From Chloroflexota bacterium (GTDB lineage Bacteria; Chloroflexota; Anaerolineae; Aggregatilineales; Phototrophicaceae), in NCBI GenBank assembly GCA_016223085.1, contig JACRPS010000008.1:62001-126000 (forward strand): a stretch of DNA of 64,000 nt, in the 5' to 3' direction. Every line of letters begins with the position of its first letter. Position 1 is the stretch's first letter. Position numbers and translations under genes: made by a program. Shown piece by piece: positions 1 to 64,000 of the stretch. The notes under the pieces are model-generated. The model was not told where the DNA came from. It ran no database searches and saw only the letters and a list, made by a program, of their open reading frames with translations.

Positions 1-735
1 GTCCAGCAGGCGCAGGTAGATGGTAAAGCCGCGAAACAGTTCCAGAAACCCTTCCATGATCTCGCGGGCGCGGCGGCTCTGGACATACCAGTCCCACTCC
101 TTCACCAGTTCTTCCGGGTCACGGCGGCTGGTGGTCAGATACATCACGCGATATCTGAATTCGTCGCGCACGCCGCGCAGCGATTCAAAAAACTCCGGCG
201 GCAGATCGCGGAAGCCCTCAAATTCGTCAAACAGGAAGGCGATCTTCCAGTCCCGGTTCTGGCGCAGCACCTCGTAGACCGCTTCCTCAAGCTGGCGGAT
301 GCCGGTCTGTACCAGTAGCGGCTGGGTGTGGAACAGGTTGAGGTAATAGCCGGTGATGCGGTCGGCCAGGTCCGGCTGCCCGGGCGCAGGCGGCAGCAGT
401 TGTCCCCGGTCGTACAGTTCGGCGACAGCGCGGCGCAGGCGGCTAATCATGATCTCGTAGCCTGGCCAACTGGTACCGGCCATCTCCAGCGCCTGCTTTT
501 GCAGGTGAACCAGCTTGTGCGGGTCGAGGAACACCATGATGACGTTGGCCGCGCGGTATCTCTGTTTGATGCGCTCGTCCATGATGAAGTTCAGCAGGTT
601 GCTTTTGCCCACGCTGCCAATGCCCACCAGCGAGCAGGACTCGCCGCGCCGCAGCCACTTAAACACCTGGCTGGCGTCAGCTTCCTGGTAGGTTTCCGGC
701 AGCGGCTCCTGCGCGGCCATCGTTTGATCGGACAT
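1..735 (-). CDS. P-loop ATPase (STAND/AAA-like), C-terminus cut by window edge
   Basis: The first 245 codons are visible, running off the left edge. A Walker A loop GIGSVGKS lies at residues 38-45 and a Walker B strand IAFLFDEFEGF at about 165-175, so the protein binds and probably hydrolyses ATP. The layout resembles the stand-alone ATPase module of STAND-type proteins, which act as switches or scaffolds. What follows Walker B is not visible, so the partner domain is unknown. The start at 735 has an AGGAG 9-10 bases upstream; an in-frame ATG at 759 is possible but has no good ribosome site. It is transcribed divergently from the two-TM protein at 909, with a palindromic repeat (787-814) between them. 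Confidence 0.72.
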   Translation of the reverse strand, partial: MSDQTMAAQEPLPETYQEADASQVFKWLRRGESCSLVGIGSVGKSNLLNFIMDERIKQRYRAANVIMVFLDPHKLVHLQKQALEMAGTSWPGYEIMISRLRRAVAELYDRGQLLPPAPGQPDLADRITGYYLNLFHTQPLLVQTGIRQLEEAVYEVLRQNRDWKIAFLFDEFEGFRDLPPEFFESLRGVRDEFRYRVMYLTTSRRDPEELVKEWDWYVQSRRAREIMEGFLELFRGFTIYLRLLD

Positions 736-786
736 CGGTTCACGCTCCTGGTTAACCATCCTCAGCTATTGTACACGATGAGGCAT

Positions 787-814
787 GTAGGGACACGATA
801 TATCGTGTCCCTAC
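787..814. repeat. GTAGGG-family palindrome, TATCGTG core
   Basis: A perfect 28-base palindrome: GTAGGGACACGATA followed by its reverse complement. It lies between two divergent genes. Identical copies occur at 45943-45970 and 46447-46474, and a 24-base core copy at 12138-12161. There is no T-tract, so it is not a standard terminator. Confidence 0.9.
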
Positions 815-908
815 GGTGTAGGCAACGGCGTTCCCCGCAATCTTTGGGGTGCGCGGCGCTGAAATGCGCGCATAATAGAAACAGCACGGTGACATCAACG
901 GGACATGT

Positions 909-1589
909 ATGACGCTTAAAACAAAAGCCAAACGGGGCATCCGGCAGCAGGTCGGCCTGCTGGCCTACTTTTTCCCTTCCTTTTTTGCGTCCGGATTCGA
1001 TCTGGAGGCGCTGCTGCCACTGGAACAGGCCGGCAGCCGGCTGGAAGACCTGACGCGGGTACGCATGTCCAAAAGCGTACCGCTGGGGGAAAAGTTCTGG
1101 ATGACCGTGCTGTCGGATGATCGGACGGGCGGACCAACGACGATCAGCACCGCGCCGATTGCGGTCACGTTTGAGCCGGCAGACGCCGATACGCTGCGCT
1201 ACCGCCTCAACCTGCACGACGATCTGTTTCAGATCAACGTGCGCGGCACGCTCAAACGCTGGGAGCAGAACTCGACGGTGGTGCTGGGCAAAATCCAGTT
1301 TGACCTGCACTACACCGGCATCCTGATTAAAAGTTTCCTGTGGCTGGTGGCGGCGCTGGTTGCGGGCGGTTTCGTATTTCTGGCGCTGCGCTACCGCCTG
1401 AACGCGGCCTGGATGCTGTACGAGGTGGCGCGGCTGGAGGCGCTGCCGGCACTGCTGCTGGTGGCATGGCTGCTGGCGCTGGCGGCGGTGTGGGTGAACG
1501 ACGTGGTCTCCCCGGCCAACGCCCGCCGCTACCAGCTCGTCACGCGCATCGAAGACACGCTGCTGTTCCCCGGCATCGTCGGGAAATAA
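909..1589 (+). CDS. Hypothetical membrane protein with two C-terminal TM helices
   Basis: 226 residues, not recognised. Residues 1-136 are mostly soluble with alternating beta-like segments; two hydrophobic helices follow at about 138-160 and 178-198, separated by a short charged loop, and the C-terminus is hydrophilic. There is no cleavable signal peptide. It is followed after 30 bases by the LuxR-type regulator at 1620 on the same strand, so the two may be co-transcribed. Function cannot be assigned; the domain order would fit a membrane sensor or a subunit of a complex, but that is only a guess. Confidence 0.6.
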   Translation: MTLKTKAKRGIRQQVGLLAYFFPSFFASGFDLEALLPLEQAGSRLEDLTRVRMSKSVPLGEKFWMTVLSDDRTGGPTTISTAPIAVTFEPADADTLRYRLNLHDDLFQINVRGTLKRWEQNSTVVLGKIQFDLHYTGILIKSFLWLVAALVAGGFVFLALRYRLNAAWMLYEVARLEALPALLLVAWLLALAAVWVNDVVSPANARRYQLVTRIEDTLLFPGIVGK

Positions 1590-1619
1590 ACCTGGCGGCC
1601 TGGCGGTTAAAATACCACT

Positions 1620-2234
1620 ATGTCTGACCTAAACGTCCTCATCATCGGAGACAACCCGCTCGCCCGCATGGGGCTGGCGGCGCTGCTGGCCGGGCAGCCG
1701 GGGCTGATCGTCGTCGGGCAGACGTCTGGCGCGGACGACCTGCAAGCCGAAGTGGACCTGTACCAGCCAGACGTGATCGTGTGGGAGTGGGGCTGGAACA
1801 CGCCAGAACGCAGCGCCGACGCGCGCGACACGGGTGTGCCGGTGGTGGCGCTGCTGACGAACGCCGCGCAGGCCGCCGACTTGCGCGCCGCCGGGGTCAG
1901 CGGCTTCCTGCTGGGTGACACCGACGCCGAAACGCTGGCTGCCGCGATTATGGCCGCCGCGCAGGGGTTGGTGGTGGCCGCGCCGTCGCTGCTGGACGCG
2001 CTGCTGCCCACCGCCAGCGCCGCCGACGCGCCGGTCGAAGCCCTGACGCCGCGCGAACGCGAAGTGCTGCAACTGCTGGCGGAAGGGCTGCCCAACAAAA
2101 CCATTGCGGCGCGCCTGAACATCACCGACCACACGGTGAAATATCACGTCAACGCCATCATGGGCAAGCTGAACGCGCAGAGCCGCACCGACGCGGTGGT
2201 GAAGGCCACGCGGCTGGGATTGATTATTCTGTGA
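1620..2234 (+). CDS. NarL/LuxR-family response regulator with degenerate receiver
   Basis: 204 residues: N-terminal receiver-like domain (about 4-120) and a C-terminal LuxR helix-turn-helix (about 140-200, LTPREREVLQLLAEG then TDHTVKYHVNAIMGKL). DNA binding is well supported. The receiver is atypical: where the family has the phospho-accepting Asp after the third strand, this protein has Glu56 (VIVWEWGW), and the usual switch Lys near GVSGFLL is Gly. Glu can mimic phospho-Asp, so the protein may be constitutively active or respond to something else. No histidine kinase gene adjoins it. There is no clear Shine-Dalgarno; TAAAAT at 1608-1613 lies so close to the ATG that a leaderless message is possible. 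Confidence 0.88.
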   Translation: MSDLNVLIIGDNPLARMGLAALLAGQPGLIVVGQTSGADDLQAEVDLYQPDVIVWEWGWNTPERSADARDTGVPVVALLTNAAQAADLRAAGVSGFLLGDTDAETLAAAIMAAAQGLVVAAPSLLDALLPTASAADAPVEALTPREREVLQLLAEGLPNKTIAARLNITDHTVKYHVNAIMGKLNAQSRTDAVVKATRLGLIIL

Positions 2235-2250
2235 GAATTACCTCTTTGCG

Positions 2251-2892
2251 TCAGGCTTTTCCTGTGTTGTCTTCCACGCGCTGGAGGGCGGCCTGCAAGC
2301 GTAGTTGCTGAATCGTCGTGGTGAGGTCGCCGCGCGTACGTTCCAACACGCCACGCACGATGTCCGTCTGCCGCCGCAGCCCGCCGGTGATGGCGTCGGG
2401 AAAGTCGAACGTCACCAACTGGTCGTACACGTCGTCCATCCATTCCAGCAGGCGTTCGGCCTCGGCGGTGCCACCTTCCTCCCGCCGCAGGATGTCGAGG
2501 ATGAAGCGGCGCAGTTCGGTGGCCGCTTCCGCCAGGCCGTTAAGATACGTCGCCTGTTCCACCTCCAGCGATTCCGGCGTGGGCAGCGGCTCGTTACGGA
2601 TAATGGCGTAGGTGCAGAAAGCCTCGACCACTTCTTTCAGCGCGTCCTGACTGTAACCGGCGTGATACAGGTCGGGGTAGTCGGCAATGCCGGCGCGCAT
2701 CTCGTTGGCGGCGGAACGGGCGCTGGCGAGCTTCACTTCCGCGTTGGTCCATTCGCGGCGATGAATGGCGCGGATAGCCTCGGCGCAGTGACGAATCACT
2801 TCACGCGAACGGGCAATGGCGCTGTCGCGGGCAGCGTTTTTTAACTCAAACGTGGCGCGGATGCTGTCGGCGATGGTGTTCAGGTCATTCAT
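2251..2892 (-). CDS. Translin-family RNA-binding protein / putative RNase
   Basis: 213 residues, all-helical, matching the bacterial/archaeal translin family (COG2178). The family includes eukaryotic translin and TRAX, which form C3PO, an RNase that trims tRNA leaders and passenger siRNA strands. Glu87 and Glu90 (EVVEAF, E-x2-E) and Asp157 (VYDQL) are placed as the acidic RNase triad of TRAX is, judging from remembered family motifs. The start overlaps the end of the DUF3467 gene by 8 bases, which implies translational coupling. The pair is probably one operon transcribed leftward, converging on the LuxR-type regulator. Substrate RNA is unknown. Confidence 0.8.
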   Translation of the reverse strand: MNDLNTIADSIRATFELKNAARDSAIARSREVIRHCAEAIRAIHRREWTNAEVKLASARSAANEMRAGIADYPDLYHAGYSQDALKEVVEAFCTYAIIRNEPLPTPESLEVEQATYLNGLAEAATELRRFILDILRREEGGTAEAERLLEWMDDVYDQLVTFDFPDAITGGLRRQTDIVRGVLERTRGDLTTTIQQLRLQAALQRVEDNTGKA

Positions 2893-3220
2893 TATCCGGT
2901 TTTCCTTCGTCGGGTTTTATCGTGCCAAACAGTTGGTCGGCCAGCGAAGTCGGCTGCGGGGGGAGTTTGATTTCGCCATGTGCGGCCTCAAAGCGTTCGA
3001 GATTGGTGGTCAGCGCCTGCAAAAACAGCTTGGCGTTGGTGGGGGTCATCACCACGCGCGTCTGCACACGGGCGCGCGGGTCGTTCGGCGCGATCTGGAT
3101 GAAGTCCATCACGATCTCGCTGAATGTCTGCGCGATCACAACGGCGTTGGCGTACACACCGTTGAGATTAGCCGGGATTTCAAGCTGCAAGCGGCGCTGC
3201 GGCTGGGGTGGCTGCTGCAT
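2885..3220 (-). CDS. DUF3467 protein
   Basis: 111 residues of the small DUF3467 family, recognised from the central segment (VVIAQTFSEIVMDF ... ARVVMTP-like core, here RVQTRVVMTPTNAKLFLQALTTNLERFE). Function of the family is unknown. The N-terminus is Gln/Pro-rich. A strong GGAGG lies about 8 bases before the ATG at 3220. Its last codons overlap the translin start by 8 bases, suggesting a coupled expression ratio and perhaps a physical or functional link to the RNA-binding protein downstream. Confidence 0.8.
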   Translation of the reverse strand: MQQPPQPQRRLQLEIPANLNGVYANAVVIAQTFSEIVMDFIQIAPNDPRARVQTRVVMTPTNAKLFLQALTTNLERFEAAHGEIKLPPQPTSLADQLFGTIKPDEGKPDNE

Positions 3221-3301
3221 CGGGGGACCTCCAATCGGTTACGGGACAACGCTTCTGATTATAACACCCACCCCATACTTGTGGACGGCAGCCGGGGTTG
3301 C

Positions 3302-3310
3302 TGGTATAAT
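3302..3310 (+). promoter_or_regulatory. Extended -10 promoter for alkD-like gene
   Basis: TGGTATAAT is a perfect extended -10 element (TG-N-TATAAT) 34 bases upstream of the ATG at 3345. The best -35 candidate (TTGTGG, 3279-3284) is spaced 20 bases away, so the extended -10 is the main evidence. Confidence 0.5.
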
Positions 3311-3344
3311 TAGCTCATTTGTTCTCACAACCATAGGGGGGTAT

Positions 3345-4454
3345 ATGCCCGATGCGCTAAAGGACACGTTGTACCAGCGGCCACTGGTCGAAGACATGGC
3401 TGCCGTACTGGGTTCGATTGAGCCGTCGTTCGCGGCGGACGCTTTTCTTCGCCAGGTCTATGACGACGGCTGGGAAGGGCGCGCGCTCAAGGAACGAATG
3501 CGCCATATCACGCTTGCCCTGCGCGACCATCTGCCGCCGGATTATCGCGCCGCGCTGGCGGTGCTGACACAGGCCGCGCCCCGGCTGAACCGGCATGGTT
3601 TTCTGCTGCTGTCATTCTGCGACTTTGTGGAGCAGTACGGCCTGGATGATTGGGACGCCTCGCTGCCGGCGCTGGAACTGCTGACGCCGCTGATGAGCGC
3701 GGAATTTGCGGTGCGCCCGTTTATTGTCCGGGACACGCCGCGTATGATGGCGCAAATGCTGGTCTGGTCGCGCCACGAGAACGAACACGTGCGCCGCCTG
3801 TCCAGCGAGGGCTGCCGTCCTCGCCTGCCCTGGGCGATGGCACTACCGGACTTCAAACGTGACCCGTCACCGATTCTGCCGGTGCTGGAAAACCTGAAGG
3901 ATGACCCGTCCGAATTCGTACGCCGCAGCGTTGCCAACAATCTCAACGATATCGCCAAGGATAACCCAGAGGTGGTAATTGACGTGCTGCGGCGCTGGAA
4001 CGCTGATGCCAGCCCGGAACGCGGGTGGATTATACGCCGGGCACTGCGGACGCTGGTAAAGGCCGGCCATAACGAGGCGCTGGCGCTGCTCGGCTTCGAT
4101 GGTGGCGCGGCGGTATCGGTTAAAAATCTGACCTTAAGCGCGGACTCGGTGCGTTTTGGCGACGCGCTGGCGTTTTCGTTCGAGGTTGAATCGCTGGCCG
4201 ACGAGCCGCAAAAGCTGGTGGTGGATTACGTCGTCCACTTTCAGAAGGCCAATGGCGCGCTGGCGCCAAAGGTGTTTAAGCTGGCGCAGCGCAGCATCCA
4301 GCCGGGCGAAACGCTGCGCTTCCAGAAGCAGGTCAGTTTCAGGCCGATCAGCACCCGCGTGTATTACCCTGGCGAACATGCCCTGTCCCTGAAAATCAAC
4401 GGGCAGATGTACGAGGACAAACGCTTCACGCTGGTGATGGACGACGCGGGATAA
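3345..4454 (+). CDS. DNA alkylation repair protein, AlkD-like HEAT-repeat family
   Basis: 369 residues from the ATG at 3345, which follows a purine-rich GGGGGG stretch. An upstream in-frame extension exists but overlaps the divergent DUF3467 gene and reads as noise. Residues 1-250 form HEAT-like helical pairs with the motif RRLSSEGCRPRLPW typical of the COG4335 branch of AlkD-like alkylpurine DNA glycosylases. The C-terminal 110 residues are a beta-rich domain (KNLTLSADSVRFGDALAFSF) often attached in this branch. Likely role: excision of alkylated bases. A rho-independent terminator follows at 4495-4532. Confidence 0.82.
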   Translation: MPDALKDTLYQRPLVEDMAAVLGSIEPSFAADAFLRQVYDDGWEGRALKERMRHITLALRDHLPPDYRAALAVLTQAAPRLNRHGFLLLSFCDFVEQYGLDDWDASLPALELLTPLMSAEFAVRPFIVRDTPRMMAQMLVWSRHENEHVRRLSSEGCRPRLPWAMALPDFKRDPSPILPVLENLKDDPSEFVRRSVANNLNDIAKDNPEVVIDVLRRWNADASPERGWIIRRALRTLVKAGHNEALALLGFDGGAAVSVKNLTLSADSVRFGDALAFSFEVESLADEPQKLVVDYVVHFQKANGALAPKVFKLAQRSIQPGETLRFQKQVSFRPISTRVYYPGEHALSLKINGQMYEDKRFTLVMDDAG

Positions 4455-4494
4455 ACGGAGTCCTGGCTCGGGGGGCAGTACTGGTTCATGCAGC

Positions 4495-4532
4495 AGCGTT
4501 TGAGTGTCTTTCGGGCGCTCAAACGCTTTTTT
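4495..4532 (+). terminator. Rho-independent terminator after alkD-like gene
   Basis: AGCGTTTGAG (4495-4504) pairs perfectly with CTCAAACGCT (4518-4527) across a 13-base loop and runs into six T residues. It lies 40 bases after the alkD-like stop codon. Confidence 0.75.
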
Positions 4533-4736
4533 GTGCAGAAATGACAGGTCAGGAACATTACCGGGAATTCAATTGGTGCTAAAATTAAGAAAAACATTCT
4601 TTGGCCGGTAGCAGCCAGACGTTCGCTCATCCTGTCTGATCTTCGTCGTACCCTCGTTTCAGTCAGCCCGCCACAGCGTTAGAGCTGCGCCGTCCAGTCG
4701 AGCCAGGATTGACCCATTAAACTAAAAGGAGTTTTT

Positions 4737-7472
4737 ATGTATAGACGATGGTCTTTTTTGCGGACGATTGCCATTCTGCTTTTCCTGACTGTGCCCCTCA
4801 CTATCGCCGCCCAATCCGAAGAGGCAACCGCAGAACCCACCAGCCCGCCGGAAATCATTCCCACGCTAACCCCCATCCCACCGCCAACAGAGACACCAAC
4901 CGCTACACCGGAACCAACCCTCACCGAAACGCCCATACCGGCAGTCACTCCTGAAGTGACCGCCTCGCTCGAACCGACAGCAAGCGAACCCCCGCCGGCA
5001 ACGCTCATCGTACCGGCGACCGAAACACCGCCTGAGTCGGAAGCGACCGAAGCGCCGGCGGCGGACAGCGCGCCGGTTGTGGTACCGGCGGCCATGTGTG
5101 ACCCGAATGCAGCGATAGTCCGAGCGCCGCTGCCTTCCAACGAGGGGGCAGGTCTTGAAGCCGTGTCTGCTGATGGACGTTATGTTGTGCTGTCCAAGTA
5201 TGTTCGGACCGACTGGTACGGCTCGACCTACGAGTTCATTCTGGACTTCTACCTGTACGACCGCCTCACCTGCCAGACGGCGCTGCTGCCGAACTATCCC
5301 CGCGATCTGCCGCTAGTCTATTTCCCCGGACGAACCTCAGCCGACGGGCGGTTTGTAGTGGGTAGTGTGAATACGGGGCGCCTGTTCCAGGTGGAGGACT
5401 TTACACGTCTCATCAAGGATGTTTTTGTCCTGGATCGCCAGACCGGACAGGAAACGATTGTTTCTGTTGCCGCCAACGGCGGTTTATCCGATGACTCCTC
5501 CGGCAAAGCGATGATTTCGGCTGATGGCCGCTATATCGTTTATGAATCGCAGGCGGACAATCTGGTGCTGAATCCGCCACCGTATTGTATAGGGGAACAG
5601 GGTGATCCTCCGGTACATTGTCCGGTCATTCTGGTTTATGACCGCCAGACCGGGCAAAACACCCGAGTTCTTCAATCGTCCGGTCCAAGTGGTTCCAATC
5701 GTTATGAGGATAACAACTTTGTCAGCCTGGACGATTTTTCCGCCAATGGGCAGCGAATTGCCTACTCCCGATCGGATGACTGCTTGATGGCCTGTACTTA
5801 TGGCCTAATCTATGATCTGCCGAGCGGAACGATTACCGATTTACCCGTTAACCTCGATGGGGACGGGTTGTATGAATTTTTCACCAATCTGCGCATTTCC
5901 GGTGATGGCCGGTATGTCGCCTATGTCTATAATCCATCCACCGGTACGCCCGGCAGTTTTGACCAGGTGATCGTTTATGATTCGGTCACCGGACAGTATG
6001 AATATGTCTCGGCAGCGCCTAACCGGGCATTAGGCAACGCTCACTCTGGCAGCGTGTCCCTGTCGCTGGACGGGCGCTATCTCGCTTTTAGCTCGGATGC
6101 CAGCAACCTGGTCAGCGGCGACACCAATAACGTACGGGATGTATTTGTTTACGATCGGCAGACCCACCGCAATACCCGGGTGTCTGTTGGTGCAGGTGGG
6201 GCGCAGGCCAACGGCGTGTCTGGAAACAGAGTCGCTATTTCCGGCGATGGACAGTACGTCGCCTTTGAGTCGGAGGCTTCCAATCTCGTCGCCGACGATA
6301 CCAACGGGGTGGGGGATGTCTTTCTGGCAAAAGTCGTTTTCCCGCCGCTGTCACAACCCCCGCTGCCACAGTCACCGACCCTGATCGCGCCAACCTCCGG
6401 CACGCTGACCAATAGCACCAGCCTGACTTTTTCCTGGACTGCCGCGCCCAACGCGGAATACTATCGCCTGCTCATTGACGATGACCGTGACTTTAGTTCG
6501 CCGGTCGAAGCGGCGCACGTGTTTGGCCTGAGCTACACCTCAACCAGCCTGTTTGATCACCAGTTGTACTGGCGGGTGGAGGCGATCAACAGTGCAGGCA
6601 TCGCACGCAGCGCCATCTGGTACTTCACGATTGATACCACTCCGCCTGCCGCGCCGGCGCTCCGCTACCCGCTGAATAACAGTGTCATCACGATGGCGCG
6701 ACCGTCGTTTAGCTGGCTGGCCGTGCCGACTGCCAACCGCTACCGGCTCCAGATCGCCCGTGACGCGGCATTTATGCTGATTTTGAGCGATACGGACACG
6801 GATTTGCTGGCAGCGGCGCCGGTGACGCTGCGGCAGGGGTATTACTACTGGCGCGTGCAGGCGCGGGATGCTGCCGGCAACTGGGGAACTTTCAGCGAAG
6901 TACGCGGCTTTGAACTCAATATCCTGCGTTCCCCGGCCCAGCGCACCGATGTCAGCACTCAGCGGCCCACCTTCCAGTGGTACGCCTATCCGGGGGCGCG
7001 GGCCTACCAGCTTCAGGTGGATGATTCAATGACGTTTGACAGCCCGATTGTCAACCAGACGATACACCATCTGCAAACGAGTTTTCAGCCGGCAGCTCTG
7101 CCCTACGGGCAGTATTACTGGCGGGTGAACGTGGATACGGGTGGTGGTTTTGTCCCGTCGCCGGTGTTCTGGGAGGTCGCCATCCGGGTCATCGGGTTGA
7201 ACGCGCCGGTGCTAACTGCACCGCTGAATGGCGCGGTGGTCACCAGTCCCGTTACGCTGAGCTGGAACGCGGTCAGCGGCGGCGAAACCTATGAGTTCAT
7301 CATAGACAATGACCCAACCTTTTATTCGCCGGAAGCCCGCTATGTTGACTCGCCCAGCGGGACCAGCATCTTTCTGCCGCCCGGGCGCTATTACTGGAAG
7401 GTACGCGCCTGGAACGCGGCAAACCAGCCGGGCGCGTGGAGCGTGCCGCGCTCGTTTACCGTCAGTTCGTAA
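4737..7472 (+). CDS. Secreted beta-propeller protein with four Fn3-like domains
   Basis: 911 residues. A signal peptide (1-25, MYRRWSFLRTIAILLFLTVP) is followed by a Thr/Pro/Glu-rich linker (about 28-115), then a TolB/PD40-like beta-propeller with repeated S-x-DGRYV-type blades (for example SADGRYVVLS, SADGRYIVYE, SGDGRYVAYV, LDGRYLAFSS). The last 370 residues hold four repeats of a fibronectin-III-like domain, each with a W-x-x-x-P/G core (FSWTAAPNAEYYRL, FSWLAVPTANRYRL, FQWYAYPGARAYQL, LSWNAVSGGETYEF). No catalytic motif is visible; an extracellular binding or structural role is likely. An AAAGGAG site sits 6 bases before the ATG. Confidence 0.85.
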   Translation: MYRRWSFLRTIAILLFLTVPLTIAAQSEEATAEPTSPPEIIPTLTPIPPPTETPTATPEPTLTETPIPAVTPEVTASLEPTASEPPPATLIVPATETPPESEATEAPAADSAPVVVPAAMCDPNAAIVRAPLPSNEGAGLEAVSADGRYVVLSKYVRTDWYGSTYEFILDFYLYDRLTCQTALLPNYPRDLPLVYFPGRTSADGRFVVGSVNTGRLFQVEDFTRLIKDVFVLDRQTGQETIVSVAANGGLSDDSSGKAMISADGRYIVYESQADNLVLNPPPYCIGEQGDPPVHCPVILVYDRQTGQNTRVLQSSGPSGSNRYEDNNFVSLDDFSANGQRIAYSRSDDCLMACTYGLIYDLPSGTITDLPVNLDGDGLYEFFTNLRISGDGRYVAYVYNPSTGTPGSFDQVIVYDSVTGQYEYVSAAPNRALGNAHSGSVSLSLDGRYLAFSSDASNLVSGDTNNVRDVFVYDRQTHRNTRVSVGAGGAQANGVSGNRVAISGDGQYVAFESEASNLVADDTNGVGDVFLAKVVFPPLSQPPLPQSPTLIAPTSGTLTNSTSLTFSWTAAPNAEYYRLLIDDDRDFSSPVEAAHVFGLSYTSTSLFDHQLYWRVEAINSAGIARSAIWYFTIDTTPPAAPALRYPLNNSVITMARPSFSWLAVPTANRYRLQIARDAAFMLILSDTDTDLLAAAPVTLRQGYYYWRVQARDAAGNWGTFSEVRGFELNILRSPAQRTDVSTQRPTFQWYAYPGARAYQLQVDDSMTFDSPIVNQTIHHLQTSFQPAALPYGQYYWRVNVDTGGGFVPSPVFWEVAIRVIGLNAPVLTAPLNGAVVTSPVTLSWNAVSGGETYEFIIDNDPTFYSPEARYVDSPSGTSIFLPPGRYYWKVRAWNAANQPGAWSVPRSFTVSS

Positions 7473-7494
7473 CCCGGTGGCATAACACGGGGCA

Positions 7495-7516
7495 GGGACA
7501 CGGCGCGCCGTGTCCC
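7495..7516. repeat. GTAGGG-family palindrome, GGCGCGCC core
   Basis: GGGACACGGCG followed by its reverse complement, a perfect 22-base palindrome in the gap between the convergent propeller and ssb genes. It shares the GGGACACG arm with 787-814 but has a different centre. Confidence 0.85.
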
Positions 7517-7534
7517 ATTTCCGCTGACAATTCG

Positions 7535-7954
7535 TTAAAACGGAATGTCGTCAACATTGCCGGACTGCGGTGGTGGCGCGAAGTCTTCGTAACCGCCGTT
7601 ACCGCTGCCACCCTCGCGGTCGGCCCGGCTGCCCAGGAAGCGAACATCGCGCGCCCGCAGGTCGAGGCTGGCGGCGGGCTGGCCGCTTTTGTCGGTGTAG
7701 GCGCGCGCTTCCACCGTCCCGACCACCATCACCTGCCGGCCCTTTTCAAGATACTGGTTGCAAATCTCCCCCAGCCGCCCCCAAGCCGAGACGCGATACC
7801 AGGTGGTTTTTTCGCGCCGTTCATTGGTGCTGCTATCCGTCCACGACTCCGACACGGCGACGCTGAAGTCACAGACAGCCGTTCCACTTTGCAGATACCG
7901 TAATTCCGGGTTGCGCCCCACGTTGCCGATGATGATCGTCTGGTGCCAAGCCAT
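7535..7954 (-). CDS. ssb: Single-stranded DNA-binding protein
   Basis: 139 residues. The OB-fold occupies about 1-105 (TIIIGNVGRNPELRY, FSVAV, TTWYRVSAWG), followed by a Gly-rich linker and the acidic DDIPF tip that binds replication and repair partners. It binds single-stranded DNA as a tetramer in replication, recombination and repair. GAGGAG lies about 9 bases upstream of the ATG. It is not in the usual rpsF-ssb-rpsR operon, so it may be a second copy or this lineage's only one; the window cannot decide. Confidence 0.93.
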   Translation of the reverse strand: MAWHQTIIIGNVGRNPELRYLQSGTAVCDFSVAVSESWTDSSTNERREKTTWYRVSAWGRLGEICNQYLEKGRQVMVVGTVEARAYTDKSGQPAASLDLRARDVRFLGSRADREGGSGNGGYEDFAPPPQSGNVDDIPF

Positions 7955-8227
7955 GCTGTTCGCTCCTCGCGTGATACGAATTTGCCGGACTAGGAATTAT
8001 CCTAACACAAAGACCGCTTTTAAACTGACGAGCGGCGTTTCAGTTCGGTTGGAAAGCCAATATACTGCGATTAGAACACATATTCTATCACACAACGATT
8101 GTCCTGCCTAGAGTTAAAACCGTAAATTCACATTTAGTTGACGCAAAATTCAGATAGCAACAAGTAACAATTATCAATTAATGATCTAAACTGAAGATGG
8201 GCAGCATAAAGGTGATAACAGATCCAT

Positions 8228-8611
8228 ATGGCACAAATTCTCGTTCTCGATGACAATGCGGACATCGTTTCCCTGCTGCGAATGGTGCTGGAGCAGCGTG
8301 GCTACCAGGTCATGACCGGGCGCAACGGACGCGAAGGCGTGACACTGCTGGGACAAACGCCCTACAAACCGGATGTGATTATCTGCAATTTTCTGATGCC
8401 GCTGATGGATGGCATGACCTTCCTCGACACAGTGCGGCAGGAGGAAGATTGGGCATCCATTCCGGTGGTGATGCTGACAGCGCTCTCCTCCCAGGATTAC
8501 CGCGATGCCGCCTTTGAACACGGCGCGACCGCCTTTTTGTCCAAGCCCTTCCGCCTAGAAGACCTGAACGCCACGCTCCGCAGCCTGGGCATCTCGCCGA
8601 CGATCAACTGA
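8228..8611 (+). CDS. Single-domain receiver lacking the acceptor Asp
   Basis: 127 residues, a CheY-like stand-alone receiver. Acidic residues after the first strand (LDDN, 8-9), the Thr after strand 4 (VVMLTALSS) and the Lys of FLSKPF are kept, but the phosphorylation site is Asn54 (DVIICNFLMPLMDG) instead of Asp. It therefore probably cannot be phosphorylated normally and may work as a constitutive or ligand-driven interaction module. No output domain and no kinase adjoin it. The upstream 270 bases are AT-rich compared with the surroundings but show no convincing promoter. Confidence 0.85.
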   Translation: MAQILVLDDNADIVSLLRMVLEQRGYQVMTGRNGREGVTLLGQTPYKPDVIICNFLMPLMDGMTFLDTVRQEEDWASIPVVMLTALSSQDYRDAAFEHGATAFLSKPFRLEDLNATLRSLGISPTIN

Positions 8612-8626
8612 TAGAACCGTCACCTC

Positions 8627-8649
8627 GCAGGGGCGCGCCGCGCCCCTGC
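8627..8649. repeat. GTAGGG-type palindrome variant
   Basis: GCAGGGGCG and CGCCCCTGC form a 9-base stem with a 5-base loop between the converging receiver and gatB genes. It has no T-tract on either side. Confidence 0.7.
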
Positions 8650-8671
8650 AACCCAACCGTTTCTGTCCAGT

Positions 8672-10141
8672 CTACGCCCGCATCGCTTCCAGTTCCCGCC
8701 TGAGGATGTCCGTCACAACCTGGGCGTTGGCCTTGCCACCCATCGCCTTCATCACCTGGCCCACCAACGCGCCAAACAGCTTGTCCTTGCCGCCCAGGTA
8801 ATCCTGCACCAGTTTGGCGTTCTCGGTGAGCACGCGGCTGACCGCCTCACGAATGGCGCTCTCGTCGGAAACCTGCGCCAGCTCTCTCGCTTCGACGATC
8901 CGCGCCGGGTCGTTGCCCGTGTCCCACATCTCCGCCAGCACTGTTTGTGCCGTGCCCTTGTTGATCGTCCCGCCGTCCACTAGCTTCACCAGTTCCGCGA
9001 ACTGCCCGGCATTGATACGAGTCTGCTCGATGGCTTCACGCTCCATACTTTGCTCGTTCATCAGCGTGAATAGCCCGCCCAGAATCCAGTTGGCTGCCGA
9101 CTTCGGATTCGCGCCCGCCGCTACTACTGCCTCGTAATAGTGGGCGATGGCCTGCTCTGCCACCAACTGCCGCGCATCATAGTCGCTCAAGCCAAAGACT
9201 TCCATAAACCGTTGCCGCTTGGCCGCCGGCAGTTCCGGTAGTTTAGCCCGGACTTCCTCCACCCATTCGCGGCTGATTTCGAGAATCGGCAGATCGGGTT
9301 CCGGGAAGTAACGGTATTCGTCGGCGCGCTCTTTAACCCGTTGAATCACCACCCGCTGTTTGGCCTCGTCCCAGCCGAGTGTCGCCTGCTTCACGCCCTC
9401 GCCGCTGGTCCACAGTTTGATCTGCCGTTCGATTTCGACCTGCGTCGCACGGTACAGGTTGCGAATGCTGTTCAGGTTTTTGACCTCGGTGCGGGTGCGG
9501 AATTCGGTATCATCCTTGTGCATCACGCTGATGTTTGGCTCAACGCGCAGCACGCCTTTGGACATATCGCCGTTGTTCACGCCCAGGTAGACGAGGATGG
9601 CGCGCAGCGTGCGGGCGAAGGCTTCCGCTTCCTCGGCGCTGTTGATGTCCGGCTCGGTCACAATTTCCAGCAGCGGCACGCCGGCACGGTTGTAATCCAC
9701 CAGACTGCTGCCGCCACCGATATGCGTCAGCTTGCCGGTGTCTTCTTCGAGATGCGCCCGGCGGATGCGGATGTGTTTGGTATACGGTTCGCCGCTTTCA
9801 GGCGTCACTTCGATGTCCAGCCAGCCGTTAACGGCCAGCGGACGTTCGTACTGGCTGATCTGGTAGCCTTTGGGCAGGTCAGGATAGAAGTAGTTTTTGC
9901 GGGCGAACTGGTTTACCGGCGGAATCTCGCAGTGCAGCGCCAGCCCGACCATCAGGCCGAACTCGACCGCCTGCCGGTTGATGACCGGCAGCGTGCCGGG
10001 CAGCCCCAGCGATACCGGGTCAACGGCGGTATTGGGCGCGGCCTCCACGCTGTCCACCACCGGGCAGGCGCTGAACATCTTGCTTTCTGTCAACAGTTCG
10101 GCGTGAATTTCCAGGCCGATGATCGGCTTCCAGTCGCTCAT
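8672..10141 (-). CDS. gatB: Asp-tRNA(Asn)/Glu-tRNA(Gln) amidotransferase subunit B
   Basis: 489 residues, full length for the family. GatB with GatA and GatC converts misacylated Glu-tRNA(Gln) and Asp-tRNA(Asn) to the cognate aminoacyl-tRNAs using ATP and glutamine-derived ammonia. Signatures seen: IGLEIHAEL at the N-terminus, [18 protein letters not shown], the family signature [24 protein letters not shown], and a C-terminal YqeY-like helical domain ([19 protein letters not shown]). AGGTGA lies 7 bases before the ATG. gatA and gatC are not adjacent, so the subunits are encoded at separate loci. Confidence 0.96.
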
Positions 10142-10267
10142 GGGACGTCACCTGTCGGGCATAAAATGCTTTATAATAGCGGTGGGATTGTACCACAAAA
10201 AGAAGGGCTATATTCGGACACGAAGCTGGTTATAATACGCAAGAGGATTACGGGAAAGGAGTGATGA

Positions 10268-10516
10268 GTGGCTGTTTCACGACATGAAAGAACCGATCAC
10301 GTCACTAAAGATGAATGGATGCTGACAGCAGAACAAATGCTGTTCATGCTTCAAAACCACAACAGCATTGAAACTGCGTTTGCAGAGGATAACCTGGAAT
10401 CGCTACGTCAACTCGCTGGCAGCGAAGAATTTCTCACCCTCTTTGGTGAGATGAGCTTTGACGAAGCCTATGACCGCTACGAAACGATGTTAGAGTACAC
10501 TACCACGCTCATTTGA
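10268..10516 (+). CDS. Small hypothetical acidic protein, GTG start
   Basis: 82 residues, predicted helical and acidic, not recognised. A strong GGAAAGGAG (10253-10261) is 6 bases before a GTG at 10268; the nearby ATG at 10264 is in another frame that stops after seven codons, so GTG is the most sensible start. TATAAT at 10231-10236 could be its -10 box. It converges on the hypothetical gene at 10539-11180. No domain or signal peptide is visible. Confidence 0.55.
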   Translation: MAVSRHERTDHVTKDEWMLTAEQMLFMLQNHNSIETAFAEDNLESLRQLAGSEEFLTLFGEMSFDEAYDRYETMLEYTTTLI

Positions 10517-10538
10517 CTCATCTCCCATCACTTTCTCC

Positions 10539-11180
10539 TCATCCCTGATTCTGCCCGCCCATCTGCTCGACCGTATAATCCAGCGCCACGAAGTACGAAT
10601 CGCCGACGCCCAGCAGGGTCATCAGCCGGGAACGCCCGTGTTCGTCCTCGGCTTCAAACGGTTCTTCGTCTGTCGTCAGGCTCAGGCCGTGATGACGCAG
10701 GACTTTTGCCAGCCGTTCCGCCGCCGGCCTGGGGAACGAACCGAGCGTCCCTTTGCCGGATGCCAGCAGGTTCACCAGCGGCTGGCTGCGGTTGATGTCG
10801 CCGGCCAGTTCGCGCCAGGGGCCAAACGTCAGCACGTAAGCCTGATGAATATCCAGCACCAGTTCGGGGATGTCCCGCGCCGTGCCTTCAAAGTGGAGCG
10901 TGACACGTGGTGTGTTGTGGTGGAACAGAATCGGGTGGTCTTCCCCGGAAGCGACAAACAGATTGCCAAAAATGCCGAGCGTGATGCGGTGTTCCCGCAC
11001 GCCCAGCACACGGATGATGTAGGCGTTGCCCTCGCGCAGGCCTTGCGCCGCGTCGTCGTAGCGCGCGGTCTGGATGATAAGCTGTAGTTCGTTCGGCACG
11101 CCGCCCATCTGCGCCGCCAGAAAGATGCCGTAGCTGTTTTCACCCTTCAGGTCGTTAAAAAGCTGTTCCCGTTTTGGCAT
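10539..11180 (-). CDS. Hypothetical protein
   Basis: 213 residues, not recognised. It appears to be a mixed alpha/beta cytoplasmic protein with no TM segment, signal peptide or Cys/His cluster. The N-terminal half (NELQLIIQTARYDDAAQGL, YIIRVLGVREHRITLGIFGN) looks beta-rich; the C-terminus ends GDSYFVALDYTVEQMGGQNQG. AAAGGA lies about 8 bases before the ATG. It is followed upstream by a long repeat hairpin (11205-11277) and by the metallophosphoesterase on the same strand. Confidence 0.65.
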   Translation of the reverse strand: MPKREQLFNDLKGENSYGIFLAAQMGGVPNELQLIIQTARYDDAAQGLREGNAYIIRVLGVREHRITLGIFGNLFVASGEDHPILFHHNTPRVTLHFEGTARDIPELVLDIHQAYVLTFGPWRELAGDINRSQPLVNLLASGKGTLGSFPRPAAERLAKVLRHHGLSLTTDEEPFEAEDEHGRSRLMTLLGVGDSYFVALDYTVEQMGGQNQG

Positions 11181-11204
11181 GGGAAATCCTTTTTAAAAGC
11201 ATAT

Positions 11205-11277
11205 CACAGAGGCACAGAGGTTCAGAGACACAGAGATAATGCCAGATATTTTCTCTGTGCCTCTGCGCCTCTGTGTC
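11205..11277. repeat. ACACAGAGGCACAGAGG inverted-repeat element
   Basis: The left arm is built of CACAGAGG/CAGAG units (11205-11236), and an imperfect reverse complement (TCTCTGTGCCTCTGCG..., 11252-11277) follows after an AT-rich loop. A single left arm of the same element recurs at 45849-45882 inside the GT39-like coding region. Confidence 0.8.
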
Positions 11278-11288
11278 GAATTTCGTTT

Positions 11289-12056
11289 TTATGTCGGACG
11301 CAGGCGGCTGGCCGTCCACTCCGGCGCGGGATACCCGACGGCGCGCAGGTCGGTGATAACCGCGTTCACATCATACGGCACGCGGCGCAGGTCAACCGAA
11401 ACCTGACCGTTCTCGAACGTCAACAGTCCCCACTGCGCGTAACCGGGGTTATCAAACGACATGCCGACGCTGCCGACGTTCACGGCGCGCCAGCTCCCCA
11501 GATGGCGGTCCATCTGGCGATGTGTATGGCCACCGATGGCAACATGCCCTTCGCGGTCGAGCAGCAAATCACGGGCTTCTTCGTCGGGCGTGTCCGGCAG
11601 CAGGAACGTTTCGTCATTGCCGGGCACGGCGTGGTAGCCGATGACGTGGCAGCCCTCAAACGTGTGCGCCAGTTCCCGCCCGATCAACTTCTTGAGATAC
11701 TCGTAGTCCTCAAAGCTGATTTGCTCCACAGCCCAGTTCAATCCCGCATCCCGCGCCTGCCAGCCGCTCGCCAGTGTCTTGAAAGCGGCTTCGTCCTTCG
11801 CCGCCGGCGTTGCCAGCCGTTCACCTGTTACCAGGTAACGGTCGGTGTTGCCGCCGATCACCTTAAACGTTTTGCTCTCGTTGGCTTCTGCCAGCGCCTT
11901 GATACGACGGATACACTCCGCCGGGCGCGGGCCAAACGCAGCCAGATCGCCCAGGCACCAGGTGATATCCGCGCCGCCTGCCTGTTCCAGATCGGCCAGC
12001 ACCGTTTCCAGCGCGGCAAGATTGCCGTGAATGTCGGATAAAACCGCCAGACGCAT
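11289..12056 (-). CDS. Calcineurin-like metallophosphoesterase
   Basis: 255 residues with the complete dimetal phosphoesterase motif series: DIHGN (8-12), GDLAAFGP, GGNTD in place of GNHD, a conserved His in GYHAVPG, GHTHRQ, and NVGSVG at the product end. It resembles the YfcE/ApaH-like branch that hydrolyses phosphomonoesters, phosphodiesters or dinucleotide polyphosphates; the physiological substrate cannot be read from sequence. Cytoplasmic, no signal peptide. AAGGAGG precedes the ATG by 6 bases. It stands alone on the minus strand, divergent from hsp20. Confidence 0.9.
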   Translation of the reverse strand: MRLAVLSDIHGNLAALETVLADLEQAGGADITWCLGDLAAFGPRPAECIRRIKALAEANESKTFKVIGGNTDRYLVTGERLATPAAKDEAAFKTLASGWQARDAGLNWAVEQISFEDYEYLKKLIGRELAHTFEGCHVIGYHAVPGNDETFLLPDTPDEEARDLLLDREGHVAIGGHTHRQMDRHLGSWRAVNVGSVGMSFDNPGYAQWGLLTFENGQVSVDLRRVPYDVNAVITDLRAVGYPAPEWTASRLRPT

Positions 12057-12137
12057 CGTGCCCTCCTTTGTCGGGTTATGAGGCTACTGTATCCTGCCGG
12101 AAACTGCAACCACCGCGCCGTTACAGGGGGCCTCTCC

Positions 12138-12161
12138 AGGGACACGATATATCGTGTCCCT
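12138..12161. repeat. GTAGGG-family palindrome, TATCGTG core
   Basis: AGGGACACGATAT followed by ATCGTGTCCCT, a perfect 24-base palindrome identical to the core of 787-814. It lies between the divergent metallophosphoesterase and hsp20 genes. Confidence 0.85.
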
Positions 12162-12240
12162 ACAGGTTCACCCGCCTTCCGTTACACCGGCTGCTTTCCA
12201 ACCAATTCCTGAACTGCCTCTGATACATTTCTGATACAGT

Positions 12241-12273
12241 GTTTAAGTTTTTCCTACGCACCAGGTTTAAGTT
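12241..12273 (+). promoter_or_regulatory. Direct repeats upstream of hsp20
   Basis: GTTTAAGTT occurs at 12241-12249 and again at 12265-12273 (24-base period), just after a CTGATACA direct repeat at about 12221-12239. A related ATTTAAGC lies near 12304. The phasing of about two helical turns suggests activator or repressor binding. This is not a CIRCE element. Confidence 0.3.
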
Positions 12274-12327
12274 AGAAGCATAACTCAATGTCCGAATCTT
12301 CAGATTTAAGCAAGGGGAGATTGACCG

Positions 12328-12789
12328 ATGGCAATGATCCGCTGGAATCCACTTCGTGAGATGGCCGCTATGCAGAGCATGATGGACCGGATGTTTAACG
12401 AAACCTGGCGCAACATGAACTGGAGCGGCGAGAGCGAGATGGGCGGCTTCAACCTGCCGCTGGACGTGCATGAAACGGACAAGGAATACACCGTAACTAC
12501 CGATCTGCCCGGTGTCAGCGCCGATAACATCCATGTCAAGTTCCAGGATGGGATGCTGCTGATCGAAGCTGAACTGCCGGAGCGCACGGTGCAGAAGGAA
12601 GGTGAACGGTCGCTGCTGAAAGAACGCCGTTATGGCAAGTTCAGCCGCAGCGTGCGCCTGCCGCAGGCGGTCAATGTCAACAACGTGGAAGCCACCTTCC
12701 AGGACGGCGTGCTGACCCTGACACTGCCAAAGGCGGAAGAAGTGCAGCCGCGTCTCATCCCGGTGAAAACCGGCAACGGCAAAAAATAA
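12328..12789 (+). CDS. Small heat-shock protein, Hsp20/alpha-crystallin family
   Basis: 153 residues. The alpha-crystallin domain spans about 42-137 (PLDVHETDKEYTVTTDLPGV, EATFQDGVLTLTLPK with the family A-x3-DGVL motif at 122-129), and the C-terminal extension carries an I-P-V anchor (143-146) used in oligomer assembly. It is an ATP-independent holdase that keeps unfolding proteins soluble. AAGGGGAG is 8-9 bases upstream of the ATG. Direct repeats in the leader (12241-12273) may control it. A palindrome of the GTAGGG family follows at 12816-12840. Confidence 0.95.
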   Translation: MAMIRWNPLREMAAMQSMMDRMFNETWRNMNWSGESEMGGFNLPLDVHETDKEYTVTTDLPGVSADNIHVKFQDGMLLIEAELPERTVQKEGERSLLKERRYGKFSRSVRLPQAVNVNNVEATFQDGVLTLTLPKAEEVQPRLIPVKTGNGKK

Positions 12790-12815
12790 GCCTGTCATCA
12801 GTGGCGATACCTTGT

Positions 12816-12840
12816 AGGGGCGAACCGTTGGTTCGCCCCT
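12816..12840. repeat. GTAGGG-family palindrome, GCGAAC core
   Basis: AGGGGCGAAC (12816-12825) and GTTCGCCCCT (12831-12840) form a perfect 10-base stem with a 5-base loop between hsp20 and the next gene, preceded by TGT. The core differs from the ACACG type. Confidence 0.8.
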
Positions 12841-12943
12841 GCTGATTCCTCACAAAAAATTCGTTTTTGCGCCATACTCCGCCCCTCCGTTTTCCATTAT
12901 CATGGGCATGGTTCGTTTTTCGGTTATGACTCAGAGGTATATC

Positions 12944-13696
12944 ATGCTTCGTATGACTAAAGTCCTGCTCGGCGTCATGCTTATCGCTGTACTGGTCGCG
13001 GCGGCGCTGCCGCTGCTGGCAGCCGCCCGCAGCCCTGGCTGCGACGAACTGGATGGCCGCGCCGACGCCATGATGTCTGACTATGTGACCACCAATACCT
13101 TTTATGCCGGCGAAATTATCACCGTGACCATCACCACTAGCCCGGACCCGGTTGAAGTCTATTTCGCCGGTGTGCTGAAGGGAACTATCAGCACCTTTCC
13201 CGGCAGTGTGACGTTTACGGTTCCCGGCACCGGTCTGGCTGAGTTTCGCATGGTAGTACCCAGTGCCGTTGAATTTGCGTTTGCCTGCCGCGTCCCGTCA
13301 GCGGGTGCCGCGACAGTGACAACCGACCAGCCATTCCCGACCGATGGCCGCATCTGCGCCAACCCGAAGGCTGCCATCTACGTTAACTCCGAAGATGGTA
13401 TCGCCATCTATCGCATTACCTCCGCAAGTCGGGGTATTCCCGCCGTGTTCGCGCGCCCGGCGGAACTGGACGCGCTGCCGGATTTCCCCACTCAACCTCT
13501 GACGATTGTGACCCAGGATGAGGGCATTTTTATCGGCCTGTACAAGCTGAAGGCAGCGCAGACGGAAACCTATCAGGTGAACGTCGGGCCGGATGTTGAA
13601 GGCAAGGTGTTTACCTGCATCTGGGACGGTGTACCGCCGCAGCCGGGCAGCGTGATCGCCTTTGACTGGAATATCTACGACGTACTGGGGAATTAG
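12944..13696 (+). CDS. Hypothetical secreted protein
   Basis: 250 residues from the ATG at 12944, chosen because AGAGG lies 9 bases upstream and the protein then begins with a typical signal peptide (MLRMTKVLLGVMLIAVLV, cleavage probably after AAA). An upstream in-frame ATG at 12902 would only add a poor extension. The mature part is beta-rich with four Cys residues (for example PGCDEL, FACRVP, GRICANP, FTCIWD) that could form two disulfides. Not recognised. The gene at 13700 starts 3 bases after its stop codon and is probably co-transcribed. Confidence 0.65.
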   Translation: MLRMTKVLLGVMLIAVLVAAALPLLAAARSPGCDELDGRADAMMSDYVTTNTFYAGEIITVTITTSPDPVEVYFAGVLKGTISTFPGSVTFTVPGTGLAEFRMVVPSAVEFAFACRVPSAGAATVTTDQPFPTDGRICANPKAAIYVNSEDGIAIYRITSASRGIPAVFARPAELDALPDFPTQPLTIVTQDEGIFIGLYKLKAAQTETYQVNVGPDVEGKVFTCIWDGVPPQPGSVIAFDWNIYDVLGN

Positions 13697-13699
13697 GTC

Positions 13700-14011
13700 A
13701 TGGCGCGCCGGTTGGTGCTACTGGCTGCCGGGCTGGCGTTGATCGGCGTGGCGTTGGGAGCATTCGGGCTGCACGCGCTGGCGCTGCTGGGCACAGCCTG
13801 GGTAGCGGAACGCTGGCCGGGGCGGTGGGCGCGCTGGGCCGGTTGGCTGTTTGTTGCCGGGATTATCCTGTTCTCCGGCAGCCTGTATCTGCTGGCAATT
13901 TTTGACCTGGGCATCATGGGGGCAGTCGCGCCGGTTGGTGGCGCGGCGTTTCTGGCCGGGTGGGCGTGTCTGGGACTGGCCGTCTGGCAGGGAGGCCAGA
14001 GAGCCACCTGA
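13700..14011 (+). CDS. DUF423-like small membrane protein, internally shortened
   Basis: 103 residues, three to four hydrophobic helices. The end matches the DUF423 (YgdD-like) family: LFSGSLYLLAIFD, then VAPVGGAAFLAGW. At the N-terminus the usual GAFGAH...YHALALL region appears collapsed to GAFGLHALALL, so about 25 residues containing the end of helix 1 and the following loop are absent compared with remembered homologues. This may be a natural short form or a deletion derivative. It starts 3 bases after the preceding secreted-protein gene. Function of the family is unknown. Confidence 0.7.
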   Translation: MARRLVLLAAGLALIGVALGAFGLHALALLGTAWVAERWPGRWARWAGWLFVAGIILFSGSLYLLAIFDLGIMGAVAPVGGAAFLAGWACLGLAVWQGGQRAT

Positions 14012-14020
14012 GGGAGCGAA

Positions 14021-14078
14021 GCCGGACGCTGAAAGCCGTCCGGCTGAATGACAAAAGCTACCTGGAAGGTGGCTGGAA
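14021..14078. repeat. Two-hairpin repeat element (GCCGGACG/AGCC type)
   Basis: Hairpin 1: GCCGGACG (14021-14028) with CGTCCGGC (14037-14044). Hairpin 2: AGCTACCT (14056-14063) with AGGTGGCT (14067-14074), one G-T pair. The linker contains CAAA. Related copies are at 43809-43858, 48112-48168 and, shortened and inverted, 60137-60177. Confidence 0.8.
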
Positions 14079-14165
14079 AGACGAGCGAGCCATGTTTTTC
14101 AGCCGGCTTACCGCGATCGTTCAGCCAGGGGCTTGCTTCCGAACGGGGACAGATGTCCCCTGAGT

Positions 14166-15245
14166 CTACGCTGGCCCCGGCTCAAGCGGTGGCGGCTCTA
14201 TCTCGCCGGCAACGCCCCGGCGGGTCAGCCGTTCCCGGAGCTGCCTGACCGGCTCGGGCGCGTTCGTCCGCAAATATTTGCGCAGCATGTCGCGCCAGGT
14301 GATGCCAAACTGGACCCGCAAAATCAGCAGCAGCGACAGCGCCTCCATCGGCTGCGTCCGCAGACACTTCAACGCCACCGACAGCAGTTTGGGGGCGCTT
14401 TCCTTGCGGTAAACGGCGTCCGCCGCCAGGAAGTCCCACAGCGGCTGTAACCGGTGGATGTCAAAGCGCAGCAGGGCATCGGTCTTGCCGCGCGAACTCA
14501 TAAAGAAGCGCCGGTAAGCATCTTCATCGAGGATGCGTCCGCCGGTGATCTCCTGCGCGATCTGGAGCGACATCTCCTGCGAGCCGACAAGCTGGCGGGG
14601 CGCCTGCCCGGAACTGATGCGGTCCGGCGCGGTGCTGATACGAATCAGCGCCAGACACTGCGGCAGCGCCGCCAGCCGGGATACCTGCGCGAAGCGCCAC
14701 CACAGCGCGTAATCGGTGGTGAACACCGGCGGATACCAGCCCAGTTGTTCCAGCAGCGCGCGCCGCATGGTGACGGTGGGGTGCGGAAGCGGGTTGTTAA
14801 ACACCAGCCGGGCGCAGATGACCTTATGTTCGGTCGGGGTGTTCCAGACGGATAAAAACTGTCCCTGCGCGTCCACACGGCGGGCCGCGCCGGCAACCAG
14901 ACCGACCTCCGGGTGACTGTCAAGATACTGCACCTGGAGCGCCAGCCGGTCGGGGAACAGGATGTCATCGGCATCCATCGCGGCCACGTATTCAGCGCGC
15001 GCCTGCTGCACACCGGCATTCCGCGCGCCGGCTTCGCCCAGATTGCCGGCGTTCCGCAGCAGCCGGATGCGCGGGTCGCGGGCGGCGTATTCCTGTAAAA
15101 TCACCCAACTGCCATCTTTGGAACAGTCGTCCACGATGATGAACTCAAAATCGTCAAACGTCTGGTTTAAGACACTCGTCACGGCTTCCCGCAAATAGCG
15201 TTCGGCATTGTAAACCGGCATGACAACGCTGACACGAGGGGTCAT
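14166..15245 (-). CDS. Family 2 glycosyltransferase
   Basis: 359 residues from the ATG at 15245, preferred over an ATG at 15266 because GGGAGA lies 6-7 bases upstream. The GT-A fold N-terminus shows VVMPVYNAERYL (7-18), FIIVDDCSKDGS (35-46) and the metal-binding DADD (91-94), as in GT2 enzymes that transfer sugars to glycans of the cell surface. There is no TM segment, so it acts at the inner face of the membrane. It follows the polysaccharide deacetylase on the same strand after 13 bases, and the two form an operon for surface polysaccharide or cell-wall glycan modification. Donor and acceptor are unknown. Confidence 0.9.
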   Translation of the reverse strand: MTPRVSVVMPVYNAERYLREAVTSVLNQTFDDFEFIIVDDCSKDGSWVILQEYAARDPRIRLLRNAGNLGEAGARNAGVQQARAEYVAAMDADDILFPDRLALQVQYLDSHPEVGLVAGAARRVDAQGQFLSVWNTPTEHKVICARLVFNNPLPHPTVTMRRALLEQLGWYPPVFTTDYALWWRFAQVSRLAALPQCLALIRISTAPDRISSGQAPRQLVGSQEMSLQIAQEITGGRILDEDAYRRFFMSSRGKTDALLRFDIHRLQPLWDFLAADAVYRKESAPKLLSVALKCLRTQPMEALSLLLILRVQFGITWRDMLRKYLRTNAPEPVRQLRERLTRRGVAGEIEPPPLEPGPA

Positions 15246-15258
15246 AGGCTTCTCCCGA

Positions 15259-16020
15259 CTAAACAAACCAGGCTTTTCTCATCAGTGGTCTATTTTCAAT
15301 CAACTGGGGTACGGTTAAAAACTGATACCCCTGAGCCTGCAGGCTTTCAATGATGACCGGCAGGGCTTCGACCGTCGCGGAACGATCCCGAAACTGGCTG
15401 TAATCCGGCTGCTGCGCGGCGTTGGCTGCCGGCTCCAGGCCATCGTGCAGCAGGATGATGCTCCCCGGTCGCAGCCTGCGCAGCACCCGTTCGGCCACCA
15501 CTGCCGCCGGGTCGCCACGCCAGTCATCACCGGAGGCCGACCAGTGTACCGGCTGGAGACCCAGCAGCCGGGACACGATCACGCTGATGGTACTCTGCGC
15601 ACCCTGAGGCGGGCGCATGACCTGCGGGCGCTGGCCGGTTGCCTGCGCAATCACCTGCTGGCAGCGCCGCAGTTCGGCCAGGTTTTCCAGCAGGCTGATC
15701 TCCGACATCCGGGGATGGGAATAGGTATGGTTGCCGATAGCATGCCCACGCTGATGGACAGCCTGTACCAGTTCCGGGCGAAAGGCGGCGTTCCGCCCCA
15801 GCATAAAGAAGGTGGCCTTAACGCCGTAATGGTCAAGAACATTGAGAACTGCCGGCGTGTATTCGCTGGGGCCATCGTCGAATGTCAGCGCCACGAGTCG
15901 CTGTTCCGTCTGGCAGCCGACAATCGTAGCCAACCAGCGCTGACGCACCAGACCGATGCTGCGCCGTCCAAGCCGGTGCAGCGGCGGCAGAACCCGGTGT
16001 GCTGATAATTTGGTGTTCAT
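15259..16020 (-). CDS. Polysaccharide deacetylase, NodB homology domain (CE4)
   Basis: 253 residues. The CE4 motifs are intact: TFDDGP (46-51), HTYSH metal site (98-102), RPPQG (136-140) and LLHDG (190-194). Such enzymes remove N- or O-acetyl groups from chitin-like, peptidoglycan or exopolysaccharide chains with a bound divalent metal. The N-terminus (1-35) is basic and weakly hydrophobic, not a clear signal peptide, so export is uncertain. It is the first gene of a pair with the GT2 gene. Confidence 0.92.
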   Translation of the reverse strand: MNTKLSAHRVLPPLHRLGRRSIGLVRQRWLATIVGCQTEQRLVALTFDDGPSEYTPAVLNVLDHYGVKATFFMLGRNAAFRPELVQAVHQRGHAIGNHTYSHPRMSEISLLENLAELRRCQQVIAQATGQRPQVMRPPQGAQSTISVIVSRLLGLQPVHWSASGDDWRGDPAAVVAERVLRRLRPGSIILLHDGLEPAANAAQQPDYSQFRDRSATVEALPVIIESLQAQGYQFLTVPQLIENRPLMRKAWFV

Positions 16021-16139
16021 AGGTGTCGGACACTACACTGGTGATACTGCTTTAATTCAGCGTAATAATGTACGCCTTGCAGCGTGCTATCATGGGGTTG
16101 TGAAGCTGCTTTACGCAAAAGCAGGAGGAGATCAACCGA

Positions 16140-16161
16140 GGGACACGTATCACCGTGTCCC
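16140..16161. repeat. GTAGGG-family palindrome variant
   Basis: GGGACACG and CGTGTCCC form an 8-base stem around TATCAC, between the deacetylase and the DtxR-like gene, 8 bases beyond the regulator's stop codon. Confidence 0.75.
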
Positions 16162-16168
16162 GCTGGTT

Positions 16169-16852
16169 TTACACGGCGTCAAACTGTTCCGGCGTGCATA
16201 CCCGCAGCGACCCGGCCAGTTCGTGCCCCAGCACGCGGGTGTCGCCGTTCACGCGGAGTTGAATCGGGCCGTTAAACGGCGCTTTTTCAAGCAGGTCGAA
16301 GGCGGTGCCCGGCTTCAGGCCAAGCGAATCCAGATAGATCAGCCTGTCGGCGTCGTGCGTGCTGACACGGCTGATAACCAGATGCGCCCCCGGCGCAGCT
16401 TCGTTTAACGGGATGTCCTCCAGGCGCGGCATGTGGCCGTCGCGCGTGGGAATGGGTTCACCATGCGGGCAGCGGCGCGGGTTGCCAGCCATGTCCGCCA
16501 TCCGTTCCACCACCACGTCGCTGACTACCGCGCCCAGTTGGTCGGCGCTGTCATGGACTTCGTGCCAGCCGAAATGCATCACATCCACCAGAAACCGTTC
16601 CACCAGCCGGTGGCGGCGAATCGAGAGCAGGGCCTCGCGTTCGCCCGCCGGCGTCAGATGGATTCCCCGGTACGGTTCGTGTTCCAGATAACCGGCGTCC
16701 TTCAACCGCTGCACCATGCGCGTGACCGCCGGAGCGGATACCTTTAACACCTCCGCCAGCGCGGACGTGGAAATATACGGATCATCCTGCTGATAGTAAG
16801 CGAGCCGGTACGCTTCTGCCAGGTATTCCTGCATAGCGGCGCTTGCGCTCAT
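16169..16852 (-). CDS. DtxR/MntR-family regulator with altered metal site
   Basis: 227 residues: winged helix (about 5-66, VSAPAVTRMVQRLKDAGYLEHEPYRGIHLT), dimerisation/metal domain (about 70-135) and a FeoA/SH3-like C-terminus (about 150-225). The family represses metal uptake or homeostasis genes when Fe(II) or Mn(II) is bound. Aligning by eye to DtxR, the ancillary-site ligands His81, Glu85 and His100 are kept, but the primary-site ligands Cys102, Glu105 and His106 correspond to Asp104, Gly107 and Ala108 here. Metal response is therefore doubtful. No metal transporter is nearby. AAAGGC precedes the ATG. Confidence 0.88.
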   Translation of the reverse strand: MSASAAMQEYLAEAYRLAYYQQDDPYISTSALAEVLKVSAPAVTRMVQRLKDAGYLEHEPYRGIHLTPAGEREALLSIRRHRLVERFLVDVMHFGWHEVHDSADQLGAVVSDVVVERMADMAGNPRRCPHGEPIPTRDGHMPRLEDIPLNEAAPGAHLVISRVSTHDADRLIYLDSLGLKPGTAFDLLEKAPFNGPIQLRVNGDTRVLGHELAGSLRVCTPEQFDAV

Positions 16853-16959
16853 GTACGCTTGCCTTTACGAGCCAGAGAATTTCGATAACTTACATCATCA
16901 ATATACCGAAAACCAGGCTGTTTTCGCAAGAGTTAAGTTTCAAGTTGACGTGGGTATCA

Positions 16960-18759
16960 TTATGGCTGGGGCAGGCTAAGCAGGTATGCCGCCAGCGCGT
17001 CCAGATCATCCAGCGGCACGTCAAACACGCGCTGATGCGCGCCGGGCAGGATAAACACGTCCCGCAGCGCGGCAGCCCGCCCATCATGAAAGTACGGCGC
17101 GCTCAGGCCCAGCCAGCGCAGCGATGGCACGTCAAACGACTCGCCATCATTATCGCCTGTGCCCACGTCGTACTGCTGGAGATCGGTGCCCAGCGGCAGC
17201 GCATGGCAGTCGGCACAGCCCTGTTCCGCAAACACCTGCTGCCCGCGTTCGACCTGTTCCGCAGCAGGCGGTGGCAACACGGGCGGCGCGACCAGGGCGC
17301 TTACGTAGTTCGCCAGGATGTCCAGATCGAGCGATAAACCGGCGTGTGGGTCACCGAGCGCCGCGTTCGGCTCGCCGTCCAGCAGCCCTGTCCCGGCCTG
17401 CAGGCCGCGAATCTTCAGTTCCACGTCCTGTAGTTCGTCCCAGGTCGCCGACCAGTTATACGGCGGTGTCTCGCGCACGCCAAACAGCGCCGGCGTATTG
17501 CGTGGCCCATCCGGAAAGCCCAGCCACACCCGGCCATCGGACAGGCCATCGAAGTGGCAGTTGCCGCAGCTCACCCAGCTACTGGCGCTGAGACGGGGGT
17601 TGGCGGCGCTGTAAAAATACTGTGCCCCCAGCAGCATATCCACCGGAATCGTCAGGTTGCTGATCGGGAGCTGGTCAATCACCTCAAAATCACTGGTCTG
17701 CACGACTGTCAACGTGCCTTCCAGTACGTTGTGGACAAACAGCAGCGAATTGTCGCGGTTGAGCAGAATCCCGCGCGGATTCGAATCCACCGGGATGGAG
17801 ACGCGGACCGTGCCGGTGTCCAGATCATACACCGTGACCGTGTTGCTGCCGGCGTTGGCGACGTACAGCCGGTTCGAGAAGCGGTCCAGCGCCACGGCGA
17901 ACGGCATGTTTACCGGGCGGTCTGCCGTGTCGAGATTGATGCGATTCTGGCGCAGCAGCGTCAGGTTGTTGAGGTTGAGGACATTCACCACCGGAAAGAC
18001 GATGGTGTCAAACGTCAGGTTGGTATTCTGGGCGTTGCTACGGGTTTGCGGCAGATAGGCCAGGCCGCGCGTCACGTCCAGTTCAATTGAAGGCGACAGG
18101 CCGGTATCCACGCCGGTAGCGACGGTTTGCACCAGTTGGCGCTCCGGCAGGTAAATCAGGCTGACCGCACCACTCCAGAAGTGGGTGACATACAGGAATT
18201 CGCCCCACAGGGCAAGGCCGGTGGGCAGCGGCGGGGTGGGGATGCGCCCGATCACCTGCTGCGCGGTCAGATCAACGATGACAATCTCGCTGCTGGCCTG
18301 GAGCGAGACATACGCCGTGTTGTTGTCGCCGATCACCACGCCGTAGGGGAACGCCCCGCCCAGCGGAACGGTCGCTGTGACCTGCTGCGCCTTGATGTCC
18401 ACCAGCGACAGCGTGCCGTCCACCCGGTTGGTGACGACCGCCAGGCTGTTATCGTCGGAGAGCGCCACTGAACGCGGGTCCTGCCCGACCGGGATTTCCG
18501 CCACCAGCACCCGCTGGCGCGGCAGCACGATGGAAACGGTGTTATTGAGCAGATTGGCGGAAACCAGCGTCTGGTTATCGCGCGACAGCGCCAGCGTGCT
18601 GGAACTGGCAACGCGCCCGCGCGGGTCCGGCAGCGCGTACAGCGGCAGCGGCGACGGCGTGGGGGCACGCTGCGCCGAAGCCGGCAGCGCCCACGTCAGC
18701 AGCAGGCAGCCTACTAACAGCCACCACCACCGTTTTACCCTGTGTCTGCGTTCCAACAT
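16960..18759 (-). CDS. Secreted YVTN-type beta-propeller fused to dihaem c-type domain
   Basis: 599 residues. Signal peptide about 10-29; beta-propeller of YVTN-like repeats about 50-375 (LVSANLLNNTVSIV, AVVTNRVDGTLSLVDI, LYVANAGSNTVTVYDLDTGTV); C-terminal part resembling MauG/bacterial cytochrome c peroxidases with two haem-binding motifs, CGNCH (398-402) and CADCH (515-519), plus APYFHDGRAAALRDVF near the end. It is likely an extracytoplasmic redox protein in which the propeller docks a partner or substrate. GGAAG lies 8 bases upstream; it starts 22 bases after the 1253-residue secreted protein and is surely in its operon. Peroxidase activity is not proven. Confidence 0.88.
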   Translation of the reverse strand: MLERRHRVKRWWWLLVGCLLLTWALPASAQRAPTPSPLPLYALPDPRGRVASSSTLALSRDNQTLVSANLLNNTVSIVLPRQRVLVAEIPVGQDPRSVALSDDNSLAVVTNRVDGTLSLVDIKAQQVTATVPLGGAFPYGVVIGDNNTAYVSLQASSEIVIVDLTAQQVIGRIPTPPLPTGLALWGEFLYVTHFWSGAVSLIYLPERQLVQTVATGVDTGLSPSIELDVTRGLAYLPQTRSNAQNTNLTFDTIVFPVVNVLNLNNLTLLRQNRINLDTADRPVNMPFAVALDRFSNRLYVANAGSNTVTVYDLDTGTVRVSIPVDSNPRGILLNRDNSLLFVHNVLEGTLTVVQTSDFEVIDQLPISNLTIPVDMLLGAQYFYSAANPRLSASSWVSCGNCHFDGLSDGRVWLGFPDGPRNTPALFGVRETPPYNWSATWDELQDVELKIRGLQAGTGLLDGEPNAALGDPHAGLSLDLDILANYVSALVAPPVLPPPAAEQVERGQQVFAEQGCADCHALPLGTDLQQYDVGTGDNDGESFDVPSLRWLGLSAPYFHDGRAAALRDVFILPGAHQRVFDVPLDDLDALAAYLLSLPQP

Positions 18760-18781
18760 GGCTTCCAGCTTTCGCCAGTTT

Positions 18782-21700
18782 CTATTCGTCGAATGTTGTC
18801 AGGCGGTCGTGCAGGATGGTAAACGACCGGCTCTGGATTTGCGGTCGCCCGTTGGCGTCCGTGCCTGTTACCACCAGCGTCACGGTCACGATGTCCGAGG
18901 CCTGCGCGCCGTCACCCTCGCCGTTGTTCTCCAGATTGGGGAACACCCGCGACAGGTTGGTCGGGTTGTACTGGTAGGTAAAACCGGCGCCGCCCGACCG
19001 CACCGGCCCCATGTCCAGCACGTATGCCGGCGTGGTGACGGTATGATAAATCTGCACGTCGCTCCAGTCCACCGGGAAACGCACGTTGAAGTTGTAGGGA
19101 AACCCCGCCGGGATGGAGATGTCCGCCGCACCGTCGTTCCAGTTCAGCGCCGTTGCATCCTCTGGCAGGACGTACACTTCAAACCGCCCGCCGACCGTGC
19201 CCAGCACACCGCCGGTGGGCAGCGGCGGCTCCACCGGCCCGGCAGACGTCTGGCCTTCGTGCTGCACCGTGATGTCCACCGTCCACACCCCTGCCTCGTC
19301 CACCACCACGTCGTTAGCCGGGTTATAGAAATAGCCGATGGCGTTGGCCGTGCCGGCGAACTGGCGCACCTGGCCGCCGGGTGACGTGACGGTGACCGCT
19401 ACCGTCGAAGGCAGCGTTGGCGCCACCTGCCCGGCAACCGCCAGCGTATCGCCGACCGTCAGTGTTTGCCCCGGCTGGATGCCGGTGGGGTGGAAGAACA
19501 TCTCCACCGGTTGGTCATTCAGCACCAGTAGCGCCCCGCCCGATGTACCGGATGTGCCCCGGTAGGGCGGGAACACACGCGGCCCCTGCGGGTCGTCCGG
19601 GTCAATCGTGATCGCCAGCGCCGCGTAAATGCTGGCGTCGTGGACGCCCGCCTCATCGTTCCGCACCACCGCGCCCCCGTACAGGAACACATAATCCCCC
19701 TCGCGGCTGCCGCTGATACCCGTGCCCGCCTGACCATTAAATGGGTCGTTCCAATCCCAGTACAGCGGCAGGCCGCCTTCGCGCCCGCCCGCAACAAACT
19801 GACGCGCCGCCACATCCGGACGCACCGCGCTGATGTAAAAATAAGCGTCGTTGGTAATGCGGTCCGGCAGCAGCGCCGCGCCGTAATGGTCATCAGGCGC
19901 GGCCATCACACCAACCGGCAGTTCATCTTCGGCGGCAGCCTGCTCCAGCGTCAGCCCGGCGGGAGTCATCCGACCTGCCTGCGTGGTTTGCAGCCAGCCG
20001 GCATAATCGCCCTGCCGGTCCTGCACCTGAATCACGGGGTTGAACGGATTGTCGGGCGCGATCCAGACCACATCGCCGGTGTTGTACGGATAATTCAGCC
20101 GCCAGTTCGCGCCACCGGTGGTGAACGTCAGGTAACGGTTGAGCGCGAACCAGGCCGGGCGCAGTTCAGCCTGCGCGCCGTCCAGCCCGCGCTGTCCACG
20201 CGCCACCAGCGTCCCGCCGGGGTTGGCGATCACGCCCGCGCTGCGCAGGCTGGCCGCCCACAGCTTGCCTTCGGTGTCGGTGTAGCGCGCTTCGTAGTCC
20301 ACCACGTATTCGCCCGGCGTTTCAAACGTAAACGCCCCATCCGGCGCGTAAAAATAGCCGTAGCGGTTGGCTGTGCCGGTGATGACCTGTTCGATCACAT
20401 TGCCGCCATCCAGCGGGTAAATCCGCGCCGTGATTGTCACCTCAGCCGCGCCGCCAGGCAGAACCCGCAGGCCGGGATAAAAGACGTTGCCGACTTCAAA
20501 CGGCGTGCCGGGCAGCACCCCCGGCAGCAGTTGCAGCGGCTCCGCCACCCGCACGTGGTATGTGCCGCCGCCGTCGTAGCGGTTGCCCCAGGTGTCCTCC
20601 ACGCTGCCGGTCAGCTCAATCCGGTAGTCGCCATAAGAGTCAAACACGTAGCTCGTAAACAGTGGGTTGAGGGTCGTCAGGCGGTAGACATCTACCAGCG
20701 ACTGCGCCCCAAACAGCACACTTTCGTCCAGCGCCGCCGTTGACAGCCGGTTCTGCACGATGGGGGCACTGCCCAGGTCATCTACCGTGCCGTCCGGTCG
20801 GGTGACGCGCGCACTCAACCGCCCGCCGGGGAACAGGAATGGCACCAGCGGCGCAGCGGTAGTGTCGTAGGCATTGGGCAGTTGGTTCAGCAGATATGGC
20901 TCAAGCGGATAGGCAATCGGCGCGCCGTCCGCGCCGGTGGCACGCGGCAGGATGTAGGTCGGCGCGTCAAAGCGGACGCGGTTCGACAGGCCAAACGCGG
21001 CGCGGTCTTCGTCCGCCAGCAAGCCCCGGCTGCCGGCGCTGGGTGCATCCTGGAACAGCGTCCACAGCAGGCGAGCGCTGTCTACCGTACCGACCGTCAG
21101 CACCAGTGGCAGCCGCGTGAGCGGCTGCCGGGAGATACCCGCCCCCGCCCCAAACAGGTTGTTTGTTTCCCAGGCGAACGGTTCGCCGTCCGCTACCTGC
21201 CCAAAACCGCGAAATACCGGCACATAACGACCGGCGGGCAGGTCGTCTGGCAGTTCGAGCGCGAAGTCCAGCGCAAACACCAGTTGGTTGTTCTGGCGGA
21301 TGATCGTCGCTGGCGGCGCGGTAGCTTCCCCCAGCGTAACATCGCCGGTCAGGTTAATCACCGGCAGGCCGCCGGGGGTGAGCAGGTTCGACCAGCCGTT
21401 GTTGCTGTTCAGCCCGCCTGTTGCCTGTCTCCCATCCGGCCCGATGACCGGCTGCAAGCCAAGCTGACCGAGCATCCGCAAATCCACCAGGTCCGCCGGC
21501 AGTTGTGCGGCGTTCAGCGTTATGTCCAGTTCCAGCACCAGCATAGCGCCCGGCTGCAAATCTAACGTGTTGATGCGTCCGCGCGCCTGCCACATGCCCG
21601 CGCCCTGCGCCACCGGTCCAGACACGGTAAAACGCGTGAAGTTTTCGCCGAGCGCGCTGTTGGGGTGCGCTGCACCGGAGCGTTCCTCGTTCAGGACAGC

Positions 21701-22543
21701 GACCGGCTGTTCCACGGGCAGGTTCAACGCTTCTGCGCCATCTGCGCCCAGGAATTGAATCCGTTCCAGCGTCGCCACTTCGATAGCGGTGTTATTCGGG
21801 TTGATCGGCAAAAACGGCACGCGCACTTCCACCCCATTATCCCGCTGCGCCGCGCCAACGAGCAGCGTGCCCAGATCGGCTTCACGCGGCTGGATGCGCC
21901 GCAGCAGCGCCGGCTGGGGCACGCGCGGGTCGAGCGCCAGCGTATACAGCGCGCCGTCGAGCGTGAAGGTCAGCACCATCTGGGCATAACCAGCCGGCAG
22001 GTCATCGCCCGCCAGCCCGACAAACAGCGCGTCCTGATTCACCAGCGCATACACCGGTTGCGGCAGCAGTTCGGCGTCGGCATAGCGCGTTTGCCAGTCG
22101 GACAGGTCACCGTCCACGCGAATTTGTGTGACGATGCCGGCGGGCGCGGTTTCCGGGAACGGGCCGTAGATAATCGTGCCGGGACCGCCGGGCAGCGAAC
22201 CGGGGCGGTCGCGCAGTTCGTTGGGGATACGGGGCGCGGGGCTGATCCAGAACGGCGTGTTGCCGGGGCCGTAGAGCCTGGCGGTAAAGGTGCCGGTGAC
22301 GCCGGCCTGCACGTAGACCGTATCTTCGGTATACAGGTTGCGGATGGCGACCTGCGAGGCGGGGAACACCGCGCCGGATGCGCCGGAGATCGTTACCAGA
22401 CCATCGGCGTCGGGCGCTGAAACAGAAATGAGCGCCGCGACCGGTGGATCGCCAAACTGCGGCTGCCCATTCTGGGCGAACGCCCCGGACAGCGCCAGGC
22501 TGGCGAGCAGGAGCGTCCAAAACGCCGTAAGGAAACGCGACAA
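18782..22543 (-). CDS. Large secreted protein with repeated Ig-like domains, TTG start
   Basis: 1253 residues, not recognised as a named family. The TTG at 22543 follows GAGGAG by 8 bases and opens a signal peptide (MSRFLTAFWTLLLASLALSG). No TM anchor or cysteine-haem motif is visible. Two related beta-sandwich segments are detectable, at about 725-790 and 1010-1080, each containing G-T-A-N-x-x-GYFY-x-P followed by an E-x-GVW/GEY-VD stretch. Another segment near 145-215 (RVDGDLSDWQTRYADA) looks like a carbohydrate-binding DOMON-like start. Operon position just before the dihaem propeller suggests the two act together outside the cell. Confidence 0.72.
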   Translation of the reverse strand: MSRFLTAFWTLLLASLALSGAFAQNGQPQFGDPPVAALISVSAPDADGLVTISGASGAVFPASQVAIRNLYTEDTVYVQAGVTGTFTARLYGPGNTPFWISPAPRIPNELRDRPGSLPGGPGTIIYGPFPETAPAGIVTQIRVDGDLSDWQTRYADAELLPQPVYALVNQDALFVGLAGDDLPAGYAQMVLTFTLDGALYTLALDPRVPQPALLRRIQPREADLGTLLVGAAQRDNGVEVRVPFLPINPNNTAIEVATLERIQFLGADGAEALNLPVEQPVAVLNEERSGAAHPNSALGENFTRFTVSGPVAQGAGMWQARGRINTLDLQPGAMLVLELDITLNAAQLPADLVDLRMLGQLGLQPVIGPDGRQATGGLNSNNGWSNLLTPGGLPVINLTGDVTLGEATAPPATIIRQNNQLVFALDFALELPDDLPAGRYVPVFRGFGQVADGEPFAWETNNLFGAGAGISRQPLTRLPLVLTVGTVDSARLLWTLFQDAPSAGSRGLLADEDRAAFGLSNRVRFDAPTYILPRATGADGAPIAYPLEPYLLNQLPNAYDTTAAPLVPFLFPGGRLSARVTRPDGTVDDLGSAPIVQNRLSTAALDESVLFGAQSLVDVYRLTTLNPLFTSYVFDSYGDYRIELTGSVEDTWGNRYDGGGTYHVRVAEPLQLLPGVLPGTPFEVGNVFYPGLRVLPGGAAEVTITARIYPLDGGNVIEQVITGTANRYGYFYAPDGAFTFETPGEYVVDYEARYTDTEGKLWAASLRSAGVIANPGGTLVARGQRGLDGAQAELRPAWFALNRYLTFTTGGANWRLNYPYNTGDVVWIAPDNPFNPVIQVQDRQGDYAGWLQTTQAGRMTPAGLTLEQAAAEDELPVGVMAAPDDHYGAALLPDRITNDAYFYISAVRPDVAARQFVAGGREGGLPLYWDWNDPFNGQAGTGISGSREGDYVFLYGGAVVRNDEAGVHDASIYAALAITIDPDDPQGPRVFPPYRGTSGTSGGALLVLNDQPVEMFFHPTGIQPGQTLTVGDTLAVAGQVAPTLPSTVAVTVTSPGGQVRQFAGTANAIGYFYNPANDVVVDEAGVWTVDITVQHEGQTSAGPVEPPLPTGGVLGTVGGRFEVYVLPEDATALNWNDGAADISIPAGFPYNFNVRFPVDWSDVQIYHTVTTPAYVLDMGPVRSGGAGFTYQYNPTNLSRVFPNLENNGEGDGAQASDIVTVTLVVTGTDANGRPQIQSRSFTILHDRLTTFDE

Positions 22544-22577
22544 AATTAATGCTCCTCGTGAGAAGTTTGTCGGTTTT

Positions 22578-22589
22578 TAGTATATACTA
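22578..22589. promoter_or_regulatory. Palindrome in divergent promoter region
   Basis: TAGTATATACTA is a perfect 12-base palindrome in the 78-base gap between the divergent secreted-protein and cheR-TPR genes. It may be an operator or overlapping -10 elements. Confidence 0.3.
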
Positions 22590-22621
22590 GGTTGAGCAGC
22601 GCACGCTTATAACAATCCTGT

Positions 22622-24010
22622 ATGGTCGCCTTTTCCAGCAATCCGTTTGTCCTGCAAGCCAGCCAGTTAATCGAGCAGCGCACCGGACTGGCCGCCAGCG
22701 CCCAGTTCCGCGCCAACCTGGAGCCGATTTTGAACGAGATCGCCCAGGGCAATCTGGCGCGTCTGGTGCAAACCCTGCACGATACGCCAGAAACCGCGCC
22801 GGCCTGGCAAAAGCTGTTACAAACGCTGGCGATTGGCGAAACCTATTTTTTCCGGCATCAGGTCTATTTCCAACTCCTCAAAAACTATATCTTACCCGAC
22901 CTCATTCCGCAACGACGCCGCGCCACGCCGCCCCGGCTGAACGTGTGGAGCGCCGGCTGCGCCACCGGCGAAGAACCGTACTCGATTGCCATCACCCTGC
23001 ACGAATATCTGCCGGATATTCCGCACTGGTCGCTGCAAATCATCGGCACGGATATTAATCTGCACGCGCTGCAGGCAGCGCAAAAGGCGATCTACCGCCG
23101 CTGGGCGTTCCGCCATACCAGCGCCGAATTCCAGTCGCGCTACTTCGACCCAGTTCCCGGCGGCCTGCAACTGAAGCCGGCCATTCGCAGGATGGTATCG
23201 TTCCGCCAGGGCAACCTGTCCGCTGCGCCGCCGCTGCTGCCGTTTGACATCATTTTCTGCTGTAACGTGCTGATTTATTTTGAGGAGCAGGCCGCGCGGC
23301 AGGTGGAAACGATGCTCTACGAGGCGCTGACGCCGGGCGGCTGGTTGGTGCTGGGACAGGCGGAGATGCTGCGCTTCCAGCGTGACCGCTGGACCACCCA
23401 CATTTTCCCGGACGCGGTCGCCTACCAGAAACCGGTCACACCCGGCGAAACCACCCGAAATCACACCAAACCGCTGCCCTCGCTATCAGCGACTGTCCCC
23501 GCCAGTCCGATACCTGCTGGCTACACAGACGCGGTGCGGGCACTGCGCCGCAAGGACTACGACGAAGCTGACCGCATCCTATCGGGCATTCTGGAGCAGA
23601 ACCCGACCTACGCGGCAGCGCATGTGCTGGTCGGGTCGCTGTTTGCCAACCGGCAGGCGCTGCCGGAAGCGCACATGCACCTCGATACGGCGCTGCGGCT
23701 GGACCCGCTGCTGGCGGACGCCCATTACCTGCGCGGCCTGCTGCACCTCGAAATGGGCAAAACCGAGGCCGCGCGCGAATCGCTGAAGGCGGCGCTGTAC
23801 TGCCAGCGCGGGCACACGCTGGCGGCCATGATTCTGGGACATCTGCTGACCAAAACCGGCGAAAACGCCCGCGCCCGCCGCGTCTGGGAGGAAGCCCTGC
23901 ACGCGCTGACCGACCTCGCGCCGGACGCGCTGGTGTCGGATATCAGCGACATCACCGCCAGGGCGGCCACCGCGTTCATTAGCAGCCAGTTGAAGACGAT
24001 GGGGGGATAA
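22622..24010 (+). CDS. CheR-type methyltransferase with C-terminal TPR repeats
   Basis: 462 residues. CheR N-terminal helical domain (1-75), SAM-binding domain (about 80-270) with GETYFFRH (72-79), AGCATGEEPYS (111-121), GTDIN (142-146) and CNVLIYF (214-220), then a linker and about four TPR-like repeats (300-455). CheR enzymes methylate Glu side chains of chemoreceptors. No receptor, CheB or other che gene lies in the window, and TPR-fused CheRs often serve non-flagellar chemosensory systems. There is no clear ribosome site; TATAAC at 22608-22613 sits 8 bases before the ATG, so the message may be leaderless. Confidence 0.92.
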   Translation: MVAFSSNPFVLQASQLIEQRTGLAASAQFRANLEPILNEIAQGNLARLVQTLHDTPETAPAWQKLLQTLAIGETYFFRHQVYFQLLKNYILPDLIPQRRRATPPRLNVWSAGCATGEEPYSIAITLHEYLPDIPHWSLQIIGTDINLHALQAAQKAIYRRWAFRHTSAEFQSRYFDPVPGGLQLKPAIRRMVSFRQGNLSAAPPLLPFDIIFCCNVLIYFEEQAARQVETMLYEALTPGGWLVLGQAEMLRFQRDRWTTHIFPDAVAYQKPVTPGETTRNHTKPLPSLSATVPASPIPAGYTDAVRALRRKDYDEADRILSGILEQNPTYAAAHVLVGSLFANRQALPEAHMHLDTALRLDPLLADAHYLRGLLHLEMGKTEAARESLKAALYCQRGHTLAAMILGHLLTKTGENARARRVWEEALHALTDLAPDALVSDISDITARAATAFISSQLKTMGG

Positions 24011-24055
24011 GTCTTCTATGATTGATACAAATTCTGGCGTTAACAGGGGTGTAGC

Positions 24056-24931
24056 ATGATCGGCCAAACAAGGGTACTGGTAGATGGGTTAGGGTCGCCG
24101 GAGTGCCCACGCTGGCACAACGGGAAGCTGTGGTTCTCAGATATGCACACTGGCCTGGTGATGACGGTTGATCTTGACGGTCACACTGAAGTGATTGTCG
24201 AAGTGCCAGGCAAGCCGGCCGGCTTAGGTTGGCTTCCCGATGGACGCCTGCTGGTCGTTTCCATGCAGGATCGCCGCCTGCTGCGTCTTGATGCAATAGG
24301 GCTGGTAGACGTGGCTGACCTCCACGAACTCGCTTCGTTTCACTGTAATGACATGGTGGTTGACCCACAGGGCCGCGCCTATATTGGAAATTTTGGCTCT
24401 GACTTTACTATCCCCCCGTATATCCCCAAATTGGCTGAAGTGATCCTCGTCAGGCCAGACGGGCAGGCTGGTGTCGTTGCTGACGGGCTGGCCTTCCCCA
24501 ATGGCAGTGTCATTACCCCTGATGGCAATACCCTGATTGTCGCTGAAACGTTTGCTGCTCGCCTCGCCGCCTTTACGATCAAAATGGATGGGACACTCTC
24601 GCATCATATTAAGTGGGCACAATTTGATAATCTTGGACTTGGTTCGGCATTCGGAAGGATCGCACCCGATGGCATTTGCCTGGATGCTGAAAATGCCATC
24701 TGGCTCGCTTCGCCAATAGGTGCTCAAGTGTTGCGCGTTCTCAAAGGGGGAACAATAACCCATCGGGTCGAAACGGCGTATCCGCCTTACGCCTGCATGT
24801 TGGGTGGGCCAGATCGGCGTACCCTTTTTATCCTTACAGGCCCCGTCATTGAAGTGGGTAAGCCGAGCACCAAAAGCATTGGTCGTATCGAAACAATCCA
24901 GGTGGATATCCCTGGCACCGGCTATCCATAA
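24056..24931 (+). CDS. SMP-30/gluconolactonase-family protein
   Basis: 291 residues forming a six-bladed propeller. The family metal ligands are in place: Glu in SPECPRW (about 16), Asn in CNDM (about 103), Asn in FPNG and Asp in APDG. Members hydrolyse sugar lactones or related esters with Ca or Zn. Cytoplasmic, no signal peptide. Its base composition and codon choice look less GC-rich than the neighbours (many A/T-ending codons such as GAT, ATT, GAA), hinting at more recent acquisition. A 9-base inverted repeat follows before the convergent histidine kinase. Confidence 0.88.
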   Translation: MIGQTRVLVDGLGSPECPRWHNGKLWFSDMHTGLVMTVDLDGHTEVIVEVPGKPAGLGWLPDGRLLVVSMQDRRLLRLDAIGLVDVADLHELASFHCNDMVVDPQGRAYIGNFGSDFTIPPYIPKLAEVILVRPDGQAGVVADGLAFPNGSVITPDGNTLIVAETFAARLAAFTIKMDGTLSHHIKWAQFDNLGLGSAFGRIAPDGICLDAENAIWLASPIGAQVLRVLKGGTITHRVETAYPPYACMLGGPDRRTLFILTGPVIEVGKPSTKSIGRIETIQVDIPGTGYP

Positions 24932-24959
24932 GCCCATCCACATTTCAACATTTCAATGC

Positions 24960-25003
24960 CAGTTCGGGATAACGTCCTCCAGAGGCATCCTTTTCCCGAA
25001 CTG
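24960..25003. terminator. Hairpin between convergent genes
   Basis: CAGTTCGGG (24960-24968) and CCCGAACTG (24995-25003) are perfect reverse complements enclosing a 26-base, partly self-pairing loop. It could stop transcription from both sides; no strong T-tract. Confidence 0.4.
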
Positions 25004-25013
25004 ACGTTAAAAT

Positions 25014-26510
25014 CTACAGGCTGCGCCCTCTGGACGCGCTGCTGACCTGCGGCGCCGGCAGCCAGACGGTGAAGGTCGTGCCCTGGCCCGGCCCGGCGCT
25101 GGTGGCCGTGATGCGCCCGCCGTGCGCGGCCACGATTTCCTGCGCGATTGCTAGCCCCAGCCCGGTCCCGCGCCGGGGGCCACGTGTTTTGTCCACCTGA
25201 TAAAATCGCTCAAACACACGCGGCAGGTCTTCCGGCGGGATGCCGATGCCGGTGTCCTGCACCGCGATTTCCACGCCGCCGCTGTTCACCTGCGTTCGCA
25301 GCCAGACCTGCCCGCCCGACGGCGTGTATTTGATGGCATTGCTGACGAGATTCGTCACCACCTGGGCCAGCCGGTCGCCGTCGCCGCTGATCGTCGGTAC
25401 GGGCGGGGTGACGATGTGCAGCGCGATTCCCTTCTCCTGCGCCACAATCGCCAGCCGCTGCCCAACCGCCGCCGCCAGCGCCGCCATGTCTACCGGCTGC
25501 TTCTGTAGCGGCAGTTGTCCCGCTTGCAGCCGCGCCAGCTCGGTGATCTGCAGCACCATCCGGTTCAGCCGCGCCGCTTCCTCGTGGATGATCGCCGCTG
25601 CCTGCGCCGGGTCTTTGGCCGCGCCGTCCATGATCGCCTGCGAATACCCCTGAATGGATGTCAGCGGCGTTTTGAGATCGTGCGATACGTTCGCCAGAAA
25701 ATCATGCTGCGCCTGTCGCGCGGCGCTGACCTGCGCGCTCATGTCGTTAAACGCTTCAGCAACGGCGCGGATTTCCGGCGGCCCGCCGGGTGGCACGCGC
25801 CGGTTGTAGTCCCCGGCTGCCACTGCCGCCGCTGCGTCCCCCAACTGCTGTAAGGGGCGCGCCACGTTGCGGCTGATGATTGCCGCCAGCAGCACGGCGA
25901 TCACTACACCCACCAACCCGGCCTGCACCAGCGGGCGCGCCAGATTGTCACGGAACTGCTCGCGCACGGCGTCCCAGGTCTGCGGTGGGCGCGGGTCGGC
26001 CAGCAGCAGGGCATTACGCTCCTGATTCTGGCGGATGACGATCAGGCCGCTGAACAGCCATTCGCTGCCGTCGGCGTCCGTGAAGCTGCCAAACACCGGC
26101 TCGGACTGCACCGGCAGGAAGCGCCGCAGGTACAGCGGCAGCGCGTAAGCCTGGCGGTTGAGTGGCAGCGGGTCGCCGCGCTGGAACTTCTCGGCGGTGT
26201 CAAACAGCACCGTCTGCTGATCCATATTAACGCCCAGCAGCCGGACGGCGTTGGTCGCAGCGAAGTCGTTTAGCTGCGCCAGCAGCCGTCCCTGCGCCAG
26301 CCGCTGCAGCAGCGGGCGGGTATCGGCGCTAAGACCGGCCAGATTCAGTTCGTTGACCAGTTCGCGCCCGATGGTCGCCAGTTTTTGATAGGTTGGCGCG
26401 GCAGGCGCGGGCTGCGCGAACAGAAACAGCAGCAGCGCGCCGGCGATCACCGCCAGCGTGACGCCGAGCAGCAGCAGGTACGAGCCGAGCAGGCGCGCAC
26501 GGAGACTCAT
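25014..26510 (-). CDS. Sensor histidine kinase, HAMP-containing
   Basis: 498 residues. TM1 about 9-32, periplasmic/extracellular sensor about 40-195 not recognised, TM2 about 197-213, HAMP (214-265), HisKA with His277 (SHDLKTP), ATPase domain with N-box Asn391 (NLVSNAIKY), G1 DTGIGIP (419-425) and GTGLGLAI (448-455). It is a complete orthodox kinase that should phosphorylate the OmpR-type regulator encoded at 27270-27956. It starts 3 bases after the stop of the unknown gene between them. Confidence 0.94.
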   Translation of the reverse strand: MSLRARLLGSYLLLLGVTLAVIAGALLLFLFAQPAPAAPTYQKLATIGRELVNELNLAGLSADTRPLLQRLAQGRLLAQLNDFAATNAVRLLGVNMDQQTVLFDTAEKFQRGDPLPLNRQAYALPLYLRRFLPVQSEPVFGSFTDADGSEWLFSGLIVIRQNQERNALLLADPRPPQTWDAVREQFRDNLARPLVQAGLVGVVIAVLLAAIISRNVARPLQQLGDAAAAVAAGDYNRRVPPGGPPEIRAVAEAFNDMSAQVSAARQAQHDFLANVSHDLKTPLTSIQGYSQAIMDGAAKDPAQAAAIIHEEAARLNRMVLQITELARLQAGQLPLQKQPVDMAALAAAVGQRLAIVAQEKGIALHIVTPPVPTISGDGDRLAQVVTNLVSNAIKYTPSGGQVWLRTQVNSGGVEIAVQDTGIGIPPEDLPRVFERFYQVDKTRGPRRGTGLGLAIAQEIVAAHGGRITATSAGPGQGTTFTVWLPAPQVSSASRGRSL

Positions 26511-26513
26511 TCC

Positions 26514-27191
26514 CTACTGCACAGCTTTCGCCGCCTGACGGTGGCGTAAATTCTCGATCACGTCCTTATCCACGATAATCGCTCCACCGTGCTGCTGTAA
26601 CTCGTCTTCGCTGACAAGCTGGGACCAGTCGTCAAACGAGCGCTTCATCAGGCGCATCGAGCGCAGTTCGAGTTCAAAGCCCATGAGGCGCTGGAAGTTT
26701 TCAACCACAATTTCCGCCTGAGTCAAAGCCCCTGTCAAATCGCCAATACGATCCTGAAACGTGCGCCTGGGGCGGTTGAGCAGTTGATTGACTTTATCGT
26801 AATACTCATTTTCAACAACTCTTGGGTTCCAGAAGTCGCCACGTACCTCGTTAATGATCGCAAACAGCACGTGGGCATCGTCCGCTGTTGTAAACACATC
26901 ATCCTGATGCAGCCAGCGTTGCAGGTGCAAAAACCGTTCGAGCGTTTCCGGCGCTACCTCTTTATGGAAGAATGCGCCTGGATATGGACCAAACCAGAGA
27001 CGAACCAGCCGGGTTGTTGTCTCTCTAAATACGGGCATATCTTCGAGCAACCGCTGCCGCGCCAGGTCCAAGTCGCCCATCATCAGGTAACAGCGAATCC
27101 GGCTGGTGGCCGCGTACAAAGCGCGGATGAGATGCTGCTGCGCCAGCAGCGGGCGCTGATCGGTAATCGCCTGATTATTGAGGTTCACCAC
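26514..27191 (-). CDS. Unknown protein inside two-component operon, GTG start
   Basis: 225 residues, mostly helical and not recognised; no signal peptide or TM segment. Composition is less GC-rich than the flanking kinase and regulator. The GTG at 27191 opens the frame 78 bases after the response-regulator gene, and the kinase begins 3 bases after its stop, so it is co-transcribed. By position it may be an accessory factor that tunes kinase or regulator, but no sequence feature proves this. A second GTG follows directly and could serve as start. Confidence 0.65.
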   Translation of the reverse strand: MVNLNNQAITDQRPLLAQQHLIRALYAATSRIRCYLMMGDLDLARQRLLEDMPVFRETTTRLVRLWFGPYPGAFFHKEVAPETLERFLHLQRWLHQDDVFTTADDAHVLFAIINEVRGDFWNPRVVENEYYDKVNQLLNRPRRTFQDRIGDLTGALTQAEIVVENFQRLMGFELELRSMRLMKRSFDDWSQLVSEDELQQHGGAIIVDKDVIENLRHRQAAKAVQ

Positions 27192-27269
27192 ACTTCTCGC
27201 CCTATCGAGCCGCCCCAGTCCACCTCGTCGTGACGGTTGTCGTCCGTAACCTGTGACAGCAGGTTATCG

Positions 27270-27956
27270 TCAGGTATCCAGCTTGTAGCCCACACCCCAG
27301 ACGGTTTCAATCGCGGCGTGCATCCCGGCCAGCTTGTGCCGCAGGTGGGCGATATGCACGTCCACCGTGCGCGTTTCGCCGGCGAAGTCAAAGCCCCACA
27401 CCACATCCAGCAGCTTTTCCCGGCTGAAGACCACGCCGGGGTTTTCCGCCAGCGCCAGCAGCAGGTCAAACTCTTTCAGGCGCAGGTCTACCGGGCGGCC
27501 ATCCACTGTCACTTCACGCTGGTCGGGGTAGATGCGCAGGTTTTCCACGACAATGGGCTTAAGCCCATTGTCCGGTTCAGCCGGGCGCGGGGCGACGCGG
27601 CGTAAGATTGCCTTCACGCGGGCGACCAGTTCGCGTGGGTTAAACGGCTTGGTCAGGTAGTCATCTGCACCCAGTTCCAGCCCAACGATCTTGTCAATGT
27701 CGTCCGTGCGGGCCGTCAGCATGATGATCGGCACATCCGACTGCGCCCGCACGCGCTTGCAGACCTCGAAGCCATCCAGCCCCGGCAGCATCAAATCCAG
27801 CACCACCAGCGCCGGGCGCTCGTTGAGGATGCGCTGCAACGCTGTTACGCCGTCGGTGGCGCTGGCCGTGCGGAAGCCATCCTGTTCCAGATACAGCTTC
27901 GCCAGATCAATGATATGCTGTTCGTCGTCCACGAGGAGGATGGTGTCAGTTTGCAT
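27270..27956 (-). CDS. OmpR/PhoB-family response regulator with palindrome in linker
   Basis: 228 residues. Receiver domain 1-118 with intact site: acidic DDE (10-12), phospho-acceptor Asp54 (VVLDLMLPGLDGF), Thr81, Lys103 (LTKPF). Winged-helix DNA-binding domain about 138-228 (DLRLKEFDLLLALAENPG, TRTVDVHIAHLRHKL). The two are joined by a linker whose residues 129-136 (DNGLKPIV) are encoded by a perfect 24-base palindrome. An ATG at 27956 follows AAGGA by 6 bases; the GTG just before it is an alternative. It is the first gene of the RR-unknown-kinase operon. Confidence 0.95.
   Translation of the reverse strand: MQTDTILLVDDEQHIIDLAKLYLEQDGFRTASATDGVTALQRILNERPALVVLDLMLPGLDGFEVCKRVRAQSDVPIIMLTARTDDIDKIVGLELGADDYLTKPFNPRELVARVKAILRRVAPRPAEPDNGLKPIVVENLRIYPDQREVTVDGRPVDLRLKEFDLLLALAENPGVVFSREKLLDVVWGFDFAGETRTVDVHIAHLRHKLAGMHAAIETVWGVGYKLDT
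27549..27572. repeat. Perfect palindrome inside response-regulator linker
   Basis: GACAATGGGCTT followed by its exact reverse complement (24 bases). A near-identical element lies between genes at 32391-32412. Here it is in frame within coding DNA between two protein domains. Confidence 0.92.
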
Positions 27957-27971
27957 CACTTGTCCTTCATA

Positions 27972-28205
27972 TCAACGGCGCAGACAATGATGCCTGCTTA
28001 TGCCGAACCGCCGTGATGGCACCAGTACCCACACAGGAATGCGCGTTCGCACAATCCGCGTTTCACCGCCGGATACTTCGGGCGCGCTTTCGATACCGGA
28101 GAACGCACCGCCCAGGTCACGCGCCACCCACTGCAACACCTGCGTCTTTTCCGCGCGGGAGAGTCCGGCAATAAAGGCTTCCTGTTCTCGTAAAGAGGCC
28201 ATCAT
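27972..28205 (-). pseudogene. DUF433 antitoxin-like gene, C-terminally truncated
   Basis: About 77 residues from the ATG pair at 28205/28202, preceded by GAGG. The segment from about 30 to 58 (GIESAPEVSGGETRIVRTRI, then PVWVLV) is the hallmark of DUF433 proteins, which pair with PIN-like DUF5615 toxins. Members usually continue with a second helix bundle (SEADLL..YPTL..DL..AW..Y); here the frame ends 13 residues after VLVPSRRFGIS with unrelated sequence, so the C-terminal half is lost. No DUF5615 partner follows; the response-regulator gene begins 15 bases downstream. Probably a remnant. Confidence 0.6.
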
Positions 28206-28273
28206 CACATCCTCACCGACTGCTGACCACATTATAGCACCGGGCAGCCAGGCGCTGGCGCAACCGTTATCTG

Positions 28274-29581
28274 CTAATCCTCAGCCGGGTTGAGTTCGTC
28301 ATCGGGTGTTTCCGGCGCGAGGCGTTTCACCAGCACCTTATCCACGCGGCGGCCATCCATGTCCAGCACCTCGAACGACAGGCCCGCCCATTCAAACTGA
28401 TCGGCTGTGGCGGGGATGCGTCCCAGGTGCGCCATGACAAAACCGCCGAGTGTCTGGTAATTGCTCTCGTCCTCGCCGGGCAGGACCTTCAGGTCAAACA
28501 GGTCTTTCAGATCGTCCACCGGCATCAGGCCGTCCAGCAGCCAGGAACCGTCCTCGCGCTCGGTGGCCTGCGGCGCTTCGATATCGCCGACGATTTCTTC
28601 CAGCAGATCGTAAATCGTGACCAGCCCTTCCACGCCGCCATGTTCGCTGATGACCAGCGCCATATGTTTGCCGGTCTTTTTGAACTGTTCCAGCACGTCC
28701 GACGCGGCGGCGCTTTCCGGCACAAACAGCGGTTCGCGCAGGCAGGCTTTCAGGTCTACCGGCTGGTTCGACAGCGCCCGGTTCAGCAAATCCTTGGCAC
28801 GCACCATGCCCTGAATATTATCCAGCGACCCCTGTCCGACCGGAAAGCGCGAATGGCCACTGCTCAGAATTTTCCGCAGGTTCAGCTCCAGCGCGTCTTC
28901 CAGATCAAGCCAGGTCATTTCGGTGCGCGGCGTCATCACGGCGTCCACGCGCCGGTCACCCAGGCTGAACACCCCGGCCACCATCTCGTGCTCGCTTTCC
29001 TCGAACACGCCTGCCTCAATCCCCTGCCGGATGAGCGCCTGGATTTCTTCCTCCGTCACCGGCGGCTCGTCGGAAGGCCGCGCGCCGATCAACCGCAGCA
29101 CGATGTTGGTGGACGCGCCCAGCAGCCGCACGACCGGCGCGGTAATCACCGACAGCACCCGCATGGCCGGCATGATTGCCAGCGTAATCCGCTCTGGATG
29201 TTGCAGCGCCAGCCGCTTGGGCACCAGTTCGCCGATGACCAGCGACAGGTAGGTGGTCAGCAGAACGATCAGAACCAGGGCGATGCTCTGGCTGTAGGGC
29301 CGGAGCGCGGGCACAAGCTGGTTTAGCTGCTCGGCGATCTGCCCGGCCACCGTTGCGCCACCGAATGCACCCGCCAGAATGCCGATCAGCGTGATGCCAA
29401 TCTGCGTCGTGGACAGGAAGCGGTTGGGGTCATCCTGCATTTGCAGCGCGACCTTCGCCCGTTCGTCGCCCTCGTCCGCCAACTGCTGCAAGCGGGCCTT
29501 GCGGGCAGACACAAACGCGGTTTCGGCCATCGCCAGCACACCGTTTAAGATCGTGATGAGGAGGATAATCAGGAGTTCCAT
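28274..29581 (-). CDS. DUF21-CBS-CorC/HlyC membrane protein (CNNM/TlyC family)
   Basis: 435 residues. DUF21 transmembrane domain (about 1-180, including LVIGELVPKRLALQHPE), two CBS motifs (about 205-325, VFSLGDRRVDAVMTPRTEM, VISEHGGVEGLVTIYDLLEEIVGDI) and the C-terminal CorC_HlyC domain (about 345-425, DESNYQTLGGFVMAHLGRIP). Members are linked to Mg2+/Co2+ transport and adenosine-nucleotide sensing through CBS; the older label haemolysin is not informative. It is integral to the cytoplasmic membrane. Imperfect GTAGGG-type palindrome 29618-29645 lies just upstream. Confidence 0.92.
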   Translation of the reverse strand: MELLIILLITILNGVLAMAETAFVSARKARLQQLADEGDERAKVALQMQDDPNRFLSTTQIGITLIGILAGAFGGATVAGQIAEQLNQLVPALRPYSQSIALVLIVLLTTYLSLVIGELVPKRLALQHPERITLAIMPAMRVLSVITAPVVRLLGASTNIVLRLIGARPSDEPPVTEEEIQALIRQGIEAGVFEESEHEMVAGVFSLGDRRVDAVMTPRTEMTWLDLEDALELNLRKILSSGHSRFPVGQGSLDNIQGMVRAKDLLNRALSNQPVDLKACLREPLFVPESAAASDVLEQFKKTGKHMALVISEHGGVEGLVTIYDLLEEIVGDIEAPQATEREDGSWLLDGLMPVDDLKDLFDLKVLPGEDESNYQTLGGFVMAHLGRIPATADQFEWAGLSFEVLDMDGRRVDKVLVKRLAPETPDDELNPAED

Positions 29582-29617
29582 TGGCAGGGGTTTTTTACCT
29601 CTCTGTCAAACAGGTAC

Positions 29618-29645
29618 GTAGAGGCACACCGCCGTGCGCCCCTAC
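29618..29645. repeat. Imperfect GTAGGG-family palindrome
   Basis: GTAGAGGCACA... and ...TGCGCCCCTAC form an imperfect dyad in the 75-base gap between the GNAT gene and the CBS gene. The outer GTAG/CTAC ends are conserved while the stem has mismatches. Confidence 0.6.
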
Positions 29646-29656
29646 CGTAAGTTATA

Positions 29657-30688
29657 TCACCGCACATCCCAGCGCATGTGAATCACCTCGCGGCGCGGGG
29701 AAAAGCCGTAGCGCCGCAGGACAGCAACGGTGGTGGTCAGATCGGTGGGAAATTCGATGGTCAACGCCTGGGCCGTACCAAAGCGGCGCACGACCGTGTT
29801 CAGCAGCGCCTCGTCGTACAGGCCTTCGTACTGGGGGTCAACGATCATCGTCAGTGTGGCGCTGCCGGACATCAGGCCGTTTTCCACCCACATGGACGCG
29901 AGGATGCGGCGCTGGTCGTCGGAGCGGACGATCAGGCGTTCCAGGCTTCGAAAATTCACCCAGTCCTTCATCCTCGACAGCAGCGACCGGCGGAACTGCC
30001 CCGGATACAGCGGACGCAACCAGCCCAGACCGCCCCGTTCGACCGGGTATATCTGCTGTGCCAGATGGTATTCCGCCAGCCACTCGCTGCCGGTGCGGTG
30101 CGTAATGTAGGGGCTGTCCAGCAGTATCGGCGGCCTGATTGCGGTGATTGGGCGCCGCCAGGTTGTCCAGGCGCGCTCGTGGATGAAACCAAGCCGCTCG
30201 TACAGGCGCTGCGCCGTGAAGTTGTCAGCGTCCACCTGCAAAATCGCCTTGCTGCCGCTCTGCCGCTGTACCAGGTCCAGGCTGGCCTGCATCAACCGGC
30301 GGGCGATGCCGCGCCGCTGGTAGTCAGGATGCACCGCCACGTTGGCGATAATCCACGCCTTCGCCAGATCGGCGGGTGCGTTGGCCGGGTAGACCGACAC
30401 GTTGCCAACCAGCCGTCCCTGCTGCACCCAGACGTACCCCAGACTCATGCCCTGCGCCAGATCGCTGATGTTTTGCAGCACGCTCAGTCCCGCGCCCATC
30501 CGGCTGAGGGTGCGCATCTCGCGGATCGCACCGCGCCCGCTGCTGTCCATTGTGGATGCAAACGCGACTTCCAGTAAATCGGCCAGCGCGGCTAAATCCG
30601 TGCGAAGATTGACCGGGCGCAGCCCGTCAGACGTTGCGGATTCCTCCGAAAGGGGCACACTGGTCACGGTGGTAATCCTTTTAGCCAT
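29657..30688 (-). CDS. GNAT-family N-acetyltransferase, possibly tandem
   Basis: 343 residues. A clear GNAT fold lies at about 25-180: VHPDYQRRGIARRLM is the acetyl-CoA-binding motif A, and AQRLYERLGFIHERAW the C-terminal motif. Residues about 200-340 look like a second, degenerate GNAT half (RILASMWVENG, ALTIEFPTDLTTTVAVLRRYGFSPRREVIHM) without the R/Q-x-x-G-x-G/A loop. Substrate unknown. Tandem GNATs of this kind include mycothiol synthase-like enzymes but no specific function can be claimed. Confidence 0.85.
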   Translation of the reverse strand: MAKRITTVTSVPLSEESATSDGLRPVNLRTDLAALADLLEVAFASTMDSSGRGAIREMRTLSRMGAGLSVLQNISDLAQGMSLGYVWVQQGRLVGNVSVYPANAPADLAKAWIIANVAVHPDYQRRGIARRLMQASLDLVQRQSGSKAILQVDADNFTAQRLYERLGFIHERAWTTWRRPITAIRPPILLDSPYITHRTGSEWLAEYHLAQQIYPVERGGLGWLRPLYPGQFRRSLLSRMKDWVNFRSLERLIVRSDDQRRILASMWVENGLMSGSATLTMIVDPQYEGLYDEALLNTVVRRFGTAQALTIEFPTDLTTTVAVLRRYGFSPRREVIHMRWDVR

Positions 30689-30740
30689 CAGCTTTCAGCA
30701 GTCAGCGGTCAGCGGATACTGGCTGATCGCTGATAGTGAC
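30689..30740. repeat. CAGTCAGC-type short tandem tract
   Basis: TCAGCAGTCAGCGGTCAGC followed by related units lies directly upstream of the GNAT start. Similar tracts occur at 45884-45914 and 46593-46780 within coding DNA and at 61054-61083. Confidence 0.55.
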
Positions 30741-30918
30741 CGCTTTATCAGAAGCGTAACGTGTGCCGGGGGCGCATGTCAAGCAGAAGCGTTGCCCAAA
30801 CGTCGGTTTTCCGCCTTGCGCTTCCAGACTTGATGTAGCACTCTCGTGTGTTACACTTGGTTCAGTTTGTTCGTTCGCAAGAACGATTCAATCGCCGATT
30901 AATCTGGAGCAGTTGAGC

Positions 30919-32376
30919 ATGGGAAGAAATTATGGCACGTTACGGGGCCGCCGTTCCGGCAGCGCAGCGTGGCAGTGGATGACGATTGGCTTTGTGGTCG
31001 GTTTTGGCTGCGCAGCGGTGGTCGGGCTGGCGCTGGTCATCGGCGCGGCGTCCGGCACGTTTGGCGAGGATGCCGCCAGCTTTCTCGTAGCCGGACGGCC
31101 CACGCAAACCCCGATCGTGATTACCAACACTCCCGCGCCGGCGACCAACACGCCACAGCCGACCGAGGTGCTGGTTTCCCCCACCCCCTCGCCGACCGTC
31201 GGCCAGGTGCAGGTGCTGGCGCCAACCGCAACGCCAACCACCGACCCCAGCACGATTCAGGTTGAACCGAGCGCCACGCCTACAACCGAGGCGACCGAAG
31301 AAGCAGCGCCGGCGCAGTTGGCCGTATCCGGCGGGAACAATGCTGCCAGTGTACAGATTCCGGCGGGGCTGGTTGGCCTGCTATCCGAACTGCGTCCGGT
31401 GGACGGCGGCACGTTCCAAATGGGCACCACGCCGCAGGAAGTGGCCGAGGCCGTGCGCCAGTGTACCGACGAATTTGAAGGCAACTGCCAGTTGGCTTAC
31501 GGCGAAGACTCCTTCCCGCCGCACAACGTCACGGTGGATCCGTTCCAGATGGAAGTGACGGAAGTGACCTACCAGCAGTTCCTGGCCTTCCTCAACTCAA
31601 AGGGACCCAACAGCCACCGCAACGGCTGCGATGGGCAGGTGTGCGCTGCTACCCGCGCCGAAGACCAGAACAGCAACATTATCTTTGACAGCGCCAATTA
31701 CCGCGCCAATCCGGTGCTGAACAACTACCCGGTCACGGGCGTGACCTGGTATGGCGCGAAAGCCTATTGCGAAGCGATTGGCCGCCGGCTGCCGACCGAA
31801 GCCGAGTGGGAACGGGCGGCGCGCGGCTCGGATGGCCGGCTGTATCCCTGGGGCAACACCTTCGATGTCTCGCTGGCAAATACCAGCCGACCGAGAGTAG
31901 ACCCCACGCTGGACGGCGTGGAAGCGGTGGACAGCTATCCCGCCGGCGCCAGCATTTACGGGATGCTGAACATGGCCGGCAACGCCGCCGAATGGGTCAG
32001 TGACTGGTATTCCAACACCTACTATACCCAGCAGGCACAGTCGGCGTCAGCGGTGGTGAACCCAACCGGGCCGGTAGCCGGGACGGAAAAAGTCGTGCGC
32101 GGTGGCTCGTGGGATGCCGTGCCGTTTTTCGCCCGCAGCGTCCATCGTCAGAGCCGCAATCCGGCGGACCAGACCTCGTGGATTGGCTTCCGCTGCGCGG
32201 CGGATGTGAACGCCAGCGCGGCGCAACCGGGCGCGGCCAGCGGCAACACACCGCTGTCACTACCGACCCAGAGCGGCACCAACGAAGAAGAGACAACGGC
32301 CAACAGCCAGCCAACGCTGCCGGCGCCGCCGCCGGTTGCCACCACCGGGCCGCTGCCCACCCTGCCGCCCAATTAA
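30919..32376 (+). CDS. Membrane-anchored FGE/SUMF1-fold protein without catalytic cysteines
   Basis: 485 residues from the ATG at 30919 (TGGAG about 10 bases upstream; the in-frame extension to 30763 crosses the promoter region). One TM helix at about 20-43, a Thr/Pro-rich linker (50-145), then a formylglycine-generating-enzyme-fold domain (about 155-435): PVDGGTFQMGT, VTYQQFLAFLN, RRLPTEAEWERAARG, MAGNAAEWVSDWY, VVRGGSWDAVPFFARSVHRQ, WIGFRCA. True FGEs have two active-site Cys after the GGS turn; here that stretch has none, so it is probably not a sulfatase activator. C-terminal tail is Thr/Pro-rich. Confidence 0.87.
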   Translation: MGRNYGTLRGRRSGSAAWQWMTIGFVVGFGCAAVVGLALVIGAASGTFGEDAASFLVAGRPTQTPIVITNTPAPATNTPQPTEVLVSPTPSPTVGQVQVLAPTATPTTDPSTIQVEPSATPTTEATEEAAPAQLAVSGGNNAASVQIPAGLVGLLSELRPVDGGTFQMGTTPQEVAEAVRQCTDEFEGNCQLAYGEDSFPPHNVTVDPFQMEVTEVTYQQFLAFLNSKGPNSHRNGCDGQVCAATRAEDQNSNIIFDSANYRANPVLNNYPVTGVTWYGAKAYCEAIGRRLPTEAEWERAARGSDGRLYPWGNTFDVSLANTSRPRVDPTLDGVEAVDSYPAGASIYGMLNMAGNAAEWVSDWYSNTYYTQQAQSASAVVNPTGPVAGTEKVVRGGSWDAVPFFARSVHRQSRNPADQTSWIGFRCAADVNASAAQPGAASGNTPLSLPTQSGTNEEETTANSQPTLPAPPPVATTGPLPTLPPN

Positions 32377-32390
32377 GCGTCTATCCGTAA

Positions 32391-32412
32391 ACAATGGGCT
32401 TAAGCCCGTTGT
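32391..32412. repeat. Palindrome ACAATGGGCTTAAGCC type, intergenic copy
   Basis: ACAATGGGCTT pairs with AAGCCCGTTGT with a single G-T pair. It is the same element as 27549-27572 but lies between genes. Confidence 0.8.
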
Positions 32413-32459
32413 TCAAAAGCCGGTTTACGGAGAGGTTCCAAACAAACATTGTCCCGCTT

Positions 32460-32490
32460 TTGCCCCCTTAACCGGGGGCAATTAATTTTT
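32460..32490 (+). terminator. Rho-independent terminator after FGE-fold gene
   Basis: TTGCCCCC (32460-32467) and GGGGGCAA (32474-32481) form a perfect stem with a 6-base loop, followed by TTAATTTTT. Confidence 0.6.
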
Positions 32491-32519
32491 CATGCTGGTC
32501 AAACACCATTATCACAGAC

Positions 32520-32617
32520 GCGGACTACATTTTATTATGAACCTTGAAATAATTCTCAAGGTGGGCATGGCAATAGAGGTCGCCTCGCACCAAAAGCTGT
32601 GGGGCGACTGTTTTTCT
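32520..32617 (+). ncRNA. Candidate small RNA ending in an intrinsic terminator
   Basis: Between an upstream terminator and the hydrolase promoter lies a segment with an inverted repeat ACCTTGA...TCAAGGT (32541-32562) and a final hairpin GTCGCC (32579-32584) / GGCGAC (32603-32608) followed by TGTTTTTCT. A terminator here would not serve any annotated gene on this strand, since the preceding gene already has one. The 5' end is a guess. It does not match an RNA class I know. Confidence 0.35.
32579..32617 (+). terminator. Second terminator-like hairpin, not after a gene
   Basis: GTCGCC and GGCGAC flank an inner CAC/GTG pairing and a CAAAAGCT loop, and a T-tract (TTTTTCT) follows directly. Confidence 0.55.
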
Positions 32618-32700
32618 AACCGTGTGCTTCCGCTTATAATGATAGGGGAGCAGCAGTTTGCCCGGTTATTCAGAATAGACTCTTTGGGAGACGTGGCAGT

Positions 32701-33822
32701 ATGGTTGCGACAAAATCACCGCTGGCGTGGGTGCGCGGTTATACCCGGCGCGGGTCGGGAAGCGTCCACAACACCCAGGTGGCCGACTACCAATTGAGCG
32801 ATCTGGTCAATCGCGGCTTTATCCCCGCCAACGAAGGGCGCGGCCTGCTGCTGGATCGCGGCCTGGTGGATTTTGGCTGGCAGGTCATCTGGCCGGAAGA
32901 TTTTGACACGCCCGACGACATGCTGGAACAGCGGCTGACCGACGTGGAAGGTTACGTCATTTTCATTCACGGCTGGACTGGCAACCGCACCATCTGGGAA
33001 GATTTGCCGGGCATGGTGGTGAAGGCAAACCGACGGCTGGTAGCGATTTCAGTTGACCACAACGGCTTCGGCCAGTCGCGCTTCGTGGATGACACCCCGG
33101 CGCTGGATAACTGCTGCCCACCAGCGGCCATGTGTACCCTCGAAAAATGGATTGAAGTACTCAAGCTGCGCCGCCAACCGGGCGACCCCGTGCCGAAGGT
33201 GATTAACTTTGTCGGGCACAGCATGGGCGGCGCGGCGCTGTTTTACCTCAACCCGATTTTCTGGCGCATGGGCGAAGAAACCCGCTATGCCATCGCGCCG
33301 GCGCTACTGCTAAACGACGCGATTCACCGCACGTTTTTTACCGCAATGGGACTGGGCATCGGGCTGGTGAACAAAATCCGGCTGTTTGAACCGATCGAAC
33401 AATTTATCAAACCCGGCATGATTGACGCCGTGTGCAGCGGCTCGGACGAGTTTGTCAAGCAGGCGCACGCCCGGCAGTATGCCGAAACGCCGCGTGGTAT
33501 CACGTCGGCCACGTTTCAGGCGATGGGGATGCTCAACAACTGGGAAATCGCGCACAAGTGGGATTTGTTCCGCGTTATGCTCGGCCATAAGGACGCGCTG
33601 GTTGGGCTGGTGCCGATGATGGACCTGCTCAGTTCGCTGGAAGTGCCGGCGGGCAACGTGCGCGTGGTGGCCGGGTCGCACTATATGTTCAGCGTCGGGC
33701 GGGAAACGGCCTTCCAGCACGCGCAAAACCGCGAACTGGCGGTTGACGATATCGTGAGCCTGCACCGCCAGGCGTACAATCTGCAAAAAAGCGGGCCGGC
33801 CGGCAGCCGGGGTTTTGGGTAA
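32701..33822 (+). CDS. Alpha/beta hydrolase, lipase-like
   Basis: 373 residues. Oxyanion-loop motif HGWTG (90-94), nucleophile elbow GHSMGG with Ser174, and a late His (GSHYMF, His327) give the expected serine-hydrolase triad order; an acid such as Asp300-309 region would complete it. A 40-residue insert (about 128-165, rich in Cys and Pro: LDNCCPPAAMC) and a helical lid (about 185-290) are present. No signal peptide, so probably cytoplasmic or membrane-associated. GGGAG lies 10 bases before the ATG. Substrate unknown. Confidence 0.87.
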   Translation: MVATKSPLAWVRGYTRRGSGSVHNTQVADYQLSDLVNRGFIPANEGRGLLLDRGLVDFGWQVIWPEDFDTPDDMLEQRLTDVEGYVIFIHGWTGNRTIWEDLPGMVVKANRRLVAISVDHNGFGQSRFVDDTPALDNCCPPAAMCTLEKWIEVLKLRRQPGDPVPKVINFVGHSMGGAALFYLNPIFWRMGEETRYAIAPALLLNDAIHRTFFTAMGLGIGLVNKIRLFEPIEQFIKPGMIDAVCSGSDEFVKQAHARQYAETPRGITSATFQAMGMLNNWEIAHKWDLFRVMLGHKDALVGLVPMMDLLSSLEVPAGNVRVVAGSHYMFSVGRETAFQHAQNRELAVDDIVSLHRQAYNLQKSGPAGSRGFG

Positions 33823-33861
33823 GTTTAAAAAGCGGATGGTACTGGTAGTATAATTTATTCT

Positions 33862-33927
33862 AACCGCCAAGACACCAAGAACGCCAAGAAAATTTAACAT
33901 CTCGGCACTCTTGGCGTCGTGGCGGTT
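33862..33927. repeat. CCGCCAAGACACCAAGA inverted-repeat element
   Basis: AACCGCCAAGACACCAAGA (from 33862) and CTCTTGGCGTCGTGGCGGTT (33908-33927) form a long imperfect hairpin in the gap before the tryptophanase gene. A sister element is at 44434-44502 and one right arm at 45980-46009. Confidence 0.8.
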
Positions 33928-33955
33928 TATCATTTTTCAGGATAGTGAGCGCGTT

Positions 33956-35359
33956 ATGTCAGTAAAACCTTTTCTCGATTACCCCCCTCTCAAAACCATC
34001 ATTGAACCCTTCCGCGTGCGTTCGGTGGAGCCAATCTGCTTCAGCACGCCGGAAGAACGCCGCGCGGCGCTGGCTGCCGCCGGGTACAACCCCTTCCTGC
34101 TGCGCGCCGACCAGGTGACGATTGACCTGCTGACTGACAGCGGCACCGGCGCGATGTCGTCGCGCCAGTGGGCCGGCATGATCGCCAGCGACGAGTCGTA
34201 TGCCGGCGCAACCTCGTTTTATAAGTTTGAGGCAGCCGTAAAGGATATTTTTGGCTTTAAACACGTTATCCCCACGCATCAGGGGCGGGCGGCAGAACGG
34301 ATTCTCGCCAGCGTCGCGGTCAAGCCCGGCGATGTCGTGCCGAGCAATACGCACTTTGACACCACCCGTGCCAACATCGAGTACGCCCGCGCCGAAGCGC
34401 GCGATCTGGTGATCGCCGAAGGCCGCCAGCCGCAGGTGATTCACCCGTTTAAGGGCAATATGGACCTGGACCGTCTGCGCCGGACAATTGCCGAAGTGGG
34501 ACGGGAGCGCATCCCGTTTGTGATGCTGACGATCACCAACAATTCCGGCGGCGGGCAGCCGGTAAGCCTGGCAAACATCCGCGCCGTGAGCGAGATTGCG
34601 CACGAACACGGCATCCCGTTTATCATTGACGCCTGCCGCTTTGCCGAAAATAGCTGGTTCATCAAAACCCGCGAGGACGGTTACGCTGATAAATCCACGC
34701 TGGAAATCGCCCGGGAGATTTTCAGCTACGCCGATGGTTGCACCATGAGCGCCAAGAAAGACGGCATGGCAAACATCGGCGGTTTCCTGGCGCTGAACGA
34801 CGATGATCTGGCGCTGCACTGCCGCAATCTGCTGATACTGACCGAAGGTTTCCCCACCTACGGTGGCATGGCCGGGTACGACATGGAAGCGATTGCCGTC
34901 GGGCTGTACGAGGCGCTGGACGAAAACTACCTGCGCTACCGCGTACGCTCGATCATGTATCTGGCGGAAAAGCTGACGGCGGCGGGCGTGCCCATCGTGC
35001 AGCCACCCGGCGGTCACGCGCTGTATCTGGATGGCCGCGCCATGCTGCCGCATATCCCGGACCATCAGTATCCCGCGTGGTCGCTGGCCAACGCGCTGTA
35101 TCTGGCCGGCGGTATCCGGTCGGTCGAAATCGGTACAGTGATGTTCGGGCAGCAGCCGGATGGCAGCGAGCGCCCCGCCCCGTTGGACCTGGTGCGGCTG
35201 GCGTTCCCGCGCCGCGTCTACATGCAGAGCCACTTTGATTATCTGGCGGAAGCGATTCTGCTGGTTCACGACCGGCGGGAGCAAATCACCGGCCACCGCA
35301 TCGTCTGGCAGGCGCCGTTCCTGCGGCACTTCACGGCGCGGCTGGAGCCGGTGCGGTAG
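33956..35359 (+). CDS. tnaA: Tryptophanase (tryptophan indole-lyase)
   Basis: 467 residues from the ATG at 33956. The beta-eliminating lyase fold is clear: YAGATSFYKFE, PTHQGRAAER, TNNSGGGQPVSLAN, the PLP lysine at about Lys268 in SAKKDG, and EGFPTYGGMAGYDMEA. The enzyme cleaves Trp to indole, pyruvate and ammonia. The closely related tyrosine phenol-lyase has an Arg in the G-x-R-S-M-E-R-G motif; this protein has GIRSVEIGT, the tryptophanase form. No TnaB permease or TnaC leader peptide is visible next to it. The N-terminal frame extension to 33911 overlaps the repeat and was rejected. Confidence 0.9.
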   Translation: MSVKPFLDYPPLKTIIEPFRVRSVEPICFSTPEERRAALAAAGYNPFLLRADQVTIDLLTDSGTGAMSSRQWAGMIASDESYAGATSFYKFEAAVKDIFGFKHVIPTHQGRAAERILASVAVKPGDVVPSNTHFDTTRANIEYARAEARDLVIAEGRQPQVIHPFKGNMDLDRLRRTIAEVGRERIPFVMLTITNNSGGGQPVSLANIRAVSEIAHEHGIPFIIDACRFAENSWFIKTREDGYADKSTLEIAREIFSYADGCTMSAKKDGMANIGGFLALNDDDLALHCRNLLILTEGFPTYGGMAGYDMEAIAVGLYEALDENYLRYRVRSIMYLAEKLTAAGVPIVQPPGGHALYLDGRAMLPHIPDHQYPAWSLANALYLAGGIRSVEIGTVMFGQQPDGSERPAPLDLVRLAFPRRVYMQSHFDYLAEAILLVHDRREQITGHRIVWQAPFLRHFTARLEPVR

Positions 35360-35487
35360 GGGGTACAGACACGAAACGATTGTGCGTTTCAGCAGCGTGA
35401 TTCGTATATTTGAGGCGCAGCATCACCCTTTGCCTGCTGTAGGCAACAGTTGCGCCGCCTTCGTTTTTGGCTTCGCCAAACACACAA

Positions 35488-35510
35488 GGGACACGGCGGC
35501 GCCGTGTCCC
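35488..35510. repeat. GTAGGG-family palindrome, GGCGGC core
   Basis: GGGACACGGC and GCCGTGTCCC form a perfect 10-base stem around GGC, between the convergent tnaA and fasciclin-region genes; TAC follows. Confidence 0.85.
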
Positions 35511-35530
35511 TACGAACCGTGTTTGTAAAC

Positions 35531-36412
35531 CTATCGCGTCAAGGTAAACCCGGTTGTTCCGCTGCAATTGTCCCAGCTAACGACCAGTTCGCCAGTAATA
35601 ACCGTCGGCGAAATGACGTGCAGCGTGACCGTCGCGTAGCTGCCGTCGCCAAGACTCCACTTGCCGGTATAGGTTCCACCGCCCACCGCATAAAAGGTGT
35701 CGCCATCCATAATGATGCTGGCGTTGGAAACCTGCATCTGGAAGGTGAAGGTGTTGTTCTTGAAGATTTCGCTGGTGCTGAAGGCCACGTTGCCGACGTT
35801 AGTGCAGGAGGCGTTGCTGGTCGGGTTCAGCACCATCGTCCAGCGACCAGCCTGCGGCAGCGCGCCCGGTTCGCTGCCCTGGCTACCGCTGCTGTCCCCG
35901 CCGCTGCTGGGCGGATTGGTCCGGGCGGACGTGATCGGGATAATCGGCGGCGCAGCGGCCTCGCTTACGTTGTCGCAATCGCCCGTCTGGTCCAGCTCAT
36001 CGGCGGCCACCCACGCCTCGTTGATGGCGCGGCCTGCAGCCGCTTCTGCGGGATCAAGTTTGAACCAGGCATTGCCGTCATCGTCTACGGCCTGCCCTAA
36101 CACTTCAAAGTCCTGATTCGTCGGTAAAAAGGTGACGGACGTGCGGTTTTCCCCGGGGCCGACCCGTACCGCCACGCTGTTTTTCGCGGACGTGCTGACG
36201 ATACAGACACCACCGCCCGGGTCTTCCGTCAGCGGGATTAACACCCTGTCCACGACAAAAATCATACCGTTTGCGGCGGGAATCGGTTCGCCGACGATGA
36301 AGATAAGGCCATCCAGCAGTACTTCCCCATCTTCCTCCGATACGCTGATCAGCGGCGCGCCCGCCAGCAGGCTGGGCACTTCGCCCGTGTCCAGAGGTCG
36401 TCCGGCGACCAT
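35531..36412 (-). CDS. Fasciclin protein, C-terminal fragment (frameshifted)
   Basis: Reading frame of 293 codons whose first residues (LDTGEVPSLLAGAPLISV ... PAANGMIFVVDRVLIP) are the second half of a FAS1 domain. Its first half is in the upstream frame 36349-36738. About 55-115 is an SH3-like stretch, then a Pro/Ser-rich linker (about 150-185) and a C-terminal beta domain with two Cys. The ATG at 36412 lies within the FAS1 domain and is unlikely to be a true start. A one-base loss within about 36385-36400 explains the split. Product would be a secreted adhesion-type protein if the frame were intact. Confidence 0.75.
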   Translation of the reverse strand: MVAGRPLDTGEVPSLLAGAPLISVSEEDGEVLLDGLIFIVGEPIPAANGMIFVVDRVLIPLTEDPGGGVCIVSTSAKNSVAVRVGPGENRTSVTFLPTNQDFEVLGQAVDDDGNAWFKLDPAEAAAGRAINEAWVAADELDQTGDCDNVSEAAAPPIIPITSARTNPPSSGGDSSGSQGSEPGALPQAGRWTMVLNPTSNASCTNVGNVAFSTSEIFKNNTFTFQMQVSNASIIMDGDTFYAVGGGTYTGKWSLGDGSYATVTLHVISPTVITGELVVSWDNCSGTTGFTLTR

Positions 36413-36738
36413 TCGCCGTCCACGACGTGGTACAGCAAAATCTCTTTCAGCGCGTCGCCACCAGCCATGACCTGTTTCTGGCTCAGCCCCAGTTCATCAA
36501 ACAGCATGCGAAAGGCGTCGTCAGTAGGCGCGAACAGCGTCATGGGGCTGTTGCCGTCCAGGGTGTCCAGCAGGTCGGTTTTCTCCAGAGCTTGCAGCAG
36601 CAGGGTGAATTCGGCGTCGTCAGCATCGGCGAGTGCCGCCAGCGTACCGGCAATGGTCTGGTCATCCTGCCCGGCGACCATCGTCACCGGGACGATAACC
36701 AGCAGTGCCGCCAGAATCAGACGGTGCAGGTATTTCAT
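36349..36738 (-). CDS. Fasciclin protein, N-terminal fragment (frameshifted)
   Basis: 129 codons: signal peptide (MKYLHRLILAALLVIVPVTM), then the first half of a FAS1 domain (TIAGTLAALADADDAEFTLL, MTLFAPTDDAFRMLFDEL, ILLYHVVDGEW). After SPDDLW the frame goes into TRAKCPACWRARR and stops, while the neighbouring frame continues the FAS1 fold with DTGEVPSLLAG. FAS1 domains mediate extracellular adhesion. No slippery heptamer is present at the junction, so a real mutation or a sequencing error is likelier than programmed frameshifting. Confidence 0.78.
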   Translation of the reverse strand: MKYLHRLILAALLVIVPVTMVAGQDDQTIAGTLAALADADDAEFTLLLQALEKTDLLDTLDGNSPMTLFAPTDDAFRMLFDELGLSQKQVMAGGDALKEILLYHVVDGEWSPDDLWTRAKCPACWRARR

Positions 36739-36856
36739 TGTGGCTCCTTGAGGGGAGGCAAAAAGGTGTTAATCCCCCTCTTTATATTAAAGAGCGCAAC
36801 GATACCCCCAACCGTAAGGAATTTTGAAAAATGGGTAAAGACATGCGGCGCTGGTT

Positions 36857-37936
36857 TTACAGCAGCATCCGGCCACGCGCTTCCAGCGCCTTAATCACCT
36901 CACGGTCGGCCTTGCCAAAGCTGTAACGGCGCAGGTCGTCCGGCAGCACCCAGGCGAAATCATGGACGCCGAGCCGCTGGGGTTCACCGCGCACGTAGCG
37001 GCAGGTGAAGGCGTGCAGCGTAATGCGGAAGTGGGTGAAGCCGTGCCGCACCACCATGAACAGGTCGCCGACTTCGACTTCAATCGCCAGTTCCTCGCGC
37101 AGTTCGCGCTTCAGACACTCCGGCAGCGTTTCGCCGTTCTCGCGCTTGCCGCCGGGGAACTCCCACAGCCCGCCGAGCAGCCCTTCCGGCGGGCGCTGCG
37201 CGATCAGCAGTTGGCCGTGTTCGTTCCAGATGATGCCGGCGCTTACGTCGTAATGCGGCGTGGGCGCTTTTTTCGCCTTCACCGGGCGCTGGTGCTGCGT
37301 GCCGTTGGCGAACGCCCGGCAGTACTGCTGCACCGGACAGTCGCGGCAGAGGGGATGGCGCGGCCTGCAAATGACGCGCCCCAGTTCCATCAACGCCTGA
37401 TTGTAATCGCCGGCGCGCGCCGGCGGCAGCCACGCCTCCGCCTGCACCCACAGGCGATCTTTCGTAGCCGGCAGCGTTACATCGGCATCGAGATCGGTCA
37501 GCCGGGCGAACACGCGAATCACGTTGCCGTCCAGCACCGGCACGCGCTGACCAAAGGCGATGCTGGCAATTGCGCCGGCGGTGTAACGCCCGATGCCGGG
37601 CAGCGTTTGCAATTCGTCCGCTGTTGGCGGGAACTGGCCGCCATAGTCGCGGGCGACCGTTTGAGCGGTTTGGTGCAGGTGGCGAGCGCGGCTATAATAG
37701 CCTAAACCTTCCCATAATTTCAGCACGTCGGCCAGCGGTGCGGCAGCCAGATCCTGCACCGTCGGGAACGCCGCCAGAAAACGGGCGTAATACGGTTTCA
37801 CCGTTTCGACCTGGGTTTGCTGCAACATCACTTCCGACAGCCAGATGCGGTAGCTGTCGCGGGTGCTGCGCCAGGGTAAATCCGCCGCGTGACGGTCGTA
37901 CCAGGCCAGCAGATCGGTTTGAAAATCAGCGTGCAT
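36857..37936 (-). CDS. mutY: A/G-specific adenine DNA glycosylase
   Basis: 359 residues. Catalytic Glu35 (WLSEVMLQQTQ) and Asp136 (VPVLDGNVIRV), helix-hairpin-helix LPGIGRYTAGAIA (112-124), [4Fe-4S] ligands Cys190, 197, 200 and 206 (C-x6-C-x2-C-x5-C), and a C-terminal Nudix-like 8-oxoG recognition domain. The enzyme removes adenine mispaired with 8-oxoguanine. Unusually, the Nudix box (G263-x5-E269-x7-REL-x-EE282) reads as canonical, whereas in MutY it is normally degenerate. The gene stands alone on the minus strand. Confidence 0.95.
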   Translation of the reverse strand: MHADFQTDLLAWYDRHAADLPWRSTRDSYRIWLSEVMLQQTQVETVKPYYARFLAAFPTVQDLAAAPLADVLKLWEGLGYYSRARHLHQTAQTVARDYGGQFPPTADELQTLPGIGRYTAGAIASIAFGQRVPVLDGNVIRVFARLTDLDADVTLPATKDRLWVQAEAWLPPARAGDYNQALMELGRVICRPRHPLCRDCPVQQYCRAFANGTQHQRPVKAKKAPTPHYDVSAGIIWNEHGQLLIAQRPPEGLLGGLWEFPGGKRENGETLPECLKRELREELAIEVEVGDLFMVVRHGFTHFRITLHAFTCRYVRGEPQRLGVHDFAWVLPDDLRRYSFGKADREVIKALEARGRMLL

Positions 37937-38063
37937 AGGACTTTTGGCTGTTTCCCGGAGAGAACCTTAACGTTCTGCCCCCTAATTTTTAGGTATTGTG
38001 AGGGTAAGACCCAACTCGCGTGATACAGTATCATGATTTAAACGCCAGTGGAAGGACGCGCTG

Positions 38064-38855
38064 ATGACGCCCCCAAGAAACAAACGCTTTGTTATCCCAT
38101 TTGAGGATGGCCGGGCGGCGTTTGCCGTCCACGTATCACGCCGGTTTGACGCCGACCAGGTAGCGCGCACACTGGGTCTGAGCGAACCGCGCCCCACGAT
38201 TTACCTCACCGGCGGCGCGGGGATGATGTCGCAGGAGGACATCGCCGCCACGCAGGCGATTGTTGAACGCGGGCTGGCGCGCTTTGCCGAGGAACACAAC
38301 GCCGCCGTGATTGACGGCGGCACGGATACCGGCATCCCAACCATGATCGGCACTGCCCGCCGCAAACACCGCTTCCACTTTCCGCTGATCGGCATCGCGC
38401 CGCTGGAACTGGTACGCTTCCCCGGTCACGATAACCCCGATGGCGGGACGTTAAACCCCGGCCATTCGCACTTTGTACTGACCGCCGGCGACGAGTTCGG
38501 CGACGAATCCGAGCTGATTACGCAGCTCACCGATGCATTGTCCGGCAGGGGGCAGTATCCAGCGCTGGGGGTGCTCATCAACGGCGGCAACATCGCCCGG
38601 CAGGAAGTGTACGAGCGCACCACGTCCGACAAGCTCTCGTTTCCACTGATCGTCGTCGAAGGCAGCGGGCGCTTCGCCGATATTCTGGCGCGCGCCTTTT
38701 ACGCCGGTTATACCGATGATCAGCAGGTGCAGGCGATCATCAGCAAGGGACAGCTTGAGATCGTTTCGATCAACGACGGCCCGGAGCAGATGTACGCCCG
38801 GTTAGCCGCCCATTTCCGCGCGTTTAAACCGAGCGTACCTAATGCTGTCCCGTGA
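38064..38855 (+). CDS. SLOG-family (LSDAT_prok) nucleotide-ligand sensor
   Basis: 263 residues, single domain. Rossmann-like SLOG motifs: YLTGGAGMM (47-55), VIDGGTDTGIPTMIGTAR (82-99), IGIAPLELV, LINGGNIAR (171-179) and VVEGSGRFAD (197-206). This prokaryotic group is related to the ligand-sensing domain of TRPM channels and is thought, from comparative genomics, to bind nucleotide-derived second messengers. There is no TM or effector domain and no defence gene adjacent; it converges on the tetR gene with 4 bases between stops. Purpose unknown. Confidence 0.85.
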   Translation: MTPPRNKRFVIPFEDGRAAFAVHVSRRFDADQVARTLGLSEPRPTIYLTGGAGMMSQEDIAATQAIVERGLARFAEEHNAAVIDGGTDTGIPTMIGTARRKHRFHFPLIGIAPLELVRFPGHDNPDGGTLNPGHSHFVLTAGDEFGDESELITQLTDALSGRGQYPALGVLINGGNIARQEVYERTTSDKLSFPLIVVEGSGRFADILARAFYAGYTDDQQVQAIISKGQLEIVSINDGPEQMYARLAAHFRAFKPSVPNAVP

Positions 38856-38859
38856 CTCA

Positions 38860-39468
38860 CTACGGCAGCAGTTGTTGTTTCAGGATTTCGGCTAACCACG
38901 CTTCGTAATCGTCAGGCGTCCACCCGGCCACTTCCACCAGTTCCTGGTACACCTCCGGTCGTGTCACACTGAGATAGATGGCGGTCGCTCGTTCCAGGCT
39001 GAGGCCAGGGCGCAGCATGGCCGCGCTTTCACGAATGAAATTGGTTATAGCGGCGCGCCTGCCATGCAGCGCCGTGTTCAGTTCCGCCGCCGCTTCGGCA
39101 TCGGCAGAGGCAGCACTGGTATAGATGGTCATCATGGCGGCGCTGGTTTCCCACTGGCGGCGCGTGGCATGGGCGAACAGTTCCAGCCGGCGCTGCGGGT
39201 CACTTTCCTGCAATGCCTGCTGATAAATGTCGCGCTGGCCGGACGCTTGATGCCACACCTCACGAATGGCTTTGAGAATGCCCCGTTTGTTTTTGTAGAT
39301 GGCATACACGGTGCTGACGGCAACGCCCGCTCTGGCGCTGATCGCTTCGATCGTGGTGGCAGCATAGCCCTGTTCCAGGAATAAATCCTGGGCAGCGTCA
39401 ATGATGAGCCGCTGGGTTTCCAGCGCCTGCCGCTGACGGTGAGTGAGGGAGTACTTGACTTTTTCCAT
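38860..39468 (-). CDS. TetR-family transcriptional regulator
   Basis: 202 residues: helix-turn-helix in the first 65 (IIDAAQDLFLEQGYAATTIEAISARAGVAVSTVYAIYKNK), then a helical ligand-binding domain (75-200). It is divergent from the SnoaL-like gene with 60 bases between start codons; a perfect palindrome at 39497-39511 there is a natural operator, so the regulator probably controls both itself and the neighbour. The ligand is unknown. Confidence 0.93.
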   Translation of the reverse strand: MEKVKYSLTHRQRQALETQRLIIDAAQDLFLEQGYAATTIEAISARAGVAVSTVYAIYKNKRGILKAIREVWHQASGQRDIYQQALQESDPQRRLELFAHATRRQWETSAAMMTIYTSAASADAEAAAELNTALHGRRAAITNFIRESAAMLRPGLSLERATAIYLSVTRPEVYQELVEVAGWTPDDYEAWLAEILKQQLLP

Positions 39469-39496
39469 AATTTCATTATACCATATCCTTGTTCGG

Positions 39497-39511
39497 TGTA
39501 GTCAAACTACA
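39497..39511. promoter_or_regulatory. Putative TetR operator
   Basis: TGTAGT-CAA-ACTACA, a perfect dyad with a 3-base centre, 18 bases before the SnoaL-like start and 28 bases before the tetR start. Confidence 0.5.
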
Positions 39512-39528
39512 ATGAATGGAGTGATGAT

Positions 39529-39960
39529 ATGTTAACGGGTAAGGAATCGTGCCGGCAGTTTATGGAACGGGTGTTTAACCAGGGTGAGATTGCACTGATT
39601 GATGAACTGACTGCCCCGGATGGAATTGACCATCAGGAACCGCCGGGAACAGATTACCGGGCGCATCTGCGGGAAGTGGTGCTGGCAATGCGGACAGCCT
39701 TTCCCGACCTCCACTTTGAAATTCACGACATGATTGCGGAGGGGGATATTGTCGCTTTTCGTTCAACCATGACGGGCACCCAGCTTGGTCCGCTGCACCT
39801 CGGCGCGATTCATTTGCCGCCAACCCAACGGCACGTAACCGTCTCGCACCTGCATTACATTCGCATTGTGGATGGCCGGTCTACCGATCTATGGCATCAG
39901 TACGATATTCCTGGCCTGATGCGCCAGCTTGGCATCATGCCGCAGCGCCAGCCCGTCTGA
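39529..39960 (+). CDS. SnoaL-like ester cyclase/NTF2-fold protein
   Basis: 143 residues with the SnoaL-like fold: FMERVFNQGEIALIDELTA, HQEPPGTDYRAHLREVV, MRTAFPDLHFEIHDMIAEGDIVAFRSTMTGTQ, WHQYDIPGLMRQLG. Family members cyclise polyketides or simply bind small hydrophobic ligands. It is divergent from and likely controlled by the TetR regulator, which makes a role in response to or conversion of a small molecule plausible. GGAGTGATG gives a ribosome site around 39520. Confidence 0.87.
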   Translation: MLTGKESCRQFMERVFNQGEIALIDELTAPDGIDHQEPPGTDYRAHLREVVLAMRTAFPDLHFEIHDMIAEGDIVAFRSTMTGTQLGPLHLGAIHLPPTQRHVTVSHLHYIRIVDGRSTDLWHQYDIPGLMRQLGIMPQRQPV

Positions 39961-39982
39961 TATGGGTCATCTATGGGCGATT

Positions 39983-40017
39983 GGGAGTGGTGTCTGGTCA
40001 CGATACTCACCACTCCC
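39983..40017. other. Perfect 10-base inverted repeat
   Basis: GGGAGTGGTG (39983-39992) and CACCACTCCC (40008-40017) enclose 15 bases in the gap after the SnoaL-like gene. It could end that transcript, but no T-tract follows. Confidence 0.4.
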
Positions 40018-40176
40018 TGATGCCTCCCCTGCGAAACGTCTCTCCTGGACAGAGAACGCCAGTTGTCCCCAACGGTTGACATACAACGTTGTTGCGAAGC
40101 TGATACATGCTGTGGGGTGATATGGAACAGCTTTTTGCGTTTATTCCTGCGGGTATGGGATCAATTGGAGGAACAG

Positions 40177-42051
40177 ATGTCAGCGTACAAGGTGGCCGTT
40201 CTGAAATTTACCTGGTCGGACACGCAGTGGATAGACGATCACCCCGGCACTCAACTGTACAGCGACGAGGTTATCAACCGCCTCTTTCTTCCTCTACAGC
40301 AGTGGTGGGGCATCGCCCGTTACTGGCAGGATTGCAGTTTTGGCACGATTAATCTGGAAGGCAGCCAGATTTTTCCCTGGCGGAAGCTCAACAACCTGCC
40401 GACGCCAACCCAGGCAAACCAGTACGGTCGTGACCAGGTGCTGAAGCAGGCGGTCAAGCAGGCCTTGGACGAAGGCTGGCCGCTTAACGAGTTTACCGGT
40501 ATTGTCGTCTGGGTCAATCATGTTTCACCGCCCCAGGATGCCGGAGGAACAGGCTTTCAGAAAGACGGGCGAACCTGGCCTGCCGCCACATTGTACGAAG
40601 GTTGGAATCTCGACTTCAACGCCCACGAATTTGGGCACGTGCTTGGTTTCAAACACACCTGGGGACCCGGAACGTCTTATAGAGATGCCAACGGCACCAT
40701 TGTCCTGTATTCGGATATGGCCCCGTATCGAGACCCTTACTGCGTGATGGCCGCGCAGAGCTACGGTGGTTATCCACAGCCGGTCTTCACCGTCGCGCCT
40801 GACCCGGCTGGCCCACCGCCCGGTGATGCCTACTGGCGGCAGGCACCGCCGATGCCGGCGGCGGCAACCCTGTTTAATGAAGACCCGACTTTCGAGTTAT
40901 CGCATCACGTGTGGAAACTTGGCACCTTTAACGCCAACTGGCAGCGCAGCGTTCGTATCCGCGCCCGCGACCTCGCCAGCGGCAACAGCCCGGCGCTGGT
41001 CGTCGCCTTTCCCGAAACGGTGGTTAACCGGCGCTTCGCGTATTTGGTGGAACTGCGGCGCTCGCATGGCTGGGATCGAGGCATTGGCCGAATCGCACCG
41101 GGACAGACCGTAAAATCGCCACCAGCAATTGTCATCCATTCGCTGCAAAAGCTGGTTGAATATCCCAATGAACCGATAGCCGAGAACCAGTTGCCCAAAG
41201 TCTGCTACGAGGGCAAAATCGCGCTGCCCATGCTTGGGGGCGACGCGGACTGGGTTTCACCCAGCGGCGATTTTGTCGTGCGAGTGGATGGAGTCGAGGA
41301 TGACCTGAGCTGGGTCGAACTGACGCTGGGGGGCGCCACCCTCAAACGGCAAAGCACTGTGATCGGTGAGTTCGGCGTGCCGGATGGCGTTCAGAGCCAG
41401 GTTGCGGAGGAGGGCGTAGCCGAACAGGTTCCCGTGTTCATTTGCGGCTCCGGGACATATCACTACTCGGTTATCCATCAGTACATGCGCGTTAAAAACA
41501 CGGCTTACGCCTATGGCTATGACAGCCCGCGCTTCAACTGGAAAGTTAACGGCGAATTTATCCCGCCGGACACCGTGACCGGCACGATCAGCATCCCCGT
41601 TGCCGCTGCCTTTCCGGGGCCAACCAGCGAAACCACGCGCTATCAAACAGCGCAGGTTCAATATCAGGTTGATCGCAACCTGCTGTGGCTGACGGGCAGG
41701 CCGGAAGACGGCAACTACACCCTGGCCGTTGAAGCCATTGCCACCGAGGTGAACTCCGTTATCAACCCGGCACCCCCCAGTTCCACCGTCGGCTACCTTA
41801 AAATGGTCGGTGTGAAAATCATCTGGGAAGACCAGTACTACCAGGACGTGGAGCAATGTGTGAAACGGGTAGCCGAGATTAACGTGCATTATGCCAAGAG
41901 CAAGCGCTGGCCACGCTTTGATACCGGCGGCCTCCGGCTGAAGCAGGAAGTGCTGGCTGCGATGTATCTTGACCTGCAAGACGTGAATCCCGTTTTGGCC
42001 AAACAGCTTGGCCGGGTGATTTCAATCTACGGCCAGAAGCAGGTGGAATAA
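40177..42051 (+). CDS. Zinc metalloprotease, metzincin-type
   Basis: 624 residues from the ATG at 40177, which follows GGAGG by 5 bases; the longer in-frame start at 40063 adds a Cys-rich nonsense stretch. The zinc site HEFGHVLGFKH (His150, His154, His160) is the metzincin HExxHxxGxxH consensus, and a Met (YCVMAA) follows as in a Met-turn. Residues 240-620 are beta-rich and probably non-catalytic; DGVEDDLSWVELTLGGATL looks like a beta-sandwich. No signal peptide is visible, so export by another route or an intracellular role must be considered. Confidence 0.85.
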   Translation: MSAYKVAVLKFTWSDTQWIDDHPGTQLYSDEVINRLFLPLQQWWGIARYWQDCSFGTINLEGSQIFPWRKLNNLPTPTQANQYGRDQVLKQAVKQALDEGWPLNEFTGIVVWVNHVSPPQDAGGTGFQKDGRTWPAATLYEGWNLDFNAHEFGHVLGFKHTWGPGTSYRDANGTIVLYSDMAPYRDPYCVMAAQSYGGYPQPVFTVAPDPAGPPPGDAYWRQAPPMPAAATLFNEDPTFELSHHVWKLGTFNANWQRSVRIRARDLASGNSPALVVAFPETVVNRRFAYLVELRRSHGWDRGIGRIAPGQTVKSPPAIVIHSLQKLVEYPNEPIAENQLPKVCYEGKIALPMLGGDADWVSPSGDFVVRVDGVEDDLSWVELTLGGATLKRQSTVIGEFGVPDGVQSQVAEEGVAEQVPVFICGSGTYHYSVIHQYMRVKNTAYAYGYDSPRFNWKVNGEFIPPDTVTGTISIPVAAAFPGPTSETTRYQTAQVQYQVDRNLLWLTGRPEDGNYTLAVEAIATEVNSVINPAPPSSTVGYLKMVGVKIIWEDQYYQDVEQCVKRVAEINVHYAKSKRWPRFDTGGLRLKQEVLAAMYLDLQDVNPVLAKQLGRVISIYGQKQVE

Positions 42052-42118
42052 CTGGTACAACCCCCTCAACAGGGGCAACCAGTCAGGCAGTGGAGAATTG
42101 TGAGGACATTCTTTGTAG

Positions 42119-42138
42119 GGGCACGGCGTGCCGTGCCC
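42119..42138. repeat. GTAGGG-family palindrome, GCACGGC core
   Basis: GGGCACGGC and GCCGTGCCC with a 2-base centre, preceded by TTGTAG, about 95 bases before the TPR gene start. Confidence 0.8.
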
Positions 42139-42231
42139 TGCGTGATCTCCTACGTCTCATCAGAACGGGAAAAACAGGCGGCGCGTGTTATACTGGACAG
42201 GTGTCCGGTACGTCAAACCAGGGGGATTGCC

Positions 42232-43527
42232 ATGCGCCGCCTATGGGTTCCTGTCACCGTTATCCTGCTCCTGCTGGCCGCCGCGCCCGCGCTGGCGCAA
42301 ACCGCCACGCCTCCCCCGCCCACCCCTGACGCCGAACGGCTGACCGCGCTGGCAACCCAGGTGGCGCAGGCAAGCGAAGCGGCGAAAGAAACGTTTGACC
42401 GCGCCATTAACATCCTCGGCATCTTTGAAGGCGTCGGGCTGGTGGTGTCGGTCATGAGCATTCTTGGCACGATTCTGGCGGTCGCCGCCGGCGTGATCGG
42501 CTTCCGGGGATTAAGCGAAGCCCGCGCCGAGGTGGAACAGTCGCGCCAGAACATCGAGCAGGAGCTGGCAGATGCCCGGCAGCAGTTCGAGACGGACATC
42601 CGGCAGGGACGCGAGGAACTGGAAAACGTGCGCCGGCGGCTGGAACAGAGCGTCCGCGAGCAGCGCGACAGCGTGATTCAGAGCAACGTCGCCATGTCGT
42701 TCACCGCGCTGGGTGAGCGCCAGTATCGCTCCAAGGATTTCAGCGGCGCGATTGACACCTACCTGCGGGCGCTGGAACTCGACCCCAATAATCTGATTAC
42801 GCACTATCGGCTGGGTTACGTCTACACCCAGTCCGGCCAGTTGGACAAGGCGCAGCCGCACCTCAAACGTGCGCTGGAACTGGAGCCGAACTTCCCGCCG
42901 GCGCTGGCGGCGCTCGGCTACGTTTACCGGCGCGTCGGCGAGAAGATGTCACCGGGGATGGAACGCGAGAAGATGATTAACCAGGCGGAAAAGCTGCTGC
43001 TGGACGCGCTCGACATTTCGCCCAAGCTGGTAGACGAGGACAGCGAATCGTGGTGGGGGTCACTGGGCGGGCTGTACCGCCGCCGCAACCAGGTTGACGA
43101 GGCGATTAACGCTTACGAACGCGCCGCCGAAGTCACGCCGCAGTCGTCCTACGCCTTCAGCAATCTGGCGCTGCTGTACATGCAGAAGCAGAACCGCGAC
43201 GCGATGCTCAAAACCTACCGCCGGGTGGAACAACTGGCGTATCACGAGGTGCAGGCAGAGGTGGATAATTACTGGGCCTACGCCGACCTGCTCACCTCGC
43301 GGCTGGCGCTGGGCAAGGTGAAAGAGGCGGAAGATACGCTGGTATCGGTGCTGGAAGTCGCTCCGCCGGAGTCGCCGTTTTTCTTCGACAGCCTACTGGA
43401 TACGCTGCGGCGGCTGGCGGTGGCGCTGGGAGACGACCAGAGCGGACACGTCCGGCGCACGATTGAGATCATCGAAAGCTACCGCGACCAGAAGGCCCAA
43501 CAGGACGGCCAGCCGGTGCCGGACTAG
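42232..43527 (+). CDS. Membrane-anchored coiled-coil TPR protein
   Basis: 431 residues from the ATG at 42232 (GGGGGA about 6 bases upstream). Signal-like helix 1-22, TM helix about 62-92 (VGLVVSVMSILGTILAVAAGVIGF), coiled coil about 95-150 (EARAEVEQSRQNIEQELADA), and TPR repeats about 155-330 (AMSFTALGERQYRSKDFSGA, YVYTQSGQLDKAQPHLKRAL, LYRRRNQVDEAINAYERA). It is a scaffold whose partner is unknown. Confidence 0.82.
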   Translation: MRRLWVPVTVILLLLAAAPALAQTATPPPPTPDAERLTALATQVAQASEAAKETFDRAINILGIFEGVGLVVSVMSILGTILAVAAGVIGFRGLSEARAEVEQSRQNIEQELADARQQFETDIRQGREELENVRRRLEQSVREQRDSVIQSNVAMSFTALGERQYRSKDFSGAIDTYLRALELDPNNLITHYRLGYVYTQSGQLDKAQPHLKRALELEPNFPPALAALGYVYRRVGEKMSPGMEREKMINQAEKLLLDALDISPKLVDEDSESWWGSLGGLYRRRNQVDEAINAYERAAEVTPQSSYAFSNLALLYMQKQNRDAMLKTYRRVEQLAYHEVQAEVDNYWAYADLLTSRLALGKVKEAEDTLVSVLEVAPPESPFFFDSLLDTLRRLAVALGDDQSGHVRRTIEIIESYRDQKAQQDGQPVPD

Positions 43528-43559
43528 TGGTTTACGACCAACACCCGGAATCACCGATT

Positions 43560-43781
43560 TTATGTCTCATCGGCAAACGCCAGCCCACGCGCGTGCAGTG
43601 CCTCGCGCAGCACCTGGAGCGCCTTTGGCCCAATGCCATGTAACAGTTTGAGGTCGGACTCGCGCACCTGGGTAAGCTGTTCCAGCCGGGTATAACCCGC
43701 GCCAGCCAGCGCCCGCCGCGCCGGCTGGCCCAGCCCCGTCGGGAAATCAGCTTCATGTTGATCCGGTTGTCTGGTTGTCAT
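43560..43781 (-). CDS. Small helix-hairpin-helix protein
   Basis: 73 residues from the ATG at 43781 (AGGG about 7 bases upstream), preferred over an ATG at 43805 that lies at the edge of the repeat hairpin. The sequence DFPTGLGQPARRALAGAGYT followed by RLEQLTQVRESDLKLLHGIG and PKALQVLREAL is a tandem HhH-like fold as in the RNA polymerase alpha C-terminal domain. It may bind DNA or act as an adaptor. It converges on the TPR gene. Confidence 0.75.
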   Translation of the reverse strand: MTTRQPDQHEADFPTGLGQPARRALAGAGYTRLEQLTQVRESDLKLLHGIGPKALQVLREALHARGLAFADET

Positions 43782-43808
43782 CAGGTTTCCCTCATTCGCC
43801 GGCATATT

Positions 43809-43858
43809 GCCGGAAGCTCAAGCCTCCGGCAGAAGCTAAAAGCCGCCTGATGGCGGCT
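43809..43858. repeat. Two-hairpin repeat element (GCCGGA/AGCC type)
   Basis: Hairpin 1: GCCGGA (43809-43814) and TCCGGC (43825-43830). Hairpin 2: AGCCGCC (43841-43847) and GGCGGCT (43852-43858). The linker GAAGCTAAA resembles the linkers of the 14021 and 48112 copies. Confidence 0.75.
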
Positions 43859-43986
43859 CAAATTAACCAATCGCCGGTAGTGCAGCCCGCAAGCAGCGGG
43901 CTTTCTTTCCCCTGACATTCATCCGGCTGTCTGCGGATGACCGGGACTGTTACCCCCACTTTCCATACAGGTGTACTGGGAGCAGC

Positions 43987-44358
43987 TTATTTGTCCCCGC
44001 GCATCATCACGCCCATCAGCAGGCCAACGACAAACGCGACGATGACCGCTCGCACCGGGTTTGCCCGTACCACGCGCACAGCTTCTTCGCCCATGTCTTC
44101 CACCGACCGGCTGTTGAGGTAGCTGGCGGCTTTTTCCAGCCCACGCGCGATTTCGTCGGCGCTGCGCTTGGCGTCATCGCCAGCATCGGATTGGCGCGCT
44201 TCCCGGCGGATGGCGTCGGCGCCGGTGTACAACTGCTTGACCACTTCCTTACGCACCTCGTTAGCGCGTCCACGTAGCTGGCGCTGGAGTTCGCGCAGTT
44301 CGCGTTGGATGTCGTCCGCCACGTCCTGCATGTTATCGGCCTGGCCGTTGCTTGCCAT
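43987..44358 (-). CDS. DUF883-like membrane-anchored protein
   Basis: 123 residues. An amphipathic charged helix (about 10-90, DIQRELRELQRQLRGRANEV) followed by a C-terminal TM anchor (about 103-119, NPVRAVIVAFVVGLLMGVMM). The layout matches the ElaB/YqjD/DUF883 group, inner-membrane proteins that in some bacteria bind ribosomes under slow growth. Sequence identity is low, so only the family shape is claimed. Confidence 0.75.
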   Translation of the reverse strand: MASNGQADNMQDVADDIQRELRELQRQLRGRANEVRKEVVKQLYTGADAIRREARQSDAGDDAKRSADEIARGLEKAASYLNSRSVEDMGEEAVRVVRANPVRAVIVAFVVGLLMGVMMRGDK

Positions 44359-44433
44359 TGTCGTCTACCCTCCAATAATTTCTGTAAATCTTAATGCTGC
44401 TTGTAGTATATCACAAAATACAAAAGGTGTTGA

Positions 44434-44502
44434 ACCGCCAAGACACCAAGAGCGCCAAGATTTTATAAAAAGGCTCTTGGCGTCCTTTGCAACCTGGCGG
44501 TT
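44434..44502. repeat. CCGCCAAGACACCAAGA inverted-repeat element with promoter
   Basis: Left arm AACCGCCAAGACACCAAGA (from 44434), right arm CTCTTGGCGTC...TGGCGGTT (44474-44502). The right arm ends on the first bases of a TATAAT box; see the promoter at 44478-44507. Confidence 0.8.
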
Positions 44503-44507
44503 ATAAT
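44478..44507 (+). promoter_or_regulatory. Promoter provided by the repeat arm
   Basis: TTGGCG (44478-44483), 18-base spacer, TATAAT (44502-44507). The ATG at 44516 is 9 bases past the -10, so the transcript would be leaderless or nearly so; no Shine-Dalgarno is seen. The -35 box lies in the repeat's right arm. Confidence 0.45.
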
Positions 44508-44515
44508 CCTCTCCT

Positions 44516-45823
44516 ATGTCTATTCAACTTTCTTCCAAACGTACCCGCTGGCTGATCGGCGGCGTATTTGTTTGTATCGTGCTCGTCGCGCTGCTGGCGC
44601 TCGATCTGCGTTCGCACGGCCTGATCTGGAACGGCCTGTGGTGGCTGACCGGCGAAGAAACGCCGCTGGCACAGGTGCGCGGCCTTGTCGAATACCTGGG
44701 CAATTTCACCCGCCCGCAGCCGAATACCGCGCCCGATGTACCAATTCAGCACGTGGACGTGAGTCCCTACGGCGTCAACACGTTTTTACAGAACGAGGTT
44801 GAACCGTCCAAACGCGAACGCCAGGTGCAGATGATCGCGGAGGCCGGCTTCCGGTGGATTCGCCAGCAGTTCCCCTGGGAAGACATCGAGATTCACGGGC
44901 GCGGCGATTTTGACGACCGCCGCAACGTGGACGCGGTCGGCGTCATCAGCGCGTGGGACAAATACGACAACATCGTTGATCTGGCGGAAAAATATGGCCT
45001 GAACATCATGGCGCGGCTGGACAATCCTCCGGCCTGGACTCACGCCAATCCCGATATTGGCGAAAAAGCGCCGCCGGATGACGTGCAGGATGTTGTCAAC
45101 TATGCCGTCGCCGTAGCGGAGCGTTACAAAGGCCGCCTGTACTACTACCAAATCTGGAACGAGCCGAACATTTACCCCGAATGGGGCAACCAGGCGGTGA
45201 ACCCCGAAGCCTATACCGATCTGCTGTGCCGGACGTACACGGCGCTGAAAGCGGTTGACCCGGCCATCGTCGTCATCAGCGGGCCGCTGTCGCCAACCGT
45301 GTCGCTGTCGGCAGAAAACCTCAACGACTTCATTTTCTTGCAGCGGATGTATGACGCCGGCGCGGGCAAGTGTTTTGACGTGATGTCGGCACAGGGGTAC
45401 GGCTTCTACAGCGGCCCAACTGACCGCCGCCTGCGTCCGATGACGCTGACCTACGCCCGGCACATCTATATCCGCGATATCATGGTGGCGAACGGCGACG
45501 CACATAAACCGATCTGGATCAGCGAGGCCGCCTGGAACGCCCAGCCGGAAGACCCGACTATCGTGCAAATCCAGTACGGCAATTTCGGCATCGTGAGCGA
45601 GGAGCAGGCCGCGCGGTACATGCCGCTGGCCTACCAGCGCGCCCAGGCGGAATGGCCCTGGGTTGGCGTCATTTTCTACTGGTTCTTCAAGCAGGAAGAC
45701 GACAGCCGCCGCAATCAGGCGTCGTATTATTTTCGCATGGTCGAGCCGGACTTCACGCCGCTGCCGGTGTACGAGAGTATGAAGGCATACATCACCAGGC
45801 AGCCGGGGACAAACGCGAAATGA
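44516..45823 (+). CDS. Membrane-anchored glycoside hydrolase (clan A fold)
   Basis: 435 residues. N-terminal TM anchor about 12-29 (WLIGGVFVCIVLVALLAL), then a TIM barrel. The acid/base is Glu216 in YQIWNEPN and the nucleophile is probably Glu337 in KPIWISEAAW, as in GH39/GH5-like xylosidases and related enzymes. It faces outward, tethered to the membrane. Its stop codon overlaps the start of the GT39-like gene (ATGA at 45820-45823), so it forms a translation-coupled pair that may process and build cell-surface glycans. Exact GH family and substrate are not resolved. Confidence 0.85.
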   Translation: MSIQLSSKRTRWLIGGVFVCIVLVALLALDLRSHGLIWNGLWWLTGEETPLAQVRGLVEYLGNFTRPQPNTAPDVPIQHVDVSPYGVNTFLQNEVEPSKRERQVQMIAEAGFRWIRQQFPWEDIEIHGRGDFDDRRNVDAVGVISAWDKYDNIVDLAEKYGLNIMARLDNPPAWTHANPDIGEKAPPDDVQDVVNYAVAVAERYKGRLYYYQIWNEPNIYPEWGNQAVNPEAYTDLLCRTYTALKAVDPAIVVISGPLSPTVSLSAENLNDFIFLQRMYDAGAGKCFDVMSAQGYGFYSGPTDRRLRPMTLTYARHIYIRDIMVANGDAHKPIWISEAAWNAQPEDPTIVQIQYGNFGIVSEEQAARYMPLAYQRAQAEWPWVGVIFYWFFKQEDDSRRNQASYYFRMVEPDFTPLPVYESMKAYITRQPGTNAK

Positions 45824-48060
45824 CAAAAAAAGCACAGAAGAAAAGCGTAACACAGAGGCACAGAGGTACAGAGGCACAGAGAAGTCGTCAGTCGTCAGTC
45901 ATCAGTCGTCAGTCAAAAAACGGTAGGGTGACGGCGGGGAATGTAGGGACACGATATATCGTGTCCCTACAACAATACCGTTTTCTTGGCGTTCTTGGCG
46001 TCTTGGCGGTTGTATCTTTCGCCTTTTACCTACGTTTTCATAACCTCGAAGCGCAGTCGTTGTGGAACGACGAGGGCAACAGCTTCGTGCAGGCGACTCG
46101 CTCGTTCGCGGACATCGCCGTCAATGCCGCGCGGGATATTCACCCGCCGGGTTATTACCTGCTGCTGGCGGTGTGGCGGCAGATCACCGGCGATACCGAA
46201 TTTGCGCTGCGGGCGCTGTCAGCTTTCGCCAGCGTGCTGACCGTCGCCTTTACCTACGCGCTGGGACGGCGGCTATTTGGCGCGTTTGCCGGACTGATCG
46301 CCGCGCTGTTTGTGACGCTCAATACGTTTAACATCTACTACGCGCAGGAAGCGCGTATGTACGCCCTGCTGGCGCTGTGGTCGGCGGCGTCACTATGGAT
46401 ACTGGCGAACATCCTTGACCCCTATCCCCCCACACGGAGAGAGGATGTAGGGACACGATATATCGTGTCCCTACGGCAACCGCAAATCCGTTGGGCGCTC
46501 GCTCTCGGCCTCGTTAACGCCGCCGGGCTGTACACGCAGTACGCCTACGCGCTGGTCATCCTCGCGCAGGCGGTGATGGTGGTGGTGTGGATAGTCTTCA
46601 GTCTTCAGTCTTCAGTCGCAAGTCTTCAGTCCTCAGTTCTCAGTTCTCAGTCAAAAGCAGCAGAACCGAAAACTGATAACTCAGCACTCAGCACTCAGCA
46701 CTCAGCACTTGGTAATTCTAACTCGGAACTCGGAACTCGGAACTTCCGCCTCAGCACTCAGTACTCAGTACTCAGTACTTTCTTTCTGGCGAACGCCCTC
46801 GCCCTCCTCCTGTTCCTGCCCTGGCTGCCGACAGCGTGGGCGCAGGTGATGGCATGGCCGAACACCGGACAGCCGGTTGGGATGGGCGAGGCGCTGCAAA
46901 CGATTCTTGGCTGGCTGGCGTATGGCCTGACCTTTGAGGCGACCGCGCCCGCCACGCTGCCCTACGTGCCCATCTTCCTGGCGGTCGGCCTCGCGCCGTT
47001 CCATGCGGCGCGTCCGCGCTGGGGGCGCATCCTGTTCCCGGTGATCGCGCTGCTGGTGATCGTCGGGCTGTTCCTGGCGCTGGGGTTGTTCCGCCCGGCC
47101 AACCTCAAATTCCTGCTCCCGGCGCAGATCGCCTTCGCGCTGTGGATGGGACGCACGGCGGACGTGATGTGGTGGGCGGCACGCACCGGGCCACGACCGT
47201 CGCCGCTGCTGATGGCGGCGGTGGCGCTCAGCTTTGGCGTGGTGCTGTTTGACGCCGGGCGCGGCGTGACTTTGTTATACGATGACCCGCGTTTCCAGCG
47301 CGCCGATTACCGCGCGATTGCGGCAGCGATTGCAGATGAAGCAACGCCGGACGATGCGATCATCCTCGACGCGCCCAACCAGGAAGAAGTGTTCCGCTAC
47401 TACTACAAAGGCGATACGCTCGTTTACCCCCTGCCGCGGGGCTTAGGCGGGGACGACGCGGTGGCGCGGGCCGAAGTGCGCGACATCATCGCCAATCACG
47501 ACCGCATCTTCGCCGTGTTCTGGGGTGAAGCCGAACGCGACCCCAACCGTGTGGTTGAAACGACGCTGGACACGGAAGCGTTTGAAGCCGGCGAAAACGT
47601 CTGGTACGGCGACGTGCGGCTGGCGCGGTATGCTGCGCCGGCTGAAATGCCGCCGCTGACCGAAGCAGGCGCGCATCTTGGCGACTCGATCACGCTGGAA
47701 GGGTATGCTCTCAGCAGCGACCATGTGCAGCCCGGTGAGGTGCTGCAACTTGAGCTTCAGTGGCAGACGGACGCGCCGCTGGATACACGTTACAAAGTGT
47801 TCGTACAGCTACTTGACGGCGGCGGCAGGTTAGCGACGCAGCGCGACAGCGAACCCGGCGGCGGTCTTAAACTCACAACCACGTGGCAGCCGAACGAAAC
47901 GATCACCGACCGGCACGGCCTGCTCATCCCCACCGATTTAGCTCCTGGCTCGTACACCCTGATTATCGGGCTGTACGATCTCAATAACCCTGCTGCTCGC
48001 CTGCCGGTAGAGGATGGTGATTATCTGGAATTGGGGGTGATTACAGTGCAGGATGGGTAG
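45820..48060 (+). CDS. GT39/ArnT-like membrane glycosyltransferase with repeat-derived insertions
   Basis: 746 residues. Multi-TM enzyme of the dolichyl-phosphate-mannose or ArnT-like class: RFHNLEAQSLWNDEGNSF carries the early Glu/Asp pair typical of the first luminal loop, then ARDIHPPGYYLLL and LFVTLNTFNIYYAQEARMYA. The C-terminal soluble part (about 600-745) is a beta-domain (LGDSITLEGYALSSDHVQPG). Residues 11-54, 210-218 and about 258-321 are translated from intergenic repeat families: TQRHRGTEAQR, SRQSSVISRQS, VGTRYIVSL (twice), RFLGVLGVLAV, and a Ser/Gln-rich tract. Start at the ATGA overlap; a GTG at 45961 within the palindrome is an alternative. Confidence 0.86.
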   Translation: MTKKAQKKSVTQRHRGTEAQRSRQSSVISRQSKNGRVTAGNVGTRYIVSLQQYRFLGVLGVLAVVSFAFYLRFHNLEAQSLWNDEGNSFVQATRSFADIAVNAARDIHPPGYYLLLAVWRQITGDTEFALRALSAFASVLTVAFTYALGRRLFGAFAGLIAALFVTLNTFNIYYAQEARMYALLALWSAASLWILANILDPYPPTRREDVGTRYIVSLRQPQIRWALALGLVNAAGLYTQYAYALVILAQAVMVVVWIVFSLQSSVASLQSSVLSSQSKAAEPKTDNSALSTQHSALGNSNSELGTRNFRLSTQYSVLSTFFLANALALLLFLPWLPTAWAQVMAWPNTGQPVGMGEALQTILGWLAYGLTFEATAPATLPYVPIFLAVGLAPFHAARPRWGRILFPVIALLVIVGLFLALGLFRPANLKFLLPAQIAFALWMGRTADVMWWAARTGPRPSPLLMAAVALSFGVVLFDAGRGVTLLYDDPRFQRADYRAIAAAIADEATPDDAIILDAPNQEEVFRYYYKGDTLVYPLPRGLGGDDAVARAEVRDIIANHDRIFAVFWGEAERDPNRVVETTLDTEAFEAGENVWYGDVRLARYAAPAEMPPLTEAGAHLGDSITLEGYALSSDHVQPGEVLQLELQWQTDAPLDTRYKVFVQLLDGGGRLATQRDSEPGGGLKLTTTWQPNETITDRHGLLIPTDLAPGSYTLIIGLYDLNNPAARLPVEDGDYLELGVITVQDG
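45849..45882. repeat. ACACAGAGGCACAGAGG arm inside coding DNA
   Basis: AACACAGAGGCACAGAGG and its continuation match the left arm of 11205-11236; only one arm is present, and it encodes TQRHRGTEAQRS. Confidence 0.8.
45943..45970. repeat. GTAGGG palindrome, in-frame coding copy 1
   Basis: Perfect 28-base palindrome, identical to 787-814, encoding VGTRYIVSL (residues 42-50) of the GT39-like protein. Confidence 0.92.
45980..46009. repeat. Right arm of CCGCCAAG element in coding DNA
   Basis: TTTTCTTGGCGTTCTTGGCG and the following TCTTGGCGG match the right arms of 33908-33927 and 44474-44502 and encode RFLGVLGVLA, the start of the first TM helix of the GT39-like protein. Confidence 0.75.
46447..46474. 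repeat. GTAGGG palindrome, in-frame coding copy 2
   Basis: Perfect 28-base palindrome, identical to 787-814, encoding VGTRYIVSL (residues 210-218) in a loop between TM helices. Confidence 0.92.
46593..46780. repeat. CTTCAGT/ACTCAGC/TCGGAAC tandem tract in coding DNA
   Basis: Repeated 7- and 8-base units: GTCTTCA x3-4, GTTCTCA, CACTCAG x3, ACTCGGA x3, TACTCAG x3. ACCGAAAACTGATAACT within it also occurs between genes at 61058-61076. It encodes about 64 Ser/Gln/Thr-rich residues in frame. Confidence 0.8.
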
Positions 48061-48111
48061 GAACAGGGCGAGAGGCTCCATATGCACCAGGATAAGGCTA
48101 GGGTTGGCCGC

Positions 48112-48168
48112 GCCGGACGCTGAAAGCCGTCCGGCTGAACGGCAAAAGCCACCTGAAGGCGGCTGGAA
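48112..48168. repeat. Two-hairpin repeat element (GCCGGACG/AGCC type)
   Basis: GCCGGACG (48112-48119) with CGTCCGGC (48128-48135), then AGCCACCT (48147-48154) with AGGCGGCT (48157-48164). Nearly identical to 14021-14078. It lies in the 244-base gap after the GT39-like gene, which holds nothing else recognisable. Confidence 0.8.
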
Positions 48169-48304
48169 AAACGGGGTTAGTTCACTTTTAGCCCGTACGG
48201 TAGCCAAATAAACACCTCATGAGCATGGGTTGACTCCTCTCCGCTACTGGACATACAATACCTGTACAATATGTGAACAATTAACCCGGACGAGGGAATG
48301 AACC

Positions 48305-49231
48305 ATGCGCGTGATTATTACGGGTGGAACAGGCTTGATTGGCAGGCCGCTGGCGGCTGATCTGGTGCAACACGGGTACGAGGTGATCGTGCTCAGCCGC
48401 AACCCTGAGCGTGCGACGGGACTGCCGCCGGGGGTGCGTGTCGAACGCTGGGACGCCCGATCGGCGGCAGGGTGGGGACAGCTGGCAGATGGCGCTCAGG
48501 CAATCATCAACCTGGCTGGTGAAAACATCGGTGGCAACCGCTTCCTGCCTGACCGCTGGACGCCGGAGCGCAAGCAGCGCATTCTGGAAAGCCGCCAGAA
48601 CGCGGGCAAGGCGGTGGTGGAAGCGGTAGCGCAGGCGCGCATCAAGCCGGAAGTCGTGATTCAGATGTCCGGCGTGGATTATTACCCGCCGGACAATACC
48701 CGCCGGATGACCGAAGACTCGCCCGGCGCCAGCACTTTTCTCGGCAACGTCGTAAAAGAATGGGAAGCCTCCACCGCGCCGGTGGAAGCGATGGGTGTGC
48801 GGCGCTGCGTCCTCCGTACCGGCGTGGTGCTGACGAAGGCGGGTGGCGTGCTGCCGCGCCTGGCGCTGCCGTATAAGCTGTTCGTCGGCGGGCCGATTGG
48901 CAGCGGTAAACAGCCGCTGCCCTGGGTGGCGCTGGACGATGTACTGGCAGCCATACGTTTTATGATCGAAACGCCTGGAGCGCGTGGGGTATATAATCTG
49001 GTAGCGCCGGAGCAGGTGACAAACGCCGAGTTCGGGCAGGTGCTGGGGCGGGTGCTGGGACGACCATCGCTGCTGCCCGCGCCAGCGTTTGCTTTCAGGC
49101 TGGCCTTCGGCGAAGTCGCGGCGCTGGTGCTGGAAGGCCGCTTTGTCCAGCCCAAACGCGTGCAGGAAGCCGGTTTTCAGTTTCAGTACCCTACGCTGGA
49201 GGCCGCCTTGCGTCACCTTTACAGCAAGTGA
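48305..49231 (+). CDS. TIGR01777-type NAD(P)-dependent epimerase
   Basis: 308 residues. Extended short-chain dehydrogenase fold with GGTGLIG (7-13), [13 protein letters not shown] and ILESR motifs typical of the TIGR01777/YfcH group, and the C-terminal domain (about 235-300) with [13 protein letters not shown]...[11 protein letters not shown]. Function of the group is poorly defined; NAD(P)H-dependent modification of a nucleotide sugar is the usual suggestion. Cytoplasmic. No operon partner is obvious; the next gene starts 100 bases later. Confidence 0.9.
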
Positions 49232-49334
49232 TGCGTGGAAAGGGATGAGTAAGAATCATCAAACACTCATCCCTCGTCCCGCATCCCGCATCCCTTCTAC
49301 GCTACAATTCGGCGCGGTTGTGAAAGGACGAACC

Positions 49335-50669
49335 ATGCGCCGATGGATGCTGCTGTTACTGGCTGCGCTGGTGGGAATTCAGATGGTCAACGCCCAGGAT
49401 AATGGGCTGGTCACACAGGATGTTACGGTTATCCCGGAAGTAGATGGATACGGCCAGACTGTGCTGGTCGCCGAAGGGCTGCTGGTCAACCAGAGTGGCG
49501 ACGCTTATACCAACATTACGCTGCTGGCGGAAGTGTATGACGCAGATAATACGCTGATCGGCGAAGGCATCGGTTATCCAGTGAACGCCTGTCTCGCCGG
49601 GCTGCTGCCGGACTTCACCCTCCAGCCGGATGCATCGCAGCCGTTCGCCGTGACACTCGAATTGTACGAGGGTGATGCCGAAGCCATCCAACGCGTCGAA
49701 ATACTCGCGCAGGCGGAAGCAACCGACCCGCAGCCCGACGACGCCGCGCCGATTTTGAACGTCGTGCCGGTGACACGACGCGAAGTCGTCAGCGTCGAAT
49801 GGATTGACAGGGACAATCTGCGTTACGGCACGGGCTGCTGGCGTGACCTGTTCACCCGCTGGGACTGGTACGAATACAACGTGGCGCAGGACAGCGAAAC
49901 ACCGATCACCCATCCCAAAACCGAATTTGTCGAGCGCGAGGCGATGCACCAGCAGGTTGGTCTGACCGATCCGGCGCTGCTCAACCGGTCGTTCATGAGC
50001 TTCGACCCCAACGGGCGGCGCATGGTTTACCAGAACGAACTGAATACCATCATCACCGCCGAACCGGACGGCTCATTTAAGCGGGTGCTGTACGAAGGGC
50101 TGGCGAACCGCACCCTGCAGGGCATCTACTGGCTGGCGCAGCCGGGGCGCTTCCTGGCCTACTACTACGGCGCATTTGGCGACCCGGTGATCTACTTCAC
50201 GGCGGACGTGGATGGCCAAACCCTGGGCGAACCGCCGGAGGAAACGATTCCATCGCTGATCGTACCGGGCGCGAACCCCGACGGCACGCGGCTGGTGCTG
50301 GCAGTTGAGCAGGAGGGGCGGGCCGGCTATTACCTCAAACGCATGGCGTTTAAGGAACTCGACCCGCTGTTCACCATGACGCCGCCGGGCAACAACTGGC
50401 CGGCCCCGCTATGGCGCGTGGATGAAGCCACCAACACCACGTCTATCTACGTGGCGCTGCCGATTGACGGCCAGCCGCGCCTGCACTGCTTTAACCTGCA
50501 AACGCGCGCACTGCATGAGCTGATGCCGCTGCCGCTGCAACTGGCAGACGACGAGCGCGCCCGCTGGTGGCTGTCGCCGGACAATGCCCGGATTGCGCTG
50601 GCGGCTAACGGCGTCAACGGCGGCCTGTGGTTGATCGAACTGGACGCACCGGGGCAAACGTGCGAGTGA
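49335..50669 (+). CDS. Secreted protein with TolB-like C-terminal region
   Basis: 444 residues from the ATG at 49335 (AAAGGA about 8 bases upstream); the longer frame overlapping the epimerase is rejected. Signal peptide 1-20 (MRRWMLLLLAALVGIQMVNA). Residues about 22-120 form a FxLYD-like beta domain (AEGLLVNQSGDAYTNITLLA, EVYDADNTLIGEG); about 150-440 resembles a beta-propeller (SFDPNGRRMVYQ, SPDNARIALAANG). No enzyme motif. Extracellular binding role presumed. Confidence 0.78.
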   Translation: MRRWMLLLLAALVGIQMVNAQDNGLVTQDVTVIPEVDGYGQTVLVAEGLLVNQSGDAYTNITLLAEVYDADNTLIGEGIGYPVNACLAGLLPDFTLQPDASQPFAVTLELYEGDAEAIQRVEILAQAEATDPQPDDAAPILNVVPVTRREVVSVEWIDRDNLRYGTGCWRDLFTRWDWYEYNVAQDSETPITHPKTEFVEREAMHQQVGLTDPALLNRSFMSFDPNGRRMVYQNELNTIITAEPDGSFKRVLYEGLANRTLQGIYWLAQPGRFLAYYYGAFGDPVIYFTADVDGQTLGEPPEETIPSLIVPGANPDGTRLVLAVEQEGRAGYYLKRMAFKELDPLFTMTPPGNNWPAPLWRVDEATNTTSIYVALPIDGQPRLHCFNLQTRALHELMPLPLQLADDERARWWLSPDNARIALAANGVNGGLWLIELDAPGQTCE

Positions 50670-51005
50670 TAGCTAGCCAGCCGTGCGGTTGCAACATCCG
50701 GCGTCGGCAGCACGGATATCATCGTTGAACCACCGCCCGAACATTATCCAGCGTTGACTTTGTTTCAAAAGCCACTATGATTATAAACACTGTAGGGGCG
50801 GGTTTGAAACCCGCCCCTACGTGATTACTGACCCCGAATTTCACACCGCTTCGAACCGTTCTGTAAGGTTGTGAGTATTGAGCACAGCATACTGCCGCCA
50901 TGTTGTTCATGCAATTTTTGCATTTTGAGCGGAAGTGTGGACAATTACGACACATTATTTCCAAAAAACCTCTTGCCAGTTCCTAAGTGTTGGGAGGAAA
51001 AGAAT
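50670..51005 (+). other. 336-base region upstream of ABC ATPase genes
   Basis: No gene. It contains a GTAGGG-family palindrome (50792-50820) and an inverted repeat ATGCAA-TTT-TTGCAT (50909-50923), which might be an operator for the downstream ATPase genes. No -10/-35 pair is convincing. Confidence 0.6.
50792..50820. repeat. GTAGGG-family palindrome, GCGGGTTT core
   Basis: GTAGGGGCGGGTTT, one central G, then the exact reverse complement. The ends match the family but the core is different from the ACACG type. Confidence 0.88.
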
Positions 51006-52025
51006 TTGGCTCAGCCCGTTCTGATGGAGGTCAAAGACCTCGTCACTCGATTTTACACGCAGGAGGGGACGGTCTACGCCGTTAACGGCGTTTCCTATAA
51101 ACTCCACGAAGGCGAAACGCTGGGTGTGGTAGGGGAAAGCGGCAGCGGTAAGAGCGTCCATGTCCTTTCGATTATGGGCCTCATCCCCACGCCGCCTGGC
51201 AAGGTCGAACGGGGTGAGGTGTTGTTTCGCGGTCGGGATTTGCTGAAGCTGTCGCAGGAAGAAATGCGCTCCGTGCGTGGGGCGGAAATTGCGATGGTGT
51301 TCCAGGACCCGATGACGTCGCTCAATCCGGTGCTGACGATTGGCACGCAGATCACTGAGGCGCTCAAGCTGCACCTGGGTATGAGCAACAAGGAAGCCCG
51401 CGACCGCGCCGCCGATCTGCTGGCGATGGTGGGTGTGGCCGACCCGCACAAGCGGCTGGACAACTACCCGCACCAGTTCTCCGGCGGGATGCGCCAGCGT
51501 GCCATGATTGCGATGGCGCTATCGTGTAATCCCAAGCTGCTGATCGCCGACGAGCCGACGACGGCGCTGGATGTGACGATTCAGGCGCAAATCCTCGACC
51601 TGGTGCGCCGCCTGCGCGACGAAATCGGCATGGCGATGATCTGGATTACCCACGACCTGGGCATTGTCGCCGGTCTGGCCGATACGGTGCAGGTGATGTA
51701 CGGCGGCAAGATCGTGGAACGCGGCCCGGTGAAGGAAGTGTTTAAGGACACGCGCCACCCGTACACGCTGGGTTTGCTCAAATCGCTGCCGCGCCTTGAC
51801 CGTCGTGGCGGCGGCGAAAAACTGACGCAGATCGAAGGTTCGCCACCGGATATGCGCATCGAACCGAAGGGCTGCCCGTTCCAGCCGCGCTGTCCCTACC
51901 GAATTGAAAAATGTGCGGAAATGCCGCCGCTGGAACCCGGCCCCGGCAGTAATCCCAACCATATCAAAGCCTGCTGGGTAGATGTCCGTACCGCCGAGCC
52001 GCTGGGAGAAGCGAAACATGGTTAG
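51006..52025 (+). CDS. Oligopeptide/dipeptide ABC transporter ATPase (OppD/DppD type), TTG start
   Basis: 339 residues from the TTG at 51006, which lies 8 bases after GGAGG (50993-50997). Walker A GESGSGKS (43-50), Q-loop FQDP, signature FSGGMRQR, Walker [13 protein letters not shown]-loop WITHDLG, and the C-terminal oligopeptide-specific extension with cysteines ([15 protein letters not shown]). It powers peptide uptake with the next gene's product. Start of the second ATPase overlaps its end by 8 bases. No permease or binding-protein gene is adjacent. Confidence 0.93.
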
Positions 52026-53043
52026 CGTAGTACCGCAACCCACATCAATCAAAGCCGCGCCGAGGAGCGAAGTTATCCTCAAGGTGCGTAATCTCAAAAA
52101 ATATTTCCCGATCACCTCCGGCATCATCCTGCAGCGCCAGGTGGGCGCGGTGAAGGCCGTTGATGATATCAGCTTCGACGTGTACAAAGGTGAAACGTTG
52201 GGGCTGGTGGGCGAGTCCGGCTGCGGCAAAAGTACAACCGGACGCACCATCCTGCAATTGTACCGCCCAACCGCCGGGTCGGTCGTGTTTGAAAACCAGG
52301 AACTGACGACGATGGGCGGCGAAGACCTGCGCAAGATGCGCCGCCGGATGCAGATGATCTTCCAGGACCCGTTTGCCTCGCTCAACCCGCGTATGTCGGT
52401 TGGGCGCATTGTCAGCGAACCGCTGCGCATCCACAAGGTGATGAACAACCGCAAGGAAGAGCAGGAATACGTCGAAAGCCTGCTGGAGCGCGTCGGCCTG
52501 AACCCGTACTTTGTCAACCGCTACCCGCACGAGTTTTCCGGCGGTCAGCGGCAGCGCATCGGCGTGGCGCGCGCGCTGGCGCTCAACCCGACGTTTATCG
52601 TCGCCGACGAGCCAATTTCGGCGCTGGATGTGTCAATTCAGGCACAGGTGGTTAATCTGCTGGAAGAACTGCAGGACGAACTCAACCTGACCTACCTGTT
52701 CATCGCCCACGACCTGAGCATGGTGCGCCATATCTGTGACCGCGTGGCCGTGATGTACCTGGGCAAGATCGTGGAACTGGCCGATGCGGACGAACTGTAC
52801 GAAAATCCGCTGCACCCCTACACCCAGTCGCTGCTGTCCGCCGTGCCCGTGCCGGACCCAACGGTCGAGGAGCGCCGCCAGCGCATCATCCTCACCGGCG
52901 ACGTGCCCAGCCCGGCCAACCCGCCGGTCGGCTGCAACTTCAACACGCGCTGCCCGGTTTCGATTGATATCTGTTACCACGACCCTGACCCGGAACTGAT
53001 CGAAGTCACGCCCGGCCACTGGGTCGCCTGTCACCGTACCTAG
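52018..53043 (+). CDS. Oligopeptide/dipeptide ABC transporter ATPase (OppF/DppF type)
   Basis: 341 residues from the ATG at 52018 (GGGAG 9 bases upstream, inside the preceding gene). Walker [10 protein letters not shown], signature [19 protein letters not shown], Walker [14 protein letters not shown]-loop [11 protein letters not shown], and the C-terminal Cys-containing extension ([15 protein letters not shown]). Forms a heterodimer with the OppD-type subunit. A terminator follows at 53136-53164. Confidence 0.93.
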
Positions 53044-53056
53044 CGCCATAACCTTG

Positions 53057-53085
53057 GTAGGGACATGACGCCGTCATGTCCCTAC
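53057..53085. repeat. GTAGGG-family palindrome, CATGAC core
   Basis: GTAGGGACATGAC, GCC, then GTCATGTCCCTAC, a perfect 13-base stem just after the OppF-type gene. Confidence 0.88.
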
Positions 53086-53135
53086 TGAAATAACCACCTT
53101 TTTTAGCTACAAGTCCAGTTCTCGAACACACCAAC

Positions 53136-53164
53136 CAGAGGGTATCAAGCCCTCTGTTTGTTTT
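53136..53164 (+). terminator. Rho-independent terminator after the ABC ATPases
   Basis: CAGAGGG (53136-53142) and CCCTCTG (53150-53156) with a 7-base loop, followed by TTTGTTTT. Confidence 0.7.
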
Positions 53165-53283
53165 ATGCCGCCGGCGTAGGCCAGTCGTCAGGCAAGCGCT
53201 GTATAGCCATCATTCAGTGCCGGACTCACTGGCATAGGATATAATCTGGATTGTAAGGGAGTGCTCAAAGGGGGGACCTCACG

Positions 53284-55446
53284 ATGCACAACAAACGTTA
53301 TCGCCTTTTCCTGGCGCTGCTGGCGGCGCTGCTGCTCAGTGTCGCGCCGGCTGCCGCGCAGCAAGACACCGGCTTCGTTCAGTGGGACTGGGCCAAATTC
53401 TCCGCCAATTTCTGGCGTACTGATCTGCCCGACCCGCTGACCATCACCCCGCCACCGGTCTACAGCGGCGATCTGCCGGCGCTGCCAGTTGACGTGGCGG
53501 AAGTGCAGTTCGCCGACAAACTGACCGACGAACAGCGGGCGCTGCTGGCGGAAAACGGCTTTGTCGTCGTGCCTGCCGGGCTCGACTGGTTCGACCAGGC
53601 TTACATGTGGGACGAGAACTGGCCGTCGGAGGAAGGGACGGGCTGGTTTGTGACCACCGACTCGTTCCTGCACACGCTGCATTTTATCTTCGATAACCTG
53701 CTGGCCGATCTGGAACGCGGTCTGCTGGCTAACCGAATGGTCGCGGTAGTCCGGCCCGCACTGGAAGCCGCCCGGCAGCAGGCCGACGAAGCGGCAGGTA
53801 CGCCGCTGGCAACTGCTGCCACTAACGCCGTGACCTATCTCTCGGTCGCTGACCAACTTTTCAGCGGCGAGATGACCAGCGCCGACCCGGCAGAGCAGGC
53901 GATCATCCAGCAGGCGCTGGCGGGCGAACGTCAGGTCAACGTGCCGTTCCTCGGCGAACGTTACATGGAGGATTTCAGCCAGTACCGCCCGCGCGGTCAC
54001 TATGCCGGCGATGAAACGCTGGAACAGTACTTCCGGGGCATGATGTGGCTGAGCCGCATCACCTTCCTGGCGAAAGACGAAACCGCCACCCAGACGGCGC
54101 TGCTGGTCTTACGCGCGCTGCGGAACGCCGAGGGTGCGTACCTGAACTGGCAGGACGCCAACGACGTGATTAATTTCCTGATCGGCAACGCTGACGACCT
54201 GGGACCGGCGGAATATGGCACGCTGGCCGATGCCGTGTTTGGCGCGGAACTGCCACTGGACGCGCTGGCCGATTCCGGCAGGCTGACCGACTTCATGGCA
54301 CGTGTGAAGGAACTGCCGCCGCCGCGCATCAACGGCCTGCTGCTGCCGCCCAGCACCGATGCTGCCGATATTGGTGAAGAATCACGCGGCTTCCGGCTGA
54401 TGGGGCAGCGCTTCACGGTAGACGCCAACGTGATGCAGCAGTTGATGGACCCGTATGTCGGCGGACGGCTGTTGCCCTCGGCGCTGGACGTGGCCGCCGC
54501 GCTCGGTTCGGTCACGGCGCAGCAGTTGGCGGAAGCGCAGGGCGCGGCGGAGTTCCCACAGTATGCCGATAATCTGGCGCAGCAGCGTGAAGCAGTAAAT
54601 GCCATCATGCAGGACGAATGGCTGCAAACGGTGTACGGCGCGTGGCTGTGGACGCTGCAACCACTGTGGCAGCGCGACCCGCAGAATCTGCCGGCGTGGC
54701 TGCCGCCGCTGATGCGGACAGATGCCTGGACGCTGAAAGACCTGCACACCGCCCTCGCCAGCTATACGCAGTTGAAACACGACACGGTGCTGTACGCCAA
54801 GCCGCCGGGCGGCCTGGGCGGCGGCGGCGAACTGTTCAGCTATGGTTATGTTGAGCCGAATCCGCAGGTGTTCGCGCGGATTGCCGTTGTGGCGGCGCTG
54901 ACCTACGAAGGGCTGAAGCAGCGCGGCCTGACCGACATCAACTCGAACGAGTTCCCTGAATTCAGGGATGATGGCACGTTCAGCGATGTCCCACTGTTTA
55001 ACCTGCAACTATCGCTCGGCCAACTGCCGACACTGGCGGAGTTTTCCGCCCACATGGCCGAACTGGCAAACAAGGAACTGCGGGGCGAACCGCTGAGTGA
55101 GGACGACCTGATGACGCTGCAAGGCATCGGGTCATATCTGTCCGGGGTGCGCGTCACGCTGCAAGACCCGTCGAACCCCGAGCCAGTGGCGTTGGTGACG
55201 GACATCGCCAGCGCGCCGATGATCGGTCAGGTGTTACAGGAAGGGGTCGGCGCGGTGGACACCATCTATGTCGTCGTGCCCCATCCGCAGGGCGGCCTGC
55301 AAATGGTGCGTGGCGGGGTATTCAGCTACTACGAGTTCGTTGGTGACATCAACCAGCGGATGACCGACGAAGAATGGCGCGACAAGGTGAAAGCGGGCGA
55401 TCTGCCGCCGCGCCCAACCTGGGTGAGCGAGTTCCTCGCTCCATAA
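53284..55446 (+). CDS. Secreted DUF3160 protein
   Basis: 720 residues. Signal peptide 1-25 (RLFLALLAALLLSVAPAAA), then a long helical region matching DUF3160 as I remember it: LLAENGFVVVPAG, FVTTDSFLHTLHFIFDNLL, RYMEDFSQYRPRGHYAGDE, LEQYFRGMMWLSRITF, FRLMGQRFTVDANVMQQLMD. Function of the family is unknown; members are extracytoplasmic, often lipoprotein-like in other phyla, but no lipobox is seen here. TATAAT at 53240-53245 and a purine-rich GGGGGG just before the ATG support expression from this position. Confidence 0.86.
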   Translation: MHNKRYRLFLALLAALLLSVAPAAAQQDTGFVQWDWAKFSANFWRTDLPDPLTITPPPVYSGDLPALPVDVAEVQFADKLTDEQRALLAENGFVVVPAGLDWFDQAYMWDENWPSEEGTGWFVTTDSFLHTLHFIFDNLLADLERGLLANRMVAVVRPALEAARQQADEAAGTPLATAATNAVTYLSVADQLFSGEMTSADPAEQAIIQQALAGERQVNVPFLGERYMEDFSQYRPRGHYAGDETLEQYFRGMMWLSRITFLAKDETATQTALLVLRALRNAEGAYLNWQDANDVINFLIGNADDLGPAEYGTLADAVFGAELPLDALADSGRLTDFMARVKELPPPRINGLLLPPSTDAADIGEESRGFRLMGQRFTVDANVMQQLMDPYVGGRLLPSALDVAAALGSVTAQQLAEAQGAAEFPQYADNLAQQREAVNAIMQDEWLQTVYGAWLWTLQPLWQRDPQNLPAWLPPLMRTDAWTLKDLHTALASYTQLKHDTVLYAKPPGGLGGGGELFSYGYVEPNPQVFARIAVVAALTYEGLKQRGLTDINSNEFPEFRDDGTFSDVPLFNLQLSLGQLPTLAEFSAHMAELANKELRGEPLSEDDLMTLQGIGSYLSGVRVTLQDPSNPEPVALVTDIASAPMIGQVLQEGVGAVDTIYVVVPHPQGGLQMVRGGVFSYYEFVGDINQRMTDEEWRDKVKAGDLPPRPTWVSEFLAP

Positions 55447-55456
55447 TCAAAAGCCA

Positions 55457-55483
55457 TAGGGACATGGCGCTGCCATGTCCCTA
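55457..55483. repeat. GTAGGG-family palindrome, CATGGC core
   Basis: TAGGGACATGGC, GCT, GCCATGTCCCTA, a 12-base perfect stem that runs to the end of the convergent gene at 55481. Confidence 0.85.
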
Positions 55484-56428
55484 CACCACCCGCCCCGCTT
55501 GCCGCAAAATCAGCGCCGCGTGCAGCGACACCCACCGATCCGTTTCTTCCTGATCGCCGAGCGCCTTCCAGGTGCGCCCGCGATACGGGCTGCTGCCGTG
55601 CCAGCGCCCACCGCGTCTTTGCCGGGCGGCCAGCCAGTCCAGCGCGATCTGCGCGCTGGGGTGGTCAAGTTGATCGAGTTCCGCCAGCGTCCGCAGCACA
55701 AACAGGATGTCGGCCTGATAAAACAATGGCGAATTCAGGCGGTGCCACAGCGGATGGATTTTCCCGCGCTCCGGGTCGGTGGGGTAATTGGCTTCGGTCA
55801 GGCTGAACGACTCCAGCAGGAACGCAACCGCGTGCTGTATCGCCGCCTCCGTTTCAGGCGGGCGGCAGGCTTGTGGCAGCGCCGCCAGCGCCCACAACGT
55901 CCGCGCCGCGCCCCAAGCGCAGGCGTAGTGCCAGTTATAGGCGCACCGGCACACGTCGTCCTGCTGCAAGCTGCGCAGCAGGTAGCGGGTGACGGCCTGC
56001 GTGCGCGGGTCGTCAGCGTACCCGGTGTAAACCGCGTAGCGCAGCAGATTGCTCCAGAAACAGGCCAAGTCGGTTTTATTTTCACCGGTGGCGCGGGTCA
56101 GCGCGGCCAGCGTTTTGTCCAGCATAAATTCCACACCCCGGCGGAAGCATGGGTCGTCCGCCTCGGAGTGTAGTTCCGCCAGCAGCAGCAGACTCCAATG
56201 CGTACTGACGTATTTGGGGGTGTAGTAGCTGTGTTCGTCCGCCCACTGGCCGGTATCCGTCTGTTTCGCCAGGATCACCGGCACCGGGCCGACGGACATG
56301 ATTTCGCGCCGCGCAGCCTGCACCTCGGCGTCCGTTTCCGGCCTGTCCAGCAGATGCCGGAGCGTGAGGTAGCGAATGGAGGGGGTGGGTGCGGCCAGCA
56401 GCCAATCGGTCAAATGTGCTGAAATCAT
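55481..56428 (-). CDS. Terpenoid-cyclase-like alpha/alpha-toroid protein
   Basis: 315 residues of repeated helical pairs typical of the squalene-hopene/prenyltransferase toroid (SIRYLTLRHLLDRP, QTDTGQWADEHSYYTPKY, THWSLLLLAELHSEADDPC, GGRWHGSSPYRGRTWKALG). No DxDD or QW-catalytic box is seen, so it is probably not a squalene cyclase; related single-toroid proteins of unknown function are common in Chloroflexi. Cytoplasmic. The last codons overlap a palindrome (55457-55483). Confidence 0.75.
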   Translation of the reverse strand: MISAHLTDWLLAAPTPSIRYLTLRHLLDRPETDAEVQAARREIMSVGPVPVILAKQTDTGQWADEHSYYTPKYVSTHWSLLLLAELHSEADDPCFRRGVEFMLDKTLAALTRATGENKTDLACFWSNLLRYAVYTGYADDPRTQAVTRYLLRSLQQDDVCRCAYNWHYACAWGAARTLWALAALPQACRPPETEAAIQHAVAFLLESFSLTEANYPTDPERGKIHPLWHRLNSPLFYQADILFVLRTLAELDQLDHPSAQIALDWLAARQRRGGRWHGSSPYRGRTWKALGDQEETDRWVSLHAALILRQAGRVV

Positions 56429-56511
56429 CGGCCCACCCCCTTTACAAATCAGAACAAGTGTGCTAAACTGACAGTATGTTTAAGCAAAAAGGCCGCTACT
56501 CTACCCCACCA

Positions 56512-57120
56512 TTATGGCCGGATCAGCGCCAGAACGTGTTCCAGCCGCTTCAGGTCGTGCGAAAGCTGCCGGGCAATCTCACGACCACAGCGCACCAGAA
56601 ACTCGTAACGCCGGTTGTCCGGGTAAGCATAGGAGGCATAGCGAATCGCCGCGCCGATCAGATCATCCGACGGCACTTCGGACGCGCTCAGCGCCAGCGG
56701 CAGAAAATCCAGCCGCTGCGTGAAAGCATACACCGAATCCGCTGTACACAGTTCCACCAGCGACAGGCTCATTGGCGGGCGGGGCGGCAGGCTGTGGACG
56801 ATCATGTCCCGGTAGATGTAGCCGATGCTCAACACGCTGATTTCCAGCGGCACCATCCGGTTTTCGCGCTGGTCGCGCAGGATGTTACTGTTCAGCGCCT
56901 CGGCCATCACCAGTTCGCTGACGAGCATATCGTCCTTAATTTCCACCGCATAGATTACCCCGACGACCCGTACCGAGTCGTCGTTGGCAATCGGCGCGCT
57001 GACAAACGCGCCAAAATCGTGGCGGTGGTCTATCTTGTTGCTTTGTGTGCCGCAGATGAATCCACGTGTGCTGGCTCGCAGCACACGCCCCACCGTTAGC
57101 GATTGTTCCTGCCCTACCAT
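56512..57120 (-). CDS. HAS-barrel protein, HerA N-terminal-domain-like
   Basis: 202 residues. The first 90 residues form a HAS-barrel-like beta domain (VGRVLRASTRGFICGTQSN, FGAFVSAPIANDDSVRVVGVIYAV), the domain found at the N-terminus of HerA-type ATPases. The rest is helical (PPRPPMSLSLVELCTADS). It lies 15 bases after the NurA-type nuclease gene on the same strand, so the two are an operon. In this group a separate small HAS-barrel protein accompanies NurA and is presumed to dock on HerA. Confidence 0.72.
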   Translation of the reverse strand: MVGQEQSLTVGRVLRASTRGFICGTQSNKIDHRHDFGAFVSAPIANDDSVRVVGVIYAVEIKDDMLVSELVMAEALNSNILRDQRENRMVPLEISVLSIGYIYRDMIVHSLPPRPPMSLSLVELCTADSVYAFTQRLDFLPLALSASEVPSDDLIGAAIRYASYAYPDNRRYEFLVRCGREIARQLSHDLKRLEHVLALIRP

Positions 57121-57135
57121 GATGTTGTGTCCTCG

Positions 57136-58359
57136 CTATAACTCATGCTGGCGTCTGGTACTGCGGGCCAGTTCCTTGCCCCAGGTCTTGGCGGAGAAGT
57201 AGCGCGGTTCGATGCCCTTGCTCCGCAGTTCCAGCCCGATCATCTCATCCAGTTTGGCTTTATCCTTGCTGCTGACAAAAGCCAGTTCGTCGGCCCGCGT
57301 CAGCGCATAAGGGTACGGATTACGCCCCTGCATCTGGCACTGCGTCACCAGCAGCGCGTGCAGTTCATCCACTTTTTGTTTATCACGCGCCACCCACATC
57401 GGAATATCCACCCGCACGATTGAATCGCGGTAGCCGGAGGACACCTTCAGATAGAAGAAGGCAATCTCGTAGCTGTCACCGCGTTTTTTGTATTGCAGGT
57501 TGCGCGGGGAGTTCTGCACCATCAGCGCTGAGCGTTCGCCCGGCTCCAGCACCACGTCAAACAGGTGAATGTCCTTCAGCCCTTCCAGTTCCGGGCTGAC
57601 GCTCATATCAGCGTGCAGCAGTTCTTCGTCCGGGATGCTCAACAGATGCAGCAGCCGGATGACCACGCGGCTGCGCATCGGGTTATCCACGTAGCCCGCC
57701 AGAATGGCACCGGCGTCGTGCAGGTGCACCAGCGCCGCGTGATAGCTGCGCGTCAATTCGAGATGGTTGCCGACCTCGCTGGTCACCCAGAACAACAGGT
57801 GATTATCGTACAGCGCCAGCAGCGGGCGGGCTTCGCCGCGCAGTTCCCAGGCCAGCCGCGCCAGTTCATGCATTTCGCTCACGGTACGCTGTGCGTCAAT
57901 CGTGCGGTGGCTGACCACGCGACCGCCGGCATCCCGCACGTGATCAGGATGGAAAAACAGGCGTGGCAGCGTGATCTGTTCCGGCGTACGCTCCGCGCCG
58001 TGATGGTAGACAAACAGACCGGTGTTCAGCAGATAATACGGCAGCGGCGTCTGTTCGTTGGGATACACCTGCGAGCCATCGGCGGCGATGATCGTCGCGC
58101 CGGGCGGGCAGGCCGGGGCAGGGAAGGTCTGGCAGATGATCTCATCGTAGGGCGGGTCGAGCGGGGCAGCGCCCCGGTAACCGCTGATCTCCGGCTGGCG
58201 AGTCAGCCGGATGCGCTCGTGAATCAAGTCCAGGTCAGTAGCGGCGAAGAACCGTTCCAGCGCCACCTGCAGGCGACTGCTGCGGTCAAAGTCCAGTTCG
58301 TCCAGCATCCGCCGCAGCTTCAGCAGTTGGTCCACCAGTTTGTTGAATTCGAGCGCCAA
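57136..58359 (-). CDS. NurA-domain nuclease
   Basis: 407 residues. NurA core with acidic motifs ATIIAADGSQVYP (about 86-98), LALYDNHLLFWV and VDNP/DIHLFDVVLEPGER; the nuclease degrades DNA ends in concert with the HerA translocase. The N-terminal 85 residues are helical (KLVDQLLKLRRMLDELDF). First gene of a two-gene operon with the HAS-barrel protein. HerA itself is not in the window, though it may be elsewhere in the genome. A repair role is likelier than defence, since no other defence gene is present. Confidence 0.83.
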   Translation of the reverse strand: MALEFNKLVDQLLKLRRMLDELDFDRSSRLQVALERFFAATDLDLIHERIRLTRQPEISGYRGAAPLDPPYDEIICQTFPAPACPPGATIIAADGSQVYPNEQTPLPYYLLNTGLFVYHHGAERTPEQITLPRLFFHPDHVRDAGGRVVSHRTIDAQRTVSEMHELARLAWELRGEARPLLALYDNHLLFWVTSEVGNHLELTRSYHAALVHLHDAGAILAGYVDNPMRSRVVIRLLHLLSIPDEELLHADMSVSPELEGLKDIHLFDVVLEPGERSALMVQNSPRNLQYKKRGDSYEIAFFYLKVSSGYRDSIVRVDIPMWVARDKQKVDELHALLVTQCQMQGRNPYPYALTRADELAFVSSKDKAKLDEMIGLELRSKGIEPRYFSAKTWGKELARSTRRQHEL

Positions 58360-58585
58360 GTTCTTTCCTCGACGGTCTGTTATGCTACCATTATCATTAC
58401 GTTTCTTTCAGGTTAGCACCAACGTTCTATTTCGTCAAGTTAGCCATTACGGAAGTCATGTGCGAAAATTTTGAATCGTGTTATACTGAACGCTGTCTGT
58501 CCGGGACGAACAAAAAGTTAATAGACAACTAATACTTGTTTGAGCTTTCCAACTATCGTTTTCGATCATGTGGGGTAGAAAAGCC

Positions 58586-59272
58586 ATGACCTCGAACACT
58601 GTTCTGGAAAGCGTCAAGACGGGGGAATCCCAGGAGATGATCTTTGCCGGCGACGGCGTGCGCCTGTCCGGCCAGATAGATTACCCCGTTACCCCTTCCC
58701 GTTCCCAGTTGTTTCCCCTAGTCTTTGTGCTGCACCATGCTGGCTGTGAAGCCCGCGACGGCTATCAGGCGTTTGCCGATGTGGGGCTGGAGGCCGGTTA
58801 CGCCGTGTTCCGCTGGGACAAACGTGGCACCGGACGCAGCGGCGCGGGCGGGCGCGGCTCCACCACACAGGACGCGGTGAACGCCTACGAGGTCGCGCTG
58901 GAACAGCCCCACGTGGACCGCCGCCGCGTGGTGATTCTGGCGCAGGATGCTGGCACCGGCCTGCTTGGCAGTTCGTTTGGCCTGTTCGCCCGCGTGCAGC
59001 ATCCCGCCGGTGTCATCCTGGCGACCAATACCCTGAACGCCGGCGAGGTGCTGGCGATTGAATCCCGTTTGCTGGTGGTCATGGGCCAGCACGACTGGAA
59101 TCCCTGGCAGCAGTACGGCAAAGCGATCTGCGACGCCCACAACGCCGCTTACCCACACGGCGCGGCCTACTACGTCGCGCCCTACGCCGACCGGATGCTG
59201 ATTGACCCCCGCACCAACCGGCTGCACTTTGGCGTGCAGAACACGATACACGACTGGTTGCAGAGCCTTTGA
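58586..59272 (+). CDS. Alpha/beta hydrolase with Asp at the nucleophile elbow
   Basis: 228 residues from the ATG at 58586 (GGGTAG 8 bases upstream); an ATG at 58568 is an alternative. Alpha/beta fold with DGVRLSGQIDYP, FVLHHAGCEARDGY, VFRWDKRGTGRSGAGG. The elbow reads ILAQDAGTGL, so an Asp replaces the usual Ser, as in haloalkane dehalogenases and epoxide hydrolases; a late Asp (GQHDWNPW) and His (TIHDWL) are candidates for the triad. Its TGA overlaps the TTG of the SDR gene, so both are made together. Confidence 0.75.
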   Translation: MTSNTVLESVKTGESQEMIFAGDGVRLSGQIDYPVTPSRSQLFPLVFVLHHAGCEARDGYQAFADVGLEAGYAVFRWDKRGTGRSGAGGRGSTTQDAVNAYEVALEQPHVDRRRVVILAQDAGTGLLGSSFGLFARVQHPAGVILATNTLNAGEVLAIESRLLVVMGQHDWNPWQQYGKAICDAHNAAYPHGAAYYVAPYADRMLIDPRTNRLHFGVQNTIHDWLQSL

Positions 59273-60006
59273 GCGCCTTTCACGTTGATCTGTCCAGGCA
59301 GACGGCGCTGGTGACAGGCGCGGGCGCGGATGTGGGGCAGGCGATTGCACTGGCGCTGGCAGCGTCCGGCGCGGCGGTGATCGCCAACGATGTGAACCCG
59401 GACCGCGCCGACCGGGTGGCGGAACAGATTACTGCTGCTGGTGGCCGGGCATTGGCCTGGCAGGCCGATGTCTCCAATCGCTTTCAGGTCGGTTCCTTGA
59501 TCGAAGCCGGACGCGACGCCTTCGGGCGGATCCATATCCTCGTCAATGCAGCGGGGGTGATGAAACCGGGGCCGCTGCCCGCGCTGGACGAATGGGACTG
59601 GCGGCGCATTCTGGACGTGAATCTGACCGGCGCATTTTTTTGCAGCCAACTGCTGGGGCGGGTGATGGCGGACGAAGGCGGCGGCGTGATCGTCAATATC
59701 GCCTCCACCGCCGGTCACCCTAACCCGCTGCCGGACGGTGTGGCCTACGTCGCCAGCAAGGCCGGACTGATCGGCCTGACCCGCCAGAGCGCCCGCGAAC
59801 TCGCGCCGCTTGGCATCCGTGTCAACGCGGTCTGTCCCGGCAATATCGCTGAAGGCGATACACCGACCAACCAACCTGTGAACGCGCAGGGCTGCTGGGG
59901 TACGCCGGCAGCCGTCGCGGACGTGGTGCTGTTCCTGTGTTCGGACGCAGCGCGCTTCATCACCGGGCAGGCCATCAACGTAGACGGCGGGGAAAGCATG
60001 GTCTGA
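59269..60006 (+). CDS. Short-chain dehydrogenase/reductase, TTG start
   Basis: 245 residues, FabG-like. TGAGADVGQ cofactor loop, NAAGV, catalytic Ser in IASTAG and YVASK (Tyr-x3-Lys), ending GQAINVDGGESMV. The TTG at 59269 overlaps the hydrolase stop (TTGA), giving tight translational coupling. The pair could convert a small metabolite in two steps, hydrolysis then redox, but the substrate is not apparent. Confidence 0.9.
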   Translation: MSAFHVDLSRQTALVTGAGADVGQAIALALAASGAAVIANDVNPDRADRVAEQITAAGGRALAWQADVSNRFQVGSLIEAGRDAFGRIHILVNAAGVMKPGPLPALDEWDWRRILDVNLTGAFFCSQLLGRVMADEGGGVIVNIASTAGHPNPLPDGVAYVASKAGLIGLTRQSARELAPLGIRVNAVCPGNIAEGDTPTNQPVNAQGCWGTPAAVADVVLFLCSDAARFITGQAINVDGGESMV

Positions 60007-60319
60007 CCGCCGCAGATTCCCCCTGTGTGCGTCGGGATTTCAAAGGCGTGTCGAACCATTCACAAGCACGAACTGGCTGAATCATTCGCGGTAAGCCTGC
60101 TGAAGACAGGCTGAAAGAATTAAAAACGATCCTCCCAGCCACCTTTGAGGTGGCTTTTGTCGTTCCGCCGTCCGGCGACGCCAACTGAAGTCTTGTCCTG
60201 GCGCACATGGGGCGCGCCGCCGTGCTTCCCATTTTTACGCGCTTCAGCAGACGTGGTTTCAGCCAGTTTCCCCATTTCCCGGTATAATAAAGATAGCGAG
60301 CTAACGAGGGGGCATTAAC
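60007..60319 (+). other. 313-base region between SDR and cNMP-binding genes
   Basis: Holds a shortened inverted copy of the two-hairpin repeat (60137-60177), whose second hairpin may act as a terminator, and TATAAT (60283-60288) preceded by CGG, 32 bases upstream of the next gene. No -35 element and no coding frame is convincing. Confidence 0.6.
60137..60177 (-). repeat. Shortened two-hairpin element; possible terminator
   Basis: AGCCACCT-TTG-AGGTGGCT followed by TTTT (60137-60159) can terminate the SDR transcript. On the minus strand it continues as CAAAAGCCACCT, matching the family consensus, and the first hairpin is reduced to CGCCG-TC-CGGCG. Confidence 0.6.
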
Positions 60320-60769
60320 ATGGAACTCGTAGAAATCTTAAAAGGCGTAGAACTGTGCCGGGGTCTGGACGCGCAGCAGTTGGGGCGGCTGGCGGCCATC
60401 AGCCACCGGGAGGAGTACAACGCCGACCAGCCGATCTTTGACCAGGGCACCCACGGCGAAAAGATGTACGTCATCACGCGTGGCGAGGTCGAAATCCGCA
60501 TCAAGGACGGCAAAGGCGGCAAACCGATCAGCCTGTATCTGGGACAGGGGCAGATTTTTGGTGAAATGGCGCTGCTCGACCAGAGCGACCGGTCGGCGTC
60601 GGTCATCGCCTGCCAGAACAACACCGTTGTTTATTCCATCAGCAGCGACGATTTCCTCAACCTGTGTACGTCGGACACCGCCCTGGGCTACATCATGATG
60701 CGGAACATGGCGATGGATTTGAGCTTTAAACTGCGCCACCGGAATCTCGATGCATCGAGCGCGTCCTGA
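60320..60769 (+). CDS. Cyclic-nucleotide-binding domain protein
   Basis: 149 residues, a single cNMP-binding domain: LEIFDQGTHGEKMYVITRGEVEI-type beta roll and the phosphate-binding cassette with Glu82 and Arg91 (FGEMALLDQSDRSASVI). There is no DNA-binding helix-turn-helix, so it is not a complete CRP/FNR regulator; it may sense a cyclic nucleotide and act through a partner. The next small gene starts 29 bases after its stop. Confidence 0.9.
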   Translation: MELVEILKGVELCRGLDAQQLGRLAAISHREEYNADQPIFDQGTHGEKMYVITRGEVEIRIKDGKGGKPISLYLGQGQIFGEMALLDQSDRSASVIACQNNTVVYSISSDDFLNLCTSDTALGYIMMRNMAMDLSFKLRHRNLDASSAS

Positions 60770-60797
60770 ACGCGCCGAACAAGGAGGAGATGCTGCC

Positions 60798-61019
60798 ATG
60801 ATTTACAAGGTCAGCTACGTGGTGGTCGGCGGCGAATATCCCGGCGGCATTCGCAACGAGCCGGAGTGCCCGAAGGTGGGTGACATCGTGCAGATTGGCC
60901 GCAACCGGTTTGAAGTGATGGAAATTCACGAAATTATCCCGCCACGTGACGATTTCCAGTTCCTGCACGCGACAGTGAAGCCGGTAGACGGCGCTTCCAA
61001 TGGTGATACGTCGGGGTAG
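60798..61019 (+). CDS. Small hypothetical protein
   Basis: 73 residues, beta-rich (MIYKVSYVVVGGEYPGGIRN), ending DGASNGDTSG. Strong AAGGAGGAG 8 bases before the ATG at 60798. Not recognised. By position it is co-transcribed with the cNMP-binding gene and could be its partner. Confidence 0.72.
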   Translation: MIYKVSYVVVGGEYPGGIRNEPECPKVGDIVQIGRNRFEVMEIHEIIPPRDDFQFLHATVKPVDGASNGDTSG

Positions 61020-61053
61020 TTATCGGTTATCAGTAAAGAAAGGCACCTTAAAC

Positions 61054-61083
61054 TGACAACCGAAAACTGATAACTGAAAACTA
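61054..61083. repeat. AAACTGACAACCGAAAACTGATAACT tract
   Basis: Intergenic unit sharing CCGAAAACTGATAACT with the coding tract at 46593-46780. It ends at the stop codon of the convergent gene. Confidence 0.65.
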
Positions 61084-61836
61084 GAATTCGTACACATCGT
61101 AATCCTGGCAGAGCGTAACCGGCCCGTCAAAGGTTTCCTGCGCTTCAGCGACCAGCGGCGTAGGATCGGTGTTCCACACCCAGTAGTGGATGAGATACAG
61201 GCACTTGGCGCCCACCCGTGTGGCGGTTTCGCCGGCCTGCCGGGCGCTGCTATGCCCGGAACTGGCGCCCGCCGCTTCGTGAATCAGCAAATCAGCGTCC
61301 CTGCATAATTCGTACAACGAATCGGTCGGCTGGGTGTCACAGGTGTAGGCCAGCACTTTGCCGGTCTTTTTGTTTTCAATCCGCAGGCCGATGGTCGGGA
61401 TAAAATGATGCACCGGCCACGACGTGATGCGGAAATCCTCGTTTTCCAGCACGGGCGCGTTCCAGCGTTCGCTGACCCGGTGGAACGTTACCGGGAAGAA
61501 GTTCGGCCATTCCTGCCAGGAAAAACCGACCATCATATCTTCCATGCGGTTGATACAGTGATGCAGGCCAAAAAAGCGCAGCGGCGCCTGCCGTCCCAGC
61601 AGCCACAATTGCATCAGCATATTGGGGACGCCGGAGACGTGATCGGGGTGAAAGTGCGTCAGGATCACATCCTGCAGGCGGTTGTCGTCAATCCCCTGGA
61701 ACTGAATCTTACCAAGCGGATTGGAGCCACAGTCTACCAGGACCGGGTCATTGTCCCCGATCAGCAAAAAATGGGTGTTGTCGTGGTTGGCGTCCGACAC
61801 GGCGGCAGCAGTACCGAGAATAAGCACACGGGCCAT
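61081..61836 (-). CDS. Metallo-beta-lactamase-fold hydrolase, RNase Z-like
   Basis: 251 residues from the ATG at 61836 (AAAGGAAC 4 bases upstream). Zinc motif THFHPDHVSG, further His in HHFIP, an Asp in TCDTQP, and HEAAGASSGHSSARQAGE with LIHYW at the end, as in the RNase Z/arylsulfatase-like branch. It may act on tRNA 3' ends or on a small ester; the RNase Z exosite is not evident. Convergent with the small gene before it. Confidence 0.88.
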   Translation of the reverse strand: MARVLILGTAAAVSDANHDNTHFLLIGDNDPVLVDCGSNPLGKIQFQGIDDNRLQDVILTHFHPDHVSGVPNMLMQLWLLGRQAPLRFFGLHHCINRMEDMMVGFSWQEWPNFFPVTFHRVSERWNAPVLENEDFRITSWPVHHFIPTIGLRIENKKTGKVLAYTCDTQPTDSLYELCRDADLLIHEAAGASSGHSSARQAGETATRVGAKCLYLIHYWVWNTDPTPLVAEAQETFDGPVTLCQDYDVYEF

Positions 61837-62044
61837 AATGTTCCTTTGTAAACGAACCGGCACGGTTCAGTGAGTTACGCTCGCAGCGAAAAAATAAAGA
61901 CCAGCTCATCCCCTTAAGTATACTCCCATGTCCCATTTTGCACGTTAGGGAATCAAACTGGCCTAAAGCCTTAATTATCCTGTGGACAGGCTGGAAGTAA
62001 ACTGTTTGTATTACGTGAATGAAATTGCTTCCCATGAGGACAAC

Positions 62045-63511
62045 ATGCAACCCCTGTCCGAAACCACCTCATTGATTTTTTCCCATCCTCTGCTCCAGCG
62101 TCTTACCCGGCCCCATCCCTCGATTACCGATCCGGCGATTCGCTTTAAATCGCAGCTCCTGGCAGCATTGTTAGGGCTGTTGCTGCTGCTGGATTTTCCG
62201 ATTCTGCTGCTGATGTTGGCTGGTATTCTGGGTAGAGCGACAATGGTCAGCACGGTGGCAAGCCTGGGAGTCCTGCTGGCGCAGTACCTGCTGAACCGCG
62301 CCGGATTCTACCGCCTGAGTGCCTGGCTGTTGATTCTTACCGTTGTGGTGGCGGTTGTCGTAGCGCCGATGTTTGACCCATCATCTGCGTCAGTTATTTT
62401 TTACGCGATGATTATCCCATTGCTGGCAGCTACCTTCTTCCCCGGTCGGGTAGCTGCCTCTGTTTTCGCGCTGCTGATCGCGCTCATTATTGTCTTAAAT
62501 CTGCTGTTCCCAGCCTCTACTGCTGACCAGTTCTCGGCCAGCGGCATTCGTTCCACAGCGTTTATCTTCTTTATGTTTCAGGGTGCCTTTCTCTTCGTCC
62601 TGGTTTATTCGCGCCATGTGATTGAAACCCGGCGCCGGGCAGAACTGGAAAATCTCAACGCCCAACTGGCACTGAGTAATACTTCTCTGGCAGAAGCGTC
62701 CAGGGAAGTACAGGCTTCCGAAGCGAAGTGGCGCGCCATCCTCGCCAATGCGCCGGTTATGATCGCATATACCAAGCTAGACGGGCAGATCGAATTTATC
62801 AACAAGGCCGTCGGCGGCACGCTGGAAGAAACCCGGCGTAAGAGTATCTATGATCTCACGCCGCCCGCCGATGTTGAACGGGTGCGCCAGATCGTCGAGC
62901 AGGTGATTGAGCGCCGGACGGCGGTCGCCTACGAAGTGATGACGCACAACGCCGAAGGCCAGCCAAGCTGGTTTTCCACCATTGTTGGCCCGGTGGAGGT
63001 GGACGGTCGGGAGGCCGGCCTGACGTTTATCTCCAACGACATCACTGAGCAGATGCGCGCGGCTGAAACGCAGAAACGCCTGCAGCAGCAGATCATTGAC
63101 TCGCAGAAGCAGCTTTTGAAGGAGCTGTCCACGCCGGTGATTCCGATGACCGACCGCGTGATTATCATGCCTATCGTTGGCAGTATTGATTCGTCCCGCG
63201 CGCAGGATATGACGCGCGCCCTGCTGGCCGGAATCAGCGCCAACCGCGCCCGCTACGTCGTGCTGGACGTGACCGGCGTACCGGTGGTAGATACCGGTGT
63301 GGCGCAGCACCTCAGCCGGACGATTCAGGCGGCGCGGCTGAAAGGCGCGCAGACCATCGTCACCGGCATTTCGGATGCCATCGCCGAAACGGTAGTTGAC
63401 CTGGGGCTGGACTGGAGCGGCATCGAAACGCAGCGTGATTTGCAGACCGGGCTGATGTCGGTCATGCGCCGCCTGCGCGAGAGCGAGAAGGCCGAAATCG
63501 CGGCGGGTTAA
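62045..63511 (+). CDS. Membrane sensor with PAS and RsbR-type STAS domains
   Basis: 488 residues from the ATG at 62045 (GAGGA 5 bases upstream). Five to six TM helices (about 35-210), a coiled coil (about 215-245), a PAS domain (about 245-350, ANAPVMIAYTKLDGQIEFINKAVG) and a STAS domain (about 375-480) with the RsbR/stressosome signature STPVIPMTDRVIIMPIVGSID and VVLDVTGVPVVDTGVAQHL. The Thr of GVPVVDT is a known phosphorylation site in RsbR relatives. No RsbS, RsbT kinase or phosphatase gene follows. It converges on the SpoIIM gene with overlapping stops. Confidence 0.88.
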   Translation: MQPLSETTSLIFSHPLLQRLTRPHPSITDPAIRFKSQLLAALLGLLLLLDFPILLLMLAGILGRATMVSTVASLGVLLAQYLLNRAGFYRLSAWLLILTVVVAVVVAPMFDPSSASVIFYAMIIPLLAATFFPGRVAASVFALLIALIIVLNLLFPASTADQFSASGIRSTAFIFFMFQGAFLFVLVYSRHVIETRRRAELENLNAQLALSNTSLAEASREVQASEAKWRAILANAPVMIAYTKLDGQIEFINKAVGGTLEETRRKSIYDLTPPADVERVRQIVEQVIERRTAVAYEVMTHNAEGQPSWFSTIVGPVEVDGREAGLTFISNDITEQMRAAETQKRLQQQIIDSQKQLLKELSTPVIPMTDRVIIMPIVGSIDSSRAQDMTRALLAGISANRARYVVLDVTGVPVVDTGVAQHLSRTIQAARLKGAQTIVTGISDAIAETVVDLGLDWSGIETQRDLQTGLMSVMRRLRESEKAEIAAG

Positions 63512-64000
63512 CCGCCCAGCACGGCCATCACCACGCGCGGCGTGATGTAGGCTTCGATGGCCGCCGCCAGAATCAGGCCGGGGATGACCAGGCCAATGGC
63601 GATGCGAATCGTGTCCGCCAGCGCCGCCGTCCACGCCTGTCCGACCGTCAGACCGCGCGGCGGTTTGGTTACCACCGAACCCAGGTGGAAAGCGGCTGCC
63701 GTCGCCAGCACGATCACCGGGATTTCGATGACGCCATGCGTGAGCACGCCTGCGACCAGAAACGCAGGATTGAGACCGGCGATCATCACCTGGCTGAACA
63801 GATAGCCGAGTACCACGTATACCGCCGGTGTCAGCACCAGCGCCGCCACGCCAAAGGTGAACATACTCAGCAGCGCCGCCGCCAGCAGGATACGCCCGTT
63901 CTGCCACAGGATGAAGCGGAAGCTGCCGGTTTGCGTCGAAATATCCAGATATTGCGACAGGTTGATCGGCATATCGCTGACCGAGCCGGTGGCGATCAAC
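63508..64000 (-). CDS. SpoIIM-family membrane protein, N-terminus beyond window
   Basis: At least 164 codons, with the start probably to the right of the window (the ATG at 63999 would cut the conserved N-terminal helix). Four hydrophobic helices and the motif LTHGVIEIPVIVLATAAAFHLG identify the stage II sporulation M (DUF95) family. In non-sporulating bacteria these are membrane proteins of unclear function, often next to RDD or AAA genes. Confidence 0.85.
   Translation of the reverse strand, partial: LIATGSVSDMPINLSQYLDISTQTGSFRFILWQNGRILLAAALLSMFTFGVAALVLTPAVYVVLGYLFSQVMIAGLNPAFLVAGVLTHGVIEIPVIVLATAAAFHLGSVVTKPPRGLTVGQAWTAALADTIRIAIGLVIPGLILAAAIEAYITPRVVMAVLGG

Follow-up and report, generated by a model that had tools for sequence, protein, structure and literature searches.

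In the window, a 64,000-nt stretch of a contig from an uncultured Chloroflexota bacterium, a GH5-like gene is followed by a glycosyltransferase gene, whose ATG overlaps the TGA of its upstream neighbour (Table 1). The frame of the latter gene remains open from the ATG to the stop across all repeat segments, and the repeat features named in the initial annotation are confirmed in place and in frame. This single frame holds the CACAGAGG array, several heptamer arrays, two GTAG palindromes, found to be identical as had been noted, and the CTTGGCG arm, which is 97% complementary to 33862–33892 across 31 nt. The composite heptamer tract, previously described as an ACTCAG-type tract of 190 bases, is present and consists of five array rows totalling 187 bases. 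Pure arrays within the gene, of about four units, are seen for ACTCAGC and AACTCGG; most tracts are imperfect.

Table 1. Genes and repeat segments of the locus (window coordinates)
Feature	Position	Strand	Encoded part or note	Evidence
GH5-like gene	44516..45823	+	upstream gene	Pfam Cellulase, 22.9 bits, slightly below the 23.5 cut-off
GT-C/PMT_2-type membrane glycosyltransferase gene	45820..48060	+	746 aa	ORF, Pfam, Foldseek
CACAGAGG array	45851..45881	+	TQRHRGTEAQR, close to N-terminus	11 sites per 1.19 Mb vs. 0 reversed
AGTCGTC heptamer tract	45883..45914	+	SRQSSVISRQS	period-7 test; reversed control non-discriminating
28-nt GTAG palindrome GTAGGGACACGATATATCGTGTCCCTAC	45943..45970	.	VGTRYIVSL	dispersed copies genome-wide
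CTTGGCG arm (right arm of CCGCCAAG element)	45984..46011	-	aa ~55–64, start of TM helix 1	
Second GTAG palindrome GTAGGGACACGATATATCGTGTCCCTAC	46447..46474	.	loop A; identical to the first	
Composite heptamer tract (AGTCTTC, ACTCAGC, AACTCGG, CTCAGTA)	46593..46779	+	loop B and flanking helix ends	

The product matches the PMT_2 profile of Pfam with 39.6 bits (cut-off 26.1). Its AlphaFold2 model has pLDDT 85.4 and pTM 0.83, and the top Foldseek matches are AglB, STT3, Pmt4, PglB, and ALG12 (E-values 8e-8 to 3e-5, TM-scores 0.34–0.55); this is a moderate match, in support of a GT-C fold. The protein may be considered a putative membrane sugar-transfer enzyme of the PMT_2/GT-C type. Segments of at least three residues with pLDDT below 50 (1–37, 203–208, 211–216, and 287–302) lie in the N-terminus and two inter-helix loops, A and B, loop A lying between model helices 177–198 and 219–238. 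The model helix 41–72 includes the residues encoded by the CTTGGCG arm, with high model confidence, in agreement with the earlier proposal that this arm supplies the start of TM helix 1.

Dispersed families and their placement

With up to three mismatches allowed, the GTAGGGACACGATATATCGTGTCCCTAC palindrome occurs at 211 places per strand of the 6.03-Mb genome, and at none in the backward-read control. The 1.19-Mb sample contains 158 GTAG palindromes, mostly 28–29 nt long, whereas seven scrambled tags give 0–2. Reversed-sequence control strongly separates CACAGAGG (11 vs. 0), the CTTGGCG arm (20 vs. 0), and AACTCGG (11 vs. 0); it is weak for AGTCTTC (15 vs. 4), ACTCAGC (14 vs. 4), and CTCAGTA (11 vs. 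5), and does not discriminate for AGTCGTC (18 vs. 16), presumably since a heptamer of this group, read backward, is similar to other members. For these last four units, the evidence against chance is the period-7 test, with 70 segments scoring at least 11 in the 1.19-Mb sample and none in one codon-block shuffle.

The families had been called intergenic. This holds for the palindromes (126 of 158 intergenic, 15 at gene edges, and 17 in genes, although the sample is 84.7% genic), for the CACAGAGG arrays (11/11), and for CTTGGCG arms (18/20, two being at gene edges), the gene's own copies 5' of 46060 being tallied as non-genic, since the gene caller starts the gene there. It does not hold for the heptamers: of the 34 ACTCAG clusters in the genome, called genes contain 17, and the others are intergenic (15) or at gene edges (two); still, the share in genes is below the genic share of the sample.

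Gene-pair contexts of the palindromes are unidirectional in 87 cases, convergent in 40, and divergent in 14, versus 700, 166, and 164 for all gene pairs. The in-gene palindromes fall into the codon frames as 14/3/0, the third frame containing TAG; lack of third-frame palindromes, as well as of antisense heptamers in genes, is partly imposed by gene calling. The flanks reveal a weak target preference for C/T. Among three Y1_Tnp matches, L299 is flanked by two GTAG palindromes and a related one, L300 by three, and L301 by none, whereas the density of the 158 palindromes would predict ~0.4 in 3.3 kb. The two palindrome-flanked transposases score below the RAYT cut-off (34.3 and 25.7 vs. 80 bits) and pass the IS200/IS605 profile (93.6 and 97.2 vs. 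55). Judging by sequence, the palindromes fit the class of GTAG-tagged REPs; we make no claim of RAYT-driven movement, and IS200/IS605-type single-strand transposases are possibly their movers.

Tandem heptamers are prone to slippage, and the tracts might have grown from native sequence, their likeness to dispersed repeats being only apparent. We hold this to be highly improbable: palindromes with more than 40 exact copies elsewhere do not arise in such a way, and composite arrays of the same heptamer units recur, in varying order, in unrelated genes.

Ten of the 17 non-genic ACTCAG clusters start within 10 nt of a stop codon, and two more are hairpins starting within 2 nt. In all twelve clusters inspected, the stops lie at or before the first repeat unit and lend no support to truncating insertion. 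Antisense arrays as gene-truncating insertions are also unsupported by the genes around them: in seven close same-strand flanking pairs examined among the 17 clusters, none looks like one broken gene, and wherever each member has a Pfam match, the two are distinct genes (the second protein of one pair has no Pfam match). Heptamer arrays might form an element class of their own with a strand rule, the stop-free strand lying in genes or at starts and the stop-bearing strand directly after stops. We consider this quite improbable; if true, trans pairing would be possible between transcripts of one set and the 3' ends belonging to the other, and a tandem-adding process, not transposition, would seed arrays at these sites.

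Loops, N-terminus, and reading frame in orthologues

Both inter-helix loops were surveyed in 81 homologues, namely this gene and 80 others, the best among 211 confirmed loci, congeners included (the named relatives are mostly MAGs). The loops are short or filled, often with different repeats. Using a motif list chosen after the families had been seen, a recognised repeat motif is found in 20 of 37 long (at least 20 aa) and 6 of 44 short loops A, in 14 of 29 long (at least 12 aa) and 3 of 52 short loops B, and in 61 of 1025 control windows of equal length from other parts of the genes; the motif tags account for about half of the long loops only. Loops A and B are short in G002 (13 and 4 aa) and G012 (15 and 6 aa), and those of G010 (22 and 8 aa) contain no recognised motif. 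Inserts of three orthologues are partly matched elsewhere in their own genomes, with 44 further places in G011, 15 in G009, and 30 for the N-terminal hairpin of G022. Homologues therefore do not all share the same inserts, the condition under which the insertion model would have weakened. The N-terminus and inter-helix sites are recurrent landing places, as had been suggested.

The independence of the repeats, also proposed initially, needs qualifying, as not all of them are separate recent arrivals: the N-terminus is common to four species, and a loop-B heptamer tract recurs in several congeners. The nearest relative lacks the CTTGGCG arm and either palindrome; the N-terminal arrays and one loop-B heptamer tract are apparently older than the other repeats in the gene. 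Alignment of the gene and of HypF to near relatives yields no clear pair of a filled and an empty site, since the relatives carry other sequence at these sites, so that neither a junction nor a duplication is readable.

Reuse of the same loops in many homologues, and retention of the loop-B heptamer tract while its unit sequence changes, are in line with repeats being kept for a function there, such as translation pausing between helices, mRNA shaping, or flexible linkers. However, the loops are short in G002 and G012, and content differs in kind between species; we regard such functional retention as improbable.

The N-terminus formed by CACAGAGG and CAGTC is shared with G023, G005, and G007. 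Here, the N-terminal repeats could be an untranslated 5' leader, the protein starting at GTG 45961 or later: the gene caller, on dicodon score, puts the start at 46060, and according to Di Nocera et al. (2013; PMC3733652), REPs that annotation places at an N-terminus may in many cases lie outside the gene. We find this decidedly unlikely, as the ATG at 45820 and the peptide are conserved in all four species despite differing upstream sequence, and synonymous changes are enriched among changed codons of the extension (15/33 vs. ~22% expected, P = 0.0023, for two non-overlapping species pairs; 47/117 over all six overlapping pairs). At the sequence level this shows codon constraint, by which a downstream start would be opposed. 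In addition, the CTTGGCG arm forms part of the modelled TM helix 1; a start at 46060 would lose this arm, and one at 45961 would keep it. Of the other two frames, one meets a stop immediately in each of the four species; the third is open, so that an open frame by itself is no proof of N-terminal translation.

Adding or removing a single 7-base unit changes the reading frame, and in-gene heptamers might be contingency loci, acting as on/off switches. The pure arrays of ACTCAGC and AACTCGG favour this reading, as do two cases in G001, where the orthologue has two overlapping frames that meet within the heptamer arrays of loop B, and a heptamer array also divides GT9-WecG; a precedent is NeuO of E. 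coli K1, full length if the number of its in-gene AAGACTC heptamers is divisible by 3 (PMC13001214). On the other hand, of the 14 congener genes traceable as far as loop B or beyond, 13 are in frame (the G003 and G008 orthologues being seen only in part), while NeuO is off in 65.6% of 64 genomes according to the same text; MqnA and a tRNA uracil methyltransferase contain arrays as well, and most tracts are imperfect. We therefore consider switching unlikely. The frame loss in G001 may be a broken or decayed state, a switched-off state, or an assembly error; it counts against pure tolerance, since frame switching or decay would predict it.

Proposed origin of the in-gene repeats

The reading we prefer, at a probability of roughly three in four, is that dispersed repeats enter coding DNA, and frame-open copies in tolerant places survive. 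Several small dispersed families would enter both coding and non-coding DNA of the lineage; survivors in coding DNA would be those that leave the frame open at tolerant sites (N-terminus, inter-helix loops, domain linkers), and, with survival limited to such places, the same few loops would be filled repeatedly. A later repeat may then displace a resident one, settle next to it, or enlarge it. The palindromes would be GTAG-tagged REPs in their behaviour, with IS200/IS605-type transposases as possible movers, and heptamer arrays probably grow by slippage following seeding. We infer that the repeats are mobile and, where they survive, neutral. The families are dispersed, the orthologue frames are mostly open, the loops of relatives are short or otherwise filled, and the inserts have low pLDDT. 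The observation made in the initial annotation is confirmed, and its interpretation is, overall, partly supported.

Inserts of the same kind are present in MqnA, a methyltransferase, HypF, MetG, Maf, GT9-WecG, YfhO, and others. Repeat content varies at one loop each in MqnA (15 genomes) and a methyltransferase (16 genomes), and HypF has a palindrome inside a variable loop (12 genomes).

Within one enzyme family, non-gene repeats would thus have been converted into protein again and again at the same loops, and close relatives offer short, shared, newly filled, and frame-broken states for comparison. This makes it directly testable by what route repeat DNA contributes to protein loops, and whether heptamers within genes act as switches or are neutral. 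Annotation requires caution, as dispersed repeats can make up the starts and loops of genes in genomes of this kind.

Comparison with known repeat systems

Among the literature matches listed, mostly from non-subscription sources, none describes, for Anaerolineae, heptamer arrays in coding sequence or pile-ups of several repeat families. Cyanobacterial STRR heptanucleotide repeats are likewise arranged in tandem and may occur together with small dispersed repeats; the likeness is one of arrangement. TAACTGA repeats of Beggiatoaceae, cyanobacteria, and Bacteroidetes are, as here, genome-wide tandem heptamers (PMC4679880), and a TAACTGA-type array is also present in this genome (C17:148266–148296). 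In Maribeggiatoa, most of them are described there as lying just upstream of start codons, whereas here stop-free heptamers are in genes and stop-bearing ones often just 3' of stops. NeuO shares the in-coding heptamer array with frame set by unit number, but the arrays here are several, different, mostly imperfect, and located in internal loops, with frames mostly retained.

The GTAG-tagged REPs, as described by Di Nocera et al. (2013), have the same length (20–40 nt), GTAG tag, high copy number, and mostly intergenic setting between unidirectional or convergent genes, some being in genes, sometimes twice per gene. Here, in contrast, the palindromes are near-perfect, each strand starting 5' with GTAG, the neighbouring Y1 genes score as IS200/IS605 and not as REP-associated, and the palindromes share one gene with heptamer arrays. 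The novelty initially claimed for a multi-family pile-up was too strong, as intragenic GTAG REPs, with two insertions per gene and clusters encoding 43–82 aa, are known (PMC3733652).

Precedents are intragenic REPs and Rickettsia palindromic elements. The latter, as described in PMC2229807 and PMC10969869, comprise several families inserted in-frame in unrelated conserved genes, a behaviour seen here as well, and one element-bearing product tested was active. In size they are larger (105–146 bp in PMC2229807, ~105–150 bp overall), and they are described from Rickettsia, as opposed to 28–29-nt palindromes and tandem heptamers here. Newer in the present case are the in-gene heptamer arrays, several families per gene, and reuse of the same loops across species, the last being a difference from the Rickettsia elements as described.

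Repeat families in the PMT_2 gene and its product

The gene under study, carried by the window (positions 62001-126000 of contig C17 in a 6.03-Mb source genome, G000), is assigned to PMT_2 by protein profile (Pfam), and the repeat features named in the initial annotation are all present in it, within one open frame. The modelled product shows a moderate match to AglB, STT3, PglB, Pmt4, and ALG12 (structure model and Foldseek); the earlier label "GT39-like" is a fair one at the level of fold, while beyond the fold the activity is a prediction.

The repeats belong to dispersed families. The 28-nt palindrome is found at 211 places per strand genome-wide with at most three mismatches (control, 0). 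GTAGGG...CCCTAC palindromes of several subfamilies number 158 in a 1.19-Mb sample (all C17 plus the initial 880 kb of C12), compared to 0-2 for each of seven scrambled tags. Period-7 arrays form 70 segments vs. none after one codon-block shuffle; CACAGAGG arms occur at 11 sites and CTTGGCG arms at 20, each vs. 0 in the reversed control; for the AGTCGTC tract, the reversed control is not discriminating (18 vs. 16). A further hairpin-like family, GCCGGACGCTGAAAGCCGTCCGGCTGAA..., is present in the window, with a copy also close to a Y1 transposase gene in locus L299.

The structure model covers 745 residues (initial Met omitted) and was built from an alignment of 30 sequences. It has four segments of at least three residues with pLDDT below 50, at 1-37, 203-208, 211-216, and 287-302, containing 65 of the 73 such residues. 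The heptamer tract is not purely loop, since the model draws its outer stretches as ends of helices, at falling confidence. The CTTGGCG arm is placed within TM helix 1, at high confidence. The number of helices would put the three parts that carry repeats on the cytoplasmic side, at a distance from the conserved WNDEG loop.

Codon changes within the N-terminal 34 codons were compared in two non-overlapping species pairs of our choice (G000-G023 and G005-G007, the latter three being relatives): of 33 codons that differ, 15 differ synonymously, compared to 21-23% expected (P 0.0023); all six overlapping pairs pooled have 47 of 117. This synonymous excess supports translation from the ATG at 45820.

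Coordinates of the repeat-bearing and neighbouring features
Feature	Location	Strand	Remark
PMT_2 gene	window, ATG 45820 to 48060	+	ATG overlaps TGA of upstream gene
GH5-like sequence	window, 44516-45823		upstream of PMT_2 gene
GCCGGACGCTGAAAGCCGTCCGGCTGAA... family	window, 14021-14064, 48112-48155, 60145-60176
Methionyl-tRNA synthetase gene	G000 C10, L247:2614-4428	+	in-frame GTAG palindrome (VGTRHAVSLQ) just ahead of KFSKS
YfhO-like membrane protein gene	G000 C12:802496-805201		four in-frame GTAG palindromes, differing subfamilies
GT9+WecG gene	G000 C12:325762-327777		palindrome between domains
Two-domain dipeptide ABC ATPase gene	L266:1028-3127		palindrome between domains
Frame-broken PMT_2 gene, G001	L028 = C95:30145-33825
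Split GT9-WecG, G001	L214 = C173
Non-genic ACTCAG clusters, G000	L239-L246, L254-L259, C17:154367

Loop content among homologues

The protein search gives a match in 17/17 genomes of the genus. The orthologue alignment includes genes from 16 of them, some partial (C-terminal part only in G003 and G008; cut by contig ends in G006 and G007; in two frames in G001). Orthologues differ in length and content at the N-terminus and at two inter-helix loops, loop A (after about aa 203) and loop B (about aa 259-320); the remainder aligns. Homology of the G000 locus to G023, G005, and G007 starts at about the ATG; the GH5-like sequence does not match the DNA upstream of these three orthologues.

The inserts are not common to all homologues: loops are short in G002 and G012, and the nearest congener, G023 (76% identity), has neither of the two palindromes nor the CTTGGCG arm. 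An N-terminal segment of CACAGAGG and CAGTC is common to G000, G023, G005, and G007. Another hairpin repeat supplies the N-terminus and the beginning of TM1 in G022 and G004, and both genomes contain more partial copies of it; inserts of G011 and G009 partially match other places in their own genomes; loop A of G022 and G009 holds what we read as decayed GTAG palindromes; the G010 loops (22 and 8 aa) have no recognised motif.

Repeat motifs are far more common in long loops than in short loops or control windows. Among 81 homologues, using a motif list drawn up after the families had been seen, they are recognised in 20 of 37 long vs. 6 of 44 short A loops, in 14 of 29 long vs. 3 of 52 short B loops, and in 61 of 1025 control windows; about half of the long loops have none of the listed motifs. 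The best 80 of 211 homologue loci are mostly recorded as Anaerolineae or Chloroflexi, with a few others (one Bacteroidetes, one Pleurocapsa).

The frame is intact in 13 of the 14 congener genes whose sequence can be traced as far as loop B or past it. The G001 gene is open in one frame before loop B and in another after it, the two overlapping across a region with AACTCGG and ACTCAG arrays, and GT9-WecG of G001 breaks in two at an ACTCAG array. These breaks are a result against simple tolerance of the repeats; they could reflect genes that are switched off or decaying, or misassembly of slippery repeats.

Repeats in other genes and at stop codons

The strict pattern yields 34 ACTCAG-type clusters genome-wide: 17 within called genes (14 genes; three clusters N-terminal), 15 intergenic, and two at edges. 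All 17 in-gene clusters show the stop-free strand, largely by definition, since TGA occurs in every frame of the opposite strand; more telling is that none of seven close same-strand gene pairs flanking other clusters looks like one split gene. GTAG palindromes lie within genes in 17 of 158 cases (codon frames 14/3/0, the closed frame containing TAG), and close copies in 16 of 91 (15/1/0, the set being partly palindrome-centred); two frames are open, and one is preferred (VGTRYIVSL, VGARHAVPL, VGANRRFAP).

Repeat-bearing genes identified by Pfam or NCBIfam encode MqnA, ABC ATPase, CcmH, tRNA uracil methyltransferase, group-1 glycosyltransferase, and GT9-WecG; also Maf, HypF, two-domain ABC ATPase, MetG, YfhO, and further PMT_2 proteins. 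Four others scanned with Pfam have no match. MqnA and a methyltransferase each have one loop of differing repeat content among congeners. At the inter-domain palindromes of GT9+WecG and the dipeptide ABC ATPase, the repeat may sit at the joint or have made it.

Ten of the 17 non-genic ACTCAG clusters begin at most 10 nt past a stop codon, the TGA-bearing strand being the coding one, and two further are hairpins beginning at most 2 nt from the stop. The TGA of the first unit is replaced by the gene stop (TGA or TAA) in four clusters, with a TAG overlap in two more. Pfam identifies nuo-type genes, cysteinyl-tRNA synthetase, and ribosomal L6-L18 among the neighbours.

Candidate movers and known systems

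Y1 transposase has three matches, two with GTAG palindromes in their flanks. Curated cut-offs place these two in the IS200/IS605 type rather than among REP-associated transposases. They are candidate movers of the palindromes; heptamer arrays may have arisen by seeding, then slippage.

In sequence and in location, the palindromes have the features of the GTAG-tagged REPs described in PMC3733652. That paper already reports GTAG REPs inside genes, a gene with two insertions, REP clusters that code for 43-82 aa, and REPs located at nearly the same position in recB from two Xanthomonas; in-frame Rickettsia elements and ten families of these appear in PMC2229807 and PMC10969869, and tandem TAACTGA heptamers in PMC4679880. 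As far as the literature matches listed go, what is newer is the presence of heptamer arrays within genes (half of the clusters), the combination of palindrome, heptamer, and hairpin families in a single gene, and the recurrent filling of the same loops across the genus and beyond.
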